DNA of 40,533 bases, taken from the NCBI GenBank assembly GCA_018830565.1, contig JAHJRX010000071.1, positions 1-40,533 of the forward strand. Direction: 5' to 3'. Every line of letters begins with the position of its first letter. The first letter of the stretch is position 1. Source of the DNA: a bacterium (GTDB lineage: Bacteria; UBA9089; JAHJRX01). The notes below the pieces were generated by a model. The model had not been told where the DNA came from. It searched no databases and was given only the letters and a program-made list of their open reading frames with translations. The position numbers were made by a program, and so were the translations under genes. Positions 1-40,533 of the stretch are shown here, piece by piece.

Positions 1-1
1 G

Positions 2-418
2 AAAGAGCTATTTGAATTTATCAACAAAAACATGTCTTGCACTTTGGCAACATGCGTTGATAACAAACCACATGTTCGGTGGATGTGGATGTATAGAGCC
101 GACGAGAACGGGATTATATTTCACACTGGGGTTGTGAGAGAGGTTTATAAGCAACTTCAGGCAAATCCTAATATTGAACTATGTTTTTACAATGGTGATC
201 CGCAAAATATGGTTCAAGTCCGCGTCAGCGGAATTGCTATGCAAGAAAACGATATGAAACTGAAAGAAGAAATCATTTCCAACAGGCCTTTTCTTAAAGC
301 CGTTATTGCTCAACATGGGCATGAAATCATTGCAGTATTTCGGGTCCAAAAAATGGTGGCTACTGTTTGGTCCATGGCAAAAAATCTTGCTCCGAAGGAA
401 GTCATTAATATAACATAA
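2..418 (+). CDS. Pyridoxamine 5'-phosphate oxidase-fold protein, 5' end outside window
   Basis: The frame is open from base 2 with no stop, and residues before the first ATG (base 32) read KELFEFINKN, so the true start lies left of the window. The visible part has the PPOX split-barrel pattern: 'TLATCVDNKPHVR' strand, 'GIIFHTG', then 'LCFYN...VQVRVSGIA', where the family binds flavin. Such proteins bind FMN, F420 or heme, and the substrate cannot be told here. It is the first visible cassette and is followed two bases later by an attC site. The family call is good; the function is unknown. Confidence 0.8.
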   Translation, partial: KELFEFINKNMSCTLATCVDNKPHVRWMWMYRADENGIIFHTGVVREVYKQLQANPNIELCFYNGDPQNMVQVRVSGIAMQENDMKLKEEIISNRPFLKAVIAQHGHEIIAVFRVQKMVATVWSMAKNLAPKEVINIT

Positions 419-419
419 T

Positions 420-475
420 TTCTAACAAGTCGTTGCAGCGGACGGCGAGTACGCCGCTGAACTCTATCGTTAGAC
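420..475 (+). repeat. attC site 1
   Basis: The left box TCTAAC (421-426) pairs with the right box GTTAGAC (469-475). Inside, GTT and CAGCGG on the left pair with CCGCTG and AAC on the right, leaving a single extrahelical G. The first 24 bases from CTAAC onward recur exactly at 10063-10086. This is the textbook attC layout that an IntI tyrosine recombinase reads as a folded bottom strand. Confidence 0.75.
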
Positions 476-575
476 ATACAAGAGAGCGGAAGATGGCAAC
501 TCAGAGGGAAGATATCACTCGGACAGAAGATAGCAATCAAGCGTAAGTTAGCAACCAAGCCTAACACGGCGATAC
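476..575. other. Gene-less purine-rich spacer between attC-like sites
   Basis: No convincing ORF is present. The stretch is rich in A and G and carries iterated pieces of the type GATAGCAATC and GTTAGCAACC, ending in AAGCCTAAC. Similar purine-rich spacers lie at 1470-1554 and 2340-2405, each squeezed between two attC-like sites. It could be an ORF-less cassette or the leftover of deleted cassettes. Confidence 0.5.
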
Positions 576-674
576 GCCTAACAGCGGGGACTGGGTATCG
601 CGATTAATGTTTTTGACTTATCAATATTTTATTTTACACATAACGGTTTGTGGTTATTCTCCCCGCTGATAGGT
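576..674 (+). repeat. Degenerate attC-like inverted repeat
   Basis: A GCCTAAC box (576-582) is followed directly by AGCGGGGA (583-590). The exact complement TCCCCGCT lies at 660-667 and is followed by GATAGGT, one or two changes from a GTTAGGY box. The site is longer than the others, with a loop of about 70 bases. It could be a long attC or chance; it sits at the expected boundary before the zeta-kinase cassette. Confidence 0.4.
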
Positions 675-714
675 GAGCTTTACCGTTCAGTGAAGATATA
701 AAGGACTACACATT

Positions 715-1227
715 TTGGAAAAGAAGTGCTATATATTAGCTGGTCCCAATGGAGCAGGAAAAACGACCTTTGCAAATGAGTTCCTTCCGATTGAAGCAGA
801 ATGCCTTAATTTCATAAATGCGGATTTAATCGCGCAAGGTCTTTCACCATTTCAACCCGACAAAATGGCAATTGAATCAGGAAGACTAATGGTTGAACAT
901 ATTGATGATTGTGTTAGGAAAAATGAATCATTTGCATTTGAGACAACGCTCAGCGGAAAGGGATACATCAAGAAAATAAATGAATGGAAAAAAGAAAAAT
1001 ATGAAATCATCATTTATTTTCTGAAGCTCCCATCGGTTGAATTCGCAATCGAACGTGTAAAATTGAGAGTTGCCCATGGTGGACACAATGTTCCAGAGCA
1101 AGATGTTCGAAGGCGTTTTGAAAGAAGTTGGTATAATTTCACCATGTTTTACAAATTCTTAGCTGATTCATGGATTGTTTTTGATACGTCAGGCAATATA
1201 CCAGTTATTCTTGATGAATCGGAGTGA
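715..1227 (+). CDS. Zeta-toxin/AAA-type small P-loop kinase
   Basis: This 170-residue protein opens with Walker A 'AGPNGAGKTT' (residues 9-18), followed by 'NADLIAQGLSPF' and 'FETTLSG', the pattern of zeta-toxin-like kinases. Zeta proper phosphorylates UDP-N-acetylglucosamine; solitary relatives often act on unknown targets. The arginine-rich 'VRRRFERSW' helix resembles the lid arginines. The start is a TTG with AAAGGA about ten bases upstream. It overlaps or abuts a small downstream gene, a toxin-antitoxin-like layout, although classical epsilon antitoxin precedes zeta. The family call is firm; toxicity is inferred. Confidence 0.8.
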   Translation: MEKKCYILAGPNGAGKTTFANEFLPIEAECLNFINADLIAQGLSPFQPDKMAIESGRLMVEHIDDCVRKNESFAFETTLSGKGYIKKINEWKKEKYEIIIYFLKLPSVEFAIERVKLRVAHGGHNVPEQDVRRRFERSWYNFTMFYKFLADSWIVFDTSGNIPVILDESE

Positions 1228-1232
1228 ATACT

Positions 1233-1388
1233 ATGAAAAAACATAATAAGTATGCTATCATTGGATTAAAAGCCTTACAAAGAGCTGCAGAAAAGGTAGC
1301 TGAAAATGCAAGAAAAAATAAGCATAAAATCCCTGTATGGCGCAACGATCGTATCGAGTATGAAATTCCAGGAATTACCACCGAATAA
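1233..1388 (+). CDS. Small basic protein, candidate partner of the zeta-like kinase
   Basis: This 51-residue ORF starts at ATG 1233; an in-frame GTG at 1224 would overlap the kinase stop as GTGA. It begins MKKHNKYAIIGLKALQRA, is Lys/Arg/Ala rich and helical for about 35 residues, then ends in a short 'PVWRNDRIEYEIP' tail. Tight coupling to the kinase and presence in the same cassette suggest an antitoxin or accessory role. No named family is recognised, so this is inference from position and size. Confidence 0.6.
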   Translation: MKKHNKYAIIGLKALQRAAEKVAENARKNKHKIPVWRNDRIEYEIPGITTE

Positions 1389-1660
1389 TCGTGTCAATTG
1401 GATATCGAGAAAGATGGTGCATTTGGCGTTAATCTTAGGCATCGTTGCCGCTTACACGCAGCGTTAGGCTCACAAGAGAGAGCGGAAGAACATACTCGGG
1501 CGTGAGAAAACGGTCAGTCGCGAGATAGCAACCGGGAGCAAGATAACAACCAAAGCCTAACAAGAAAAATCAACCTGACAAGGAGCAGGTTATTTTTATG
1601 GTTAGATGTTTGAAATAAACGATAATTTTATGTTCAACCGTTACGGAGTAAGTTGAATAC
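1389..1660. other. Inter-cassette region with a lone attC right box and purine-rich spacer
   Basis: A GTTAGGC box at 1463-1469 marks the probable end of the zeta cassette, but no matching GCCTAAC box lies upstream, so the site is half degraded. From 1470 to 1554 runs a purine-rich spacer without a reading frame, containing GAGATAGCAACC and AGATAACAACC, directly before attC 2. From 1608 to 1660 is the short leader of the PIN gene. Nothing else is recognised. Confidence 0.5.
1555..1607 (+). repeat. attC site 2
   Basis: The GCCTAAC box (1555-1561) and GTTAGAT box (1601-1607) flank a hairpin. AAAAAT and AACCTG pair with CAGGTT and ATTTTT, leaving one extrahelical C and an eight-base loop. The same plan with small changes recurs at 2289, 7336 and 9493. 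This is the clearest evidence that the array is an integron rather than ordinary repeats. Confidence 0.85.
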
Positions 1661-2152
1661 ATGGGAAAGTTTAGTATATACATAGAAACTTCGATTATTA
1701 GCTACTTAGCGGCTAAGCCAAGCCGAGACTTGCTTACGGCCGCATGTCAGCAAATTACAGCTGAATGGTGGGAGAACAAGCGAAATGAATATGATCTTTT
1801 CACCTCTGAGCTGGTAGTTGCTGAAGCCAGAGCAGGAGATCCAGATGTAGCAGCAAAACGACTTAAGTTACTCCAAGGAGTTTCTGAACTGAAAATTACT
1901 GATGATGTTCGTCAGATAGCTGACACATTGATAGGACAAGGTGCTCTTCCTGATAAAGCCCAAGCTGATGCACTTCATATCGCAACAGCTGCTGTTCATG
2001 GCATAGATTACTTACTAACATGGAATTGCCGTCACATTGATAATCCTGCGACGAAACCTTTAGTACGCAAGGTGTGTAGTGCAGAAGGTTACTTATGCCC
2101 GGAAATTTGCACCCCAATTGAAATTATGGAGGTAAGTGAAAATGCAAAATGA
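1661..2152 (+). CDS. PIN-domain protein, VapC-like toxin
   Basis: This 163-residue protein begins 'FSIYIETSIISYL', the first PIN strand with an acidic residue (Glu in place of the usual Asp). 'LVVAEARAGD' supplies the second acidic region and 'QADALHIATAAVHGIDYLLTWN' the third, followed by 'NCRHIDN'. PIN toxins are Mg-dependent ribonucleases. The gene overlaps a small downstream ORF, a toxin-then-partner order seen in this IETS subfamily. The start ATG is preceded by 'TTACGGAGTAAG', a modest ribosome site. The family is confident; activity is inferred. Confidence 0.85.
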   Translation: MGKFSIYIETSIISYLAAKPSRDLLTAACQQITAEWWENKRNEYDLFTSELVVAEARAGDPDVAAKRLKLLQGVSELKITDDVRQIADTLIGQGALPDKAQADALHIATAAVHGIDYLLTWNCRHIDNPATKPLVRKVCSAEGYLCPEICTPIEIMEVSENAK

Positions 2153-2336
2153 AATTCTATTAGAAGTCTGGCAAAACAGAGATGAATTCGCCAAACGATA
2201 TAATTACGACCTTAAGGCAATGGTTGCGACATTGCAAGAGATGGAAAGTCATCCATTGAATGCTATAGTTGACAGAAGAAAAGAAATATCTAACCAAAAA
2301 AATGAACCAGGCAGAGCTGGTTATTTTTGTCGTTAG
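2142..2336 (+). CDS. Small partner of PIN toxin; C-terminus encoded by attC
   Basis: ATG 2142 sits nine bases after GGAGG (2128-2132) and overlaps the end of the PIN gene; an in-frame GTG at 2136 is possible. The first 45 or so residues look like a real helical protein (EILLEVWQNRDEFAKRYNYD...MVATLQEME), typical of PIN-associated antitoxins. The last 17 residues or so (from SNQKNEPGRAG onward) are simply the translation of attC 3, with the stop TAG inside its right box. It probably lost its own stop when the site was joined to it. Confidence 0.7.
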   Translation: MQNEILLEVWQNRDEFAKRYNYDLKAMVATLQEMESHPLNAIVDRRKEISNQKNEPGRAGYFCR

Positions 2337-2339
2337 ACA
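2289..2339 (+). repeat. attC site 3
   Basis: The ATCTAAC box (2289-2295) and GTTAGAC box (2333-2339) flank arms AAAAAT + AACCAG and CTGGTT + ATTTTT, with an extrahelical G and a six-base loop. The core is nearly identical to the site at 9493. The 3' end of the preceding ORF lies within it. Confidence 0.85.
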
Positions 2340-2405
2340 AAGAAAAAGAACCGAGAGGTCAAGCAACAGCAACCGAGAGATCAGGCGGATAACCACTCAA
2401 CAAGT
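2340..2405. other. Gene-less purine-rich spacer between attC 3 and attC 4
   Basis: Sixty-six bases with no ORF lie between two complete attC-like sites. The stretch contains 'ACCGAGAGGTCAAGC' and 'ACCGAGAGATCAGGC', an internal imperfect repeat, and is A/G rich like 476-575 and 1470-1554. It is the size of a minimal ORF-less cassette. Confidence 0.5.
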
Positions 2406-2462
2406 TGCTAACAAGGCAATCCAGCCGACCTCGTATCTTGTCGGCTGATTTTGTCATTCGGC
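2406..2462 (+). repeat. attC site 4, divergent, with degraded right box
   Basis: The TGCTAAC box (2406-2412) is followed by AATC, an extrahelical C and AGCCGAC. After a ten-base loop the complement GTCGGCT and GATT follow. The right box reads CATTCGG instead of CGTTAGG, two changes. The stem differs from sites 2, 3, 6 and 7, so this cassette probably came from another source. The next gene starts inside it. Confidence 0.7.
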
Positions 2463-3455
2463 ATACTTGTTATCTGCACTTCGTGTGCTCAATTGTCTGA
2501 TGTGCAGATAAAACTCGGAAGCGATACAACCGTTGTTTTCGCCACCGTTGATGAAGGCAAACAGATTCTCACTGCGCAAGATGACTTTGTTCGTTGCATG
2601 AGTCCTTTCGACCGTGCTGCTAGGATGAAGACGGACAGTGATGTCTCCGAAAAGGACTACCTGGAGTTTGTCGGTAAGAACGTTCTCGTGTGGAATGATG
2701 CTGAGAAGCAAAAAATTACTTCCTCCTTTCAAGGCATTCAGACAGAACTTAAGGCTTTGTCTTTGCCTTTTCCGAAGAAGGTGCTCCTCATCAAGACGAC
2801 AGGAAATGAAGAAGGTGAGGCTGCATACACCCGAGCCAACGCCATTGTCTTCCCCAAAGACGATCTGAAAGCACCCACCGCGAAGATCCAGAAGACTATC
2901 TGCCATGAACTCTTTCACATCATATCCCGGGCGAATCCAGACTTGCGTGAGAAACTTTACACAACCATCGGTTTCGTAAAATGTAGCGAGGTTGCATTTC
3001 CATTGGAGTTGAAGTCGCGGAAAATTACAAATCCTGACGCACCGAGGAACGATCATTGCATCCGTCTTCAGGTCGGTGGCGCAAAGCGTTGGGCCGTTCC
3101 CATTCTCTTTTCGAGCGATGAGAAATACAACATGGGGCGAGGGGGCGAGTTCTTCGACTACCTCCAGTTTCAGTTCCTGTTGGTTGAACGAAACGACGAT
3201 TCGTCCACTGTTAAACCGATCTATGATAGTCAAAATTCGAAGCTTGTAGGTATGCAGCAGGTATCCGGCTTCTTTGAGCAAGTTGGCGAGAACACAGAAT
3301 ACATTATCCATCCCGAGGAGATACTCGCTGACAACTTCACACTCCTTGTGTTGCAAAATCGTAACCTGCCCTCACCAGCAATAATCAAGAAGTTGGAAGG
3401 AACACTGAAAGACAAGAGGAACGCCGAACCAAACGCTCCAGTTAATGCGAAATAG
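2451..3455 (+). CDS. Lipoprotein-like HExxH metallopeptidase
   Basis: The 334-residue product has a short hydrophobic start 'FGILVICTSCAQL' with cysteines that could form a lipobox, so an envelope location is likely. Zinc-binding HELFH lies at residues 152-156, and 'IIHPEEILADNF' near residue 285 could give the third ligand. The rest is not a family I can name. The TTG start at 2451 lies inside attC 4, and the frame is open back to 2412, so the original signal peptide may have been trimmed by cassette joining. The stop lies inside the hairpin at 3435-3498. Base composition looks GC-richer than that of its neighbours. Confidence 0.7.
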   Translation: MSFGILVICTSCAQLSDVQIKLGSDTTVVFATVDEGKQILTAQDDFVRCMSPFDRAARMKTDSDVSEKDYLEFVGKNVLVWNDAEKQKITSSFQGIQTELKALSLPFPKKVLLIKTTGNEEGEAAYTRANAIVFPKDDLKAPTAKIQKTICHELFHIISRANPDLREKLYTTIGFVKCSEVAFPLELKSRKITNPDAPRNDHCIRLQVGGAKRWAVPILFSSDEKYNMGRGGEFFDYLQFQFLLVERNDDSSTVKPIYDSQNSKLVGMQQVSGFFEQVGENTEYIIHPEEILADNFTLLVLQNRNLPSPAIIKKLEGTLKDKRNAEPNAPVNAK

Positions 3456-3498
3456 CCCAGCGTAAAAAGCACGCTGGGCTATTTCGCATTAACTGAGC
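3435..3498. terminator. Long perfect inverted repeat, terminator-like, containing the stop codon
   Basis: Bases 3440-3463 and 3471-3494 are exact reverse complements (24 bp) around a seven-base AAAAAGC loop. With one bulged C the stem extends to 3435-3498. The stop TAG (3453-3455) is in the left arm. The right arm contains only TATTT rather than a full T-run, so it may be a processed or bidirectional terminator. The box orientation (GTTAAT left, ATTAAC right) is opposite to that of attC. Confidence 0.6.
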
Positions 3499-3581
3499 TA
3501 AAATAGAGGAAAACAGAGGAAAACAGAAGGACACATCCCAAGTTTTCTAATGAATTCCTCCAAGCATTTTACTATTTTTTC

Positions 3582-3611
3582 TTGATTTGAGTGGTTTTCA
3601 TAAGGTATAAT
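3582..3611 (+). promoter_or_regulatory. Sigma-70-like promoter, copy 1
   Basis: TTGATT (3582-3587), an 18-base spacer and TATAAT (3606-3611). The spacer and flanks (TGAGTGG...TATRAT...CAGATAA) are repeated at 3806-3835, so the promoter itself is duplicated. No gene directly follows this copy; it fires into a spacer with an attC left box. Confidence 0.65.
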
Positions 3612-3635
3612 ATTCATCAGATAAGAGAGAGTAAG

Positions 3636-3713
3636 ATTCAGACCTTAAATGTTGAATTCACAATATTTCGGTAAACGAAAAGAAAAGAAAAAGACAGAGA
3701 ACCAAAGCCTAAC
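3636..3713 (+). repeat. Cassette 3' flank repeat with attC left box (copy A)
   Basis: It begins with TCAGACCTTAAA, continues through GAATTCACAAT and a purine tract, and ends in ACCAAAGCCTAAC. The same order of elements occurs at 7248-7342 and 9421-9499, each time ending in the attC left box. Here no GTTAG right box follows within 80 bases, so the site is incomplete. Confidence 0.6.
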
Positions 3714-3805
3714 AAGAAATTAAAGGCATAAAAAATAATGAGAATCGTCACTTGAAACCTTGGTTATTGGCAACATAGTTTGTAGCATGTTTTATAAAAT
3801 TTTTC

Positions 3806-3835
3806 TTGACTTGAGTGGCTTTTATATGGTATGAT
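3806..3835 (+). promoter_or_regulatory. Sigma-70-like promoter, copy 2, driving the three-gene ATPase module
   Basis: TTGACT (3806-3811), an 18-base spacer and TATGAT (3830-3835), about 145 bases upstream of the first module gene. The -35 box is closer to consensus than in copy 1 at 3582. A cassette with its own promoter would be expressed without relying on the integron promoter. Confidence 0.65.
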
Positions 3836-3889
3836 TTCCACAGATAAAGGAAATTATAGAGAAAAAATGCGATTGGAGGGCTAAAAGTA

Positions 3890-3988
3890 ATGCATAAAAC
3901 TATTCAAAAGATACTTCGGTGGATATCTTACACCTCCCCCAAAAATCAAATTTCCTATCATCTGTACAGAAAGAGAAAAAATGTTTAA
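3890..3988 (+). CDS. Possible 32-residue basic leader peptide
   Basis: The ATG lies ten bases after GGAGGG (3875-3880), the best ribosome site near the module. The product (MHKTIQKILRWISY...) is Lys/Arg rich. Its end overlaps the start of the next gene by eight bases, whereas that gene has only a weak site of its own. It may be a translational leader or a chance ORF; no family is recognised. Confidence 0.35.
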   Translation: MHKTIQKILRWISYTSPKNQISYHLYRKRKNV

Positions 3989-4772
3989 TAATTTAGAAGA
4001 AAATAAAATAACAGAAATAAACAGCTCGATAAAAAAAATTTCTAAAATCTGGAGTAGCATAAACAAATCTATTCCTTCGTGGGATTTTAATACTTTAAAA
4101 ACATCGATGGAAGATTTTGATAAAAAGTTGATAACAGCAAATAAAGAGTGGGAAATCTTTAAAAATACTATTATTGAGAATATAGACAATAACTCAAAAA
4201 AAGTTGGTGACAAAGAATATATCACGGACTTAGATATAAGTTTAAGAGAACAAAAATTACCACTCATAGGAGAGTTTCCGGAATATTTAATTCCACCTTT
4301 TAAATTAGCAATAAATAAGGAATCCTTTGAAATCAAATTATTTTTTGGAAGAAAATTTGAAAAAACAACAATAATGAAACCCAAAGAAATCGCGATATGG
4401 GTACAAAATAAATATAAAAAAATTACTAACAAAAAATTTGACCCCTCAATCTTTATGAAAGAACTTATTGAAGCTTATAAATGGGGTAACAAAAATATTT
4501 ATAGAGAAAAAGAGGTTTTATGGGGTAAAGCAGTAAAGCTTTTAGAGATATATAGTATTTTAACTATAAAAAGAAGTACAAAATTAGATTATCCAAAACA
4601 GTTGTATATGTATGAATTGGCACAATTAAAAGAAAATTCAGAAATGGTTTATGAAGATTACAGGTTTGAGCTCGGATTTGCCAAGAATCCAACAGATGCA
4701 ATCGTTATTGTTGATAGTAAAGGGGTTGAATCAAGGGTAAGTAGTCTTACTATCTACAAAGAAGGAAAATAA
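3981..4772 (+). CDS. Unknown helical protein, first gene of the ATPase module
   Basis: This 263-residue protein has no recognised family. The first 70 residues are helical and charged (SSIKKISKIWSSINKSI...), the middle has 'PEYLIPPFKLAINKESFEIKLFFGRKFEKTTI', which looks like a beta sheet, and the C-terminal third is helical and ends in 'DAIVIVDSKGVESRVSSLTIY'. No signal peptide or membrane segment is seen. It is one base away from the ATPase gene, so the products likely act together. In related anti-phage modules this position is held by a TerB-like or adaptor protein, but no TerB motif was recognised here. Confidence 0.7.
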   Translation: MFNNLEENKITEINSSIKKISKIWSSINKSIPSWDFNTLKTSMEDFDKKLITANKEWEIFKNTIIENIDNNSKKVGDKEYITDLDISLREQKLPLIGEFPEYLIPPFKLAINKESFEIKLFFGRKFEKTTIMKPKEIAIWVQNKYKKITNKKFDPSIFMKELIEAYKWGNKNIYREKEVLWGKAVKLLEIYSILTIKRSTKLDYPKQLYMYELAQLKENSEMVYEDYRFELGFAKNPTDAIVIVDSKGVESRVSSLTIYKEGK

Positions 4773-4773
4773 A

Positions 4774-5976
4774 ATGGAAATTACAACAAAAGATCTTTCT
4801 TTATTAAAAGAAGGAAAACCTCCTGAGAGTAAAGAGCTATTATTAGAAATGACTCTTGGTAAAGAAAAATGGTTAGATATTTTTACTAAATATTACTTAC
4901 AAAATTATATCAATAATGGTGGCAGTAAGGTTAAAATACTCATTGGGAAGGAAGGCACAGGTAAAACCCATCTATTAAAGTTTTTAGAATATACCGCCAA
5001 AGAACTTGGATATAATGCTATTTATTTTTCAGCTAAAGATATAAGTGGAAAAATAAGCGATATTTCAAATTTTTATAAAATTATTGCAGATTGTATAGAT
5101 CAAGAGCAACTAATTAAGGGATTAAGCTTAAAGGTAGCCAAACAAATGGGATTCTCCATAGAAAGATATGATGGAAAGTCAAAATTATTACCTTTATTAA
5201 TAGAAGAAGGTCGGGGCCAAAATGATGCTGGTAGAGAAATAAGAAAAGCTATATATAACACCTTTAAAAAAGCCGATTTGAGTCCCTCTTTTTTTACATT
5301 TGCATTATTAGTTGCAGGAGATAGGCTTATAGGTTTAGATGATACTGATGAAAGTACAAAAATAGCATTTAAGTGGTTAAAAGGAGAAAAACTCGAAAGA
5401 TTTGAAAAACGAGATACCCATCTTTTTGAAACTTTACAAAAATCAAATGCAAGATATTGGTTAAATGCTTTAATAAAAATACTTAATTTTGCCGGAATCA
5501 AAGGTTTGGTAATATTGTTGGATGATTTAGAGGTTTTAGCTGAAAAAAAATTAGATGGAAGATTTAAATATACCACAAACGCTGTAAAAGATGCCTATGA
5601 ATTGTTAAGACAACTTATTGATGATATGGAGCTTTTAAGTAACTTTCTACTAATTCTTGCCGGTGATAAGGTTTTAATTGATGATGATGAAAGAGGACTT
5701 AAAAGTTATGAAGCCCTATGGATGCGTTTGCAAACAGGACTTGTTCCATTAGACAGATTCAATCCTTTTGCAGATATGGTCAATATAGATTTACACTTAA
5801 AATCCCTTGGAGAAGATTTTCATGAACAAGTTATGAAGAGATTAATAAAATTGTTTGAAGTAAGTGGATTAAAAAGAGATGGGACTATTCAGACGCCCGA
5901 TTTATCAAAGAATAGTTTATTGAGAGCGGCAGTAATAGAAACTGCATTGAGAGCAAAAAAACTGGAGGAAGAATAA
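4774..5976 (+). CDS. P-loop ATPase, BREX BrxD-like (first of pair)
   Basis: The 400-residue protein carries Walker A 'GKEGTGKTHLL' (near residues 58-68) and Walker B 'LVILLDDLEVL' (245-255), then 'LLLILAGDKVLIDDDERG', a sensor-1-like region. The layout matches BrxD/DUF2791-type ATPases of phage-resistance systems. It is weakly similar in plan to the next gene, and the two probably form a hetero-oligomer. The upstream gap is 1 base, and the stop abuts the next ATG. The ATPase call is strong; membership in a defence system is inference. Confidence 0.8.
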   Translation: MEITTKDLSLLKEGKPPESKELLLEMTLGKEKWLDIFTKYYLQNYINNGGSKVKILIGKEGTGKTHLLKFLEYTAKELGYNAIYFSAKDISGKISDISNFYKIIADCIDQEQLIKGLSLKVAKQMGFSIERYDGKSKLLPLLIEEGRGQNDAGREIRKAIYNTFKKADLSPSFFTFALLVAGDRLIGLDDTDESTKIAFKWLKGEKLERFEKRDTHLFETLQKSNARYWLNALIKILNFAGIKGLVILLDDLEVLAEKKLDGRFKYTTNAVKDAYELLRQLIDDMELLSNFLLILAGDKVLIDDDERGLKSYEALWMRLQTGLVPLDRFNPFADMVNIDLHLKSLGEDFHEQVMKRLIKLFEVSGLKRDGTIQTPDLSKNSLLRAAVIETALRAKKLEEE

Positions 5977-7215
5977 ATGAAAATAATTCCAGAAGAAAGT
6001 TTAAATGCAATCTTTGCCATAGAATCCTTGAGAGCTGGAATTCCTACCCGTAAATCTACCAGAGAACTTCCAGATTTGAGAAAAGACATTATTAGTACAA
6101 TTAAAGAAGATCTTGGAAAATTCCAAAATGGAGAAATACCATTAGGAAGATTAGTTTGGGGTCAGTATGGACAAGGCAAGACACACTTGCTAACAATGGT
6201 TGAACATATAGCACTCGACATGAATTTTGCGGTAAGTCGTGTTTCTTTAAGCAGAGAAGTATCTTGCCATAATTTATTTAAATTTTACACAAGAGTTGCT
6301 CCACGAATTATAACTCCGGATTCTACTGCATACGGTATCCATAGAATATTAAGTAAAAAAGAGGTAAAATATTTACCCGATACACCGATACAAAACTTTG
6401 ATAGATACATCCATCCTTTACCAGCATTAATTTTTGAAACATCCCTTTCTACTGAAGGTGAAGAGCAACATAGATTTTATAGTGATCTTATGGGTGAAAG
6501 AGCACCAAAAGGAGAATTTAACAGAATTTATAGAGAATTAAAAAAAACAGCTCCTCCTAAGTTTGACACCTTTAAGCAAACCGACCATGCAACTGCATAT
6601 TTTGGCTTGCTTGCAGATGTAACAAAATTTTGTGGCTATAATGGGTGGGTTATTTTAATAGATGAAGTAGAGTTAATGGGTAGATTAGGGAAGGTTGCCA
6701 GATTAAAAGCTTATCAGAATTTAAACTGGCTTTTAAATTGGTCAAAGGAACAAAAATACCCAATCTATACACTTGCGGCTGCAGCTAATAGATTACAGGA
6801 TGATATTTGGTTTGGAAAAAACGATAATGATAGAGATATTATGCCAGAATTAGCTCAAGAAAGGTTTGGTGAAAAAGAAAAAGAGGAAATTAAATCATTT
6901 TTTTCAAAAGCTATTAGTGAACAATGCTTAAATGTATTACCTGTAACCGATGAGGAACTTGCACAATTATTAGATAAAGTAGCCTTGCTTCATAACAAGG
7001 CATATAGTTGGCAATCAGAGATTCCTTTTAATTCTTTGGAATTGATACAACGACAAGGTAGCCAACCTGTTAGAACTTATATCCGTGCAGCAATAGAAAC
7101 CCTTGATATGCAATATCTATATAAAGATGATATACAACTAAATACCACAAAGTTGATTGAACAAGAATTAACTGAAGACCATGATTTCTTTGTTGAAAAT
7201 GATAAACAAGATTAA
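5977..7215 (+). CDS. P-loop ATPase, BrxD/DUF2791 family (second of pair)
   Basis: This 412-residue protein starts 'IIPEESLNAIFAIESLRAGIPTR', a typical BrxD opening. It has Walker A 'GQYGQGKTHLL' (62-72) and Walker B 'WVILIDEVELM' (224-234), then 'TLAAAANRL' and a C-terminal 'GSQPVRTYIRAAIETLD' that resembles an AAA lid. In BREX type 2 and in the Shango system BrxD-like ATPases work beside a helicase; none is present here, where the cassette ends with an attC site 120 bases later. The family call is confident; the system is not one I can name. Confidence 0.82.
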   Translation: MKIIPEESLNAIFAIESLRAGIPTRKSTRELPDLRKDIISTIKEDLGKFQNGEIPLGRLVWGQYGQGKTHLLTMVEHIALDMNFAVSRVSLSREVSCHNLFKFYTRVAPRIITPDSTAYGIHRILSKKEVKYLPDTPIQNFDRYIHPLPALIFETSLSTEGEEQHRFYSDLMGERAPKGEFNRIYRELKKTAPPKFDTFKQTDHATAYFGLLADVTKFCGYNGWVILIDEVELMGRLGKVARLKAYQNLNWLLNWSKEQKYPIYTLAAAANRLQDDIWFGKNDNDRDIMPELAQERFGEKEKEEIKSFFSKAISEQCLNVLPVTDEELAQLLDKVALLHNKAYSWQSEIPFNSLELIQRQGSQPVRTYIRAAIETLDMQYLYKDDIQLNTTKLIEQELTEDHDFFVENDKQD

Positions 7216-7247
7216 TGGAAGGGAAAAAATAGATTAAGGTTGGATTA

Positions 7248-7342
7248 GGGTCAAACCTTGAATGTAGAAAGCAGAATTTGCTCAACAGAAGAGAAAAAGA
7301 GAATAAAAGAAAAAAGACAGCGAAGTAAAGCAATTGCCTAAC
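7248..7342 (+). repeat. Cassette 3' flank repeat (copy B)
   Basis: It starts GGTCAAACCTTGAA and runs through a long purine tract ('AGAAGAGAAAAAGAG', 'AAAAAAGACAGCGAAG') into the attC left box. It has the same element order as 3636-3713 and 9421-9499. Confidence 0.55.
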
Positions 7343-7388
7343 AAAAAAAATGAACCAGACAAGGAGCTGGTTATTTTTATGGTTAGAC
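7336..7388 (+). repeat. attC site 6
   Basis: The GCCTAAC box (7336-7342) and GTTAGAC box (7382-7388) flank AAAAAT + AACCAG paired with CTGGTT + ATTTTT, with one extrahelical G and an eight-base ACAAGGAG loop. The loop is identical to that of attC 2, and the stem to those of attC 3 and attC 7. Confidence 0.85.
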
Positions 7389-7442
7389 AAAGAAATAATA
7401 ATATAAAGTGATGAAAAGTGCTACAATAAAACGAGGTTAAAA

Positions 7443-8870
7443 ATGCAAACTTTAGTACAGTCAATTTATTATCCGATTTCATTAGATGAAATAAAATCAA
7501 AAGTCGCAAGAAAAAATGGCAGACGTAATGGCTTATCTGATAGTAAGCTTCAACAAACGGTTTTATTTAGTAATCATCAATTAGATAATATTAAAGAAAT
7601 AGTAAATGAATTCGGAGAAAAAATTATTCGAGTTGATGGAGAAATTCCGCCAGATTTACCAGTTAAAGACGGAGATAGATTTTTATTTATCAGCTATGAC
7701 CAAAGTATTCTTACCCACGGCTTACACAAATATCCTGCTAAATTTTTCCCCGAGCTTCCACGATGGCTTATAAAACGCTATTCTAAAGAAGGCAACTTAA
7801 TTCTTGACCCATTTGCAGGCAGTGGCACAACAAATATAGAAGCACTTCTAACAAGAAGACCCTCTATTGGTATTGATATTGACCCATTTTCTCGCTATCT
7901 TTCAAAAGTAAAGATTACACCTTTAGATGAAGACGAATTGCAGTTAGCTCAAAAATATCTTTTGAGATTCATATTGAACTATAAACCTTCAAAAATTTCT
8001 GAAGAAGACATACCTGTTTTCCCTTACAGAGACAATTGGTTTAATAAAGAAATTATTCTTGAACTGGCATATCTAAAAAAAATCATAAACGCTCTTGATA
8101 TATCTAAAAATATAAAAGATTTCTTCAGAATTTGTTTTTCGTCTATAATACGTAGTGTGTCAAATGCTGATGATAATTGTACAAGAACTGTAATACGGAA
8201 AAAATTAAATAAAAAAGTTTACCCTGCTGATGCCCTGAAAAAATTTACTGAAGTTATACTGATTAGTGTCCCAAAAATGATAGAGTTTTCTCAAAACTGT
8301 CCGTTGGGTATAAGTGTTAGTTTTCCTGATACAATAGATGCGAGGAATATTAACTATCAAGACTATTTTGACTTAGCAGTAACCTCCCCACCATATGCTA
8401 ACGCGGTGGATTATCCAAGAACACACCAACTTGAAAGCTACTGGTTAGGATTAACCAGCGGCTCATTAACTCCTTTAAAGAAAAAATATGTAGGAACAGA
8501 GAGTGTTTCATCAAGCGAATATAAGAAATTACATGAAATCGGGGTTGAGGAAGCAGATATAACTCTTTCAAAAATTTTCAATAAGGATCCAAGGCGGTCA
8601 TATATAGCTTTTAAATATTTGGACGATATGAGATTAAATTTATTAGAGGTTTATAAATCCTTAAAGAAGGAGGGAAGATATATAGTCGTTGTTGGAAATA
8701 ATAAAATCCGAGGTGAATTATTTGAAAACTGGAAATACATAATGGAGTTAGCTAAGAATATCGGTTTTAAGGTTGAAAATTATTTTGCCTCAGAAATTAT
8801 AAAACATTTTATAAAAGTTCCAAGAGGGGAAAGAATTAATACTGACTGGATTATAGTTTTAAGGAAGTAA
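7443..8870 (+). CDS. DNA methyltransferase (N4-cytosine/N6-adenine class)
   Basis: The 475-residue enzyme has SAM motif I 'DPFAGSGTT' (122-130), preceded by 'HGLHKYPAKFFPELP' and followed by 'IGIDIDPFS'. The catalytic motif IV is 'TSPPYANAVDY' near residues 311-321. SPPY favours N4-methylcytosine, but this is not decisive. Motif I before IV is the gamma-type order. Late 'EGRYIVVVGNNKI' is a conserved strand of the fold. It is 3 bases upstream of a putative nuclease, so the two form a restriction-modification cassette. The ATG has GAGG about 8 bases upstream. The recognition sequence is unknown. Confidence 0.88.
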   Translation: MQTLVQSIYYPISLDEIKSKVARKNGRRNGLSDSKLQQTVLFSNHQLDNIKEIVNEFGEKIIRVDGEIPPDLPVKDGDRFLFISYDQSILTHGLHKYPAKFFPELPRWLIKRYSKEGNLILDPFAGSGTTNIEALLTRRPSIGIDIDPFSRYLSKVKITPLDEDELQLAQKYLLRFILNYKPSKISEEDIPVFPYRDNWFNKEIILELAYLKKIINALDISKNIKDFFRICFSSIIRSVSNADDNCTRTVIRKKLNKKVYPADALKKFTEVILISVPKMIEFSQNCPLGISVSFPDTIDARNINYQDYFDLAVTSPPYANAVDYPRTHQLESYWLGLTSGSLTPLKKKYVGTESVSSSEYKKLHEIGVEEADITLSKIFNKDPRRSYIAFKYLDDMRLNLLEVYKSLKKEGRYIVVVGNNKIRGELFENWKYIMELAKNIGFKVENYFASEIIKHFIKVPRGERINTDWIIVLRK

Positions 8871-8873
8871 AAT

Positions 8874-9368
8874 ATGCCAAATACAGAAGACAAAGGAAGA
8901 CAAGCATCAATAGAAGGTTTTGCTAATGAGCATATCGTTGTTGGTCTTTTAATGAAAAAATATCAAAATGTTTCTCTTGTGGATTTACCTCTATCACCTT
9001 ACGACATAATAATTGTCAGAAAACTTGAAACAGGCGGTGAAGACATTATTAGAGCACAAGTTAGAACAGCAAGAACAAATGTAAGTTTTACTGGAGGCAC
9101 AAGAGGTGGAGTTGACAGAGAATATAAATCTGATGTTAAAACCTATACCCAATCTCCAGAAATTTCTGATGTCATCATTGGTTTAAAACCATTGGAGAAT
9201 GGGGCATTTGATATGTATTTCATTCCGACTATCCTTATTGCCATCTGGGGAACAAAAAGCAAGGGACTTGGAATTATTGAGCCATTGAAAAATAATTACT
9301 CTATTCTTGAAAACTGTAAGAACAAAGATTTGATACTTAATAAATGCAAAGAATATGGAATTATTTGA
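8874..9368 (+). CDS. Putative PD-(D/E)xK-type restriction endonuclease
   Basis: This 164-residue protein shows a compact nuclease pattern: Glu in 'GFANEHIVVGLLMKK', 'SPYDIIIV' near residue 43, then 'IIRAQVRTAR' near residue 60, where the family usually has (E/Q)VK. Strands 'DVIIGLKPL' and 'MYFIPTILI' follow, as in PDDEXK_5-type endonucleases (QVKTA). The lysine is replaced by arginine. It directly follows the methyltransferase and shares its cassette. The restriction role is inferred from motif plus position; an accessory subunit is the alternative. Confidence 0.62.
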   Translation: MPNTEDKGRQASIEGFANEHIVVGLLMKKYQNVSLVDLPLSPYDIIIVRKLETGGEDIIRAQVRTARTNVSFTGGTRGGVDREYKSDVKTYTQSPEISDVIIGLKPLENGAFDMYFIPTILIAIWGTKSKGLGIIEPLKNNYSILENCKNKDLILNKCKEYGII

Positions 9369-9420
9369 TTGCTATATTTCTTGTCCTTCAATATTCAGCA
9401 ATTCTCGGTGAGACAGAGTT

Positions 9421-9499
9421 GGGGTCAGACCTTAAATTGAATATGGAATTCACAATAGTTCGATAAACCAAAAGAAAAGACAGCAAAGCAAAGTCTAAC
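9421..9499 (+). repeat. Cassette 3' flank repeat (copy C)
   Basis: It begins GGGGTCAGACCTTAAAT, has GAATTCACAATAGTTCGATAAAC and a purine tract, and ends in GACAGCAAAGCAAAGTCTAAC. It is closest to copy A at 3636-3713; the shared block is far longer than an attC itself. Confidence 0.6.
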
Positions 9500-9542
9500 A
9501 AAAAAATGAACCAGGCAGAGCTGGTTATTTTTGTCGTTAGGG
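9493..9542 (+). repeat. attC site 7
   Basis: The GTCTAAC box (9493-9499) and GTTAGGG box (9536-9542) flank an AAAAAT + AACCAG / CTGGTT + ATTTTT stem with an extrahelical G and a GCAGAG loop. It is essentially the same core as attC 3. Confidence 0.85.
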
Positions 9543-9563
9543 CGATAAACAAAGAAGGATAAA

Positions 9564-9812
9564 ATGCCAGAAATAACAAGATTCTACGGAATTATAATCA
9601 AATTATTCTTTGGAGATCATCCACCACCACATTTTCATGCCATATATGGAGAATATATCGCTTTGTTCAATATTGAAACATTAGAAATGATAGAAGGTGA
9701 TTTGCCAACTCGAGCAAAGAAATTGGTTAAGGAATGGGTAATAATGTATAAAGATGAGTTAAAAAACATCTGGGAAACACAGGAGTTTAGAAAATTGCCA
9801 CCTTTGGAGTGA
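9564..9812 (+). CDS. DUF4160 protein (toxin-antitoxin-like pair, member 1)
   Basis: The 82-residue protein has the DUF4160 signature: 'MPEITRFYGIIIKLFFGDHPPPHFHAIYGE' in outline, with the conserved 'DHPPPHFH' His/Pro motif at residues 23-30. The tail 'IWETQEFRKLPPLE' is also typical. Its function is not established; it is commonly paired with DUF2442, and the pair is often listed as a putative type II toxin-antitoxin system. It overlaps the next frame by four bases if that gene uses GTG 9809. AAGGAT precedes the ATG. Confidence 0.88.
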   Translation: MPEITRFYGIIIKLFFGDHPPPHFHAIYGEYIALFNIETLEMIEGDLPTRAKKLVKEWVIMYKDELKNIWETQEFRKLPPLE

Positions 9813-9817
9813 TAACC

Positions 9818-10066
9818 ATGAATATTCCAAGAATTCAAGATGTACAAATTTCTGACGCATATACACTTATCATTAAATTTACTAATGATAAAAAAAAGAG
9901 CTATGATGTCACCCCTTTATTAAACCGTGAGATGTTTGCTCCTTTGAAAAGCTTCGCTTACTTCAAGAATGTACATGTGGAACCAGGTGGTTATGCAGTT
10001 GCTTGGGATGCAAATATAGACATCAGTGAATATGAACTTTGGAAAAATGGGAAAGAAATGCCCTAA
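9818..10066 (+). CDS. DUF2442 protein (toxin-antitoxin-like pair, member 2)
   Basis: The 82-residue protein from ATG 9818 (GGAG 8 bases upstream; GTG 9809 would add three residues) matches DUF2442 in 'YTLIIKFTNDKKKSYDVTPLL', 'FAPLKSFAYFKNVHVEPGGYAVAWDANIDIS' in outline, and the C-terminal 'YELWKNGKEMP'. The 'W....DIS..ELW' ending is characteristic. Its stop codon TAA is part of the attC left box, so gene and site are fused. It is a partner of the DUF4160 gene just upstream. Confidence 0.88.
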   Translation: MNIPRIQDVQISDAYTLIIKFTNDKKKSYDVTPLLNREMFAPLKSFAYFKNVHVEPGGYAVAWDANIDISEYELWKNGKEMP

Positions 10067-10090
10067 CAAGTCGTTGCAGCGGACGGTGCG
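10061..10090 (+). repeat. Truncated attC site, left half only
   Basis: The CCCTAAC box and following bases (10063-10086) are identical for 24 bases to attC 1 at 422-445. The sequence then diverges and no GTTAG box follows. This marks the apparent distal end of the cassette array and the junction with the chromosome. Bases 10091-10181 show no gene. Confidence 0.7.
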
Positions 10091-10181
10091 TAACGCCCAG
10101 CAAGCACAGTTACTATGCCTATAAGAAAGCTTACCACAAACAACAGGATTGACCAAATCCACCACACCGTTAAACACACCA

Positions 10182-11294
10182 TTAAAACCATCTCCTGACG
10201 AGATAAAAGCAGAGGAGTCCTGCGCCAAACCCAATAGCCATATTCTTAGTCAGCACTGAGATGAATATCGTTATGCTCATAGGGAGAAGATCTTTCTTTG
10301 TCACATCCTTGGCAAACTTTAAGAGGGATATTCCAACCATAATGAGCATCGCTCCAATAATAGACCGAGGAAAGACATAGAAGATAGCGACAATGGATGA
10401 GGATAAAAACAGCCCTAAACTTATCTCAATTAAGCCCTCTATAATATTTGTCCCGCCTGTCCTTGCCCCAAAGTAGTATTGCCCGGCAAGACCTCCGGCA
10501 CCATGACACATTGGCATACCTCCAAAGAATGGGGTAATAAGGTTCATCACCGCTTGATTGACAAGGAGCTTCTTCTCTGAAACGGGTCTGGCTGGAAAAT
10601 ACTCTCGAATAAGTGCGGCACAGGCAATGACGGCATTGGTCAGGGTCAAGGGAATCTGGGCAATCCCAGCTAAAATAAAGGTTTTACCCATCTCCTTTAG
10701 TTCTGGGATAAATATGGGTGGAAGGGAAACCACCAGGCTAACCTTTCCAGCTAACTCCCCTCTCAGGGCTGGAATTGCTACCCCAAGCACCATCAGAACA
10801 ATAGCCGCTGGTGCAAATCTATTCTCTCTAAGAAGAATAATAATAAGAATAGAAAGTGCTCCCAAACCCCATCCATCTAAGGTTACACCTTTTATCATAG
10901 AAAGCCCAAAAATCCCAAGCATTATACCCAGTGAGACCTGAATCCCACGGACAACACATCTTGGAATAAGCCTCAAAACCTTCTCCATCAGCCCACTGAA
11001 GGAGAGAATGAGCCAGAAAAGCCCCAGACTAAACCCACAGGAATAGACCATAGACGGTGTCCAATGGTTAGCTATGGCATAGACGGCTACTGCCTTTTTT
11101 GGCTCAAGGGGCATCGGCAGTTTATAGATTAAACCAGTGACGATATTTGTCAACCCCATCATCACCAAAAATCCTGCTGGATTTAACCCACAGACAACAA
11201 TATAGCCAATAGCCAGCGGAAACAAGGTGCCAAAATCACCCATAGACCCTGCCAATTCCCTCAGGCTAAACTCAAAACTTCTTATCTTCATCAT
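10182..11294 (-). CDS. MOT1-family molybdate/sulfate transporter
   Basis: This 370-residue protein has about ten hydrophobic segments and the MOT1 signature near its N-terminus, 'ELAGSMGDFGTLFPLAIGY'. It also has 'LPMPLEPKKAVAVYAIA', where SulP relatives have QPMK, and 'GGMPMCHGAGGLAGQYYFGARTGG', a conserved family loop. MOT1 proteins import molybdate, and some relatives take sulfate. It begins ATGATG and overlaps the end of a decayed upstream gene. Nearby moaA, MOSC and tat genes favour molybdate. It faces the end of the cassette array. Confidence 0.85.
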   Translation of the reverse strand: MMKIRSFEFSLRELAGSMGDFGTLFPLAIGYIVVCGLNPAGFLVMMGLTNIVTGLIYKLPMPLEPKKAVAVYAIANHWTPSMVYSCGFSLGLFWLILSFSGLMEKVLRLIPRCVVRGIQVSLGIMLGIFGLSMIKGVTLDGWGLGALSILIIILLRENRFAPAAIVLMVLGVAIPALRGELAGKVSLVVSLPPIFIPELKEMGKTFILAGIAQIPLTLTNAVIACAALIREYFPARPVSEKKLLVNQAVMNLITPFFGGMPMCHGAGGLAGQYYFGARTGGTNIIEGLIEISLGLFLSSSIVAIFYVFPRSIIGAMLIMVGISLLKFAKDVTKKDLLPMSITIFISVLTKNMAIGFGAGLLCFYLVRRWF

Positions 11295-11723
11295 CTTGTC
11301 TTTACTCCTTCAGGAATAAGGATATAGCTCTTGGCTTGCTCTTTTCTCTTGCATCCGGCACAGAGTTTCTTTATCTCAGGGATGTCCACATTTTTCTTTA
11401 GCAGGTCTGGTTCATTATAACTACATTGACAGTTTAAGGTTGTAACTTGTTCATTTTAAAGGGAATTTATTAATGGTAGGGGGAAGTTCCGTTTCAAGCA
11501 CGGTAGAAACCTTTAGAATTGTTGCATAGGCTTCCAGGATAAACTACGGTCCATCATCAATAGTTAAGGGATTAACAATAAAATCAAGCGGCTTAAACGT
11601 ATGGCTTACGGATACAAAGATATTGAGTCCTTTAGGCTGAAAATTCACCAGCCTTGCGGGTTACTAAATCATAGAAGATATCCACAATAACGAAAAACCA
11701 GAGTTTTTTGCAAACCAGTTTTC
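11291..11723 (-). pseudogene. Decayed Cys-rich gene upstream of MOT1
   Basis: Read on the - strand from 11723, the sequence gives protein-like text (...NIFVSVSHTFKPLDFIVN..., ...FILEAYATILKVSTVLE...) interrupted by stops at 11664-11666, 11661-11663 and 11544-11546 and a stop at 11451. A shift near 11453 then opens a 54-codon frame containing 'NCQCSYNEPD' and 'IKKLCAGCKRKEQ', a CxC...CxxC set that could bind zinc or iron-sulfur. Its TGA overlaps the MOT1 ATG. I read it as one ancestral gene with nonsense changes and a frameshift; the family is not recognised. Confidence 0.5.
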
Positions 11724-11765
11724 ATTGGGCATAACAACTGACTAACTTCCAAGTCCTATTCACCA

Positions 11766-12494
11766 TTAATCTTTTCTATTCCCACGAGGTGGTGATACCA
11801 ATCTTGAGATGATAATACTCAACTCATAGAGCAGAAGAAGAGGTATAGCCAGAAATAATTGATTGACTATATCTACCGTTGGCGTAAGAATTGCAGCTAC
11901 AATAAAAATGATTAAGATGGCGTATCTGCGATTCCTTGAAAGGAATCGAGGTTTTATAAGACCAATTCTTGTGAGAAATAATACCCCCAAGGGTAATTCA
12001 AAGGTTATCCCAAAAGAGATAAGAAGCGTCATCACAAAGGAGAGATAGGTCATGATGGAGATCATCGGCTCAAGAGACTCACCACCATAGCTAAGGAGAA
12101 TCTTCACCCCTAAGGGAAGGACAAAAAAATAACAGAAACCTACCCCGACCAAGAAGAGAAGAATAGAGAAGGGAAAATAAATAAGGATGTATCTCTTCTC
12201 CTTAGCAGTCAGTCCACAGGAAATAAATCCCCAAACCTGATAGAGGACCACCGGTAGGGCAAGAAAAAATCCACCAAAGAGGCCAAGTTTTAATTTAGCC
12301 ATTAAGGCCTCGGTTGGAGCAAGAAAGACAAGTTTACCAACCGGACGGACCAGGATAGATAAGAGCTTATCCGAAAATAAATAGCCTGGAATGGCCGAAA
12401 GGCCAATGGCAAAAAGACATACTATCAGTCTCCATCTTAACTCATTAAGATGTTCAATCAGGGTAAGCTTCTTAGTGTCCTCTTCTCTTCTCAA
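11766..12494 (-). CDS. tatC: Sec-independent protein translocase TatC
   Basis: This 242-residue inner-membrane protein has six hydrophobic segments. It has the cytoplasmic N-terminal 'LIEHLNELRWRLIVC', which contains the conserved H-x-x-E-L-R/twin-arginine binding region, and the late 'FLSRNRRYAILIIFIVAAILTP', typical of TatC. TatC recognises twin-arginine signal peptides and recruits TatA to export folded proteins, many of them molybdoenzymes. The start is TTG, overlapping the tatA stop as TTGA, so the two are translationally coupled. Confidence 0.95.
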   Translation of the reverse strand: MRREEDTKKLTLIEHLNELRWRLIVCLFAIGLSAIPGYLFSDKLLSILVRPVGKLVFLAPTEALMAKLKLGLFGGFFLALPVVLYQVWGFISCGLTAKEKRYILIYFPFSILLFLVGVGFCYFFVLPLGVKILLSYGGESLEPMISIMTYLSFVMTLLISFGITFELPLGVLFLTRIGLIKPRFLSRNRRYAILIIFIVAAILTPTVDIVNQLFLAIPLLLLYELSIIISRLVSPPRGNRKD

Positions 12495-12661
12495 TCTTTT
12501 GAATCCGGCTTTACCTCTTCTTCTATGTCCTTGATGCCTCGTTTGAACTCCCTTATCCCTTTACCCAGGGAAGAACCGATCCCCGAGAGTTTGTTTGCCC
12601 CAAAAATAACCAGGGCAATAGCCAGAATAATCAGAAGTTCTGGCATACCAAGATTAAACAT
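12491..12661 (-). CDS. tatA: Twin-arginine translocase subunit TatA
   Basis: The 56-residue protein reads MFNLGMPELLIILAIALVIF: one membrane helix. The hinge 'FGANKLSGIGSSLGKGIREF' is the classic F-G motif and amphipathic helix, and a short acidic tail follows (IEEEVKPDSKD). ATG 12661 (complement) is preceded by AGGAGGTGA. TatA forms the export pore with TatC, whose gene follows with a 4-base overlap. The length is normal for minimal TatA/E proteins. Confidence 0.95.
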   Translation of the reverse strand: MFNLGMPELLIILAIALVIFGANKLSGIGSSLGKGIREFKRGIKDIEEEVKPDSKD

Positions 12662-12962
12662 AGTTCACCTCCTATCTTGAAAACGTTGTCAAGCATTTTC
12701 TTCTTAAAATCTTTAATTTACAATTTAAACCCAAAATTATTAAATCATAAAGTATATTAATCTGTCAAATAAAAAGTTTTAATGTGTCATCCGCAAATGA
12801 AAATGTCCCAATATCCGTAAATAAATCCTTTACATTTGCCACAAGATATAGTATTAGTAAAGTGTTTTTTTGGAAAATAATGGAGAAATTTTAGTCTAAA
12901 AATACCTTATCCGAAAGATGGTGAGAAATTAAGAGGCTTCTTAGGTAAAATAGAGTGAATTT
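12662..12962. other. Divergent intergenic region between tatA and moaA
   Basis: About 300 AT-rich bases hold the start regions of two divergent units. Apart from the tatA ribosome site I see no clear promoter pair, riboswitch fold or ORF. No Moco riboswitch could be made out by eye. Confidence 0.5.
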
Positions 12963-13940
12963 ATGCTTAGAGATAATTATCATCGTCAAATAAACTACTT
13001 ACGGCTTTCTATCACGGATATGTGTAATCTACATTGTATCTATTGCCAATCATGGAAAGAAGTAGATAAGAAAAGGCAAAGGGATATCTTGAGCTACGAA
13101 GAAATTATCCGGCTTACTTTACTTCTGGTTCGGTTAGGTGTTAGTCGGGTACGGCTTACTGGTGGGGAGCCTTTAGTTAGACAGAATATCATCTATCTTA
13201 TCAAGGAACTGATAAAAATAAAGGGGCTTGAAGAGATATCTTTGACTACTAATGCTGCCAAATTGGCAAAGTTGGCGGTAGGATTAAAAGAAGCAGGGAT
13301 AAGAAGGATTAATGTGAGTCTGGATTCTTTAGATAAGGAACGTTATGCCAGAATTACTGGCGGTGGAAATTTAAGTGATGTGCTTGCTGGAATAGAAGAG
13401 GCATTAAGGGTTGGGCTTGGTCCTCTGAAGATAAATATGGTGGTTATGAAAGGAATTAATGATGACGAGGTGGAGAAGTTTGCTAACCTGACTTTGGATA
13501 AGCCAATTCAGGTTAGGTTTATAGAACTTATACCTATTGGACAACAAAAGGATTTTTGGGTAAGACGATTTTTATCTACCAATCTTATTAGGAAGAGATT
13601 GGCAGATAACTTTAATCTTATTCTCAGTGATGGGTTGCCGGGCAATGGTCCAGCAAAATACTATCAAATAACTGGAGCCGTAGGAAAGATTGGGTTTATC
13701 TCACCAATAAGTGACCATTTCTGTGAGAGGTGTAATCGTATTAGACTTACTCCAGATGGCCATTTGCGGCTTTGTTTGGGACAAAATATAGAGGTTAACT
13801 TGAAACAAGTTTTGCGTCAAGGGGCATCAGATGAGGAATTAGAAAGGATTATTGTTCAGGCAATGAGTGATAAACCAGCTGCTCATCAGTTTCAACTAAA
13901 AAGCCCAACTGGTCGTCAAATGTCAGCTATTGGAGGATAG
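12963..13940 (+). CDS. moaA: GTP 3',8-cyclase MoaA (molybdenum cofactor synthesis)
   Basis: The 325-residue radical-SAM enzyme turns GTP into 3',8-cyclo-GTP, the first step of molybdopterin synthesis. The N-terminal cluster motif is C21-x3-C25-x2-C28 ('CNLHCIYC'), followed by 'RLTGGEPL'. The second cluster is 'CERCNRIRLTPDGHLRLC' near residues 253-270. It ends in the GG dipeptide that MoaA needs for activity. The start ATG has only a weak ribosome site. No moaC, moaD, moaE, mogA or moeA is in the window. Confidence 0.97.
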   Translation: MLRDNYHRQINYLRLSITDMCNLHCIYCQSWKEVDKKRQRDILSYEEIIRLTLLLVRLGVSRVRLTGGEPLVRQNIIYLIKELIKIKGLEEISLTTNAAKLAKLAVGLKEAGIRRINVSLDSLDKERYARITGGGNLSDVLAGIEEALRVGLGPLKINMVVMKGINDDEVEKFANLTLDKPIQVRFIELIPIGQQKDFWVRRFLSTNLIRKRLADNFNLILSDGLPGNGPAKYYQITGAVGKIGFISPISDHFCERCNRIRLTPDGHLRLCLGQNIEVNLKQVLRQGASDEELERIIVQAMSDKPAAHQFQLKSPTGRQMSAIGG

Positions 13941-14075
13941 GATGTATAGAAGATGACTAAAACAATTGCTCAGATTAATGAGCAGATGTATAGAAGATGA
14001 CTAAGACGACAATTGCTCAGATTAATGATAGGATGTATAGAAGATGACTAAAACAATTGCTCAGATTAATGAGCA
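13941..14075 (+). repeat. Threefold tandem copy of a translation start region
   Basis: Three copies start at 13941, 13985 and 14032; unit lengths are 44 and 47, the second with a 3-base insertion. Each contains GATGTATAGAAGATGACTAA and the first codons of the next gene. Copies 1 and 2 encode peptides MTKTIAQINEQMYRR (13953-14000) and MTKTTIAQINDRMYRR (13997-14047). Each stop overlaps the next start as ATGA, and the last overlap is with the real gene at 14044. Confidence 0.9.
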
Positions 14076-15252
14076 GATTAAAAAAGGTCAGGCCGTGGTG
14101 GTAACCGCCGAAGAGATTATTGATTTAGTGGATGAGAAAGGCCTTAGCCAGGCAGCCAAAGAGGTGGATGTAGTTACTACTGGTACTTTTGGTCCAATGT
14201 GTTCCTCTGGAGTCTATTTTAACTTTGGCCATTCTAAACCTAAAATTAAAGCCCAAAAAGTCTGGCTAAATGATGTTCCTGCTTATGCCGGATTAGCAGC
14301 GGTAGATGCTTATCTTGGTGCCGCCGAGCTTTTAGAAAATGACCCAACCAATACTATCTACCCAGGAGCATTTAAGTACGGAGGGGGACATGTGATTGAA
14401 GAATTAGTGGCGGGGAAGGATATTCGATTGAAGGCTACCTCTTATGGAACAGACTGTTATCCAAGAAAAGAACTTGAAACTTGGATTAATATTAAGGACT
14501 TAAATGAGGTGGTACTCTTTAATCCGAGAAATGCTTATCAGAATTATAATGTAGCGGTGAACCTTTCTGAGAAGATTATCTATACTTATTTGGGAGTCTT
14601 GTTACCCAAGTTAGGTAATGCTATTTACTGCAGTGCTGGGCAACTTTCTCCTTTATTAAATGATCCCTTATACCTTACCATTGGCATTGGTAGTCGCATC
14701 TTCTTGGGTGGCGGTATAGGATATGTAGTCTGGCAAGGAACTCAACATAATCCAAAGGTCTTCCGGGGAGAGAATGATGTCCCGAGGTGCCCGGCTGGAA
14801 CTTTAGCGGTGCTTGGCGATCTAAAGCAGATGAAATCACAGTGGCTTAGAGGAGTAAGTATGACTGGTTATGGCGTTACTTTAGCGGTAGGAATTGGGGT
14901 GCCTATTCCCATTCTCAATGAAGAGATTTGTAGATATGTAGCCGTTAAAGATGAGGAAATCTATACCCAGGTGATAGATTACAGCGAAGCTTATCCCCAG
15001 GGAAAGATTGGAAGCTTAGCCGAAGTAAACTATGATCAACTTAAGAGTGGCAAAATAATGGTTCAAGATAAGGAAGTTCCCACTGGATCGCTCTCCAGCT
15101 ACGCTAAGGCCAGAGAAATAGCTAATACTCTCAAGGAATGGATTAAAAAAGGTGAATTTCTTTTAAGTGAGCCGGTCCAAATGCTCCCCTCCGTTAATTC
15201 TGAGATTACCTCTAAGTCTCTAAAAGAAAGGCCAGAAGAGGTGAAAAGATGA
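14044..15252 (+). CDS. Homocysteine biosynthesis protein (DUF39/HcyBio)
   Basis: The 402-residue protein matches the DUF39 family: 'VVTTGTFGPMCSSGVYFNFGHSKPKIK' in outline, with the conserved 'GTFGPMCSSG', and later 'GIGSRIFLGGGIGYVVWQGTQHNP'. In methanogens this family, together with an NIL/ferredoxin protein, makes homocysteine from aspartate semialdehyde and a sulfur donor. The ferredoxin partner follows with a 4-base overlap, which supports the same role. The start at 14044 is fed by two coupled minicistrons. The C-terminal CBS pair found in some relatives is absent. Confidence 0.88.
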   Translation: MTKTIAQINEQIKKGQAVVVTAEEIIDLVDEKGLSQAAKEVDVVTTGTFGPMCSSGVYFNFGHSKPKIKAQKVWLNDVPAYAGLAAVDAYLGAAELLENDPTNTIYPGAFKYGGGHVIEELVAGKDIRLKATSYGTDCYPRKELETWINIKDLNEVVLFNPRNAYQNYNVAVNLSEKIIYTYLGVLLPKLGNAIYCSAGQLSPLLNDPLYLTIGIGSRIFLGGGIGYVVWQGTQHNPKVFRGENDVPRCPAGTLAVLGDLKQMKSQWLRGVSMTGYGVTLAVGIGVPIPILNEEICRYVAVKDEEIYTQVIDYSEAYPQGKIGSLAEVNYDQLKSGKIMVQDKEVPTGSLSSYAKAREIANTLKEWIKKGEFLLSEPVQMLPSVNSEITSKSLKERPEEVKR

Positions 15253-15656
15253 TTAAGAAACGAATGGTACTCACATTTCCCAAAGAGACTATAGAGCAGC
15301 CCATTACTTACCACCTGATTAAGGACTATGATTTGATGGTTAATATTCTAAGTGCTAAGATTAATCCTAATGAAAAAGGGAGAATGGTCTTAGAGATCAG
15401 TGGAAAAAAAGGATCATTAGACAAAGGAATAGACTATTTGAAGAATTTAAGAATAAGTATTCAGCCATTAGCCAAGGATGTCCGGTGGAATGAAGAAAGA
15501 TGTATTCATTGTAGTGCTTGTATTCCTCTTTGTCCATCTCGTGCCTTAAGTATCGATCGAGATAAGATGAAAATTTCATTTAATTCTGAACGTTGCATAG
15601 TTTGTGGTTTCTGCCTTAAGGCATGTCCTTATCAAGCTATTGAGATCTTGTTTTAG
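15249..15656 (+). CDS. NIL-domain plus 2x[4Fe-4S] ferredoxin, homocysteine pathway partner
   Basis: The 135-residue protein has an N-terminal NIL domain (about residues 5-78) and two 4Fe-4S motifs, 'CIHCSACIPLCP' and 'CIVCGFCLKACP'. It corresponds in plan to the NIL-ferredoxin that works with DUF39 proteins in sulfide assimilation into homocysteine, probably as electron donor or sulfur carrier. Its ATG overlaps the DUF39 stop (ATGA), so the two are coupled. There is no signal peptide, so it is cytoplasmic. Confidence 0.88.
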   Translation: MIKKRMVLTFPKETIEQPITYHLIKDYDLMVNILSAKINPNEKGRMVLEISGKKGSLDKGIDYLKNLRISIQPLAKDVRWNEERCIHCSACIPLCPSRALSIDRDKMKISFNSERCIVCGFCLKACPYQAIEILF

Positions 15657-15771
15657 AGAAGAAGAGTAATCTTTGTTTATTGGTGGAGATTATGGGGCTT
15701 TAGAAGAATGAGGAGTTGGAAGATGAGGAGTTGAAAGAAGTAGAAATAAAAGAAGGAGAGAATAATATCAA

Positions 15772-16218
15772 TTGAGGCAAGAAGGAAAGGTTGTTTCCAT
15801 CAATATTAGTCAAGACAAAGGTGAAAAAAAGATTCCGCTAAGTGGACCAGGTAAGTTAATAGCTAATTATGGACTTGAAGGTGATGCTCATAGCGGTAAT
15901 TGGCATCGGCAGGTAAGTTTATTAGCGATGGAGTCGATTGAAAAGATGCGCCAGGATGGGCTTAATGTCTCTGGTGGTGATTTTGCTGAAAATATTACCA
16001 CCAGTGGAATAAATCTTGCTGCCTTAAAGATTGGCCAACAGATAAAGATCGGAGAAGAAATAGTTCTTAAAGTAACTCAGATTGGTAAAGTCTGTCATCA
16101 TAAATGTGCCATTTACTACCAGGCAGGAGATTGCATTATGCCTAAAGAGGGTATATTTGCTGAAGTAGTTTTAGGTGGAGAGATCAAGATTAAAGATAAG
16201 ATCCAGGTAATAATGTGA
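15772..16218 (+). CDS. MOSC domain protein
   Basis: The 148-residue protein has the MOSC core: 'LEGDAHSGNWHRQVSLLAMESI', 'GDFAENITTSGI', 'LKIGQQIKIGEEIVLKVTQIGKVCHHKC' in outline, including the 'GKVCHHKC' Cys pair. MOSC proteins bind sulfur-charged cysteine or molybdenum cofactor, and stand-alone ones often lie near moaA, as here. The TTG start has AAGGAGAG about 11 bases upstream. The stop overlaps the aroB GTG by four bases. The 115-base gap before it contains a doubled GATGAGGAGTTG but no gene. Confidence 0.88.
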   Translation: MRQEGKVVSINISQDKGEKKIPLSGPGKLIANYGLEGDAHSGNWHRQVSLLAMESIEKMRQDGLNVSGGDFAENITTSGINLAALKIGQQIKIGEEIVLKVTQIGKVCHHKCAIYYQAGDCIMPKEGIFAEVVLGGEIKIKDKIQVIM

Positions 16219-17321
16219 ATATAAGGAAAAAAGTGAAGGCAGTAAGAGTAGAGCTTGGAGATAGAAGTTATAATATCTATATTAAAGCAGGTATCTTAAG
16301 AGAAGCTGGAAAGTATATCAGAGATCTAAATTTAAACAAAAAGGTTTTCATTGTTACTAACCCTAAGGTAGGTGGGCTTTATTTAAAAGAACTAATAAAA
16401 TATTTAAAAGAATATGATCTAGTTCCTATGATAGCAGAAGTTCCAGATGGTGAAGAATACAAATCTCTTCAGGATGCAAGTCATCTTTACGATCAGATGA
16501 TAAGTTTTAAATTAGATAGAAGTACTCCTGTCATTGCTTTGGGGGGAGGAGTAATAGGGGATTTAGCCGGGTTTGTAGCAGCTACTTTTATGAGAGGTTT
16601 GCCTTTAGTGCAAGTTCCTACTACTTTATTAGCCCAAGTTGATAGTAGTGTCGGGGGTAAGGTAGCAGTTAATCATTCCCAAGCAAAAAATATGATCGGT
16701 TCTTTTTACCAACCTAAGGTAGTAATCATTGATGTGAACTTATTACAAACTTTAGAAGAAAGAGAGTTGAGATCAGGGTTAAGTGAAGTAATCAAGTATG
16801 GGGTCATTAAAGATAAAGAGTTATTTGAGGTTTTAAAAAAGAATATCTCTAAGATAAAAGAATTAGACCAAGATTGCTTAGAAGAGGTCATTGCTAAATC
16901 TTGTCAGATAAAGGCAGAGATTATTTCTCAAGACGAAAGAGAAAAAGATCTTAGGGCTATCTTAAATTATGGCCATACCGTAGGGCATGCTATCGAAGCA
17001 GTAACTAAATATGGAAAATATCGCCACGGTGAAGCTATTGCCATAGGAATGATGGTGGAATCTAATTTGTCTGTAGAGTTGGGCTTATTTAGCAAAGAAG
17101 GAGTTAAGGAACAAGAATGGTTATTTCAAGAAGCTGGTTTAAAAGTAAATTTTAAAGGTATTGACCTCTCTTTAATTATGGAGGCCATGAGGTTAGATAA
17201 AAAAAAATTAGGTGAAAAACTAAGATTTATCTTACCTCTAGAAATTGGAAAAGTCTTGATAAAAGAATATAACGATGAGAAGATTATTAAAAAAGTAATT
17301 AGGAGGCAAGAAGAAAATTGA
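16215..17321 (+). CDS. aroB: 3-dehydroquinate synthase
   Basis: The 368-residue enzyme makes 3-dehydroquinate from DAHP, the second shikimate step. NAD-binding 'GGGVIGDLAGFVAATFMRG' and 'PTTLLAQVDSSVGGKVAVNH' are canonical; 'LNYGHTVGHAIE' and 'RHGEAIAIGM' hold the metal-binding histidines. A GTG start overlaps the MOSC stop, and aroQ overlaps the end (TTGA), so the three are one transcript. Confidence 0.97.
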   Translation: MNIRKKVKAVRVELGDRSYNIYIKAGILREAGKYIRDLNLNKKVFIVTNPKVGGLYLKELIKYLKEYDLVPMIAEVPDGEEYKSLQDASHLYDQMISFKLDRSTPVIALGGGVIGDLAGFVAATFMRGLPLVQVPTTLLAQVDSSVGGKVAVNHSQAKNMIGSFYQPKVVIIDVNLLQTLEERELRSGLSEVIKYGVIKDKELFEVLKKNISKIKELDQDCLEEVIAKSCQIKAEIISQDEREKDLRAILNYGHTVGHAIEAVTKYGKYRHGEAIAIGMMVESNLSVELGLFSKEGVKEQEWLFQEAGLKVNFKGIDLSLIMEAMRLDKKKLGEKLRFILPLEIGKVLIKEYNDEKIIKKVIRRQEEN

Positions 17322-17752
17322 TTAATATCTTAGTCATTAATGGTCCTAATTTAAATACTCTGGGCAAGAGAGAGCCCTCTATTTATGGAAATCTTACCTT
17401 AGACGAGATCAATCAACAGATGGTTAAATACGGAGAAACACTTGATGAAAAAAAGATTAAGTTTGAGTTTTTCCAGACAAATCACGAAGGGGAGATAGTT
17501 GATAAGATTAATAATACTCAAGGTGATGCTATTATTATTAATGCCGCAGCTTTTACCCATACCAGTATTGCCATAAGAGATGCTATTTTAGCCTCTAAAA
17601 TACCAACCGTAGAAGTTCACATCTCCAATATTCATCAGAGAGAAGAATTTAGAAGGCATTCTATGATTAGTGAAGTTTGCGTGGGCCAGATTAGTGGATT
17701 TGGAAGTAATAGTTATCTCTTAGCTGTTCAAGCAGTAGTAAGTATTGTTTAA
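17318..17752 (+). CDS. aroQ: Type II 3-dehydroquinate dehydratase
   Basis: The 144-residue protein shows 'INGPNLNTLGKREPSIYG' with the catalytic Arg/Tyr loop, 'FFQTNHEGEIVD', and 'VEVHISNIHQREEFRRHS' with the catalytic His. It dehydrates dehydroquinate to dehydroshikimate and forms a dodecamer in relatives. A TTG start overlaps the aroB stop by four bases. A 35-base gap leads to the next gene. Confidence 0.97.
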   Translation: MINILVINGPNLNTLGKREPSIYGNLTLDEINQQMVKYGETLDEKKIKFEFFQTNHEGEIVDKINNTQGDAIIINAAAFTHTSIAIRDAILASKIPTVEVHISNIHQREEFRRHSMISEVCVGQISGFGSNSYLLAVQAVVSIV

Positions 17753-17787
17753 ATTAAGATTAATTAAAAAGGTCATAAGATAATTTA

Positions 17788-18870
17788 ATGCTTAAAAAAA
17801 CCACTGGTCGGTTAGAAATAATAAAGAGTAAACTTCTTCTAGAAAAAGTAGATGCATTTTTAATAACCAATCTTGTTAATGTAAAATATCTCTCTGGTTT
17901 TGCTGGATCTAATGGTTATCTATTTCTTTGCCCAGAAGATCAATATTTTATCACTGATTCTCGTTATTTATGGCAAGCTGAAAAAGAGATCAAAGATTAT
18001 AAGATATTAGAGCAGAAAAATTCCTTATCAGAGGTGATTAAAAATTTAGTAGAGACAAAAAAAATAAAATATTTAGGAATAGAAGGAGATGTATCTTATA
18101 AAATTTATAATTCCTTGCAAGATAAGCTTAGCGAAGTAAAGTTAGTTATCATAGAAAAAGTTATTGAGGAAGCTCGATTAAGAAAGGATGAAGAAGAAGT
18201 AAAGAATATCAAGAGAGCTTGCCAAGAAATACAATTAACTTTAATCAAAGTTTTAAAATTAGCGAAAGAAGGAGTAAGAGAGGTAGAAATAGCTGCTGAA
18301 ATCGAATATTTTTTAAAGAAGAAGGGAATGAATTCGGCTTTTGAGACTATTGTAGCTTCTGGAGTCTCTTCTTCCTACCCTCATGCTAAAGCTTCTCTAA
18401 GCAAGATCAAGAAAGATGATCTATTATTAATTGATGCTGGAGCAGTTTTTAATGGATACCATTCGGATATTACTCGAACTATTATTTTAGGAAGAATAAG
18501 TAAAGAAAAGAAGAAGATTTATGAAGTAGTGAAGGGTGCTCAAGAATATGCTTTAAGTCTGGTAAAAGTAGGACTAAGATGTAGCGACTTAGATAGAGAA
18601 GTCAGAAAATATATTGATGATAAAGGCTATGGTCAGTACTTTATTCATAATTTAGGCCATGGAGTAGGCTTAGAAGTCCATGAAGATCCAGTCTTGTCTC
18701 AGAAAACAAAGAACGGCGTAGTTATAGATGAAGGAATGGTGTTTACTATTGAGCCAGGAATATATATTCCTGGACTCGGAGGAGTAAGAATAGAGAATGT
18801 AATTTTAGCTAAAAAAGAAGGATGCGAAGTCTTAACCAACGGGTTACCCTTAGAGATAATTTTAGAGTAG
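17788..18870 (+). CDS. M24 family aminopeptidase (Xaa-Pro type)
   Basis: The 360-residue protein has the creatinase-like N-domain (residues 1-130, 'FLITNLVNVKYLSGFAGSNG') and a pita-bread catalytic domain. The metal ligands are visible: Asp in 'LLLIDAGA' and 'HSDITRT', His in 'HNLGHGVGLEVHE', Glu in 'TIEPGIY' and 'VRIENV'. It removes residues ahead of proline from peptides. In many bacteria this gene sits between aroQ and efp, but no efp follows here; a hairpin and an MFS gene do. Confidence 0.93.
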   Translation: MLKKTTGRLEIIKSKLLLEKVDAFLITNLVNVKYLSGFAGSNGYLFLCPEDQYFITDSRYLWQAEKEIKDYKILEQKNSLSEVIKNLVETKKIKYLGIEGDVSYKIYNSLQDKLSEVKLVIIEKVIEEARLRKDEEEVKNIKRACQEIQLTLIKVLKLAKEGVREVEIAAEIEYFLKKKGMNSAFETIVASGVSSSYPHAKASLSKIKKDDLLLIDAGAVFNGYHSDITRTIILGRISKEKKKIYEVVKGAQEYALSLVKVGLRCSDLDREVRKYIDDKGYGQYFIHNLGHGVGLEVHEDPVLSQKTKNGVVIDEGMVFTIEPGIYIPGLGGVRIENVILAKKEGCEVLTNGLPLEIILE

Positions 18871-18892
18871 TTGTAATGAGTCAGTTACCACA

Positions 18893-18925
18893 AGGGACAG
18901 CCGCAAGGGCTGTCCCTACTATTTT
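18893..18925 (+). terminator. GC-rich hairpin after the M24 gene
   Basis: AGGGACAGCC (18893-18902) pairs fully with GGCTGTCCCT (18908-18917) around a five-base loop, followed by ACTATTTTT. It fits a terminator for the moaA-to-M24 run, although the T-run is not immediate. The same type of palindrome is also spread as a repeat in other genomes. Confidence 0.6.
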
Positions 18926-18934
18926 TGGTCTAAT

Positions 18935-19867
18935 ATGAGCAAGCAGAATAAGATAAGAAAGAGTCTTAAGTTTTCTCTTTTAGATGGAGTATTTGCTTCT
19001 TGCATGGTAGGTTTAACTACGGATTATATTACCCCTTTTGCTCTTGTTTTAAAAGCAACTAATAAACAAATTGGCCTTCTCAATGCCCTGCCTAATCTTA
19101 TTTCTTCTTGCATCCAATTAAGATCAGCAGATTTAGTAGAAAAATTAAAGAGTCGAAAGAAGATTATTAATATCTTTGTACTTTTACAAGTATTGATGAT
19201 GATACCTATCTTTCTTCTTCCTTATTTATTTAAACAACCATTAGTATCTTTTTTTATCATCCTCATTACTTTATTTGTTAGTTTTGGAGCTTTTGCTGGT
19301 CCCCCTTGGTCATCTTTAATGGCTGACTATATTCCACCTAAGAGTAGAGGTAAATACTTTGGTTGGCGAAATAAGGTTTTAACCATTGTCACTATTTTAA
19401 GTAGTTTTTTAGCTGGATTTATCTTGCATGTCCTTAAATGCTCTCTTTTAACAAGATTTATGATCATTTTTGGTTTAGCTTTTATCTGTAGATTTATTTC
19501 TTGGTATTTTTTAACTTTGATGTATGAACCACCTTTTAAAATAGAGAAAGAAGCTTATTTTAGTTTCTTTGATTTTATTAAAGGGATTAAAAAGTCTAAT
19601 TTTGCCAAATTTGTTATCTTTGTTTCCCTTCTTAGTTTTTGTATAAATTTAGCGGCTCCATTTTTTTCAGTATTTATGCTTCGGGATTTATTAAGTCTCT
19701 TTTTTATCTCTACTATTTTAAGAGGTTTGGTGGTAACCTTATTTTTAGGAAAAATAAAAGAAGTAAGAAGGACAGAAAAGATTAAAAGCCAGGATTTATT
19801 TTATAGTATTATAGGAATAAAGCCTATTATTCAGGAATTACGACAATTTTCAAGAGAGAGGGACTAA
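18935..19867 (+). CDS. MFS transporter with internal deletion (probably non-functional)
   Basis: The 310-residue product has a normal N-terminal half ('DGVFASCMVGLTTDYITPF', then 'GPPWSSLMADYIPPKSRGKYFGWRNK' in outline, an MFS loop). In the C-terminal half 'SVFMLRD' runs directly into 'LLSLFFISTILRGLVV', the last helix region. Family members are usually about 420-440 residues, so roughly 120-140 residues with about four helices appear to be missing, in frame. The substrate is unknown. The 3' end is tandemly duplicated downstream. It is probably a recent pseudogene that remains open. Confidence 0.7.
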   Translation: MSKQNKIRKSLKFSLLDGVFASCMVGLTTDYITPFALVLKATNKQIGLLNALPNLISSCIQLRSADLVEKLKSRKKIINIFVLLQVLMMIPIFLLPYLFKQPLVSFFIILITLFVSFGAFAGPPWSSLMADYIPPKSRGKYFGWRNKVLTIVTILSSFLAGFILHVLKCSLLTRFMIIFGLAFICRFISWYFLTLMYEPPFKIEKEAYFSFFDFIKGIKKSNFAKFVIFVSLLSFCINLAAPFFSVFMLRDLLSLFFISTILRGLVVTLFLGKIKEVRRTEKIKSQDLFYSIIGIKPIIQELRQFSRERD

Positions 19868-20017
19868 ATGCAAGCTATAAATAGGAAAGATAAAAGAAGT
19901 AAGAAGGACAGAAAAGATTAAAAGCCAGGATTTATTTTATAGTATTATAGGAATAAAGCCTATTATTCAGGAATTACGACAATTTTCAAGAGAGAGGGAC
20001 TAAATGCAAGCTATAAA
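19746..20017 (+). repeat. 136-bp direct tandem duplication across MFS end and rlmN start
   Basis: Bases 19746-19881 are repeated at 19882-20017 with one visible A/G difference near the start. Each copy holds the last 40 or so MFS codons, its stop, and the rlmN start GACTAAATGCAAGCTATAAA. The first start (19868) leads only to a 17-codon dead-end peptide; the second (20004) is the real rlmN. Confidence 0.93.
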
Positions 20018-21029
20018 AGAGTTAAGCTTAAAAGAATTAAAAGAAATTACAGACAGTTGGGGTAAACCAGAATTTCATGCTCATCAAATTTGGAACTGGA
20101 TATACAAAAAGAATGTAACTGATTTTGAAAAGATGTCCGATTTGCCTTTAGATTTAAGAAGACAATTAAAAGAAAATTTTTCTCTTGCCAATTTAAAATT
20201 AGTAGAAGTAGTAACTTCAAAAGATCAGACTAAAAAGTTTCTTTTTGAATTAAATGATGGTAATTTTATAGAGGCAGTAATCATTCCCGCTAAAGAAAGA
20301 ATAACCGGCTGTATTTCTACTCAAGTTGGTTGTAAATTTTCTTGTCAGTTCTGTGCTAGTGGTTTATTAGGTTTTAAGCGAAATTTAAGTTATGGAGAGA
20401 TTATTGATGAGGTTTTATCCTTAAAAGCCTCGTCTCAAAAATTAACTAATCTTGTCTTTATGGGTATTGGGGAGCCATTAGATAATTATGATCAGGTCTT
20501 AAAAGTAGTTAAGACTGTCAATTCTCCTCTGGCTCTTAATTTAGGAGCACGAAAGATAACTATCTCTACTTGTGGAATTATTCCTGGAATAAAAAGACTA
20601 GCTGAGGAAGGATTACAAATAGAATTATCTGTCTCTTTACATGCCGCTAATGAGAAGATAAGGAATAGGCTTATGCCTGTAAACAAAAAATATCCCATCA
20701 AGGACTTAATGGGGGCTTGCCGAGAGTATATCAAAAAGACAAATCGCCAGATAACCTTTGATTATATTTTAATTAATAAGTTAAATTCATCATTAAAAGA
20801 TGCCCAGGAATTAAGTTTATTATTAAAAGAGATAAAATTGTCAAAGGTGAACCTTATCCCCGCTAACCAAATAAAAGAGCTTGAGATAGAACCTCCCCCG
20901 GAGTCAGAAATTTCATCATTTAAAAACTACTTAGATAAGGCTGGAATCAAAGTAGCCTTAAGAAGACCTCGGGGTCAAGATATTAAAGCTGCCTGTGGGC
21001 AACTAAGATTAAGCACCATGATCTCTTAA
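20004..21029 (+). CDS. rlmN: 23S rRNA (adenine-2503-C2) methyltransferase RlmN
   Basis: The 341-residue radical-SAM enzyme methylates A2503 of 23S rRNA and A37 of some tRNAs. Cluster motif C110-x3-C114-x2-C117 ('CKFSCQFC'), 'FMGIGEPLDNYD', 'ISTCGIIPGI' and the C-terminal 'RGQDIKAACGQL', with the Cys that resolves the methyl intermediate, are all present. The start is the second copy of a duplicated ATG region. Length is normal. Confidence 0.97.
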   Translation: MQAIKELSLKELKEITDSWGKPEFHAHQIWNWIYKKNVTDFEKMSDLPLDLRRQLKENFSLANLKLVEVVTSKDQTKKFLFELNDGNFIEAVIIPAKERITGCISTQVGCKFSCQFCASGLLGFKRNLSYGEIIDEVLSLKASSQKLTNLVFMGIGEPLDNYDQVLKVVKTVNSPLALNLGARKITISTCGIIPGIKRLAEEGLQIELSVSLHAANEKIRNRLMPVNKKYPIKDLMGACREYIKKTNRQITFDYILINKLNSSLKDAQELSLLLKEIKLSKVNLIPANQIKELEIEPPPESEISSFKNYLDKAGIKVALRRPRGQDIKAACGQLRLSTMIS

Positions 21030-21030
21030 A

Positions 21031-21081
21031 ATGAAAAAGAAAGAGATTTTTGCTTTTGGATCATTGTTAGATGAATACTAG
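21031..21081 (+). CDS. Possible 16-residue minicistron before the PH-domain gene
   Basis: ATG 21031, one base after the rlmN stop, gives MKKKEIFAFGSLLDEY and stops within the next gene, overlapping it by 11 bases. It could be a coupling leader or chance; listed because similar short overlapping ORFs precede accD and the DUF39 gene. Confidence 0.25.
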   Translation: MKKKEIFAFGSLLDEY

Positions 21082-21691
21082 TCTTAAACTTACCTCGTCT
21101 TTTTTTAATGCTTCTTTAGATAAAGAGATATTTATTTCTACGGTAAGCTGGCTTTTTTTTTCTGGATTTTTAGTCATCATCTCTCTGGCTTTGTTTTTCT
21201 TTGTAGGAAAGAGCTTTTTAAAGAATCTTAAAAATAAGGAGCGTAAATTTCGCCGAAGTTCATGGCAAGGATTATTAGCTTTAATGGTGGTATTTCTCTT
21301 AGGAACTACAGGTTCCATAAGAAACATAAGAGCATATTTTAACGCTCCTTGTGGCTATAGCATTAATGATACCGCCATAATTATTCATAAACATTATGGA
21401 AATATTACTATTCCAGTGAAAGAGATAAATAAAGCTTGGTTAGATGCAGCTAAGTTTTATAAAATAGACCGGTGTTACCGGTATTGCTGGATAGAAAAAG
21501 GATGGGTCTCTTATGAGATGTTTGGAACTTTTGGCAGTTTTTATACCTCTAAATTTGGATGGTTGGATTACTATGTAACTAATATGAATAACCTGGTTGT
21601 ATTAGAAGGCAAGAAAAAAGTAGTAATTTCTCCAGATCATCCAAGGGAATTTATTGCTTTACTGATGTCAAAGCTATATAGTAGTTATTAA
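21071..21691 (+). CDS. Membrane protein with bacterial PH-like domain
   Basis: The 206-residue protein has two membrane segments (about residues 23-45 and 67-83, 'LLALMVVFLLGTTG') and then a beta-rich region, 'GYSINDTAIIIHKHYGNITIPVKEI', 'FGTFGSFYTSKFGWLDYYVTN', 'LVVLEGKKKVVISPDHPREFIALL', as in bPH_5-type proteins. The role is unknown. The last residues 'LYSSY' and the stop come from the left inverted repeat of a MITE-like element, so the natural C-terminus may be altered. It lies between rlmN and convergent aroK. Confidence 0.7.
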   Translation: MNTSLKLTSSFFNASLDKEIFISTVSWLFFSGFLVIISLALFFFVGKSFLKNLKNKERKFRRSSWQGLLALMVVFLLGTTGSIRNIRAYFNAPCGYSINDTAIIIHKHYGNITIPVKEINKAWLDAAKFYKIDRCYRYCWIEKGWVSYEMFGTFGSFYTSKFGWLDYYVTNMNNLVVLEGKKKVVISPDHPREFIALLMSKLYSSY

Positions 21692-21793
21692 CGAAAATCG
21701 GATATAAAGCAAATTAATTTGAGTGCCAACGAGTTTATCTTTTGTTGCTCGGCATTATTTTTTATGTCCGGTTTTCGTTAATAACTACTATAT
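21676..21793. mobile_element. MITE-like element with terminal inverted repeats (copy A)
   Basis: Bases 21676-21707 and 21762-21793 are reverse complements over 32 positions with two mismatches, and the element is 118 bp long. The centre contains GCAAATTAATTTGAG and GAGTTTATCTTTTGTTGCTCGG. A diverged relative lies at 34424-34540. It encodes nothing, but its ends supply the stop codons of the PH gene and of aroK. Once folded, it may act as a two-way terminator. Confidence 0.85.
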
Positions 21794-22289
21794 TGATATA
21801 ATTTATAATTTCCTCTACCACTTCTTCTTTTGACTTATCGGAAGTATCAATGCAATATCCGGCTTTTTCATAAGACGGCTTTCTATGGACTAAGATCTCT
21901 TTTATTTTTTTGGGAAGATCAATAGTCTTCAATAAAGGGCGGCTCTTATCGTCCTTTACTCTTTCATAAATTACTTCTTCTGAAGCCATTAAAGAAATAA
22001 GAATGCCATTTTCTCTTAATAATTTAACATTTTCTTCATCTAAGACCACTCCTCCACCTGTAGAGATAACACAAGAATCCCTTTTAGATATTCTCTTTAC
22101 TAATTCTTTCTCTAATCTTCTAAAATATGCTTCTCCGTATTTCTTAAAGAGATCATTAATGGTCTTATGATGCTCTTCTTCAAGAATTTCATCCATCTCT
22201 ATAAAGAACATACCTAATCTCTCCGCTAACATCCTTCCAATACTCGATTTTCCACTTCCCATAAAACCAAAAAGCACAATGTTCTTCAT
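21762..22289 (-). CDS. aroK: Shikimate kinase
   Basis: The 175-residue P-loop kinase phosphorylates shikimate. Walker A 'GFMGSGKSS' (8-16), 'EMDEILEE' with the Asp for shikimate, 'ISTGGGVV', and lid 'DDKSRPLL' are all present. The final residues 'VVINENRT' and the stop derive from the right arm of the MITE at 21676-21793. Apart from that the length is normal. It is divergent from hisH and convergent with the PH gene. Confidence 0.95.
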   Translation of the reverse strand: MKNIVLFGFMGSGKSSIGRMLAERLGMFFIEMDEILEEEHHKTINDLFKKYGEAYFRRLEKELVKRISKRDSCVISTGGGVVLDEENVKLLRENGILISLMASEEVIYERVKDDKSRPLLKTIDLPKKIKEILVHRKPSYEKAGYCIDTSDKSKEEVVEEIINYINIVVINENRT

Positions 22290-22638
22290 AGCTTGTTTAA
22301 AAATTACCTTATCTTAATCTCTGCTTGTTGTTTTTCCCGCTTATTGCGAAATTTATCAGGTAGCTTCAAGACTACGATTATTCCACAATATTACACCTCA
22401 AAATACATCGCTGTCAAATCATTAATGATTCCCTAAAAATTTAAAAACTAATTTGAATGGAGTCAACTAAAACCAACTCTTTCGCCAGTGAATAGCCTAT
22501 TACCCATACAAAAAAATAGTTTCTGCTTTACAAAAAAAGAAAATGGGAGTATAAGTTCTTAAGGGTAGTTACCTATAAACAATAATAAACAATATTTGTT
22601 TTTATTTTTATAAACAAAATATATGGTAAGTTAATAAA
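22290..22638. other. Divergent intergenic region aroK/hisH
   Basis: About 350 AT-rich bases with no ORF. Close to hisH lies a TTGTTT ... TATATG pair about 18 bases apart that could be a weak promoter, beside AAACAATATTTGTTT, a small palindrome (22586-22600 region). No his leader peptide, T-box or attenuator could be made out. Confidence 0.4.
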
Positions 22639-23256
22639 GTGATTGTAGTTATTGATTACAAAATGGGTAATCTTCATAGTGTCCAAAAAGCCTTAGAATA
22701 TGTGGGTTTTAAAGTAAAAATAACTAATAATTACCGAGAGATTATTTATGCCCAAGGAGTGGTCTTGCCAGGGGTAGGGGCTTTTAAGGATGCGATAAAA
22801 AATATTAAAGAATTAAATATTGATCAAGCTATCTATAAAGTTATAAAAGAAGGAAAACCGTTTTTAGGTATCTGCTTAGGGTTGCAACTTTTATTTTCTA
22901 AAAGCTACGAAGATGGAGAGCACCAAGGTTTAGGTGTTTTAAGTGGAGAGGTAGTCAAATTTCCCGGTAGCGTCTTAGTTCCTCATATTGGGTGGAATAC
23001 TCTGGAGATAAATCTTAATTTAGATCAGACTTCTTCTTTGTTTTTAAATATTCCAAATTGTTCTTTCTTTTATTTTGTCCATTCTTACTTTATTAAGCCT
23101 AAAGAGGAGAAGATTATAGCTACCATGACTGAATATGGACTAAAGTTTGCTTCTTCTATTGTTAAAGATAACATTGTTGCTACTCAGTTTCATCCAGAGA
23201 AGAGTCAGGAGTTAGGATTAAGGTTTTTAGATAATTTTAAGAAGGAGTTTTTTTAG
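22639..23256 (+). CDS. hisH: Imidazole glycerol phosphate synthase, glutaminase subunit HisH
   Basis: The 205-residue class-I amidotransferase supplies ammonia to HisF. It has the nucleophile in 'GICLGLQLLF', and the His/Glu of the triad in 'TQFHPEKSQ'; 'DYKMGNLHSV' and 'LPGVGAF' are family marks. The start is GTG 22639, fixed by the conserved N-terminus; the ribosome site is weak. hisA follows after five bases. Confidence 0.97.
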   Translation: MIVVIDYKMGNLHSVQKALEYVGFKVKITNNYREIIYAQGVVLPGVGAFKDAIKNIKELNIDQAIYKVIKEGKPFLGICLGLQLLFSKSYEDGEHQGLGVLSGEVVKFPGSVLVPHIGWNTLEINLNLDQTSSLFLNIPNCSFFYFVHSYFIKPKEEKIIATMTEYGLKFASSIVKDNIVATQFHPEKSQELGLRFLDNFKKEFF

Positions 23257-23261
23257 AGAAG

Positions 23262-23987
23262 ATGTTAATTATTCCAGCTATTGATATTAAGGATGGAAGA
23301 GTAGTTCGGTTAACTCAAGGAAGGTTTGACCAAGAAACAGTATACTTTGAAAAGCCTTACCAAGTAGCCAAAAGGTGGAGAGCAGAAGGAGCTTCTTTTC
23401 TCCATGTTGTTGACTTAGATGGAGCTAAGGGGGGGTCTCTGAAAAATAAAGAGAGTATAAAAAAAATTATTGAGGCGGTAGATATACCTATTCAAGTAGG
23501 GGGAGGAATAAGAACCTTAGAAATCGTGGAAGAATTAATCTTAATGGGTGTAAGCAAAGTTATTTTAGGAACCACAGCGGTAAATGATCAACTTTTGGTA
23601 AAAAAAGGGGTAGAAAAATTTAGAGAACAAATTGTTATAGGCATAGATGCAGTTAATGGTTATGTGGCTATAAAAGGTTGGCAAGAAAAAACAAAGATAA
23701 ACGCCGTGGACTTAGCTTTAAAGATTAAAGAGATGGGTATTAGTGAAATAATTTATACCGATATCTTAAGAGATGGGACTCTTAACGGTCCTAATAGGGA
23801 AGAATTAATTAACATTGCTCAAAAGACAAAACTAAAAGTAGTTGCTTCTGGGGGTATTTCTAGCCTAGAAGATATCAAGAAGATTAAAGATATTGAATAT
23901 TTGGGGATAAAAGGAATTATTATTGGAAAAGCTCTTTATGCTAAAAAGATAGATCTAAAAGAAGCTATCAAGGTAGCTGAGGAGTAG
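23262..23987 (+). CDS. hisA: ProFAR isomerase HisA
   Basis: The 241-residue TIM barrel isomerises ProFAR to PRFAR, the HisF/HisH substrate. Catalytic Asp is in 'PAIDIKDGRVVRL' and the second acid in 'YTDILRDGT'; phosphate-binding 'GGGIRT' and 'ASGGISS' are present. It is separated from hisF by the sensory GGDEF-like gene, an unusual interruption of the H-A-F-IE order. Confidence 0.96.
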   Translation: MLIIPAIDIKDGRVVRLTQGRFDQETVYFEKPYQVAKRWRAEGASFLHVVDLDGAKGGSLKNKESIKKIIEAVDIPIQVGGGIRTLEIVEELILMGVSKVILGTTAVNDQLLVKKGVEKFREQIVIGIDAVNGYVAIKGWQEKTKINAVDLALKIKEMGISEIIYTDILRDGTLNGPNREELINIAQKTKLKVVASGGISSLEDIKKIKDIEYLGIKGIIIGKALYAKKIDLKEAIKVAEE

Positions 23988-24149
23988 TTATTTATCCTCA
24001 AGCAAAACAGGTTTGCAAAAAATATTACTTGAAATCCCAAATTACCCGAGCGATTTACTGGGCAAAACTGTTTAAAATGAGAATATTTAACAATATTTTT
24101 CACAAACCAACTTTGGATAGTCTAATTAAGGCTTAATGAGGAGAAAGAT

Positions 24150-26831
24150 ATGGATATTGAAAATATCAGGGAAATTTTAAATGAATTTACCAATGGTCAG
24201 GAATGGAGTCGGATCCGAGAAACACAATTAAGAAGTATGGGCGCTACCTCTTATTGGATTATCGATAATGAAGGTAGCTTTGTATTTAAAGAGACCCAAG
24301 ATAAAGAAGGATGTCAAAATGTCAAGTCTACTTCTTTAGATTATGAAAATTGCCAGGCTGCTTTTCTTTACTTATTTTATGAAACGAAGAAGAGAAAGAG
24401 ATCTATCATTAACAAATGCCATCTTAAATATATTACTTTTAGTGTTCCTTTGATGGCCGAAAATGAGGTAGTGGGAATAGTGGGGGGGTGTCAAATTGAG
24501 AGTCCTGCTTTTATGGGAAAGAAAGAAAGACTTATTTCTTCTTCTGTGATTAGAGCTCCTCAAGTGAAAATGGTCGAATTGTTAGAAAAAGGGGTTGAGC
24601 TTTTAGCTATTCATTGCCAATCTGCTTTAGATTTAATTATTAAAGATCGAAAGCTTTTAGAAAAAGAAAGAGAGATTAAGGATATCTCCCTTTTTTATGA
24701 GATCATGGAAGGAGAAAGGGATAAGATCTTAAGTTTAGACCCAAATAGCTTGTTTCGTTATTTCTTAAGTATTATTTCTAGGATTATTAAAGGGCAAGTT
24801 TATGTCTTGATGTTATATAATCAAGCCGAAAATGAACTAGAAATCAAGATGAGTCTTGAAGAAGATGGTTCCTTAGTTTCTTCTTCAAGAGTAAGTATAG
24901 ATAAGGATATTGCTGAATATGTTATCAAGACTAAGGAACCTATGTTAGTAAAGAATATTGGCCAAGATGAAAGATTGGCCAATCAAAGGACGATTAATCA
25001 GTATTACACTAAGTCTTTTTTAATAACTCCATTAATGCTTCAGAGAAAGCTGATCGGAGTGATTTCTATAAATAGCGAGCTAACTCATCATATATTTAAT
25101 GAAAGTGAACTTAGAGTTCTTCAATTAATTTGTGGTTATATCACAGTGGCGATAGAGTCATCCCTTTTATCCTACCAAGAAATGAAGACTAAATTTAATT
25201 TAGAAAAAGAAGCTAGTCAGTTAAAAGAAGGGGCGCATAAAATAAAGACTCAAACAGATGCTCTTCGACAACAAATTGTTACTTTAAGTGAGCAAATAGA
25301 AGAGACAGTGAAATTAAAAAAAGAGACGGAGGAGTTAAAAATTCAGGCAGATAAAATAGAAAATCAGACTTTATTTACCAAAAAATTCTTAGAATTACAA
25401 ACCTTAGAAGTAGCTACTCAAGAAGAAGAGACCATAACATTAAAGAGAGAGACGGAAGCCCTCTCTAAGCAGGTGGAAAAATATCTTTCCGAAGAAAAGA
25501 TTACTCCTGATATTACCACTTATACTCAGGATCTAAAAAGACAAACAGAAAAACTTTATCAGCAAGCAGGGAAATTGTTTTCCCAAGTAGAGATGCTAAA
25601 GAATCAATTAAGGGAAGCAGAAGAATTACTTTCTAAGGTAAAAGAGGTAGAAGAGTTAGATAACCAGACTCAGCAATTAAAAGAACAAGCAGATACTTTA
25701 AGGTCTCAAGTTGATAAACTACAAAATAAAGCTGATAATTTAATTGTTCAAGCTAAAGAAGCAGAAGCTATTATTGCTGCTGCTTCGGATATGGAAAAGG
25801 AAAAGGATCTGGCTGATGAATTAAATTTATTAGCGGAGATTAGCTCCCAAATGAATAAATTTAAAAAACCAGAAGAGATCTTAAATTGGGTCTTACTAAA
25901 AATTCAGCCTTTATTTAATTCTAATTTAGGAGCTTTTCTTTATGCTAAAGGAAGAATCTTATCCATTAATATCCTTTATCAAAGCGAAACATCTGAAAAG
26001 CTTCTTGAAGAAATGAAGAGTAAACTTTTAACAACTTGGTCCGAGATTAAAAGTGAAAGCATGGCCAATAAAAGAGTTATTTGTAATTTATCTAAAGAGT
26101 CTTCCTGGGGAACTTCTTTAGAAGATCAAGAACAGATTGAGTCGTTCTTAATAACTCCCTTTAATATTAAGGATAAAGAAGTAGGTCTTTTAGTCTTAGC
26201 TAGCTCAAAAAAGGACTTTTTTGGTTTGGAAAAGAAAAGATTTTTCTCTTGTTTGAGCAACTATTTATCTTTAGCGGTGGAGAATAATGTTTTAAAAGAG
26301 AAGACCTTGTCCGAAATAGATGAGTTGACTAAAGTTTATGATTATCGCTATCTAAAGCATGCCTTGGATAGCGAGGTAAAGAGGGCTGAATTTTTTAATC
26401 ATAACTTATCTATGATTTTAGTTGATGTAGATCATTTAGCTAAGATAAATAATCATTATGGATATCTGATGGGAAACAAGGTCTTAATTAATATAGCTAA
26501 GACCTTAAAGAAGAATATAAAGAAAATTGGCTTTGTGGCTCGTTATGGGAGTGATCATTTTGTATTAGTCTTGCCAGAAACAAGGGAAGATGAAGCTTAT
26601 CAAGTGGCTAAAGAGATAAAAAGTGAAGTTTCAGCCACCGTGTATCATAGTAAAGACAGTAAGTTTGGCATTACAGTGAACATAGGATTAGTAAGTTACT
26701 CTAGTCTTATAAAAGATAAAACAGTCCCTGGCTTATTTAAGGCGGTTAATAAAGCCTTGTTAAGAGCTAAACATTCAGGAAAAAATGAAGTAGAGATTTA
26801 TAGAGATAATAATCATAATGGTAAAACTTAA
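24150..26831 (+). CDS. PocR/GAF/coiled-coil/GAF protein with degenerate GGDEF domain
   Basis: The 893-residue cytoplasmic protein has a PocR-like sensor (about 1-155, cysteines in 'EGCQNV', 'YENCQAAF', 'INKCHLKY', 'VGGCQIE'), a GAF domain (about 195-335), a long coiled coil (about 345-545), a second GAF (about 560-715) and a GGDEF fold (about 720-885). The metal Asp in 'ILVDVDHLAKIN' is kept, but the signature reads 'RYGSDHF' instead of RYGGDEF. Loss of the second Gly and the catalytic Glu suggests that it does not make c-di-GMP and may bind ligand or GTP. GAGGAG precedes the ATG. It sits between hisA and hisF. Confidence 0.85.
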   Translation: MDIENIREILNEFTNGQEWSRIRETQLRSMGATSYWIIDNEGSFVFKETQDKEGCQNVKSTSLDYENCQAAFLYLFYETKKRKRSIINKCHLKYITFSVPLMAENEVVGIVGGCQIESPAFMGKKERLISSSVIRAPQVKMVELLEKGVELLAIHCQSALDLIIKDRKLLEKEREIKDISLFYEIMEGERDKILSLDPNSLFRYFLSIISRIIKGQVYVLMLYNQAENELEIKMSLEEDGSLVSSSRVSIDKDIAEYVIKTKEPMLVKNIGQDERLANQRTINQYYTKSFLITPLMLQRKLIGVISINSELTHHIFNESELRVLQLICGYITVAIESSLLSYQEMKTKFNLEKEASQLKEGAHKIKTQTDALRQQIVTLSEQIEETVKLKKETEELKIQADKIENQTLFTKKFLELQTLEVATQEEETITLKRETEALSKQVEKYLSEEKITPDITTYTQDLKRQTEKLYQQAGKLFSQVEMLKNQLREAEELLSKVKEVEELDNQTQQLKEQADTLRSQVDKLQNKADNLIVQAKEAEAIIAAASDMEKEKDLADELNLLAEISSQMNKFKKPEEILNWVLLKIQPLFNSNLGAFLYAKGRILSINILYQSETSEKLLEEMKSKLLTTWSEIKSESMANKRVICNLSKESSWGTSLEDQEQIESFLITPFNIKDKEVGLLVLASSKKDFFGLEKKRFFSCLSNYLSLAVENNVLKEKTLSEIDELTKVYDYRYLKHALDSEVKRAEFFNHNLSMILVDVDHLAKINNHYGYLMGNKVLINIAKTLKKNIKKIGFVARYGSDHFVLVLPETREDEAYQVAKEIKSEVSATVYHSKDSKFGITVNIGLVSYSSLIKDKTVPGLFKAVNKALLRAKHSGKNEVEIYRDNNHNGKT

Positions 26832-27001
26832 GTAACTATTCAGGTAGCAAGAATACAGAATTCAGGAGTCAGAATGAAAGAACCTGTGTGATTTATGCGA
26901 TTATTTTTTGTTTGGATTCACTGATTACGAACAGTTGCGTTGCCTGATTTAATTCTGTATTCTGTATTCTGACTTCTAAATTCTACTGCCTGAATAGTTA
27001 C
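26832..27001. repeat. Inverted-repeat element between GGDEF-like gene and hisF
   Basis: GTAACTATTCAGG (26832-26844) is the exact complement of CCTGAATAGTTAC (26989-27001). Inside, the arms carry related runs such as GAATACAGAATTCAGGAGTCAGAAT and ATTCTGTATTCTGACTTC in opposite directions. It is about 170 bp long with no ORF. It looks like a small non-autonomous element distinct from the MITE at 21676. Confidence 0.65.
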
Positions 27002-27052
27002 AAACTTAAAATAATTGCTTGGTAGCTGATAGCTTACCACTTAGGAAGGATA

Positions 27053-27847
27053 ATGTTAGCTAAAAGAATTATTCCTTGTTTAGATGTAGATAAGGGAAGA
27101 GTAGTAAAAGGAGTTAATTTTGTAAATATTCGAGATGCGGGGGATCCAGTAGAAGCAGCTCTTTTATATAATCAAGAAGGGGCTGATGAATTAGTTTTTT
27201 TAGATATAACTGCTTCCAGCGACCAAAGAGAGATTATGATAGAGGTAGTGAAGAGGACAGCAGAAGTAGCTTTTATGCCTTTAACGGTAGGGGGAGGAAC
27301 AAGAAGCTTATTTGACATTGAGAGATTGCTTAAGGCTGGAGCGGACAGAGTTTCTATAAATACGGCGGCGGTAAAAAGAGCAACCTTAGTCAAAGAAGCT
27401 GCTCTTAGTTTTGGAAGCCAGTGTATAGTAGTAGCTATCGATGCCAAGAAGACTTTAAAAGCTGAGAAGACATTAAAAAGGAAAGATCTTCCTATGTTAA
27501 CTTGGGAAGTTTATATCCATGGAGGGAGAACACCTACCAATATTGAGGTTATTTCTTGGGCTAAGAAGATGGAAGATTATGGATGCGGCGAGATCTTGTT
27601 AACTAGTATGGATAGAGACGGGACTAAAGAAGGATATGACCTTGAGCTTACTAAGGCTATTGCAGAAAGCTTGCATATTCCAGTGATTGCTTCAGGGGGA
27701 GCAGGTAAGTTAGAAGATTTTTATGAAGTCTTGACTATTGGCAAAGCAAACTCAGCTTTAGCGGCTTCTCTTTTTCATTATAGAGAATTAACTGTTAAAC
27801 AAGTAAAAGAATATTTAAATCAAAAAGAGGTAGTGGTGAGACTATGA
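27053..27847 (+). CDS. hisF: Imidazole glycerol phosphate synthase, cyclase subunit HisF
   Basis: The 264-residue TIM barrel makes IGP and AICAR from PRFAR and ammonia. Catalytic Asp residues are in '[14 protein letters not shown]' and '[13 protein letters not shown]'; 'TVGGGTRS' and 'ASGGAGK' bind phosphate. TTAGGAAGGATA precedes the ATG. The stop overlaps hisIE by four bases (ATGA). Confidence 0.97.
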
Positions 27848-28581
27848 AAGAAAAGATAGAGGAAAATATAGAGAATTTAAAATACAATGAGCAAGGATTA
27901 ATCCCAGTCATTATTCAAGATTATCTGAGCAAGGAAGTCTTAATGTTAGCTTATATGAATAAAGAATCTCTTCAGAAAACCGTGGAGAGTAAAAAGACTT
28001 GTTTTTTTAGCCGTTCTCGGGGAAAATTTTGGACAAAAGGCGAAACTTCTGGTCACTATCAAGAAATAAAAGATATTACCTATGACTGCGATAAAGATAC
28101 TTTGCTTATTAAAGTTAAACAAGATGGAGTGGCTTGTCATACTGGTGAGTATTCTTGTTTTTATACTTCTCTGGAAGGAGAATATACCAAGAAAGAACCC
28201 TTAGCAGAAAGTATTATTGATGAAGTTTACAGGGAAGAAAAAGAAGAATGTAGAGGCCAGAAGAGAGATAGTAAGTCTTTAGAAGAAAGTATTTTAGAAG
28301 AAAGTATTATTGATGAAGTTTACAGAGTGATAGAAGAGAGGAAGAATAATTTTTCTCCTGGTTCTTATGTCTCTTCTCTAATTAAGAAAGGAGAAGATGA
28401 AGTCTTAAAAAAGATTATTGAAGAAGCAGGAGAAGTAGTGATTGATGGTAAAAAGAAAGATAAAGAGAAGATAATCATGGAAGTAGCTGATTTGTGGTTT
28501 CATCTCTTAGTTTTGTTAAACATTAATCATATTACTCCTTCGGATATTTATTTAGAACTTAAAAGACGAAGAAAGAAATAA
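27844..28581 (+). CDS. hisIE: Bifunctional phosphoribosyl-AMP cyclohydrolase / phosphoribosyl-ATP pyrophosphatase
   Basis: The 245-residue fusion has HisI (about 1-112: '[18 protein letters not shown]', zinc ligands in 'YDCDKDT' and '[12 protein letters not shown]') and HisE (about 153-245: '[14 protein letters not shown]', '[13 protein letters not shown]'). The linker is unusually long because the codons around 'ESIIDEVYR' are copied in tandem (28207-28232 and 28300-28325). The HisE half is intact. The stop overlaps the trpE ATG by one base, joining the his and trp genes. Confidence 0.96.
28207..28325 (+). repeat. In-frame 93-base direct duplication in the hisIE linker
   Basis: Bases 28207-28232 and 28300-28325 are identical (26 bases), a period of 93 or 31 codons. 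A smaller GAAGAAAGTATT repeat lies just before the second copy. It copies the first turn of the HisE helix, so the protein carries a false HisE start before the real one. Confidence 0.85.
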
Positions 28582-30044
28582 TGTACTATCCTAAATTTAG
28601 AGAGTTTAAAAAAAAGGCTTTGGCAGGAAGTATTGTTCCTGTATATAAAGAAATATTAGCTGATATGGAGACACCTGTCTCTGTATTTTGTAAAATAAAT
28701 GATGGAAAGTATTCTTTCTTATTAGAAAGCGTAGAGGGTGGAGAAAGATTAGGTCGGTATTCTTTTATTGGAAGTAATCCTTTAGCTATTTTTCAAGTCA
28801 AGGATAAGGTGGGGACTATTTATCAAGATGGAAAGATTAATAAGCTTGGAGTTCTCAAAGATCCCTTAGCTTATTTAAAAAACTTGCTCCATTTTTATAG
28901 TTTTGTAAAAGATGAAGACTTGCCTGATTTTTCAGGAGGAGCAGTAGGATATATTGGTTATGATTATATTAGATGTCTTGAAGATATTCCCGATAGTAAT
29001 CCTGATGATTTAAATGTTCCTGATTTATTCTTTTTAGTGGTTAATGAAGTAGTGATCTTTGATTATCTAAAACATGTGATCAAAGTAGTCTCTAATGCTC
29101 ACATTAATAATGATCCTCAAGAGTCTTACCAAAAAGCTGTTTTTAAAATTGAAGAGATTATCAAAAAGATTAATCAGCCTCTAAATAAACATTTAGATAT
29201 CCTTTACCATAAAGAAAAAAGGCTTAAGGTAGAATCTAATTGCACCAAAGAAGAATTTATTCATTTGGTCAAACAAGCTAAGAAGTATATTTTGGAAGGC
29301 GATATCTTTCAAGTAGTCTTATCGCAGAGATTATCTTTTGGCACCCAATTAGATCCTCTTAATGTTTACAGGATTTTAAGAAGAATAAATCCATCTCCTT
29401 ATATGTTTTATTTACATCTTGATAAGATGAGTTTAATTGGGTCATCTCCAGAGCTATTAGTTAAATTTTCTAATCAGACCGTAGAAACACGACCTATTGC
29501 TGGCACTGTCCCTCGAGGGACAAATGCTGCTCAAGATAAACTTTTAGAAAAAGAGCTGATAGGGAATCCTAAAGAACGAGCCGAGCATCTCATGTTAATT
29601 GACTTAGGTCGTAACGATCTTGGTAAAGTGTGTAATTATAAAAGTATTGAATTGCCAGAGTTTATGGTGGTAGAAAAGTATTCTCATGTCATGCACCTGG
29701 TTACTTCAGTCAAAGGCCAGATTTGTCCAAAATATGATCAGTTTGATGCCATAAAAGCTTGCTTTCCAGCCGGCACGGTCACTGGAGCTCCTAAAATTAG
29801 AGCAATGGAGATAATTGAAGAGTTAGAAAAGACTAAAAGAGGTCCTTATGCCGGTTGTATTTGTTACTTTAGTTTTTCTAACTATTTTGACTCTTGCATT
29901 ACTATTAGGACCATCTTAATGAAAGATGGTCAGGCTTATATTCAAGCTGGAGCAGGAATAGTAGCTGATTCTAATCCAGAAGCAGAGTACATAGAGACAA
30001 TAAATAAAGCCAAAGCTTTAATAGAAGTTTTTAAGATTAAGTAA
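28581..30044 (+). CDS. trpE: Anthranilate synthase component I
   Basis: The 487-residue enzyme makes anthranilate from chorismate with ammonia from TrpG. The N-terminal 'FLLESVEGGERLGRYSF' holds the LLES element that binds tryptophan for feedback inhibition. The chorismate site is seen in 'IAGTVPRG', 'LIDLGRNDLGKVC', 'PAGTVTGAPKIRAMEII' and 'QAGAGIVADS'. A short direct repeat of its stop region follows (30037-30056, 30079-30098). It is 110 bases upstream of trpG. Confidence 0.97.
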   Translation: MYYPKFREFKKKALAGSIVPVYKEILADMETPVSVFCKINDGKYSFLLESVEGGERLGRYSFIGSNPLAIFQVKDKVGTIYQDGKINKLGVLKDPLAYLKNLLHFYSFVKDEDLPDFSGGAVGYIGYDYIRCLEDIPDSNPDDLNVPDLFFLVVNEVVIFDYLKHVIKVVSNAHINNDPQESYQKAVFKIEEIIKKINQPLNKHLDILYHKEKRLKVESNCTKEEFIHLVKQAKKYILEGDIFQVVLSQRLSFGTQLDPLNVYRILRRINPSPYMFYLHLDKMSLIGSSPELLVKFSNQTVETRPIAGTVPRGTNAAQDKLLEKELIGNPKERAEHLMLIDLGRNDLGKVCNYKSIELPEFMVVEKYSHVMHLVTSVKGQICPKYDQFDAIKACFPAGTVTGAPKIRAMEIIEELEKTKRGPYAGCICYFSFSNYFDSCITIRTILMKDGQAYIQAGAGIVADSNPEAEYIETINKAKALIEVFKIK

Positions 30045-30154
30045 ATTGTTGTCTATGAATTTGAAAAAATTGTGGTGACTAAGTAAATTGTTGCCTAATA
30101 GACACTATTGAGACACCACCTTAAAATCTACCTAAGATTCTTAGAGATGTTGAG

Positions 30155-30766
30155 ATGATATTAATTATTGACAATTATGATTCCTTTACTTATAATTTAG
30201 TCCAGTATGTAGGAGAGCTATGCTTAAATTTTAACCAAGAATTAGAAGATTTAAAAGTATCTCGAAACGACAAGATAAGTATTCAAGAAATCAAAAGACT
30301 AAATCCTAAGACTATTATTATTTCACCTGGCCCTGGCACTCCCGACAAAGCAGGTATTTCTAAAAGTGTCATTGAGGAATTTAAGGGAAAAATACCTATT
30401 TTAGGAGTATGCTTGGGGCATCAATGTCTGGGGGAAGTATTTAAAGCTAAATTAGTCCATGCTGATAGACTTATGCACGGGAAGATTTCTTTAATTTACC
30501 ATGATCAAAGAGGAATTTATAAAAATATTCCTAATCCTTTTGAAGCAACCAGGTATCATTCTTTAATCTTAAAAAAGGAGACCATTTTAGAGCCATTAGA
30601 AATTTCTGCGTGGACAGAGGAAGAAGAAGTAATGGGTATTAGACATAAAGAATATTCTCTGGAAGGAGTTCAATTCCATCCTGAATCTATTTTGACTAAG
30701 GAAGGCAAGAATATTCTTAGAAATTTTTTAAAGGAGCATTGTTTTTATGATCAAAGAAATAATTGA
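30155..30766 (+). CDS. trpG: Anthranilate synthase component II (glutamine amidotransferase)
   Basis: The 203-residue class-I amidotransferase has 'IDNYDSFTYNLVQY', 'SPGPGTP', nucleophile Cys in 'GVCLGHQCLGE' and 'VQFHPESILT'. It is adjacent to trpE, so the Trp role is favoured, though PabA activity for folate is possible because no separate pabA is visible. It overlaps trpD by 20 bases. Confidence 0.96.
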   Translation: MILIIDNYDSFTYNLVQYVGELCLNFNQELEDLKVSRNDKISIQEIKRLNPKTIIISPGPGTPDKAGISKSVIEEFKGKIPILGVCLGHQCLGEVFKAKLVHADRLMHGKISLIYHDQRGIYKNIPNPFEATRYHSLILKKETILEPLEISAWTEEEEVMGIRHKEYSLEGVQFHPESILTKEGKNILRNFLKEHCFYDQRNN

Positions 30767-31763
30767 AACCTTGGTCCAGGGTCATCATTTAAACTTGGAA
30801 GAATCGAAACAAATTATTAACATGATTATGGAAGGAGAGCTTACCCAAGCTCAAATTGGCAGCATTCTGACTGCCCTTCGGATGAAGGGAGAGACAGCTA
30901 CAGAGATTGCTGGAGCAGCTTTAGCGATGAGAGAAAAAGCTGTCAAGATTAATGTTCAAGGAGATTTAATTGATACCTGTGGCACCGGAGGAGATAAAAG
31001 AAGTACCTTTAATATCTCTACTATTGCTGCTTTAGTGGTAGCAGGATGTGGAGTTAAGGTAGCTAAGCATGGTAATAAGTCAGTCTCTTCAAAATGTGGT
31101 AGCGCTGATTTATTAGAAAGCTTGGGAGTAAATATTAACGTAGAAGTGGAAGTAGTAGAAGAGTGCATTAATAAGATTGGATTTGGATTTTTGTATGCCC
31201 CTTTATTCCATAAAGCCATGCTACATGTAGTTGGCCCTCGAAAAGAGCTGGGCATTAGAACTATCTTTAATATTTTAGGTCCTCTGACTAATCCAGCCGG
31301 AGCTAAGTATCATATTTTAGGGACTTACGAGCCTAATTTAACTGAAACCATAGCCTTAGCTTTAAAAAATTTAAATTCAAAGAGAGCTTTTGTGGTTCAT
31401 GGAGAAGATGGGTTAGATGAGATAACTTTAACTGCAAGGACTAAGATTTCAGAACTAGCTGAAGAGGAAGTAAAGACTTATTATGTATCTCCTGAGAACT
31501 ATGGCTTTAAAAGATGCCAACTTAGTGATTTAAGAGGGGGAACAATTGAAGATAATGCCAATATTGCCTTGAATATCTTACATGACAAGGATGACCCTTT
31601 AAAAAATATAGTTTTCTTAAATTGTGCTTTTGCTCTTTTGTGCGTTAATAAAGTAAAAACAGTAGAAGAGGGGATTAATTTAGCTCGAGAAGCTATTGAA
31701 AAGAAAAAAGCCTTAGAAGTTTTAGAAAAATTAAAGCATTTTACCCAACAAAGAGAATTATAA
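30747..31763 (+). CDS. trpD: Anthranilate phosphoribosyltransferase
   Basis: The 338-residue enzyme joins anthranilate to PRPP. 'DTCGTGGDKRSTFNIST' binds PRPP, 'KHGNKSVSSKCGSAD' and 'GPRKELGIRTIFNILGPLTNP' are canonical. The ATG lies inside the end of trpG (20-base overlap) with AAGGAGCA upstream. trpC follows after two bases. Confidence 0.97.
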   Translation: MIKEIIETLVQGHHLNLEESKQIINMIMEGELTQAQIGSILTALRMKGETATEIAGAALAMREKAVKINVQGDLIDTCGTGGDKRSTFNISTIAALVVAGCGVKVAKHGNKSVSSKCGSADLLESLGVNINVEVEVVEECINKIGFGFLYAPLFHKAMLHVVGPRKELGIRTIFNILGPLTNPAGAKYHILGTYEPNLTETIALALKNLNSKRAFVVHGEDGLDEITLTARTKISELAEEEVKTYYVSPENYGFKRCQLSDLRGGTIEDNANIALNILHDKDDPLKNIVFLNCAFALLCVNKVKTVEEGINLAREAIEKKKALEVLEKLKHFTQQREL

Positions 31764-31765
31764 AT

Positions 31766-32548
31766 TTGTTTTTAAATAAGATAGTTTCTCATAAATACCA
31801 AGAAGTTGCTGGCAAAAGACAAAGGGTCCCTTTAGAAAAACTACTGGCAAAGATAGGGGAACGGTTACCATTACGAGATTTTAAAGAAGCCATTTCTAAT
31901 AAAGAAGAGGGAAGGATTAATATCATTGCTGAAATAAAAAAAGCTTCTCCTTCTATAGGAATGATTAGAGAAGATTTAGATATCTTAGAGATAGCCAGAC
32001 AGTATGAATTAGCTGGAGCCAAAGCTATTTCTGTAGTCACAGAGAAAAACTTTTTTAAAGGAGATTTGCTTAATTTATTTAAAGTCAAAGAAGTTTCTAA
32101 GCTTCCTATTTTAAGTAAGGATTTTATTATTGATAAATATCAAATTGCAGAAGCTGCTCTTTATGGAGCAGACGCTGTCTTGTTAATTGCAGCTATTTTA
32201 TCTAAAGAAGAGATCGATAATTTCTTGCTCTTTACCAAGGAGTTAGGTTTATCTTGTTTAGTAGAAGTTCACAAAGAAGAAGAATTAGATAAAGTCTTAT
32301 CTACTAAGGCAGAAATTATTGGTATTAATAATAGAAATTTACATACTTTTGCTATAGATAAAAATACTACTTTTAAATTGCACTTTAAGATTCCTAAAGA
32401 TAAAATTGTGATTAGCGAGAGTGGGATAAACTCGGTAGAAGATCTTATTCTTTTGGAAGAGAAAGGAATTGATGCGGTCCTGATAGGAGAGGTTTTGTTA
32501 AGAAGTAATGATCCAGGAGCTAAGATAAAAGAGTTATTAAGAGCTTAA
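31766..32548 (+). CDS. trpC: Indole-3-glycerol phosphate synthase
   Basis: The 260-residue TIM barrel has catalytic Lys in 'AEIKKASPS' and 'LSKDFI', Glu/Asn in 'VEVHKEEEL' and 'GINNRNLHTF', and 'SESGI' for phosphate. A TTG start two bases after trpD matches the expected N-terminus. The stop overlaps trpF by one base. Confidence 0.96.
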   Translation: MFLNKIVSHKYQEVAGKRQRVPLEKLLAKIGERLPLRDFKEAISNKEEGRINIIAEIKKASPSIGMIREDLDILEIARQYELAGAKAISVVTEKNFFKGDLLNLFKVKEVSKLPILSKDFIIDKYQIAEAALYGADAVLLIAAILSKEEIDNFLLFTKELGLSCLVEVHKEEELDKVLSTKAEIIGINNRNLHTFAIDKNTTFKLHFKIPKDKIVISESGINSVEDLILLEEKGIDAVLIGEVLLRSNDPGAKIKELLRA

Positions 32549-33168
32549 TGGTTAAGATAAAAATATGTGGAATTACTAACTTAGAAGATGCCTTGGAATG
32601 TACTAAATTAGGAGTAGAGGCTTTAGGATTTATCTTTGCGGAAAGTAAGAGAAAGATTAGTCAAGAAGTAGCTAAAGAGATAATTAGCCAACTTCCTCCT
32701 TTTGTAACCACGGTAGGTGTTTTTGTTAATGAAGAACAAAGAAGAGTAGAGGAGGTAGCTCAGTATTGCCATTTAGATGTTTTGCAATTTCATGGAGATG
32801 AGTCCTTTCAATATTGCCAAAGGTTTATAAACTATAAGATTATAAAAAGTTTTTTAGTTAAAGAAAGAGATTCTTTAAAAAAAATTCGTCGGTTTTTAGT
32901 TTCGGCTTATTTATTTGATACTTTTGAAGAAGGAATTTACGGAGGGACGGGCAGGAGTTTTAATTGGCAGATTTTAAAAGGAAATTCTTTTGAGAAACCT
33001 ATTATTATTAGTGGGGGATTAAATTCTCAAAATGTTACCTCTTGTCTGGAATTATTAAATCCTTATGCGATAGATGTTGGTAGTGGTGTAGAGAAGTATC
33101 CAGGAAAGAAAGATAAGGAAAAGTTAAAAGAGTTTATTAAAAAAGTCAGGGACTTAAATAAGGTCTAA
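32548..33168 (+). CDS. trpF: Phosphoribosylanthranilate isomerase
   Basis: The 206-residue barrel opens 'VKIKICGITNLEDAL' with the catalytic Cys and has 'GFIFAESKRKIS', 'LQFHGDES', Asp in 'LFDTFEEGIYGGTG', and 'DVGSGVEKYPGKKD' at the end. It acts between TrpD and TrpC in the pathway. Confidence 0.96.
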   Translation: MVKIKICGITNLEDALECTKLGVEALGFIFAESKRKISQEVAKEIISQLPPFVTTVGVFVNEEQRRVEEVAQYCHLDVLQFHGDESFQYCQRFINYKIIKSFLVKERDSLKKIRRFLVSAYLFDTFEEGIYGGTGRSFNWQILKGNSFEKPIIISGGLNSQNVTSCLELLNPYAIDVGSGVEKYPGKKDKEKLKEFIKKVRDLNKV

Positions 33169-33201
33169 AACTAATTGGAGATTTGAATTAAAAGAGGTTT
33201 A

Positions 33202-34398
33202 ATGGAGCAACCAGATAAAGAAGGATACTTTCGGGTTAATAAAGAGACTTACTTTGGGGGAAGATATGTTCCTGAATTATTAATGCCAGCTTTAGAAGAG
33301 TTAGAGAAATCTTATCAAGAAGCCAAAGAAGATCTTAATTTTAATAGTGAATTAAACTACTATCTTACTTATTATGCAGGGAGACCTACTCCTTTATACT
33401 ATGCCAAGAGATTAAGCCAGAGATTAGGAAAAGTAAAAATATATTTAAAACGTGAGGATCTTTGTCATACTGGTGCCCATAAAATAAATAATACTTTAGG
33501 CCAAGTCCTTTTAGCTAAAAGGATGGGCAAGAAGAGAGTGATTGCTGAAACTGGAGCAGGTCAACATGGAGTAGCTACGGCGACCGCCGCGGCTATTTTT
33601 GGTCTAAAATGCGAAGTATATATGGGGAGCGAAGATATGAAGAGACAAGCTCTTAATGTCTTTCGCATGAAACTTTTAGGGGCGACGGTTGTTCCGGTTG
33701 ACTCCGGAAGCAAGACCTTAAAAGATGCCATTAATGAGGCGATTAGAGATTGGGTAACCAATGTAAGAGATACCCATTATGCGATAGGGTCGGTAGTAGG
33801 TCCACATCCTTATCCAATGATGGTTAGAGATTTTCAGCTGGTGATTGGCCAAGAGACCAGATGGCAGATTTTAGATTTAGAGAAGAGGCTGCCTGATTAT
33901 CTAATTGCTTGTGTGGGGGGAGGAAGTAATTCGATCGGAATCTTTCATCCTTTTTTTCATGATCCAGTAAGATTTATTGGTGTAGAAGCAGCTGGTTTAG
34001 GGTTAGAAAGCAGCCAGCATGCCGCTACTTTAATTTCTGGAGAGATAGGTATTCTTCATGGAAGTAAGTCTTATTTATTACAAGATGAAGATGGACAAAT
34101 AAAGACTACTCATTCTATCTCCGCTGGTTTAGATTATCCAGGAGTGGGTCCAGAGCATGGTTATTATAAAGAAGTTAATCGAGCCACTTATGTAGGAGTA
34201 ACTGACGAAGAAGCTTTAGAAGGCTTTAGACTACTTTCTGAAATAGAAGGTATTATTCCAGCTTTAGAGAGTGCTCATGCGATTATTTATGGAGTAAGAT
34301 TAGCTAAAGATTTACAAAATAATGAAATAATTATTATAAATTTATCTGGTCGTGGCGATAAGGATGTAGAAAGTATTTCTAGTATTTTGAAGTTATAG
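33202..34398 (+). CDS. trpB: Tryptophan synthase beta chain
   Basis: The 398-residue PLP enzyme has catalytic Lys in '[11 protein letters not shown]', '[16 protein letters not shown]', PLP phosphate loop '[10 protein letters not shown]', and 'NLSGRGDKD' near the end. It is the TrpB1 type that partners TrpA. It is separated from trpA by a 153-base gap holding the second MITE, unusual in an otherwise tight operon. Confidence 0.98.
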
Positions 34399-34423
34399 TG
34401 AAATGGAAAAAGACAGTCAAGAA

Positions 34424-34540
34424 ATATAGCACTTATTAATGAAAATTTGACATAGAGCAAATTAATTTGAGGACAAACAAATTTATCTTTTATCGCTCGG
34501 TATTATTTCCTATGTCTGGTTTTCGTTAATAACTACTATA
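34424..34540. mobile_element. MITE-like element (copy B) between trpB and trpA
   Basis: It shares with 21676-21793 the same length, the inner GCAAATTAATTTGAG and TTTATCTTTT...CGCTCGG blocks, and the right end TCTGGTTTTCGTTAATAACTACTATA in outline. The left arm is more diverged, so copy B looks older. Its right end lies 11 bases before the trpA ATG and therefore forms the trpA leader. Confidence 0.85.
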
Positions 34541-34551
34541 AAAGATTTCTT

Positions 34552-35337
34552 ATGAATAAAATCTCAGAAAAGTTTGAAGAATTAAAAAAGATTAATAAAA
34601 AGGCATTTATTCCTTACCTTACCGTAGGATTTCCTAATCTTGATTTAACTTACCGAATTGTTCTTAAAGTTGTCGAAAAGGGAGCAGATATTATTGAATT
34701 AGGGGTTCCTTTTTCCGACCCCTTAGCAGATGGGCCTACCATTCAAAAGTCATCCCAAAGAGCTTTAGAAAATAAGACCAATTTAAAAAAAGTATTTAGT
34801 TTAGCTAAAGAATTAAGAGATAAGACTAATATTCCTTTAGTCTTAATGTCTTACTATAATCCAATATATAAGTATGGAATAAATAATTTTATTAATGATT
34901 TAAATAATTGCCAAATAGATGGGATGATCATTCCAGATTTACCTCCCGAAGAATATGGAGAGTTAAAATTATTAGCTGACCAGTATAATTTAGCAACCAT
35001 ATTCTTAGTAACTCCTAATACTACACCAGAACGAATTAGGCTCATTGTTAATAAAAGTAGTGGTTTTATTTATCTCGTTTCAGTTACAGGGACTACTGGA
35101 GTTAGAGATAGTTTAAATCAAGATTTAAGTTTCTTAATTCGCCAAATAAGATTAATTACTAATAAGCCAATTTGCGTAGGATTTGGTATTTCTAATCAAG
35201 ATCAAGTTAAAGAGATAGCTAAGATTGCAGATGGAGTGATTGTGGGTAGCGCCCTGATAGATCTTATTTTAAAAGAAGAAAAAAATCCAAAGATGTTAGA
35301 CTTGTTAGGAGATTATATTCATCAACTAGTTGGATAG
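34552..35337 (+). CDS. trpA: Tryptophan synthase alpha chain
   Basis: The 261-residue TIM barrel splits indole-glycerol phosphate. Catalytic Glu and Asp lie in 'ELGVPFSDPLADGPTIQ', and 'IPDLPPEEY', 'VSVTGTTGVR' and 'GFGISN' are typical. The leader is formed by MITE copy B, and no strong ribosome site is seen (TTTCTTATG), which could make it dependent on the element or on read-through from trpB. Confidence 0.97.
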   Translation: MNKISEKFEELKKINKKAFIPYLTVGFPNLDLTYRIVLKVVEKGADIIELGVPFSDPLADGPTIQKSSQRALENKTNLKKVFSLAKELRDKTNIPLVLMSYYNPIYKYGINNFINDLNNCQIDGMIIPDLPPEEYGELKLLADQYNLATIFLVTPNTTPERIRLIVNKSSGFIYLVSVTGTTGVRDSLNQDLSFLIRQIRLITNKPICVGFGISNQDQVKEIAKIADGVIVGSALIDLILKEEKNPKMLDLLGDYIHQLVG

Positions 35338-35412
35338 GAATTTTAAAAATTCTTAGGGTAGGCTGGGACTAATTTATTTTAGGCTAAGATTATTTTAAAA
35401 GAATGGGGAAAG

Positions 35413-36810
35413 ATGATGGTCAAAGACTTTGAAGAAGAGGAATTTAGAGAGTTTAAGTTTGAGGAAGAAAAGCCCTTGGAAGATGGGCAACTGTTAGAAG
35501 TTACTTCTCCTTCGCCACTGCCGTCTACTTGGAAGAGACTACCAGCCTTAATTGTTTTAATAGGAGTAGCTTTATTTTTAATTTGGGGAATAGTTACCAA
35601 GATTTTACCGGGAGAGAAATATGGTTCATTATCTATCGTTTCTAATCCTCCAGGAGCCTTAGTCTATCTAGATAATCAAGAAAAAGGCTTAACCCCTATT
35701 TACTTACCGAAGATAGAAGCTAAGGAATATAATCTCAAGGTAACTCGAGGTGGGTTTAATGGCTGGAGTAATTTAGTTAAATTAGAACATAAGAAGACTT
35801 TAGAGTTAAAAATAGACTTAGAAGATGTAGCTCCTCCAGAAATAATGTCTTCTCCTCTTTCTAAGGTAAATCCAGGAGAAGATTTACGGATAGAAGCCAC
35901 TGTTAAAGACAATTTTCAAGTAGGGACAGTAAATTTATTTTATCGCAAAAAGAATACGGAAGCATATACCTGTGTCAAGATGATTGATAGCGGTAATGAT
36001 ATTTATTGGGCTGTAATTCCCGGTCTATTTATCACTAAAGAGGGTATGGAATACTATATTAAGGCTACAGATGGAGTAAATGAAATAACTTATCCAGAAA
36101 ATCCTCTTACCCCGCAAATTGCTTCACAAATAACTCCATCAGTCAGTGAACCTCAAATAGACATAGGTAGCGGAAATTTAACAATTAGTTCTTCTCCTTC
36201 AGAGGCAGAGGTTTATATTGATGGAAAATTAGAAAAGTCAACGACGCCTATTGAAAACATAAGTCTTAGAGAAGGAAAATATGGGATAAGAATCTGCCAA
36301 GAAGGGTATCTGCCTTGGCAAGGAAGTGTCTTAATTAAAAAAGGGAAAAAAAATCGACTATCGGTAATTTTAAAGACAAAACTAAGCAGTATTTTTGTAG
36401 ATTCAAACATTAAAGGAGCAAATGTCTTTATTAATAAAAAACCTTACGGCAAAACACCTCTTAGAATTAAGGATTTAACTCCAGAGATCATTTATAATGT
36501 AGAAGTAGAACATAATGGCGAGATAGTTTATAGTTCTACTGTTTCTCCTAAGACTGGTGAAGAAAAGAAAATATTTATAGAACTTGCAACTAAGCTGGGA
36601 AAAGCTTATATTACCTCTCTTCCTTATGGAGCTAAAATATACACCGGAGGTAAGCTCTTAGGCATTACTCCTCTTCGTAACATTAAAATGCCAGTAGGTG
36701 AACATATCTTAAAAGCAGAGAAAGAAGGATTCCCAGAAGTAACTAAGACGATTAGAATTATAGAAAATAAGATCAGTTTTTCAAACTTTGATTTAGAAAG
36801 CAAGGAATAA
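35413..36810 (+). CDS. Single-pass membrane protein with four PEGA repeats
   Basis: The 465-residue protein has an acidic cytoplasmic N-terminus (1-40), one membrane helix (about 44-63, 'LPALIVLIGVALFLIWGIV'), then PEGA domains at about 71-136, 247-315, 322-388 and 392-460 ('GSLSIVSNPPGALVYLD', 'LTISSSPSEAEVYIDG', 'SIFVDSNIKGANVFINK', 'AYITSLPYGAKIYTGG'). Between the first two is a module 'PPEIMSSPLSKVNPGEDLRI'. PEGA repeats bind cell-surface structures; the role is unknown. It sits between trpA and accD. GGGAAAG precedes the start. Confidence 0.85.
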   Translation: MMVKDFEEEEFREFKFEEEKPLEDGQLLEVTSPSPLPSTWKRLPALIVLIGVALFLIWGIVTKILPGEKYGSLSIVSNPPGALVYLDNQEKGLTPIYLPKIEAKEYNLKVTRGGFNGWSNLVKLEHKKTLELKIDLEDVAPPEIMSSPLSKVNPGEDLRIEATVKDNFQVGTVNLFYRKKNTEAYTCVKMIDSGNDIYWAVIPGLFITKEGMEYYIKATDGVNEITYPENPLTPQIASQITPSVSEPQIDIGSGNLTISSSPSEAEVYIDGKLEKSTTPIENISLREGKYGIRICQEGYLPWQGSVLIKKGKKNRLSVILKTKLSSIFVDSNIKGANVFINKKPYGKTPLRIKDLTPEIIYNVEVEHNGEIVYSSTVSPKTGEEKKIFIELATKLGKAYITSLPYGAKIYTGGKLLGITPLRNIKMPVGEHILKAEKEGFPEVTKTIRIIENKISFSNFDLESKE

Positions 36811-36885
36811 AGTAGGTAAAAATAGCCAAAAAAAATAAAGGAAATAAAGGGACACTCTTTTTAAGTTCTTGAATTGGAAGGAGTT

Positions 36886-36930
36886 ATGAATGATTATTGG
36901 CAGCCAAAAATACAAAGAGGCAATCTATGA
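36886..36930 (+). CDS. 14-residue minicistron coupled to accD
   Basis: ATG 36886 follows GGAAGGAG, the best ribosome site in the region. The frame reads MNDYWQPKIQRGNL and ends in TGA overlapping the accD ATG (ATGA at 36927-36930). It looks like a leader that delivers ribosomes to accD. An upstream TTG at 36897 in the accD frame is the less likely alternative. Confidence 0.5.
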   Translation: MNDYWQPKIQRGNL

Positions 36931-37769
36931 CTTGGTTTAGAAAACCTAAATATTCTATTGTTACTCCTTCGGCTATGAGAGCAAAAATTCCTGATGGTTT
37001 ATGGGAAAGATGTAGTGGTTGTGGAGAGTTAATCTTTAAAAAAGAATGGGAAGTCAATTTGAAGGTTTGCTCTAAATGTAACTATCATTTTAGGCTAAAC
37101 TCAGGGGAGCGTTTTGAAATTACGGTAGATAAAGGTACTTTTGAAGAAGACGATGGGCATTTAGCACCAGTAGATTTTTTAAAATTTACAGACCAAAAGT
37201 CATACCAAGAAAGAATTAAGGAAAATCAAGAAAAGGTAAACTCAAAGGATGCCGTCATTACAGGATGTGGATGTATAGAGAAGGTTAAAACAGCAATAGC
37301 TATCTTAGATTTTGATTTTATGGGTGGAAGTATGGGTTCGGTAATGGGTGAAAAGATTACTAGATTGATTGAAAAGGCTATAAATTTAAGATTACCCCTC
37401 CTTATTATTTCAAGTTCAGGAGGAGCTCGCATGCAAGAGGGAATAGTTTCACTATTTCAGATGTCCAAAACCGTAGCTGCCTTGGAATTGTTCCATCAGG
37501 CCAAACTTTTCTATATTTCTTTATTGACTCATCCTACCATGGGTGGAGTAACCGCTAGTTTTGCTTCTTTAGGTGATATCATCATTGCCGAAGCTAAAGC
37601 TCTCATAGGTTTTGCTGGACCCAGGGTCATTGAGCAAACTATTAAACAAAGCTTACCTCCTAACTTTCAACAAGCCGAGTTTTTGTTAGAGCATGGGCAG
37701 ATAGACATGGTGGTAAATCGAAAGGCTTTAAAGACTACATTAGGAAAACTATTGAAATTTTTCAGCTAA
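36927..37769 (+). CDS. accD: Acetyl-CoA carboxylase carboxyltransferase subunit beta
   Basis: From ATG 36927 the protein is 280 residues and begins MTWFRKPKY, the usual AccD opening. The zinc ribbon is C29-x2-C32...C48-x2-C51. 'SSGGARMQEG', 'HPTMGGVTASFASLGDI' and 'FAGPRVIEQTI' form the carboxyltransferase site. It transfers carboxyl from biotin to acetyl-CoA for fatty acid synthesis with AccA, which is not in the window. A trpA-accD-folC order is common in bacteria. Confidence 0.96.
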   Translation: MTWFRKPKYSIVTPSAMRAKIPDGLWERCSGCGELIFKKEWEVNLKVCSKCNYHFRLNSGERFEITVDKGTFEEDDGHLAPVDFLKFTDQKSYQERIKENQEKVNSKDAVITGCGCIEKVKTAIAILDFDFMGGSMGSVMGEKITRLIEKAINLRLPLLIISSSGGARMQEGIVSLFQMSKTVAALELFHQAKLFYISLLTHPTMGGVTASFASLGDIIIAEAKALIGFAGPRVIEQTIKQSLPPNFQQAEFLLEHGQIDMVVNRKALKTTLGKLLKFFS

Positions 37770-37806
37770 AGATATTTACTTCATTAATTATCCTTCCTTT
37801 TGTCTT

Positions 37807-39084
37807 ATGAATTATCAAGAGTCTCAAGATTATCTAAATAATTTATCTCAATTTGGCATTCAATTAGGACTTAATAATATAAGTCTGTTATTGGATAAGA
37901 TTAAAAGCCCCCAGCAAAGACTTAAATTAATTATTCATGTTACTGGAACTAATGGCAAAGGATCAACCATTGCTTTTTTAAACTCCATCTTGAGTGAAGC
38001 TGGTTTTAAAGTTGGAGTTTACACTTCTCCTCATCTGATATCTTTTACGGAAAGAATAGCGATCAACCATACTCCTATTTTAGAAGAAGAAGTAGCGGAG
38101 GGACTTACTTATATTAGGGAGAATATTCCAGAAGGGTTAAATTTAACTTATTTTGAAGTAACTACGGCTTTAGCCTTTCACTATTTTGCTCAAAAGAAAG
38201 TAGATCTTACTTTATTAGAAGTAGGATTAGGAGGACGGTTAGACGCCACGAATGTAGTAAATTCTCAAATTAGTGTGATTACTAATATTGATTATGATCA
38301 TACAGACTGGTTAGGAGATAGTTTAGCTAAGATTGCTTTTGAAAAAGCTGGTATTATTAAAAAAAATTCTGAAGTAATTACCGGAGTTGCTTCTGGAGAG
38401 GCTTTGTCAGTTATAGAAAGAAGAGCTTTAGAGATGAAATCTTCTCTCTATCTAGTAAACAAAGATATTAAGTATCGAGTAGAAAAAAGTAATACCATTT
38501 GGGGAGAAGATTTTAAATATCAAAACTTAGAGCTAGGACTTATGGGTAAACACCAGACAGCTAATGCTGCTTTAGCCTTAATGGCGGTGGAATTATTAAG
38601 AAAGAAGGGAGTAAATATTTCCGAAGAAGAGATTAAAAGAGGACTTAAAAAAGCCAAGTGGTTAGGAAGAGCTCAAGTGATAAGTGAAAATCCTACCATC
38701 CTATTAGATGGAGCTCATAATCCAGGGGGAGCTAAAGCTTTAAGAGAACTGATCGAAGAAAGATATTTCCAGAGACCAAGAATAATGATCATCGGTATCT
38801 TAAAAGATAAAGATGTCAGTGGAATAATAAAAGAGCTTTTAGGTAAAGATGAGCTTGTTCAAGTAATATTATGTGAGCCTGATTGCGAGAGAGCTCTTTT
38901 TACTTCAGAGATAAGAAAAGAGGTCTTAAAGTATATAAGTGAAGAAAATGTCCAAGAGATAAAGGAAATTAAAAAAGCTTTAAATTTAGCTAAAGATAAA
39001 GCTACTAAAGATCACTTAATTTGTGTTACCGGTTCTCTTTATACCGTGGCTGAAGTCCTTAATCAGGTAAGAGAAAGTAAGTGA
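37807..39084 (+). CDS. folC: Bifunctional folylpolyglutamate/dihydrofolate synthase
   Basis: The 425-residue Mur-ligase-type enzyme has P-loop 'HVTGTNGKGST', 'YTSPHLISFTERI', 'LLEVGLGGRLDATNVV', 'NIDYDHTDWLG' and 'LLDGAHNPGGA'. It adds glutamate to folates. Its last 35 or so codons are copied in tandem just downstream (38979-39237). Confidence 0.96.
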   Translation: MNYQESQDYLNNLSQFGIQLGLNNISLLLDKIKSPQQRLKLIIHVTGTNGKGSTIAFLNSILSEAGFKVGVYTSPHLISFTERIAINHTPILEEEVAEGLTYIRENIPEGLNLTYFEVTTALAFHYFAQKKVDLTLLEVGLGGRLDATNVVNSQISVITNIDYDHTDWLGDSLAKIAFEKAGIIKKNSEVITGVASGEALSVIERRALEMKSSLYLVNKDIKYRVEKSNTIWGEDFKYQNLELGLMGKHQTANAALALMAVELLRKKGVNISEEEIKRGLKKAKWLGRAQVISENPTILLDGAHNPGGAKALRELIEERYFQRPRIMIIGILKDKDVSGIIKELLGKDELVQVILCEPDCERALFTSEIRKEVLKYISEENVQEIKEIKKALNLAKDKATKDHLICVTGSLYTVAEVLNQVRESK

Positions 39085-39237
39085 GGGCAAGAGATTTAAA
39101 TTTAGCTAAAGATAAAGCTACTAAAGATCACTTAATTTGTGTTACAGATTTTTTTATACCGTGGCTGAAGTCCTTAATCAGGTAAGAGAAAGTAAGGGGG
39201 AGCAAGAGATTTAAATTTAGCTAAAGATAAAGCTACT
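38979..39237 (+). repeat. Tandem copies of the folC 3' end
   Basis: The unit begins TTTAAATTTAGCTAAAGATA. Copy 1 (38979-39094) holds the folC end; copy 2 starts at 39095 and copy 3 at 39210, the last cut off after about 28 bases. Copy 2 has changes around GTTACAGATTTTTTT, including an indel, so it is not a simple assembly echo. Confidence 0.9.
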
Positions 39238-39278
39238 CCACTTATGGTCAGAAATTTAATTTCAAGTTAAGATCATAG

Positions 39279-39830
39279 CTAAAAATTACTGGGCTTAGCT
39301 AATATTTTACATATCTTAAGCTCAAAAAATTTATTAGAAGAATTAGCTTTGATAATTACGGCGGTATCAGCTCCCTTGCTAGTGCCTCCTACCGCTATTA
39401 CCTTGTCAAAGGGAATAAGACCACTATCGGCAGCCATAGCTACTATTTCTACACAGACCTTAATTCCTTGACCAAACATCCGTAAAGTATCAGCTACTAT
39501 TTGTTGATGAGAAAAACCAGTTGTATTTTTTATAGCTGCTCCTAAACTTCGTAAGACCATGGGACAAGTTAAGATTAATCCATCATTTCTTTCTATTTCC
39601 TTCTTAAAACTTTCCTTAATTTCTTGAACTCCCTCTTCTTTAAAACCTGTATTATGAGTAACGACGATTACTTTAAGATCTCTTCCCTTGGCTAATTTAA
39701 CTAATTTAGCCCCTGTTTCACCAGTAGTTGAAGCGACAACTAGATGTTTAATATCATGAGCAATTGCCGCATTTATAGCTATTTCCAAAGTTTTTTCTGT
39801 ATAAATAGGACCTGTTCTATCAAAATACAT
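39279..39830 (-). CDS. Pyruvate kinase C-terminal-like domain protein (COG1751 type)
   Basis: From ATG 39830 (AGGAGG just upstream) the protein is 183 residues. 'LVVASTTGETGAKLVKLA', 'VIVVTHNTGFKEEG', 'RSLGAAIKNTTGFSHQQIVADTLRMFGQGIKVC' in outline and 'IAVGGTSKGADTAVII' match the stand-alone proteins that resemble the pyruvate kinase alpha/beta (allosteric) domain. The function is unknown, and there is no kinase domain. It stands alone on the - strand. Confidence 0.82.
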   Translation of the reverse strand: MYFDRTGPIYTEKTLEIAINAAIAHDIKHLVVASTTGETGAKLVKLAKGRDLKVIVVTHNTGFKEEGVQEIKESFKKEIERNDGLILTCPMVLRSLGAAIKNTTGFSHQQIVADTLRMFGQGIKVCVEIVAMAADSGLIPFDKVIAVGGTSKGADTAVIIKANSSNKFFELKICKILAKPSNF

Positions 39831-39903
39831 CAAACCTCCTCTTAGTAATAATTATCTTTTTATCTAAAATACATCAAATCTATCAAAATACATCAAATTT
39901 CCT
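39814..39903 (-). repeat. Repeated start region of the COG1751-type gene
   Basis: The start motif TATCAAAATACATCAAA (39819-39835 region) recurs as TATCTAAAATACATCAAA near 39859 and TATCAAAATACATCAAA near 39879, followed by TTTCCTC in place of CCTCCTC. Each copy keeps an ATG and a purine-rich site on the - strand. Confidence 0.7.
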
Positions 39904-39928
39904 CAGCGTTCAGGTATCAGTTTTCAGC

Positions 39929-40113
39929 TATCCAGGAATAATCTCTCTGTCTTCTTCTAATACATTAAATTAGTCGTTAGAAAATCTAATGCCCTGCCTA
40001 TTTATCCAGGAATAATCTCTCTGTCTTCTTCTAATACATTAAATTAGTCGTTAGAAAATCTAATGCCCTGCCTATTTATCCAGGAATAATCTCTCTGTCT
40101 TCTTCTAATACTT
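39929..40113 (-). repeat. 74-base tandem copies of a gene 3' end
   Basis: Units start at 39929, 40003 and 40077 (period 74). The third is the actual end of the gene at 40076-40384 (codons for EEDREIIPG and stop); the other two are copies lying downstream of it on the - strand, each with the same 37 or so base spacer that contains TAGTCGTTAGAAAATCTAAT. Copies 1 and 2 look identical. Confidence 0.9.
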
Positions 40114-40384
40114 CATATATTTCCCGTTGAATTATGGGATAAGAGACTACATTCCATTCATCTCCAAAGTGGTAAGTAATGAAGTTTAAGACAGAGGGAT
40201 CGTCAGTATCAACCACAAAAAAGATCTTGAGTGGAGAGATACCTAAGACTTCATAGCGATTGATACTCCGACATCTCTTTTGGAAGAGCTTATCGCGGCC
40301 TTCCTTAATCCACTCTTCTCTTTCTCTTTGGATCTCCTTAAAAGAAGTACTGCTTTTAGCATCAAAGATCAAGATATACTGCAT
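40076..40384 (-). CDS. Small alpha/beta protein, possibly DUF3303-like
   Basis: The 102-residue protein reads 'MQYILIFDAKSS', a charged helix, 'YEVLGISPLKIFFVVDTDDPSVLNFITYHFGDEWNVVSYPI' in outline. The order strand-helix-strand with 'VVDTDDPSVLNFI' is reminiscent of DUF3303-type ferredoxin-fold proteins, but I am not sure. ATG 40384 (complement) has AGGAGG nine bases upstream. Both its ends are copied nearby (39929-40113 and 40496-40533). Confidence 0.6.
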   Translation of the reverse strand: MQYILIFDAKSSTSFKEIQREREEWIKEGRDKLFQKRCRSINRYEVLGISPLKIFFVVDTDDPSVLNFITYHFGDEWNVVSYPIIQREIYEVLEEDREIIPG

Positions 40385-40533
40385 AAAAGATTCCTCCTCA
40401 ATTAAGATTTATCTTTTTCTTTTATTAAATGCTCGACCACCGCACCGAAGAATCGGTTAGGGTGGTGGTATCTCCTATCTCATCTATCTTTCCCTAAAGA
40501 AGTACTGCTTTTAGCATCAAAGATCAAGATATA
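40341..40533 (-). repeat. Second partial copy of a gene start at the window edge
   Basis: Bases 40496-40533 repeat 40341-40378 exactly (38 bases), which encode the start YILIFDAKSSTS of the gene at 40076-40384. After those codons the copy runs to a stop within a few residues (LGKDR). Between the copies is an ACCACC/GGTGGT mini-hairpin (40436-40469). A fuller copy may lie beyond the window. Confidence 0.8.

Follow-up and report, generated by a model that had tools for sequence, protein, structure and literature searches.

The window, i.e. the whole stretch of 40,533 nucleotides that was analysed, carries at positions 1-10,100 an integron cassette array in which five short attC sites are complete, a further, long attC is degenerate and half-sites also occur; all attC share one orientation, behind plus-strand genes. 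Its features are given below; R1 is a covariance model trained on the window attCs at 1555, 2288 and 7336, and the nhmmer profile for long attCs was built from four such sites of phylum relatives.

2..418, plus strand: pyridoxamine 5'-phosphate oxidase-like gene, truncated at the window start (PNPOx_N, E 1e-15)
420..475, plus strand: attC, short G+C-rich type, with R and L arms (R1 18.8 bits, E 0.051); predicted cut after 469
559..690, plus strand: long VCR-like attC with degenerate R' end (nhmmer E 8.4e-14 over 559-687; matches in several loci of the relative G009)
715..1227, plus strand: cassette gene, zeta-toxin/polynucleotide-kinase-like P-loop kinase (Zeta_toxin E 5e-6, 26.5 bits, cut-off 22.3; phrog_505 polynucleotide kinase)
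1424..1466 (approx.), plus strand: possible 3' half of an attC, recognised by eye, ending CAGCGTTAGGC
1555..1607, plus strand: attC, A/T-rich phylum type (R1 81.8 bits); predicted cut after 1601
1602..2332, plus strand: complete cassette between two predicted cuts; a PIN-domain gene occupies 1661-2152, and its small partner gene begins at 2142
2288..2338, plus strand: attC, A/T-rich type (R1 73.8 bits); predicted cut after 2332
2451..3455, plus strand: cassette gene without family assignment (no NCBIfam, Pfam, PADLOC or PHROG match)
3511..3719, plus strand: conserved module of promoter-like element (3582-3611), leader (about 3624-3705) and attC start (89% identity to locus L160, 83% to L146)
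~3706, plus strand: 5' half-site, where an attC begins and the remainder is lost
3806..3835, plus strand: promoter-like element, second copy, ahead of the BrxD-like genes
3981..7215, plus strand: three cassette genes, a 263-aa protein without assignment and then two BrxC/BrxD-like ATPases (BrxC_BrxD E 2.3e-23 and 3.1e-22; BrxD and SngB models)
7250..7335, plus strand: leader before attC 7336, a diverged copy (aligned; member of the leader profile)
7336..7388, plus strand: attC, A/T-rich type (R1 84.8 bits); predicted cut after 7382
7443..9368, plus strand: two cassette genes, a DNA methyltransferase (MTase_II 248.9 bits; N6_N4_Mtase) and a 164-aa protein (no NCBIfam, Pfam, PADLOC or PHROG family match)
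9411..9492, plus strand: leader before attC 9493 (query for the leader search)
9493..9542, plus strand: attC, A/T-rich type (R1 61.5 bits, E 2.4e-12); predicted cut after 9536
9564..10066, plus strand: last cassette, a toxin-antitoxin-like pair of DhiT-like (DUF4160) and DUF2442 genes (toxin_DhiT 95.6 bits, just below the cut-off of 100)
10061..10097, plus strand: attC 5' half, of the same type as 420-475, at the array end (91% identity over 35 bases to 422-455)

At least three attC types, namely G+C-rich short, long VCR-like and A/T-rich phylum sites, occur side by side in the array, and the homogeneous short array proposed in a preliminary description was thus not found: four of the six attC are alike, while 420 and 559 are of other types. 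Of the six attC-like sites counted there, five are complete short attC, and in place of a sixth the long degenerate site and the half-sites were identified. The sites at 1555, 2289 (which begins at 2288), 7336 and 9493, to which a near-identical stem of about 50 bases was ascribed, are real and largely fit that description; all four score well with R1, which recovered 9493 and a site on another contig of the same genome (C79:5099), both outside its training set. In each of these four sites the CTAAC/GTTAG arms are accompanied by an internal loop (2-3 by 3 bases), 6 + 6 pairs interrupted by a single bulged base, and a terminal loop of 6-8 bases. The earlier reading of short loops with one extrahelical base holds for the loops and the single bulge, but the T-N6-G layout in the consulted part of PMC3053210 places the first extrahelical position in the internal loop, and the bulge is accordingly reported as the second.

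All 16 counts of the pattern CTAAC-N25..150-GTTAG in the window (8 pairs, both strands counted) fell within the first 10.1 kb; 100 simulated sequences of 10.1 kb averaged 1.4 counts and reached at most 6. The CTAAC/GTTAG pair 422-551, which overlaps the 422 site, and the pairs at 7848 and 8398, which fold weakly inside the methyltransferase gene, were rejected as sites. The strict pattern RYYYAAC-GTTRRRY proved too loose (mean 2.48 and up to 16 in simulations), and a stem-aware search was insensitive, recovering only two window sites and none in ten simulated regions; Rfam at gathering thresholds matched nothing in the whole window. An integron is defined, in the portion of PMC9668308 available to us, by at least two attC less than 4 kb apart. 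Such spacing was found for 420, 559, 1555 and 2288 and then for 7336 and 9493, and the intervening step from 2288 to 7336 spans 5 kb with a half-site in between. With only five short sites complete and several attC degenerate or halved, parts of the array may be dead.

Comparison with a genome from another family of the phylum revealed that block 1601-2336 shares 92.3% identity over 736 bases with contig G015:C32 (L135 103-837). The shared block, in which the PIN match of gene 1661-2152 lies above the cut-off (E 1.2e-5), begins and ends at predicted G|TT cut boxes, and beyond the GTTAG box at either end the two sequences diverge. The one cassette examined is therefore a discrete unit bounded by G|TT.

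All four A/T-rich window sites consist of a G+C stem followed by a T-run and score as intrinsic terminators on both strands, providing 8 of the 12 rows of the terminator scan (expected 5.5 +/- 2.3). Within the phylum, 55 A/T-rich attCs were kept from 72 model matches (one strand per place, 43 sources scanned, selected loci), and 34 of them score as terminators on the forward strand. An R1 match outside the phylum (G148) is likewise terminator-like, being a perfect palindrome without a GTT box, and was discarded as no attC. It is nevertheless extremely improbable that the A/T-rich hairpins are merely intrinsic terminators between unrelated genes, for this accounts neither for the conservation of the CTAAC/GTTAG arms beyond the hairpin, nor for a bulge whose presence makes pairing better in 54/55 sites, nor for the shared block ending at G|TT boxes. 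The exception, L164, pairs better without the bulge and may itself be a terminator. From their sequence, the A/T-rich attCs look like intrinsic terminators, which is compatible with their identity as attC. In the text of PMC8876359 at hand, a lack of T-richness is one of the reasons given why attCs do not terminate transcription; an attC with a T-run answers that one objection to transcription ending at attC.

At E 0.001, with stricter filters and the best 24 candidates per genome scored, R1 matched 8/19 genomes of the phylum versus 2/223 others, one of these two being the false match in G148 and the other, in G153, resembling a real attC; at E 0.1, 10/19 phylum genomes were matched. The A/T-rich family is thus nearly confined to the phylum, and the host-specificity anticipated for it is borne out at that level. 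The supposition that the host is probably non-proteobacterial is supported, its phylum having yielded only 19 genomes of 60 requested.

The integrase anticipated to the left of the window was located in the same genome on contig C60, where positions 400-1359 encode an integron-type tyrosine integrase, IntI (TIGR02249 472.2 bits, cut-off 265; 325.3 bits to 2a3v), with the two stacked histidines kept. An attI with a G|TT insertion point adjoins the gene, and its polarity places the array on the side facing window base 1; the same attI box precedes intI in 4/5 relatives compared by eye (it is absent in L011), and also in contig G013:C30 of the same phylum. No sequence overlap joining C60 to the window was found, and the sister genome is broken at the same place, its gene ending a contig. 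On balance, C60 (reversed), a gap and the window probably form one integron.

In the IntI tree (8 phylum rows, 33 of 80 named loci and 7 further loci, with several forks open), the C60 enzyme groups with one from a Nitrospinota genome, and its closest match, at 81%, is in a Nitrospinota MAG. This might point to a binning error, with C60 derived from another organism. However, in word composition C60 resembles the window flank and C79 (r 0.68-0.82; lower for the array, 0.49-0.57) and not the Nitrospinota contig (0.27-0.32), and the nearest IntI fragment (99/81) lies in G013, behind the same attI, which makes such an error very improbable.

A second, N-extended integrase lineage occurs in the phylum and is absent from this genome. 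The A/T-rich attC co-occurs with the N-extended lineage (comparing N-extension with R1 across the other 18 genomes of the phylum: 7/10 versus 0/8), and the integrase of this genome belongs to the other lineage; among 11 genomes with integrases related to it, none had an R1 match (0/11). That the integrase lies outside the lineage co-occurring with A/T-rich attCs speaks against the integron reading and for an array that is a CALIN (a term found in PMC9668308, consulted in part), an attC cluster left by or imported from an N-extended system, discontinuous with the C60 integron and not used by it. An attC cluster on C79, which includes C79:5099 and is remote from any integrase, points the same way. 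Against this reading, which we consider somewhat unlikely, attC 420 and half-site 10061 belong to another attC type, polarity and both contig ends (C60, window) are compatible with one integron, and in G013:C30 leader-bearing phylum cassettes and long attCs come immediately after a broken short-type intI and attI. Taken together, the attC sites, the shared cassette and the presence of intI and attI in the same genome uphold the chromosomal integron array first proposed, and neither outcome named as refuting it (no covariance-model hits at the sites, no integrase in related genomes with the same repeats) was obtained. The window at 1-10,100 is very probably the attI-distal part of such an array, its bacterial host belonging to a small phylum. 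By analogy with known integrons, IntI would bind the folded bottom strand of attC and cut at G|TT, inserting or excising cassettes. Since the A/T-rich attC goes with a lineage absent here, its cassettes probably either reached this genome from relatives within the phylum through the short integrase or were retained after loss of the long one.

Many cassettes with unrelated genes, in several families of the phylum, share a conserved leader directly 5' of attC, in some cases together with a promoter-like element. It was found in 5/19 phylum genomes versus 0/223 others (best 3 candidates per genome scored) and continues into the attC start at 20/21 places. Three of the 36 leader-profile matches are without attC, some profile members share only the last 35-45 bases, and a recognisable leader is missing at 31/55 A/T-rich attCs. 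The genes associated with it were surveyed for 25 leaders, 23 with a usable ORF, by a procedure that favoured long frames: for leader 9411 it picked the methyltransferase although the 164-aa gene lies closer, and three frames were short or opposed to the attC. The leader core had no exact match in viral contigs. Leader and attC together probably constitute a standard terminus of cassettes and spread jointly.

Similar arrangements lie behind housekeeping genes. On C79, attC and cassettes separate larB from larC, and in G009 they separate atpA from atpG, each a split operon; the leader or a variant of it stands behind atpA in G009 and behind a larB variant in G000. When C79 and L159 were checked for insertion at attG, the larB 3' end appeared in three copies, an arrangement that simple cassette insertion leaves unexplained. 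One possibility, which we regard as unlikely, is that leader plus attC act as a movable standard 3' end, which behind atpA (G009) or the larB variant (G000) would make the gene a cassette in waiting and offer a docking attC for later insertions, the attC maybe ending transcription. If true, cassettes would here be seen in the course of their formation.

Comparison with known systems, made on the portions of the cited papers accessible to us, places these features as follows. A C at the second extrahelical position has the same place in the stem as in blaVIM-2, the single example known in 2011 (PMC3053210), whereas here it is common (41/55 A/T-rich attCs of the phylum). With sedentary chromosomal integrons (PMC8352920, PMC8618304) the locus has in common an integrase, attI, a cassette array and attC likeness within the taxon; it differs in that an A/T-rich attC stands beside an integrase of a lineage other than its usual one, a conserved leader precedes attC and the array is mixed. 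Taxon-specific attC models exist for 11 taxa (PMC8352920), apparently not including the host phylum. In genomes that combine two integrase lineages with a single attC family, it can be tested if the attC sequence is determined by the host or by the enzyme.

ORF-less and promoter-bearing cassettes (PMC8876359) also show gene-free stretches between attCs and a promoter-like element before attC, but in this phylum one and the same leader is found ahead of attCs that follow unrelated genes, and this across several families; no such leader was found described in the integron literature compared, which came from searches not specific to leaders and mostly without subscription papers. As in CALINs and in cassette insertion at genomic attG sites (PMC9668308; PMC12901181, citing Loot et al. 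2024), attC and cassettes lie outside an integron in C79 and G009. Here, by contrast, the host gene is followed immediately by leader and attC and only then by the cassette, and, unlike in simple insertion, the larB 3' end is present three times. The origin of gene cassettes is named a knowledge gap in a 2026 paper (PMC12901181), and unrelated genes with the same leader and attC, also behind housekeeping genes, provide defined junctions at which that origin can be tested.

The array at 1-10,100 of the window is a chromosomal integron, and the host phylum has an attC family of its own, along with a leader module, a conserved stretch directly before attC, that is likewise particular to it. The preliminary description, which had called the region an integron cassette array, was right. 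The analysis established the sites, the ends of one cassette, an integrase, an attI and the distribution across genomes. The window is the entire contig C71 of an assembly of 1.70 Mb (genome G000; 86 contigs, 99.3% complete). All four previously named A/T-rich sites (1555, 2288, 7336 and 9493) were present according to a sequence scan and to R1, a covariance model built from the first three, which recovered the fourth at 61.5 bits; over the whole genome, R1 found one further plus-orientation copy, on contig C79 (60.1 bits). All attCs of the window are in plus orientation and come after genes on the plus strand, and the following sites were also found:

420-475, plus strand: fifth complete attC, of G+C-rich type
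559-690, plus strand: degenerate long attC
about 3706 and about 10061, plus strand: attC half-sites

Gene-free stretches between attCs (475-555 and 1466-1550) consist of a loose repeat like GGGCGTAAGATAGCAACC, which also makes up such stretches in loci L132, L134, L147, L152, L153 and L157 and is common to genome G009.

Comparison with contig C32 of G015, a genome of a different family in the same phylum, revealed 92.3% identity across 736 bases (1601-2336). The first base of the shared block is the G in the GTTAG box of attC 1555 (predicted cut after 1601), and its last bases fall within the GTTAG belonging to attC 2288; the two genomes are unlike upstream up to the first box and downstream from the next box onward. 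Judged from this alignment, the cassettes are units, and the block is the strongest single evidence that the sites are cassette ends, tested on one cassette. In G015, the stretch before the shared cassette (L135, 1-102) ends in ACAGAACTGTATAATCACTTG followed by TTAGG, by eye a possible attI of another type.

The genes of the array look like cargo for stress and defence: a kinase of zeta type, a gene pair with PIN, two ATPases resembling BrxC/BrxD, a methyltransferase whose partner gene has no match, and a pair resembling DhiT. Toxin-antitoxin and defence genes are known cargo of integron arrays. The small partner of the PIN gene (2142-2336) reads through the attC and, by eye, stops in its GTTAG box, so that this attC is partly coding. 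A 57-base inverted repeat (3439-3495; 88% complementary) lies where the gene 2451-3455 ends.

Among three genes of phage-integrase type in the genome, the one on contig C60 (400-1359) is an integron integrase, with a family score of 472.2 bits and 325.3 bits to the solved structure 2a3v. It reads away from the left end of C60 and is preceded by the box ATACTGCTAATAGGCAGTATAACCCTAGG followed by TTATGC, which recurs, by eye, before intI in four of five relatives (L008, L009, L010 and L012; not L011) and also in G013:C30, of the same phylum. From the gene direction and the position of this attI box, the array would exit C60 leftward, with the polarity of the window read from base 1. None of the other contigs of the genome matched the final 200 bases of C60, hence the gap to the window would hold at least one cassette that starts on C60. 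Composition agrees between C60 and the window flank, supporting a common host, and C60 and the array probably form one continuous integron.

In the IntI tree, the phylum integrases fall in two places. The short type comprises G000 plus a G013:C30 fragment (99/81) and sits next to L008 of Nitrospinota (100/94); rows from Myxococcota, Desulfobacteraceae, Brocadiaceae and Scalindua are nearby on open forks. The long type comprises G007, G009, G011, G013 and G017 (100/100), to which the long row G009:C109 attaches (98/96). Judged by the start of the core-binding domain, long types have roughly 95-140 extra N-terminal residues. All five integrases of the core long group have tyrosine-histidine, versus two histidines in the other nine aligned integrases; according to the portion of PMC3053210 consulted, the two-histidine pair holds the first extrahelical base.

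L127, L128, L129, L130 and L131: integron integrases of the long type, extended at the N-terminus and carrying tyrosine-histidine instead of two stacked histidines

The first 115 residues of one long integrase matched in 10/19 phylum genomes versus 5/223 others. Across 242 genomes, R1 had matches in 8/19 of the phylum versus 2/223 others (one a palindrome without att boxes, the other apparently real), in 10/19 phylum genomes at E 0.1 with laxer scoring, and in none of 11 genomes with integrases related to that of C60. In the remaining 18 genomes of the phylum, with G000 set aside, R1 matched 7/10 with the N-extension versus 0/8 without at E 0.001 (p 0.004), and 8/10 versus 1/8 at E 0.1 (p 0.015), both p values being optimistic because related genomes are not independent. 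G000 is the exception, having the A/T-rich attC type and lacking the long integrase; the short integrase may have taken over phylum cassettes. In G013:C30 (L165, 7354-8320), a broken short-type intI precedes an attI resembling the one on C60, after which come leader-bearing cassettes with long attCs.

Unrelated cassettes share approximately 75-100 bases directly before attC, with the consensus GGGTCAGACCTTGAATATTGAATTCACAATAnTTCGGTAAACCAAAAGAAAAGAAAAAGACAGCGAAnCAAAG, then CCTAAC (20 aligned copies). The window leader 9411-9492 as query found 21 places in 5/19 phylum genomes and none in the 223 genomes outside the phylum; an attC start (complete, long, truncated or cut by the contig end) follows at 20 of these and is absent at one, G009:C351. 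A leader profile found 36 places in 366 kb of phylum loci, versus 0 in one shuffled set: 24 beside listed A/T-rich attCs (the training set, some members of which share only the last 35-45 bases), nine beside other or half attCs and three beside none. No recognisable leader precedes 31 of the 55 A/T-rich attCs. The 23 proteins upstream fall into 21 groups, so the leader does not derive from the tail of a single gene that has spread. Copies were seen before A/T-rich attCs in G000, G009 and G015 and before long attCs in G013 and G018. Five copies of a promoter-like element (TTGACT-N18-TATAAT) were found, three of them roughly 100 bases ahead of CTAAC. The window module 3511-3719 has 89% identity to L160 and 83% to L146. 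Any role for the leader is one that we infer.

Leaders and attCs also stand apart from the arrays. On C79, larB is followed by another variant of the leader, an attC, a gene weakly similar to aspartic proteases, a further, short attC (by eye) and then larC. In the ATP synthase operon of G009 (L159, 2780-4020), atpA is followed by the leader, an attC, two small genes that match no Pfam family and another attC (by eye), ahead of atpG and atpD. As larB-larC and atpA-atpG are normally adjacent, both operons are split here, for which cassette insertion into the genome is the simplest account. Simple insertion does not explain the three copies of the larB 3' end around the two C79 attCs (L093, 4886-5760). 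Neither of the main leader searches (9411-9492 query and profile) picked up the C79 leader variant, but a near-identical stretch precedes an attC in G009 (L150). In L146, promoter, leader and attC stand behind a zinc-type ABC permease gene. Leader and attC coming first, directly behind a host gene, suggest a movable standard 3' end that, placed behind a resident gene, makes a cassette-in-waiting and a docking attC, a tentative and rather unlikely scheme. Group II intron pieces adjoin attCs in L149 (2634-2708, minus strand) and L136 (2232-2386; 1571-1646, minus strand), and in L149 the intron end precedes the attC (2574-2626) by seven bases. The occurrence of group II introns at attCs is already known (PMC7923331).

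The bulged base on the bottom strand of the 55 phylum sites is C in 41, G in seven, T in five and A in two. The consulted part of PMC3053210 reports G at this position in most attCs, names blaVIM-2 alone as having C, and describes increased excision with C by three of four integrases tested. The four A/T-rich attCs of the window are predicted terminators on both strands, and forward-strand terminators were predicted at 34/55 phylum sites versus 0/5 long or G+C-rich attCs. These scores would fit hairpins that are intrinsic terminators and nothing else, which, set beside a shared block bounded by two GTTAG boxes, is very improbable. As attC sites, the A/T-rich phylum hairpins are followed by ATTTTT, whereas the attCs considered in the available part of PMC8876359 were judged not to end transcription, partly for want of a T-rich tail.

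Follow-up and report, generated by a model that had tools for sequence, protein, structure and literature searches.

The window analysed here, the whole stretch of 40,533 nucleotides, carries three intact, abutting open reading frames on the forward strand, H (3981–4772, 263 residues), A1 (4774–5976, 400 residues) and A2 (5977–7215, 412 residues), and the intergenic gaps of 1 and 0 bases are those given in a preliminary description of this DNA. H encodes an adaptor-like protein of no known family. A1 and A2 both encode BrxD-like AAA+ proteins, that of A1 being of the ORC/Cdc6/DnaA type; the Walker A and Walker B motifs read GKEGTGKT and VILLDDLE in A1, and GQYGQGKT and VILIDEVE, both canonical, in A2.

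The 3′ end of the cassette is marked, as had been proposed, by an attC recombination site (7336–7388, forward strand), a conserved hairpin with RYYYAAC/GTTRRRY boxes and a DNA fold z-score of −4.4. Sister attC sites lie at 1553, 2284 and 9492, the fold z-scores of the sites ranging from −3.4 to −4.4. Alignment with the intact sites also picked out, at 3707–3722 on the forward strand, the 5′ half of an attC (GCCTAACAAGAA...) with an unrecognisable 3′ half, which is a possible upstream cassette edge. An integron integrase (471.7 bits, cut-off 265) is encoded near the start of another contig of the window's genome (1.70 Mb, 99% complete). As a candidate integron cassette, the trio has a clear 3′ attC, an integrase in the genome and a half site at its 5′ side. 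The sigma-70-like promoter candidate at 3806–3835 (forward strand; TTGACT-18-TATGAT, 10 of 12 consensus matches), previously taken as the cassette's own, did not stand up to shuffling: the region holds 18 consensus matches against 19.2 ± 4.3 in shuffled sequence, that is, chance level, and a similar stretch is found at 3582–3611.

Other cassettes nearby encode a zeta-toxin-like ATPase, a PIN protein, a DUF4160/DUF2442 pair and, at 7443–9368, a type II-like DNA methyltransferase with a 164-residue partner that has no Pfam match. The last two are possibly a restriction-modification pair, in which the 164-residue protein would be an unrecognised endonuclease. A near-perfect palindrome with arms of about 25 bp (3437–3495, DNA fold z-score −12.9) lies 3′ of the gene at 2451–3455; its lack of attC boxes ruled it out as an attC. 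A non-coding repeat of the GGTCAGACCTTRAAT type occurs ahead of attC sites at 3636–3650, 7249–7263 and 9423–9437 (three matches, 0.21 expected).

The assignment of A1 and A2 to the BrxD-like ATPases was borne out by PF10923 (BrxC_BrxD), which scores 83.3 bits with A1 and 79.5 bits with A2 against a curated cut-off of 22.2. The PADLOC BrxD scores are weak (67.7 bits for A1, 51.0 for A2), the PADLOC SngB scores are lower than these (51.6 and 48.6 bits), and both proteins fall far under NCBI's BrxD cut-off of 350 bits; the A1 profile matches DnaA (2e-5). The two had been described as distinct P-loop ATPases with full Walker A and B motifs. They are indeed distinct (22% over 224 residues) and A2 is complete, but the Walker B motif of A1, which follows an intact Walker A, is non-canonical, with the catalytic glutamate replaced by aspartate. 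The predicted model of A2 (pLDDT 91.8, pTM 0.89) is matched best in the PDB by a Cdc6/Orc1 heterodimer bound to origin DNA (E 9.4e-5, probability 1.00), and ORC subunits come next. Since the whole-chain TM-scores of these matches are low (0.35–0.39), the resemblance is a statement of fold class only, and in that sense the modelled A2 is of the initiator-type (ORC/Cdc6) AAA+ fold class.

The H protein had been described as helical; its predicted model (pLDDT 93.8) corrects this, as a long N-terminal helical hairpin is followed by a β-α part. PADLOC, Pfam and NCBIfam hold no relevant match to H, which likewise matches neither TerB nor SngA, and fold searches of the PDB and BFVD returned nothing below E 0.001; matches to Smc5/6 and MutH at E 0.3–0.4 were disregarded. 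Profile comparison does relate the window's H to the H of distant operons (hhalign probability 96.5%, E 7e-10; 0.1% for a control protein). The conserved columns of H are structural residues (P106, P134, F158, Y166 and Y204), which makes an adaptor likelier than an enzyme. A tblastn search of plasmids with H and A2 gave no matches, and viral contigs gave none for H and a single short, weak one for A2.

In order to follow the trio in other organisms, approximately 85,000 genomes were scanned with a two-sequence A2 alignment, which gave 124 relatives. In the best 80 of these 124 loci, A1 lies beside A2 in 77 and H in 72, and the order H-A1-A2 is the same in 72. Over 22 close loci the pairwise distances of the three proteins are correlated (H-A1 r = 0.90, H-A2 0.91, A1-A2 0.95; permutation p 0.001), and in one genome (G262, locus L140) A1 and A2 are fused in a single open reading frame of 768 residues, the A1 domain occupying residues 13–333 and the A2 domain residues 358–761. 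Conserved order, co-varying distances and the fusion together agree with the earlier view of the three genes as one unit. That the unit matches no named system also stands: none of the PADLOC, Pfam and NCBIfam models gives the trio a name, and a literature search by family names, whose coverage excluded most subscription papers, returned no description of it. Two of the loci, L052 (A2, 2618–3873) and L053 (A1/A2, 2850–5251), are read in two frames, through either frameshifts or sequencing errors. The trio is rare. Among 386 sampled genomes a high-scoring A2 was present in five, with a close-clade score in the window's genome only, and the 18 other genomes of the window's phylum have no close copy of A2.

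The clade of the window (L031–L056) comprises Bacillota, Cyanobacteriota, Atribacterota, Coprothermobacterota, a Desulfobulbus MAG and others, with A2 identities of about 39–55%. Thirteen of its loci have at least 3 kb on both sides, and ten of these are free of SNF2, BrxL, XPB-like and Lhr-type genes over the stretch; in the remaining three (L031, L038, L042) a divergent SNF2 gene lies upstream, as one also does in L047, whose right flank is short. When 112 neighbours of close homologues were searched with Pfam, SNF2 was the sole recurrent motor (3 members) among the first 25 of 94 families; the flanks are mostly housekeeping genes. This gene-neighbourhood survey supports the proposal that no dedicated helicase is linked to the trio, in the window or in most close homologues. 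As to whether homologues always stand with a helicase or a phosphatase, the close clade answers no, whereas more distant relatives do carry motors.

A motor might instead be supplied in trans. Of 25 close-clade genomes, 6 lack SNF2, among them a chromosome-level assembly (L054), and 20 lack BrxL; many of these genomes are incomplete MAGs, in which absence is a soft observation. On these counts SNF2 and BrxL were rejected as obligate trans partners. The SF2 proteins found in the window's genome are Mfd, RecG, PriA, a protein of UvrB size and, on another contig, a DrmD-like SNF2 protein; the genome has no BrxL. The DrmD-like helicase gene lies outside the window (L113, 468–3668; contig C75 of the window's genome, G000) and adjoins a gene for a REP-associated tyrosine transposase.

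Other clades carry motors of several kinds beside the trio. An XPB-like ResIII helicase accompanies the trio in all Lachnospiraceae-type loci but three short contigs (32 of 35), and a downstream SNF2 gene is found at L018, L100–L102, L107, L140 and L141. A helicase of the Lhr/BrxHI/SngC type accompanies the trio on a Desulfomonile tiedjei plasmid and in seven genomes (G061, G105, G135, G136, G180, G244 and G391), and BrxL does so in six loci, three of Cloacimonadota (L057, L059, L060) and three of Bacillota (L096, L104, L106). In the Cloacimonadota loci BrxL directly follows A2; H and A1 precede A2 in L057 and L060 and are lost to the contig end in L059. The Bacillota locus L104 (1485–13634) holds, in one stretch, SNF2, an unknown protein of 643 residues, H, A1, A2, BrxL and a DEAD helicase, and is a candidate for a larger system built around the trio. 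Partner labels mapped onto the A2 tree change 12 times, against 34 in shuffles, which indicates that motors are rarely swapped and that the trio is what persists. Given that it recurs across many phyla with or without a motor, the trio appears to be an unnamed relative of the BREX and Shango loader ATPases.

The catalytic asymmetry of the two ATPases extends through most of these clades. The Walker B 'DE' of A2 is present in 77 of 77 homologues counted. Of the close homologues of A1, 23 of 24 read DD or DN here; the XPB clade has DD, DN, DQ or DH in all 35 members, and the BrxL clades have either DQ or DD; in the SNF2 clade A1 is without any P-loop, and 'DE' is retained in the Lhr clade only (5 of 5). 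By this count, the catalytic glutamate appears lost from A1 outside the Lhr clade and never from A2, and A1 is therefore predicted to bind ATP and hardly to hydrolyse it. Active and inactive AAA+ subunits are mixed in ORC-type assemblies, as noted for Orc2 and Orc3 (PMC10164562).

Taken together, the reading that we hold to be probable, by a modest measure, is that the trio is a three-subunit, ORC-like module whose task is to position, load or license a DNA motor, and that the window holds a form of it without a dedicated one. A1 and A2 would pair, with A2 hydrolysing ATP and A1 binding it while hydrolysing it poorly or not at all; H would be the non-enzymatic adaptor of the complex. The complex may assemble on DNA and there position, load or license a motor, which in the relatives would be the Lhr/BrxHI-like, SNF2, XPB-like or MCM-like BrxL protein encoded next door. 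Since the window has no linked motor, the trio of the window's clade would either act directly on DNA by itself, as an ATP-gated clamp or roadblock, or borrow a motor of the host. That lack of a linked motor also weighs against the module, as does the finding, from the close-clade counts above, of no obligate trans motor of the SNF2 or BrxL type. Most likely the trio would serve as an accessory mobile function against the replication of foreign DNA, carried as an integron cassette.

Whether such a module would serve immunity depends on evidence that points both ways. Kinship with BrxD and Shango, an array shared with restriction-modification and toxin-type cassettes, the defence-type motors of sister clades and the rarity of the trio point to defence. 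The housekeeping neighbours of close homologues point away from it, as does a close-clade A2 tree that nearly tracks phyla (6 changes for 6 phyla) and is as compatible with slow vertical descent as with defence. In a bolder version, H-A1-A2 would be an ORC-like immune core, widespread and so far undescribed, whose motors can be exchanged, and the window's form a self-sufficient ATP-gated complex that recognises and blocks foreign replication origins or forks without a helicase, a nuclease or DNA modification; this we regard as tentative and rather doubtful. The same housekeeping flanks and near-vertical tree, along with an XPB-like helicase that stays stably linked in the Lachnospiraceae-type loci, would suit a genome-maintenance module that assists the host's SF2 motors in repair or where forks have stalled and that the integron captured by chance. 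Against maintenance stand the scarcity of A2, both in the sampled genomes and in the window's own phylum, and the defence-type character of the partners elsewhere (ZorD-like SNF2-Mrr, BrxL, SngC/BrxHI), and it is possible but on the unlikely side. From the sequences at hand, defence is plausible, and immunity would stand somewhat above genome maintenance as the role.

That the trio is the decaying remainder of a Shango or BREX type 2 system whose helicase gene was lost is improbable. Distant relatives do have the trio followed by a BrxHI/SngC-like helicase. The close homologues, however, are also motor-less in several phyla, intact and with their motifs conserved, and for the close clade a truncated BREX or Shango was rejected on this ground; moreover, the window's clade is one supported branch separate from the Lhr clade, H is not a TerB protein and the genome lacks PglZ. 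Very improbable is a partnership with the next cassette, in which the trio would be a restriction-modification accessory of the methyltransferase (7443–8870; MTase_II model, 249 bits) and its 164-residue neighbour. The two cassettes are adjacent in the same array, but an attC lies between them, and near close homologues only isolated methyltransferase matches are found.

The ORC-like module that we favour can be set beside the systems that it resembles. A1 and A2 share with BrxD of BREX type 2 the BrxC_BrxD ATPase family and the ORC/Cdc6-like fold. BREX type 2 has one such ATPase next to BrxHI, whereas the trio has two diverged ones, one of which lacks the catalytic glutamate, and adds H; BrxHI, PglZ and PglW are missing from it. 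The large BrxC/PglY ATPase of BREX is of about 1200 residues, and the cassette has ATPases of BrxD size only. There is no BrxHI in the cassette, and the DEAD-family matches of the genome are Mfd, RecG, PriA, the DrmD-like protein and a few weak ones. PglZ (PF08665) has no match in the window's genome, whereas control genomes give matches, and the trio is on this account not BREX. Shango, a tested anti-phage system (PMC10250203), likewise consists of three compact genes (SngA, a TerB protein; SngB, an ATPase; SngC, a helicase) with a BrxD-type ATPase. The trio differs in having two ATPases, an H that is not TerB and no SngC-like helicase in the cassette; a single-sequence BrxHI/SngC-like query, a weak test, found nothing in the genome. 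With neither TerB nor a helicase, the trio is not Shango. Similar in layout is the unnamed operon of the D. tiedjei plasmid pDESTI.01, which has the same order, a homologous H by profile comparison and both ATPases, but also a BrxHI/SngC-type helicase and an A1 that retains the Walker B glutamate.

BrxD has been proposed as the loader of BrxHI (PMC12839542), and the MCM-like BrxL has been proposed to be loaded by ORC-like factors of BREX (PMC10164562); the survey, with an ORC-like pair and an adaptor beside one of several motors, fits these proposals. Motor loading by the ORC-like ATPases of BREX and Shango is so far a proposal, and the trio offers a natural experiment in which one core stands with four unrelated kinds of motor or with none, and in which one ATPase is catalysis-dead in most clades; comparing its forms would tell the loader's part from the motor's part. 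The trio is not closely related in sequence to any named initiator and has no known origin, and H has no counterpart in ORC. The likeness to ORC/Cdc6 initiators and MCM loading lies instead in the fold class of A2, in the pairing of an active with an inactive AAA+ protein and, in some clades, in an MCM-like BrxL partner.
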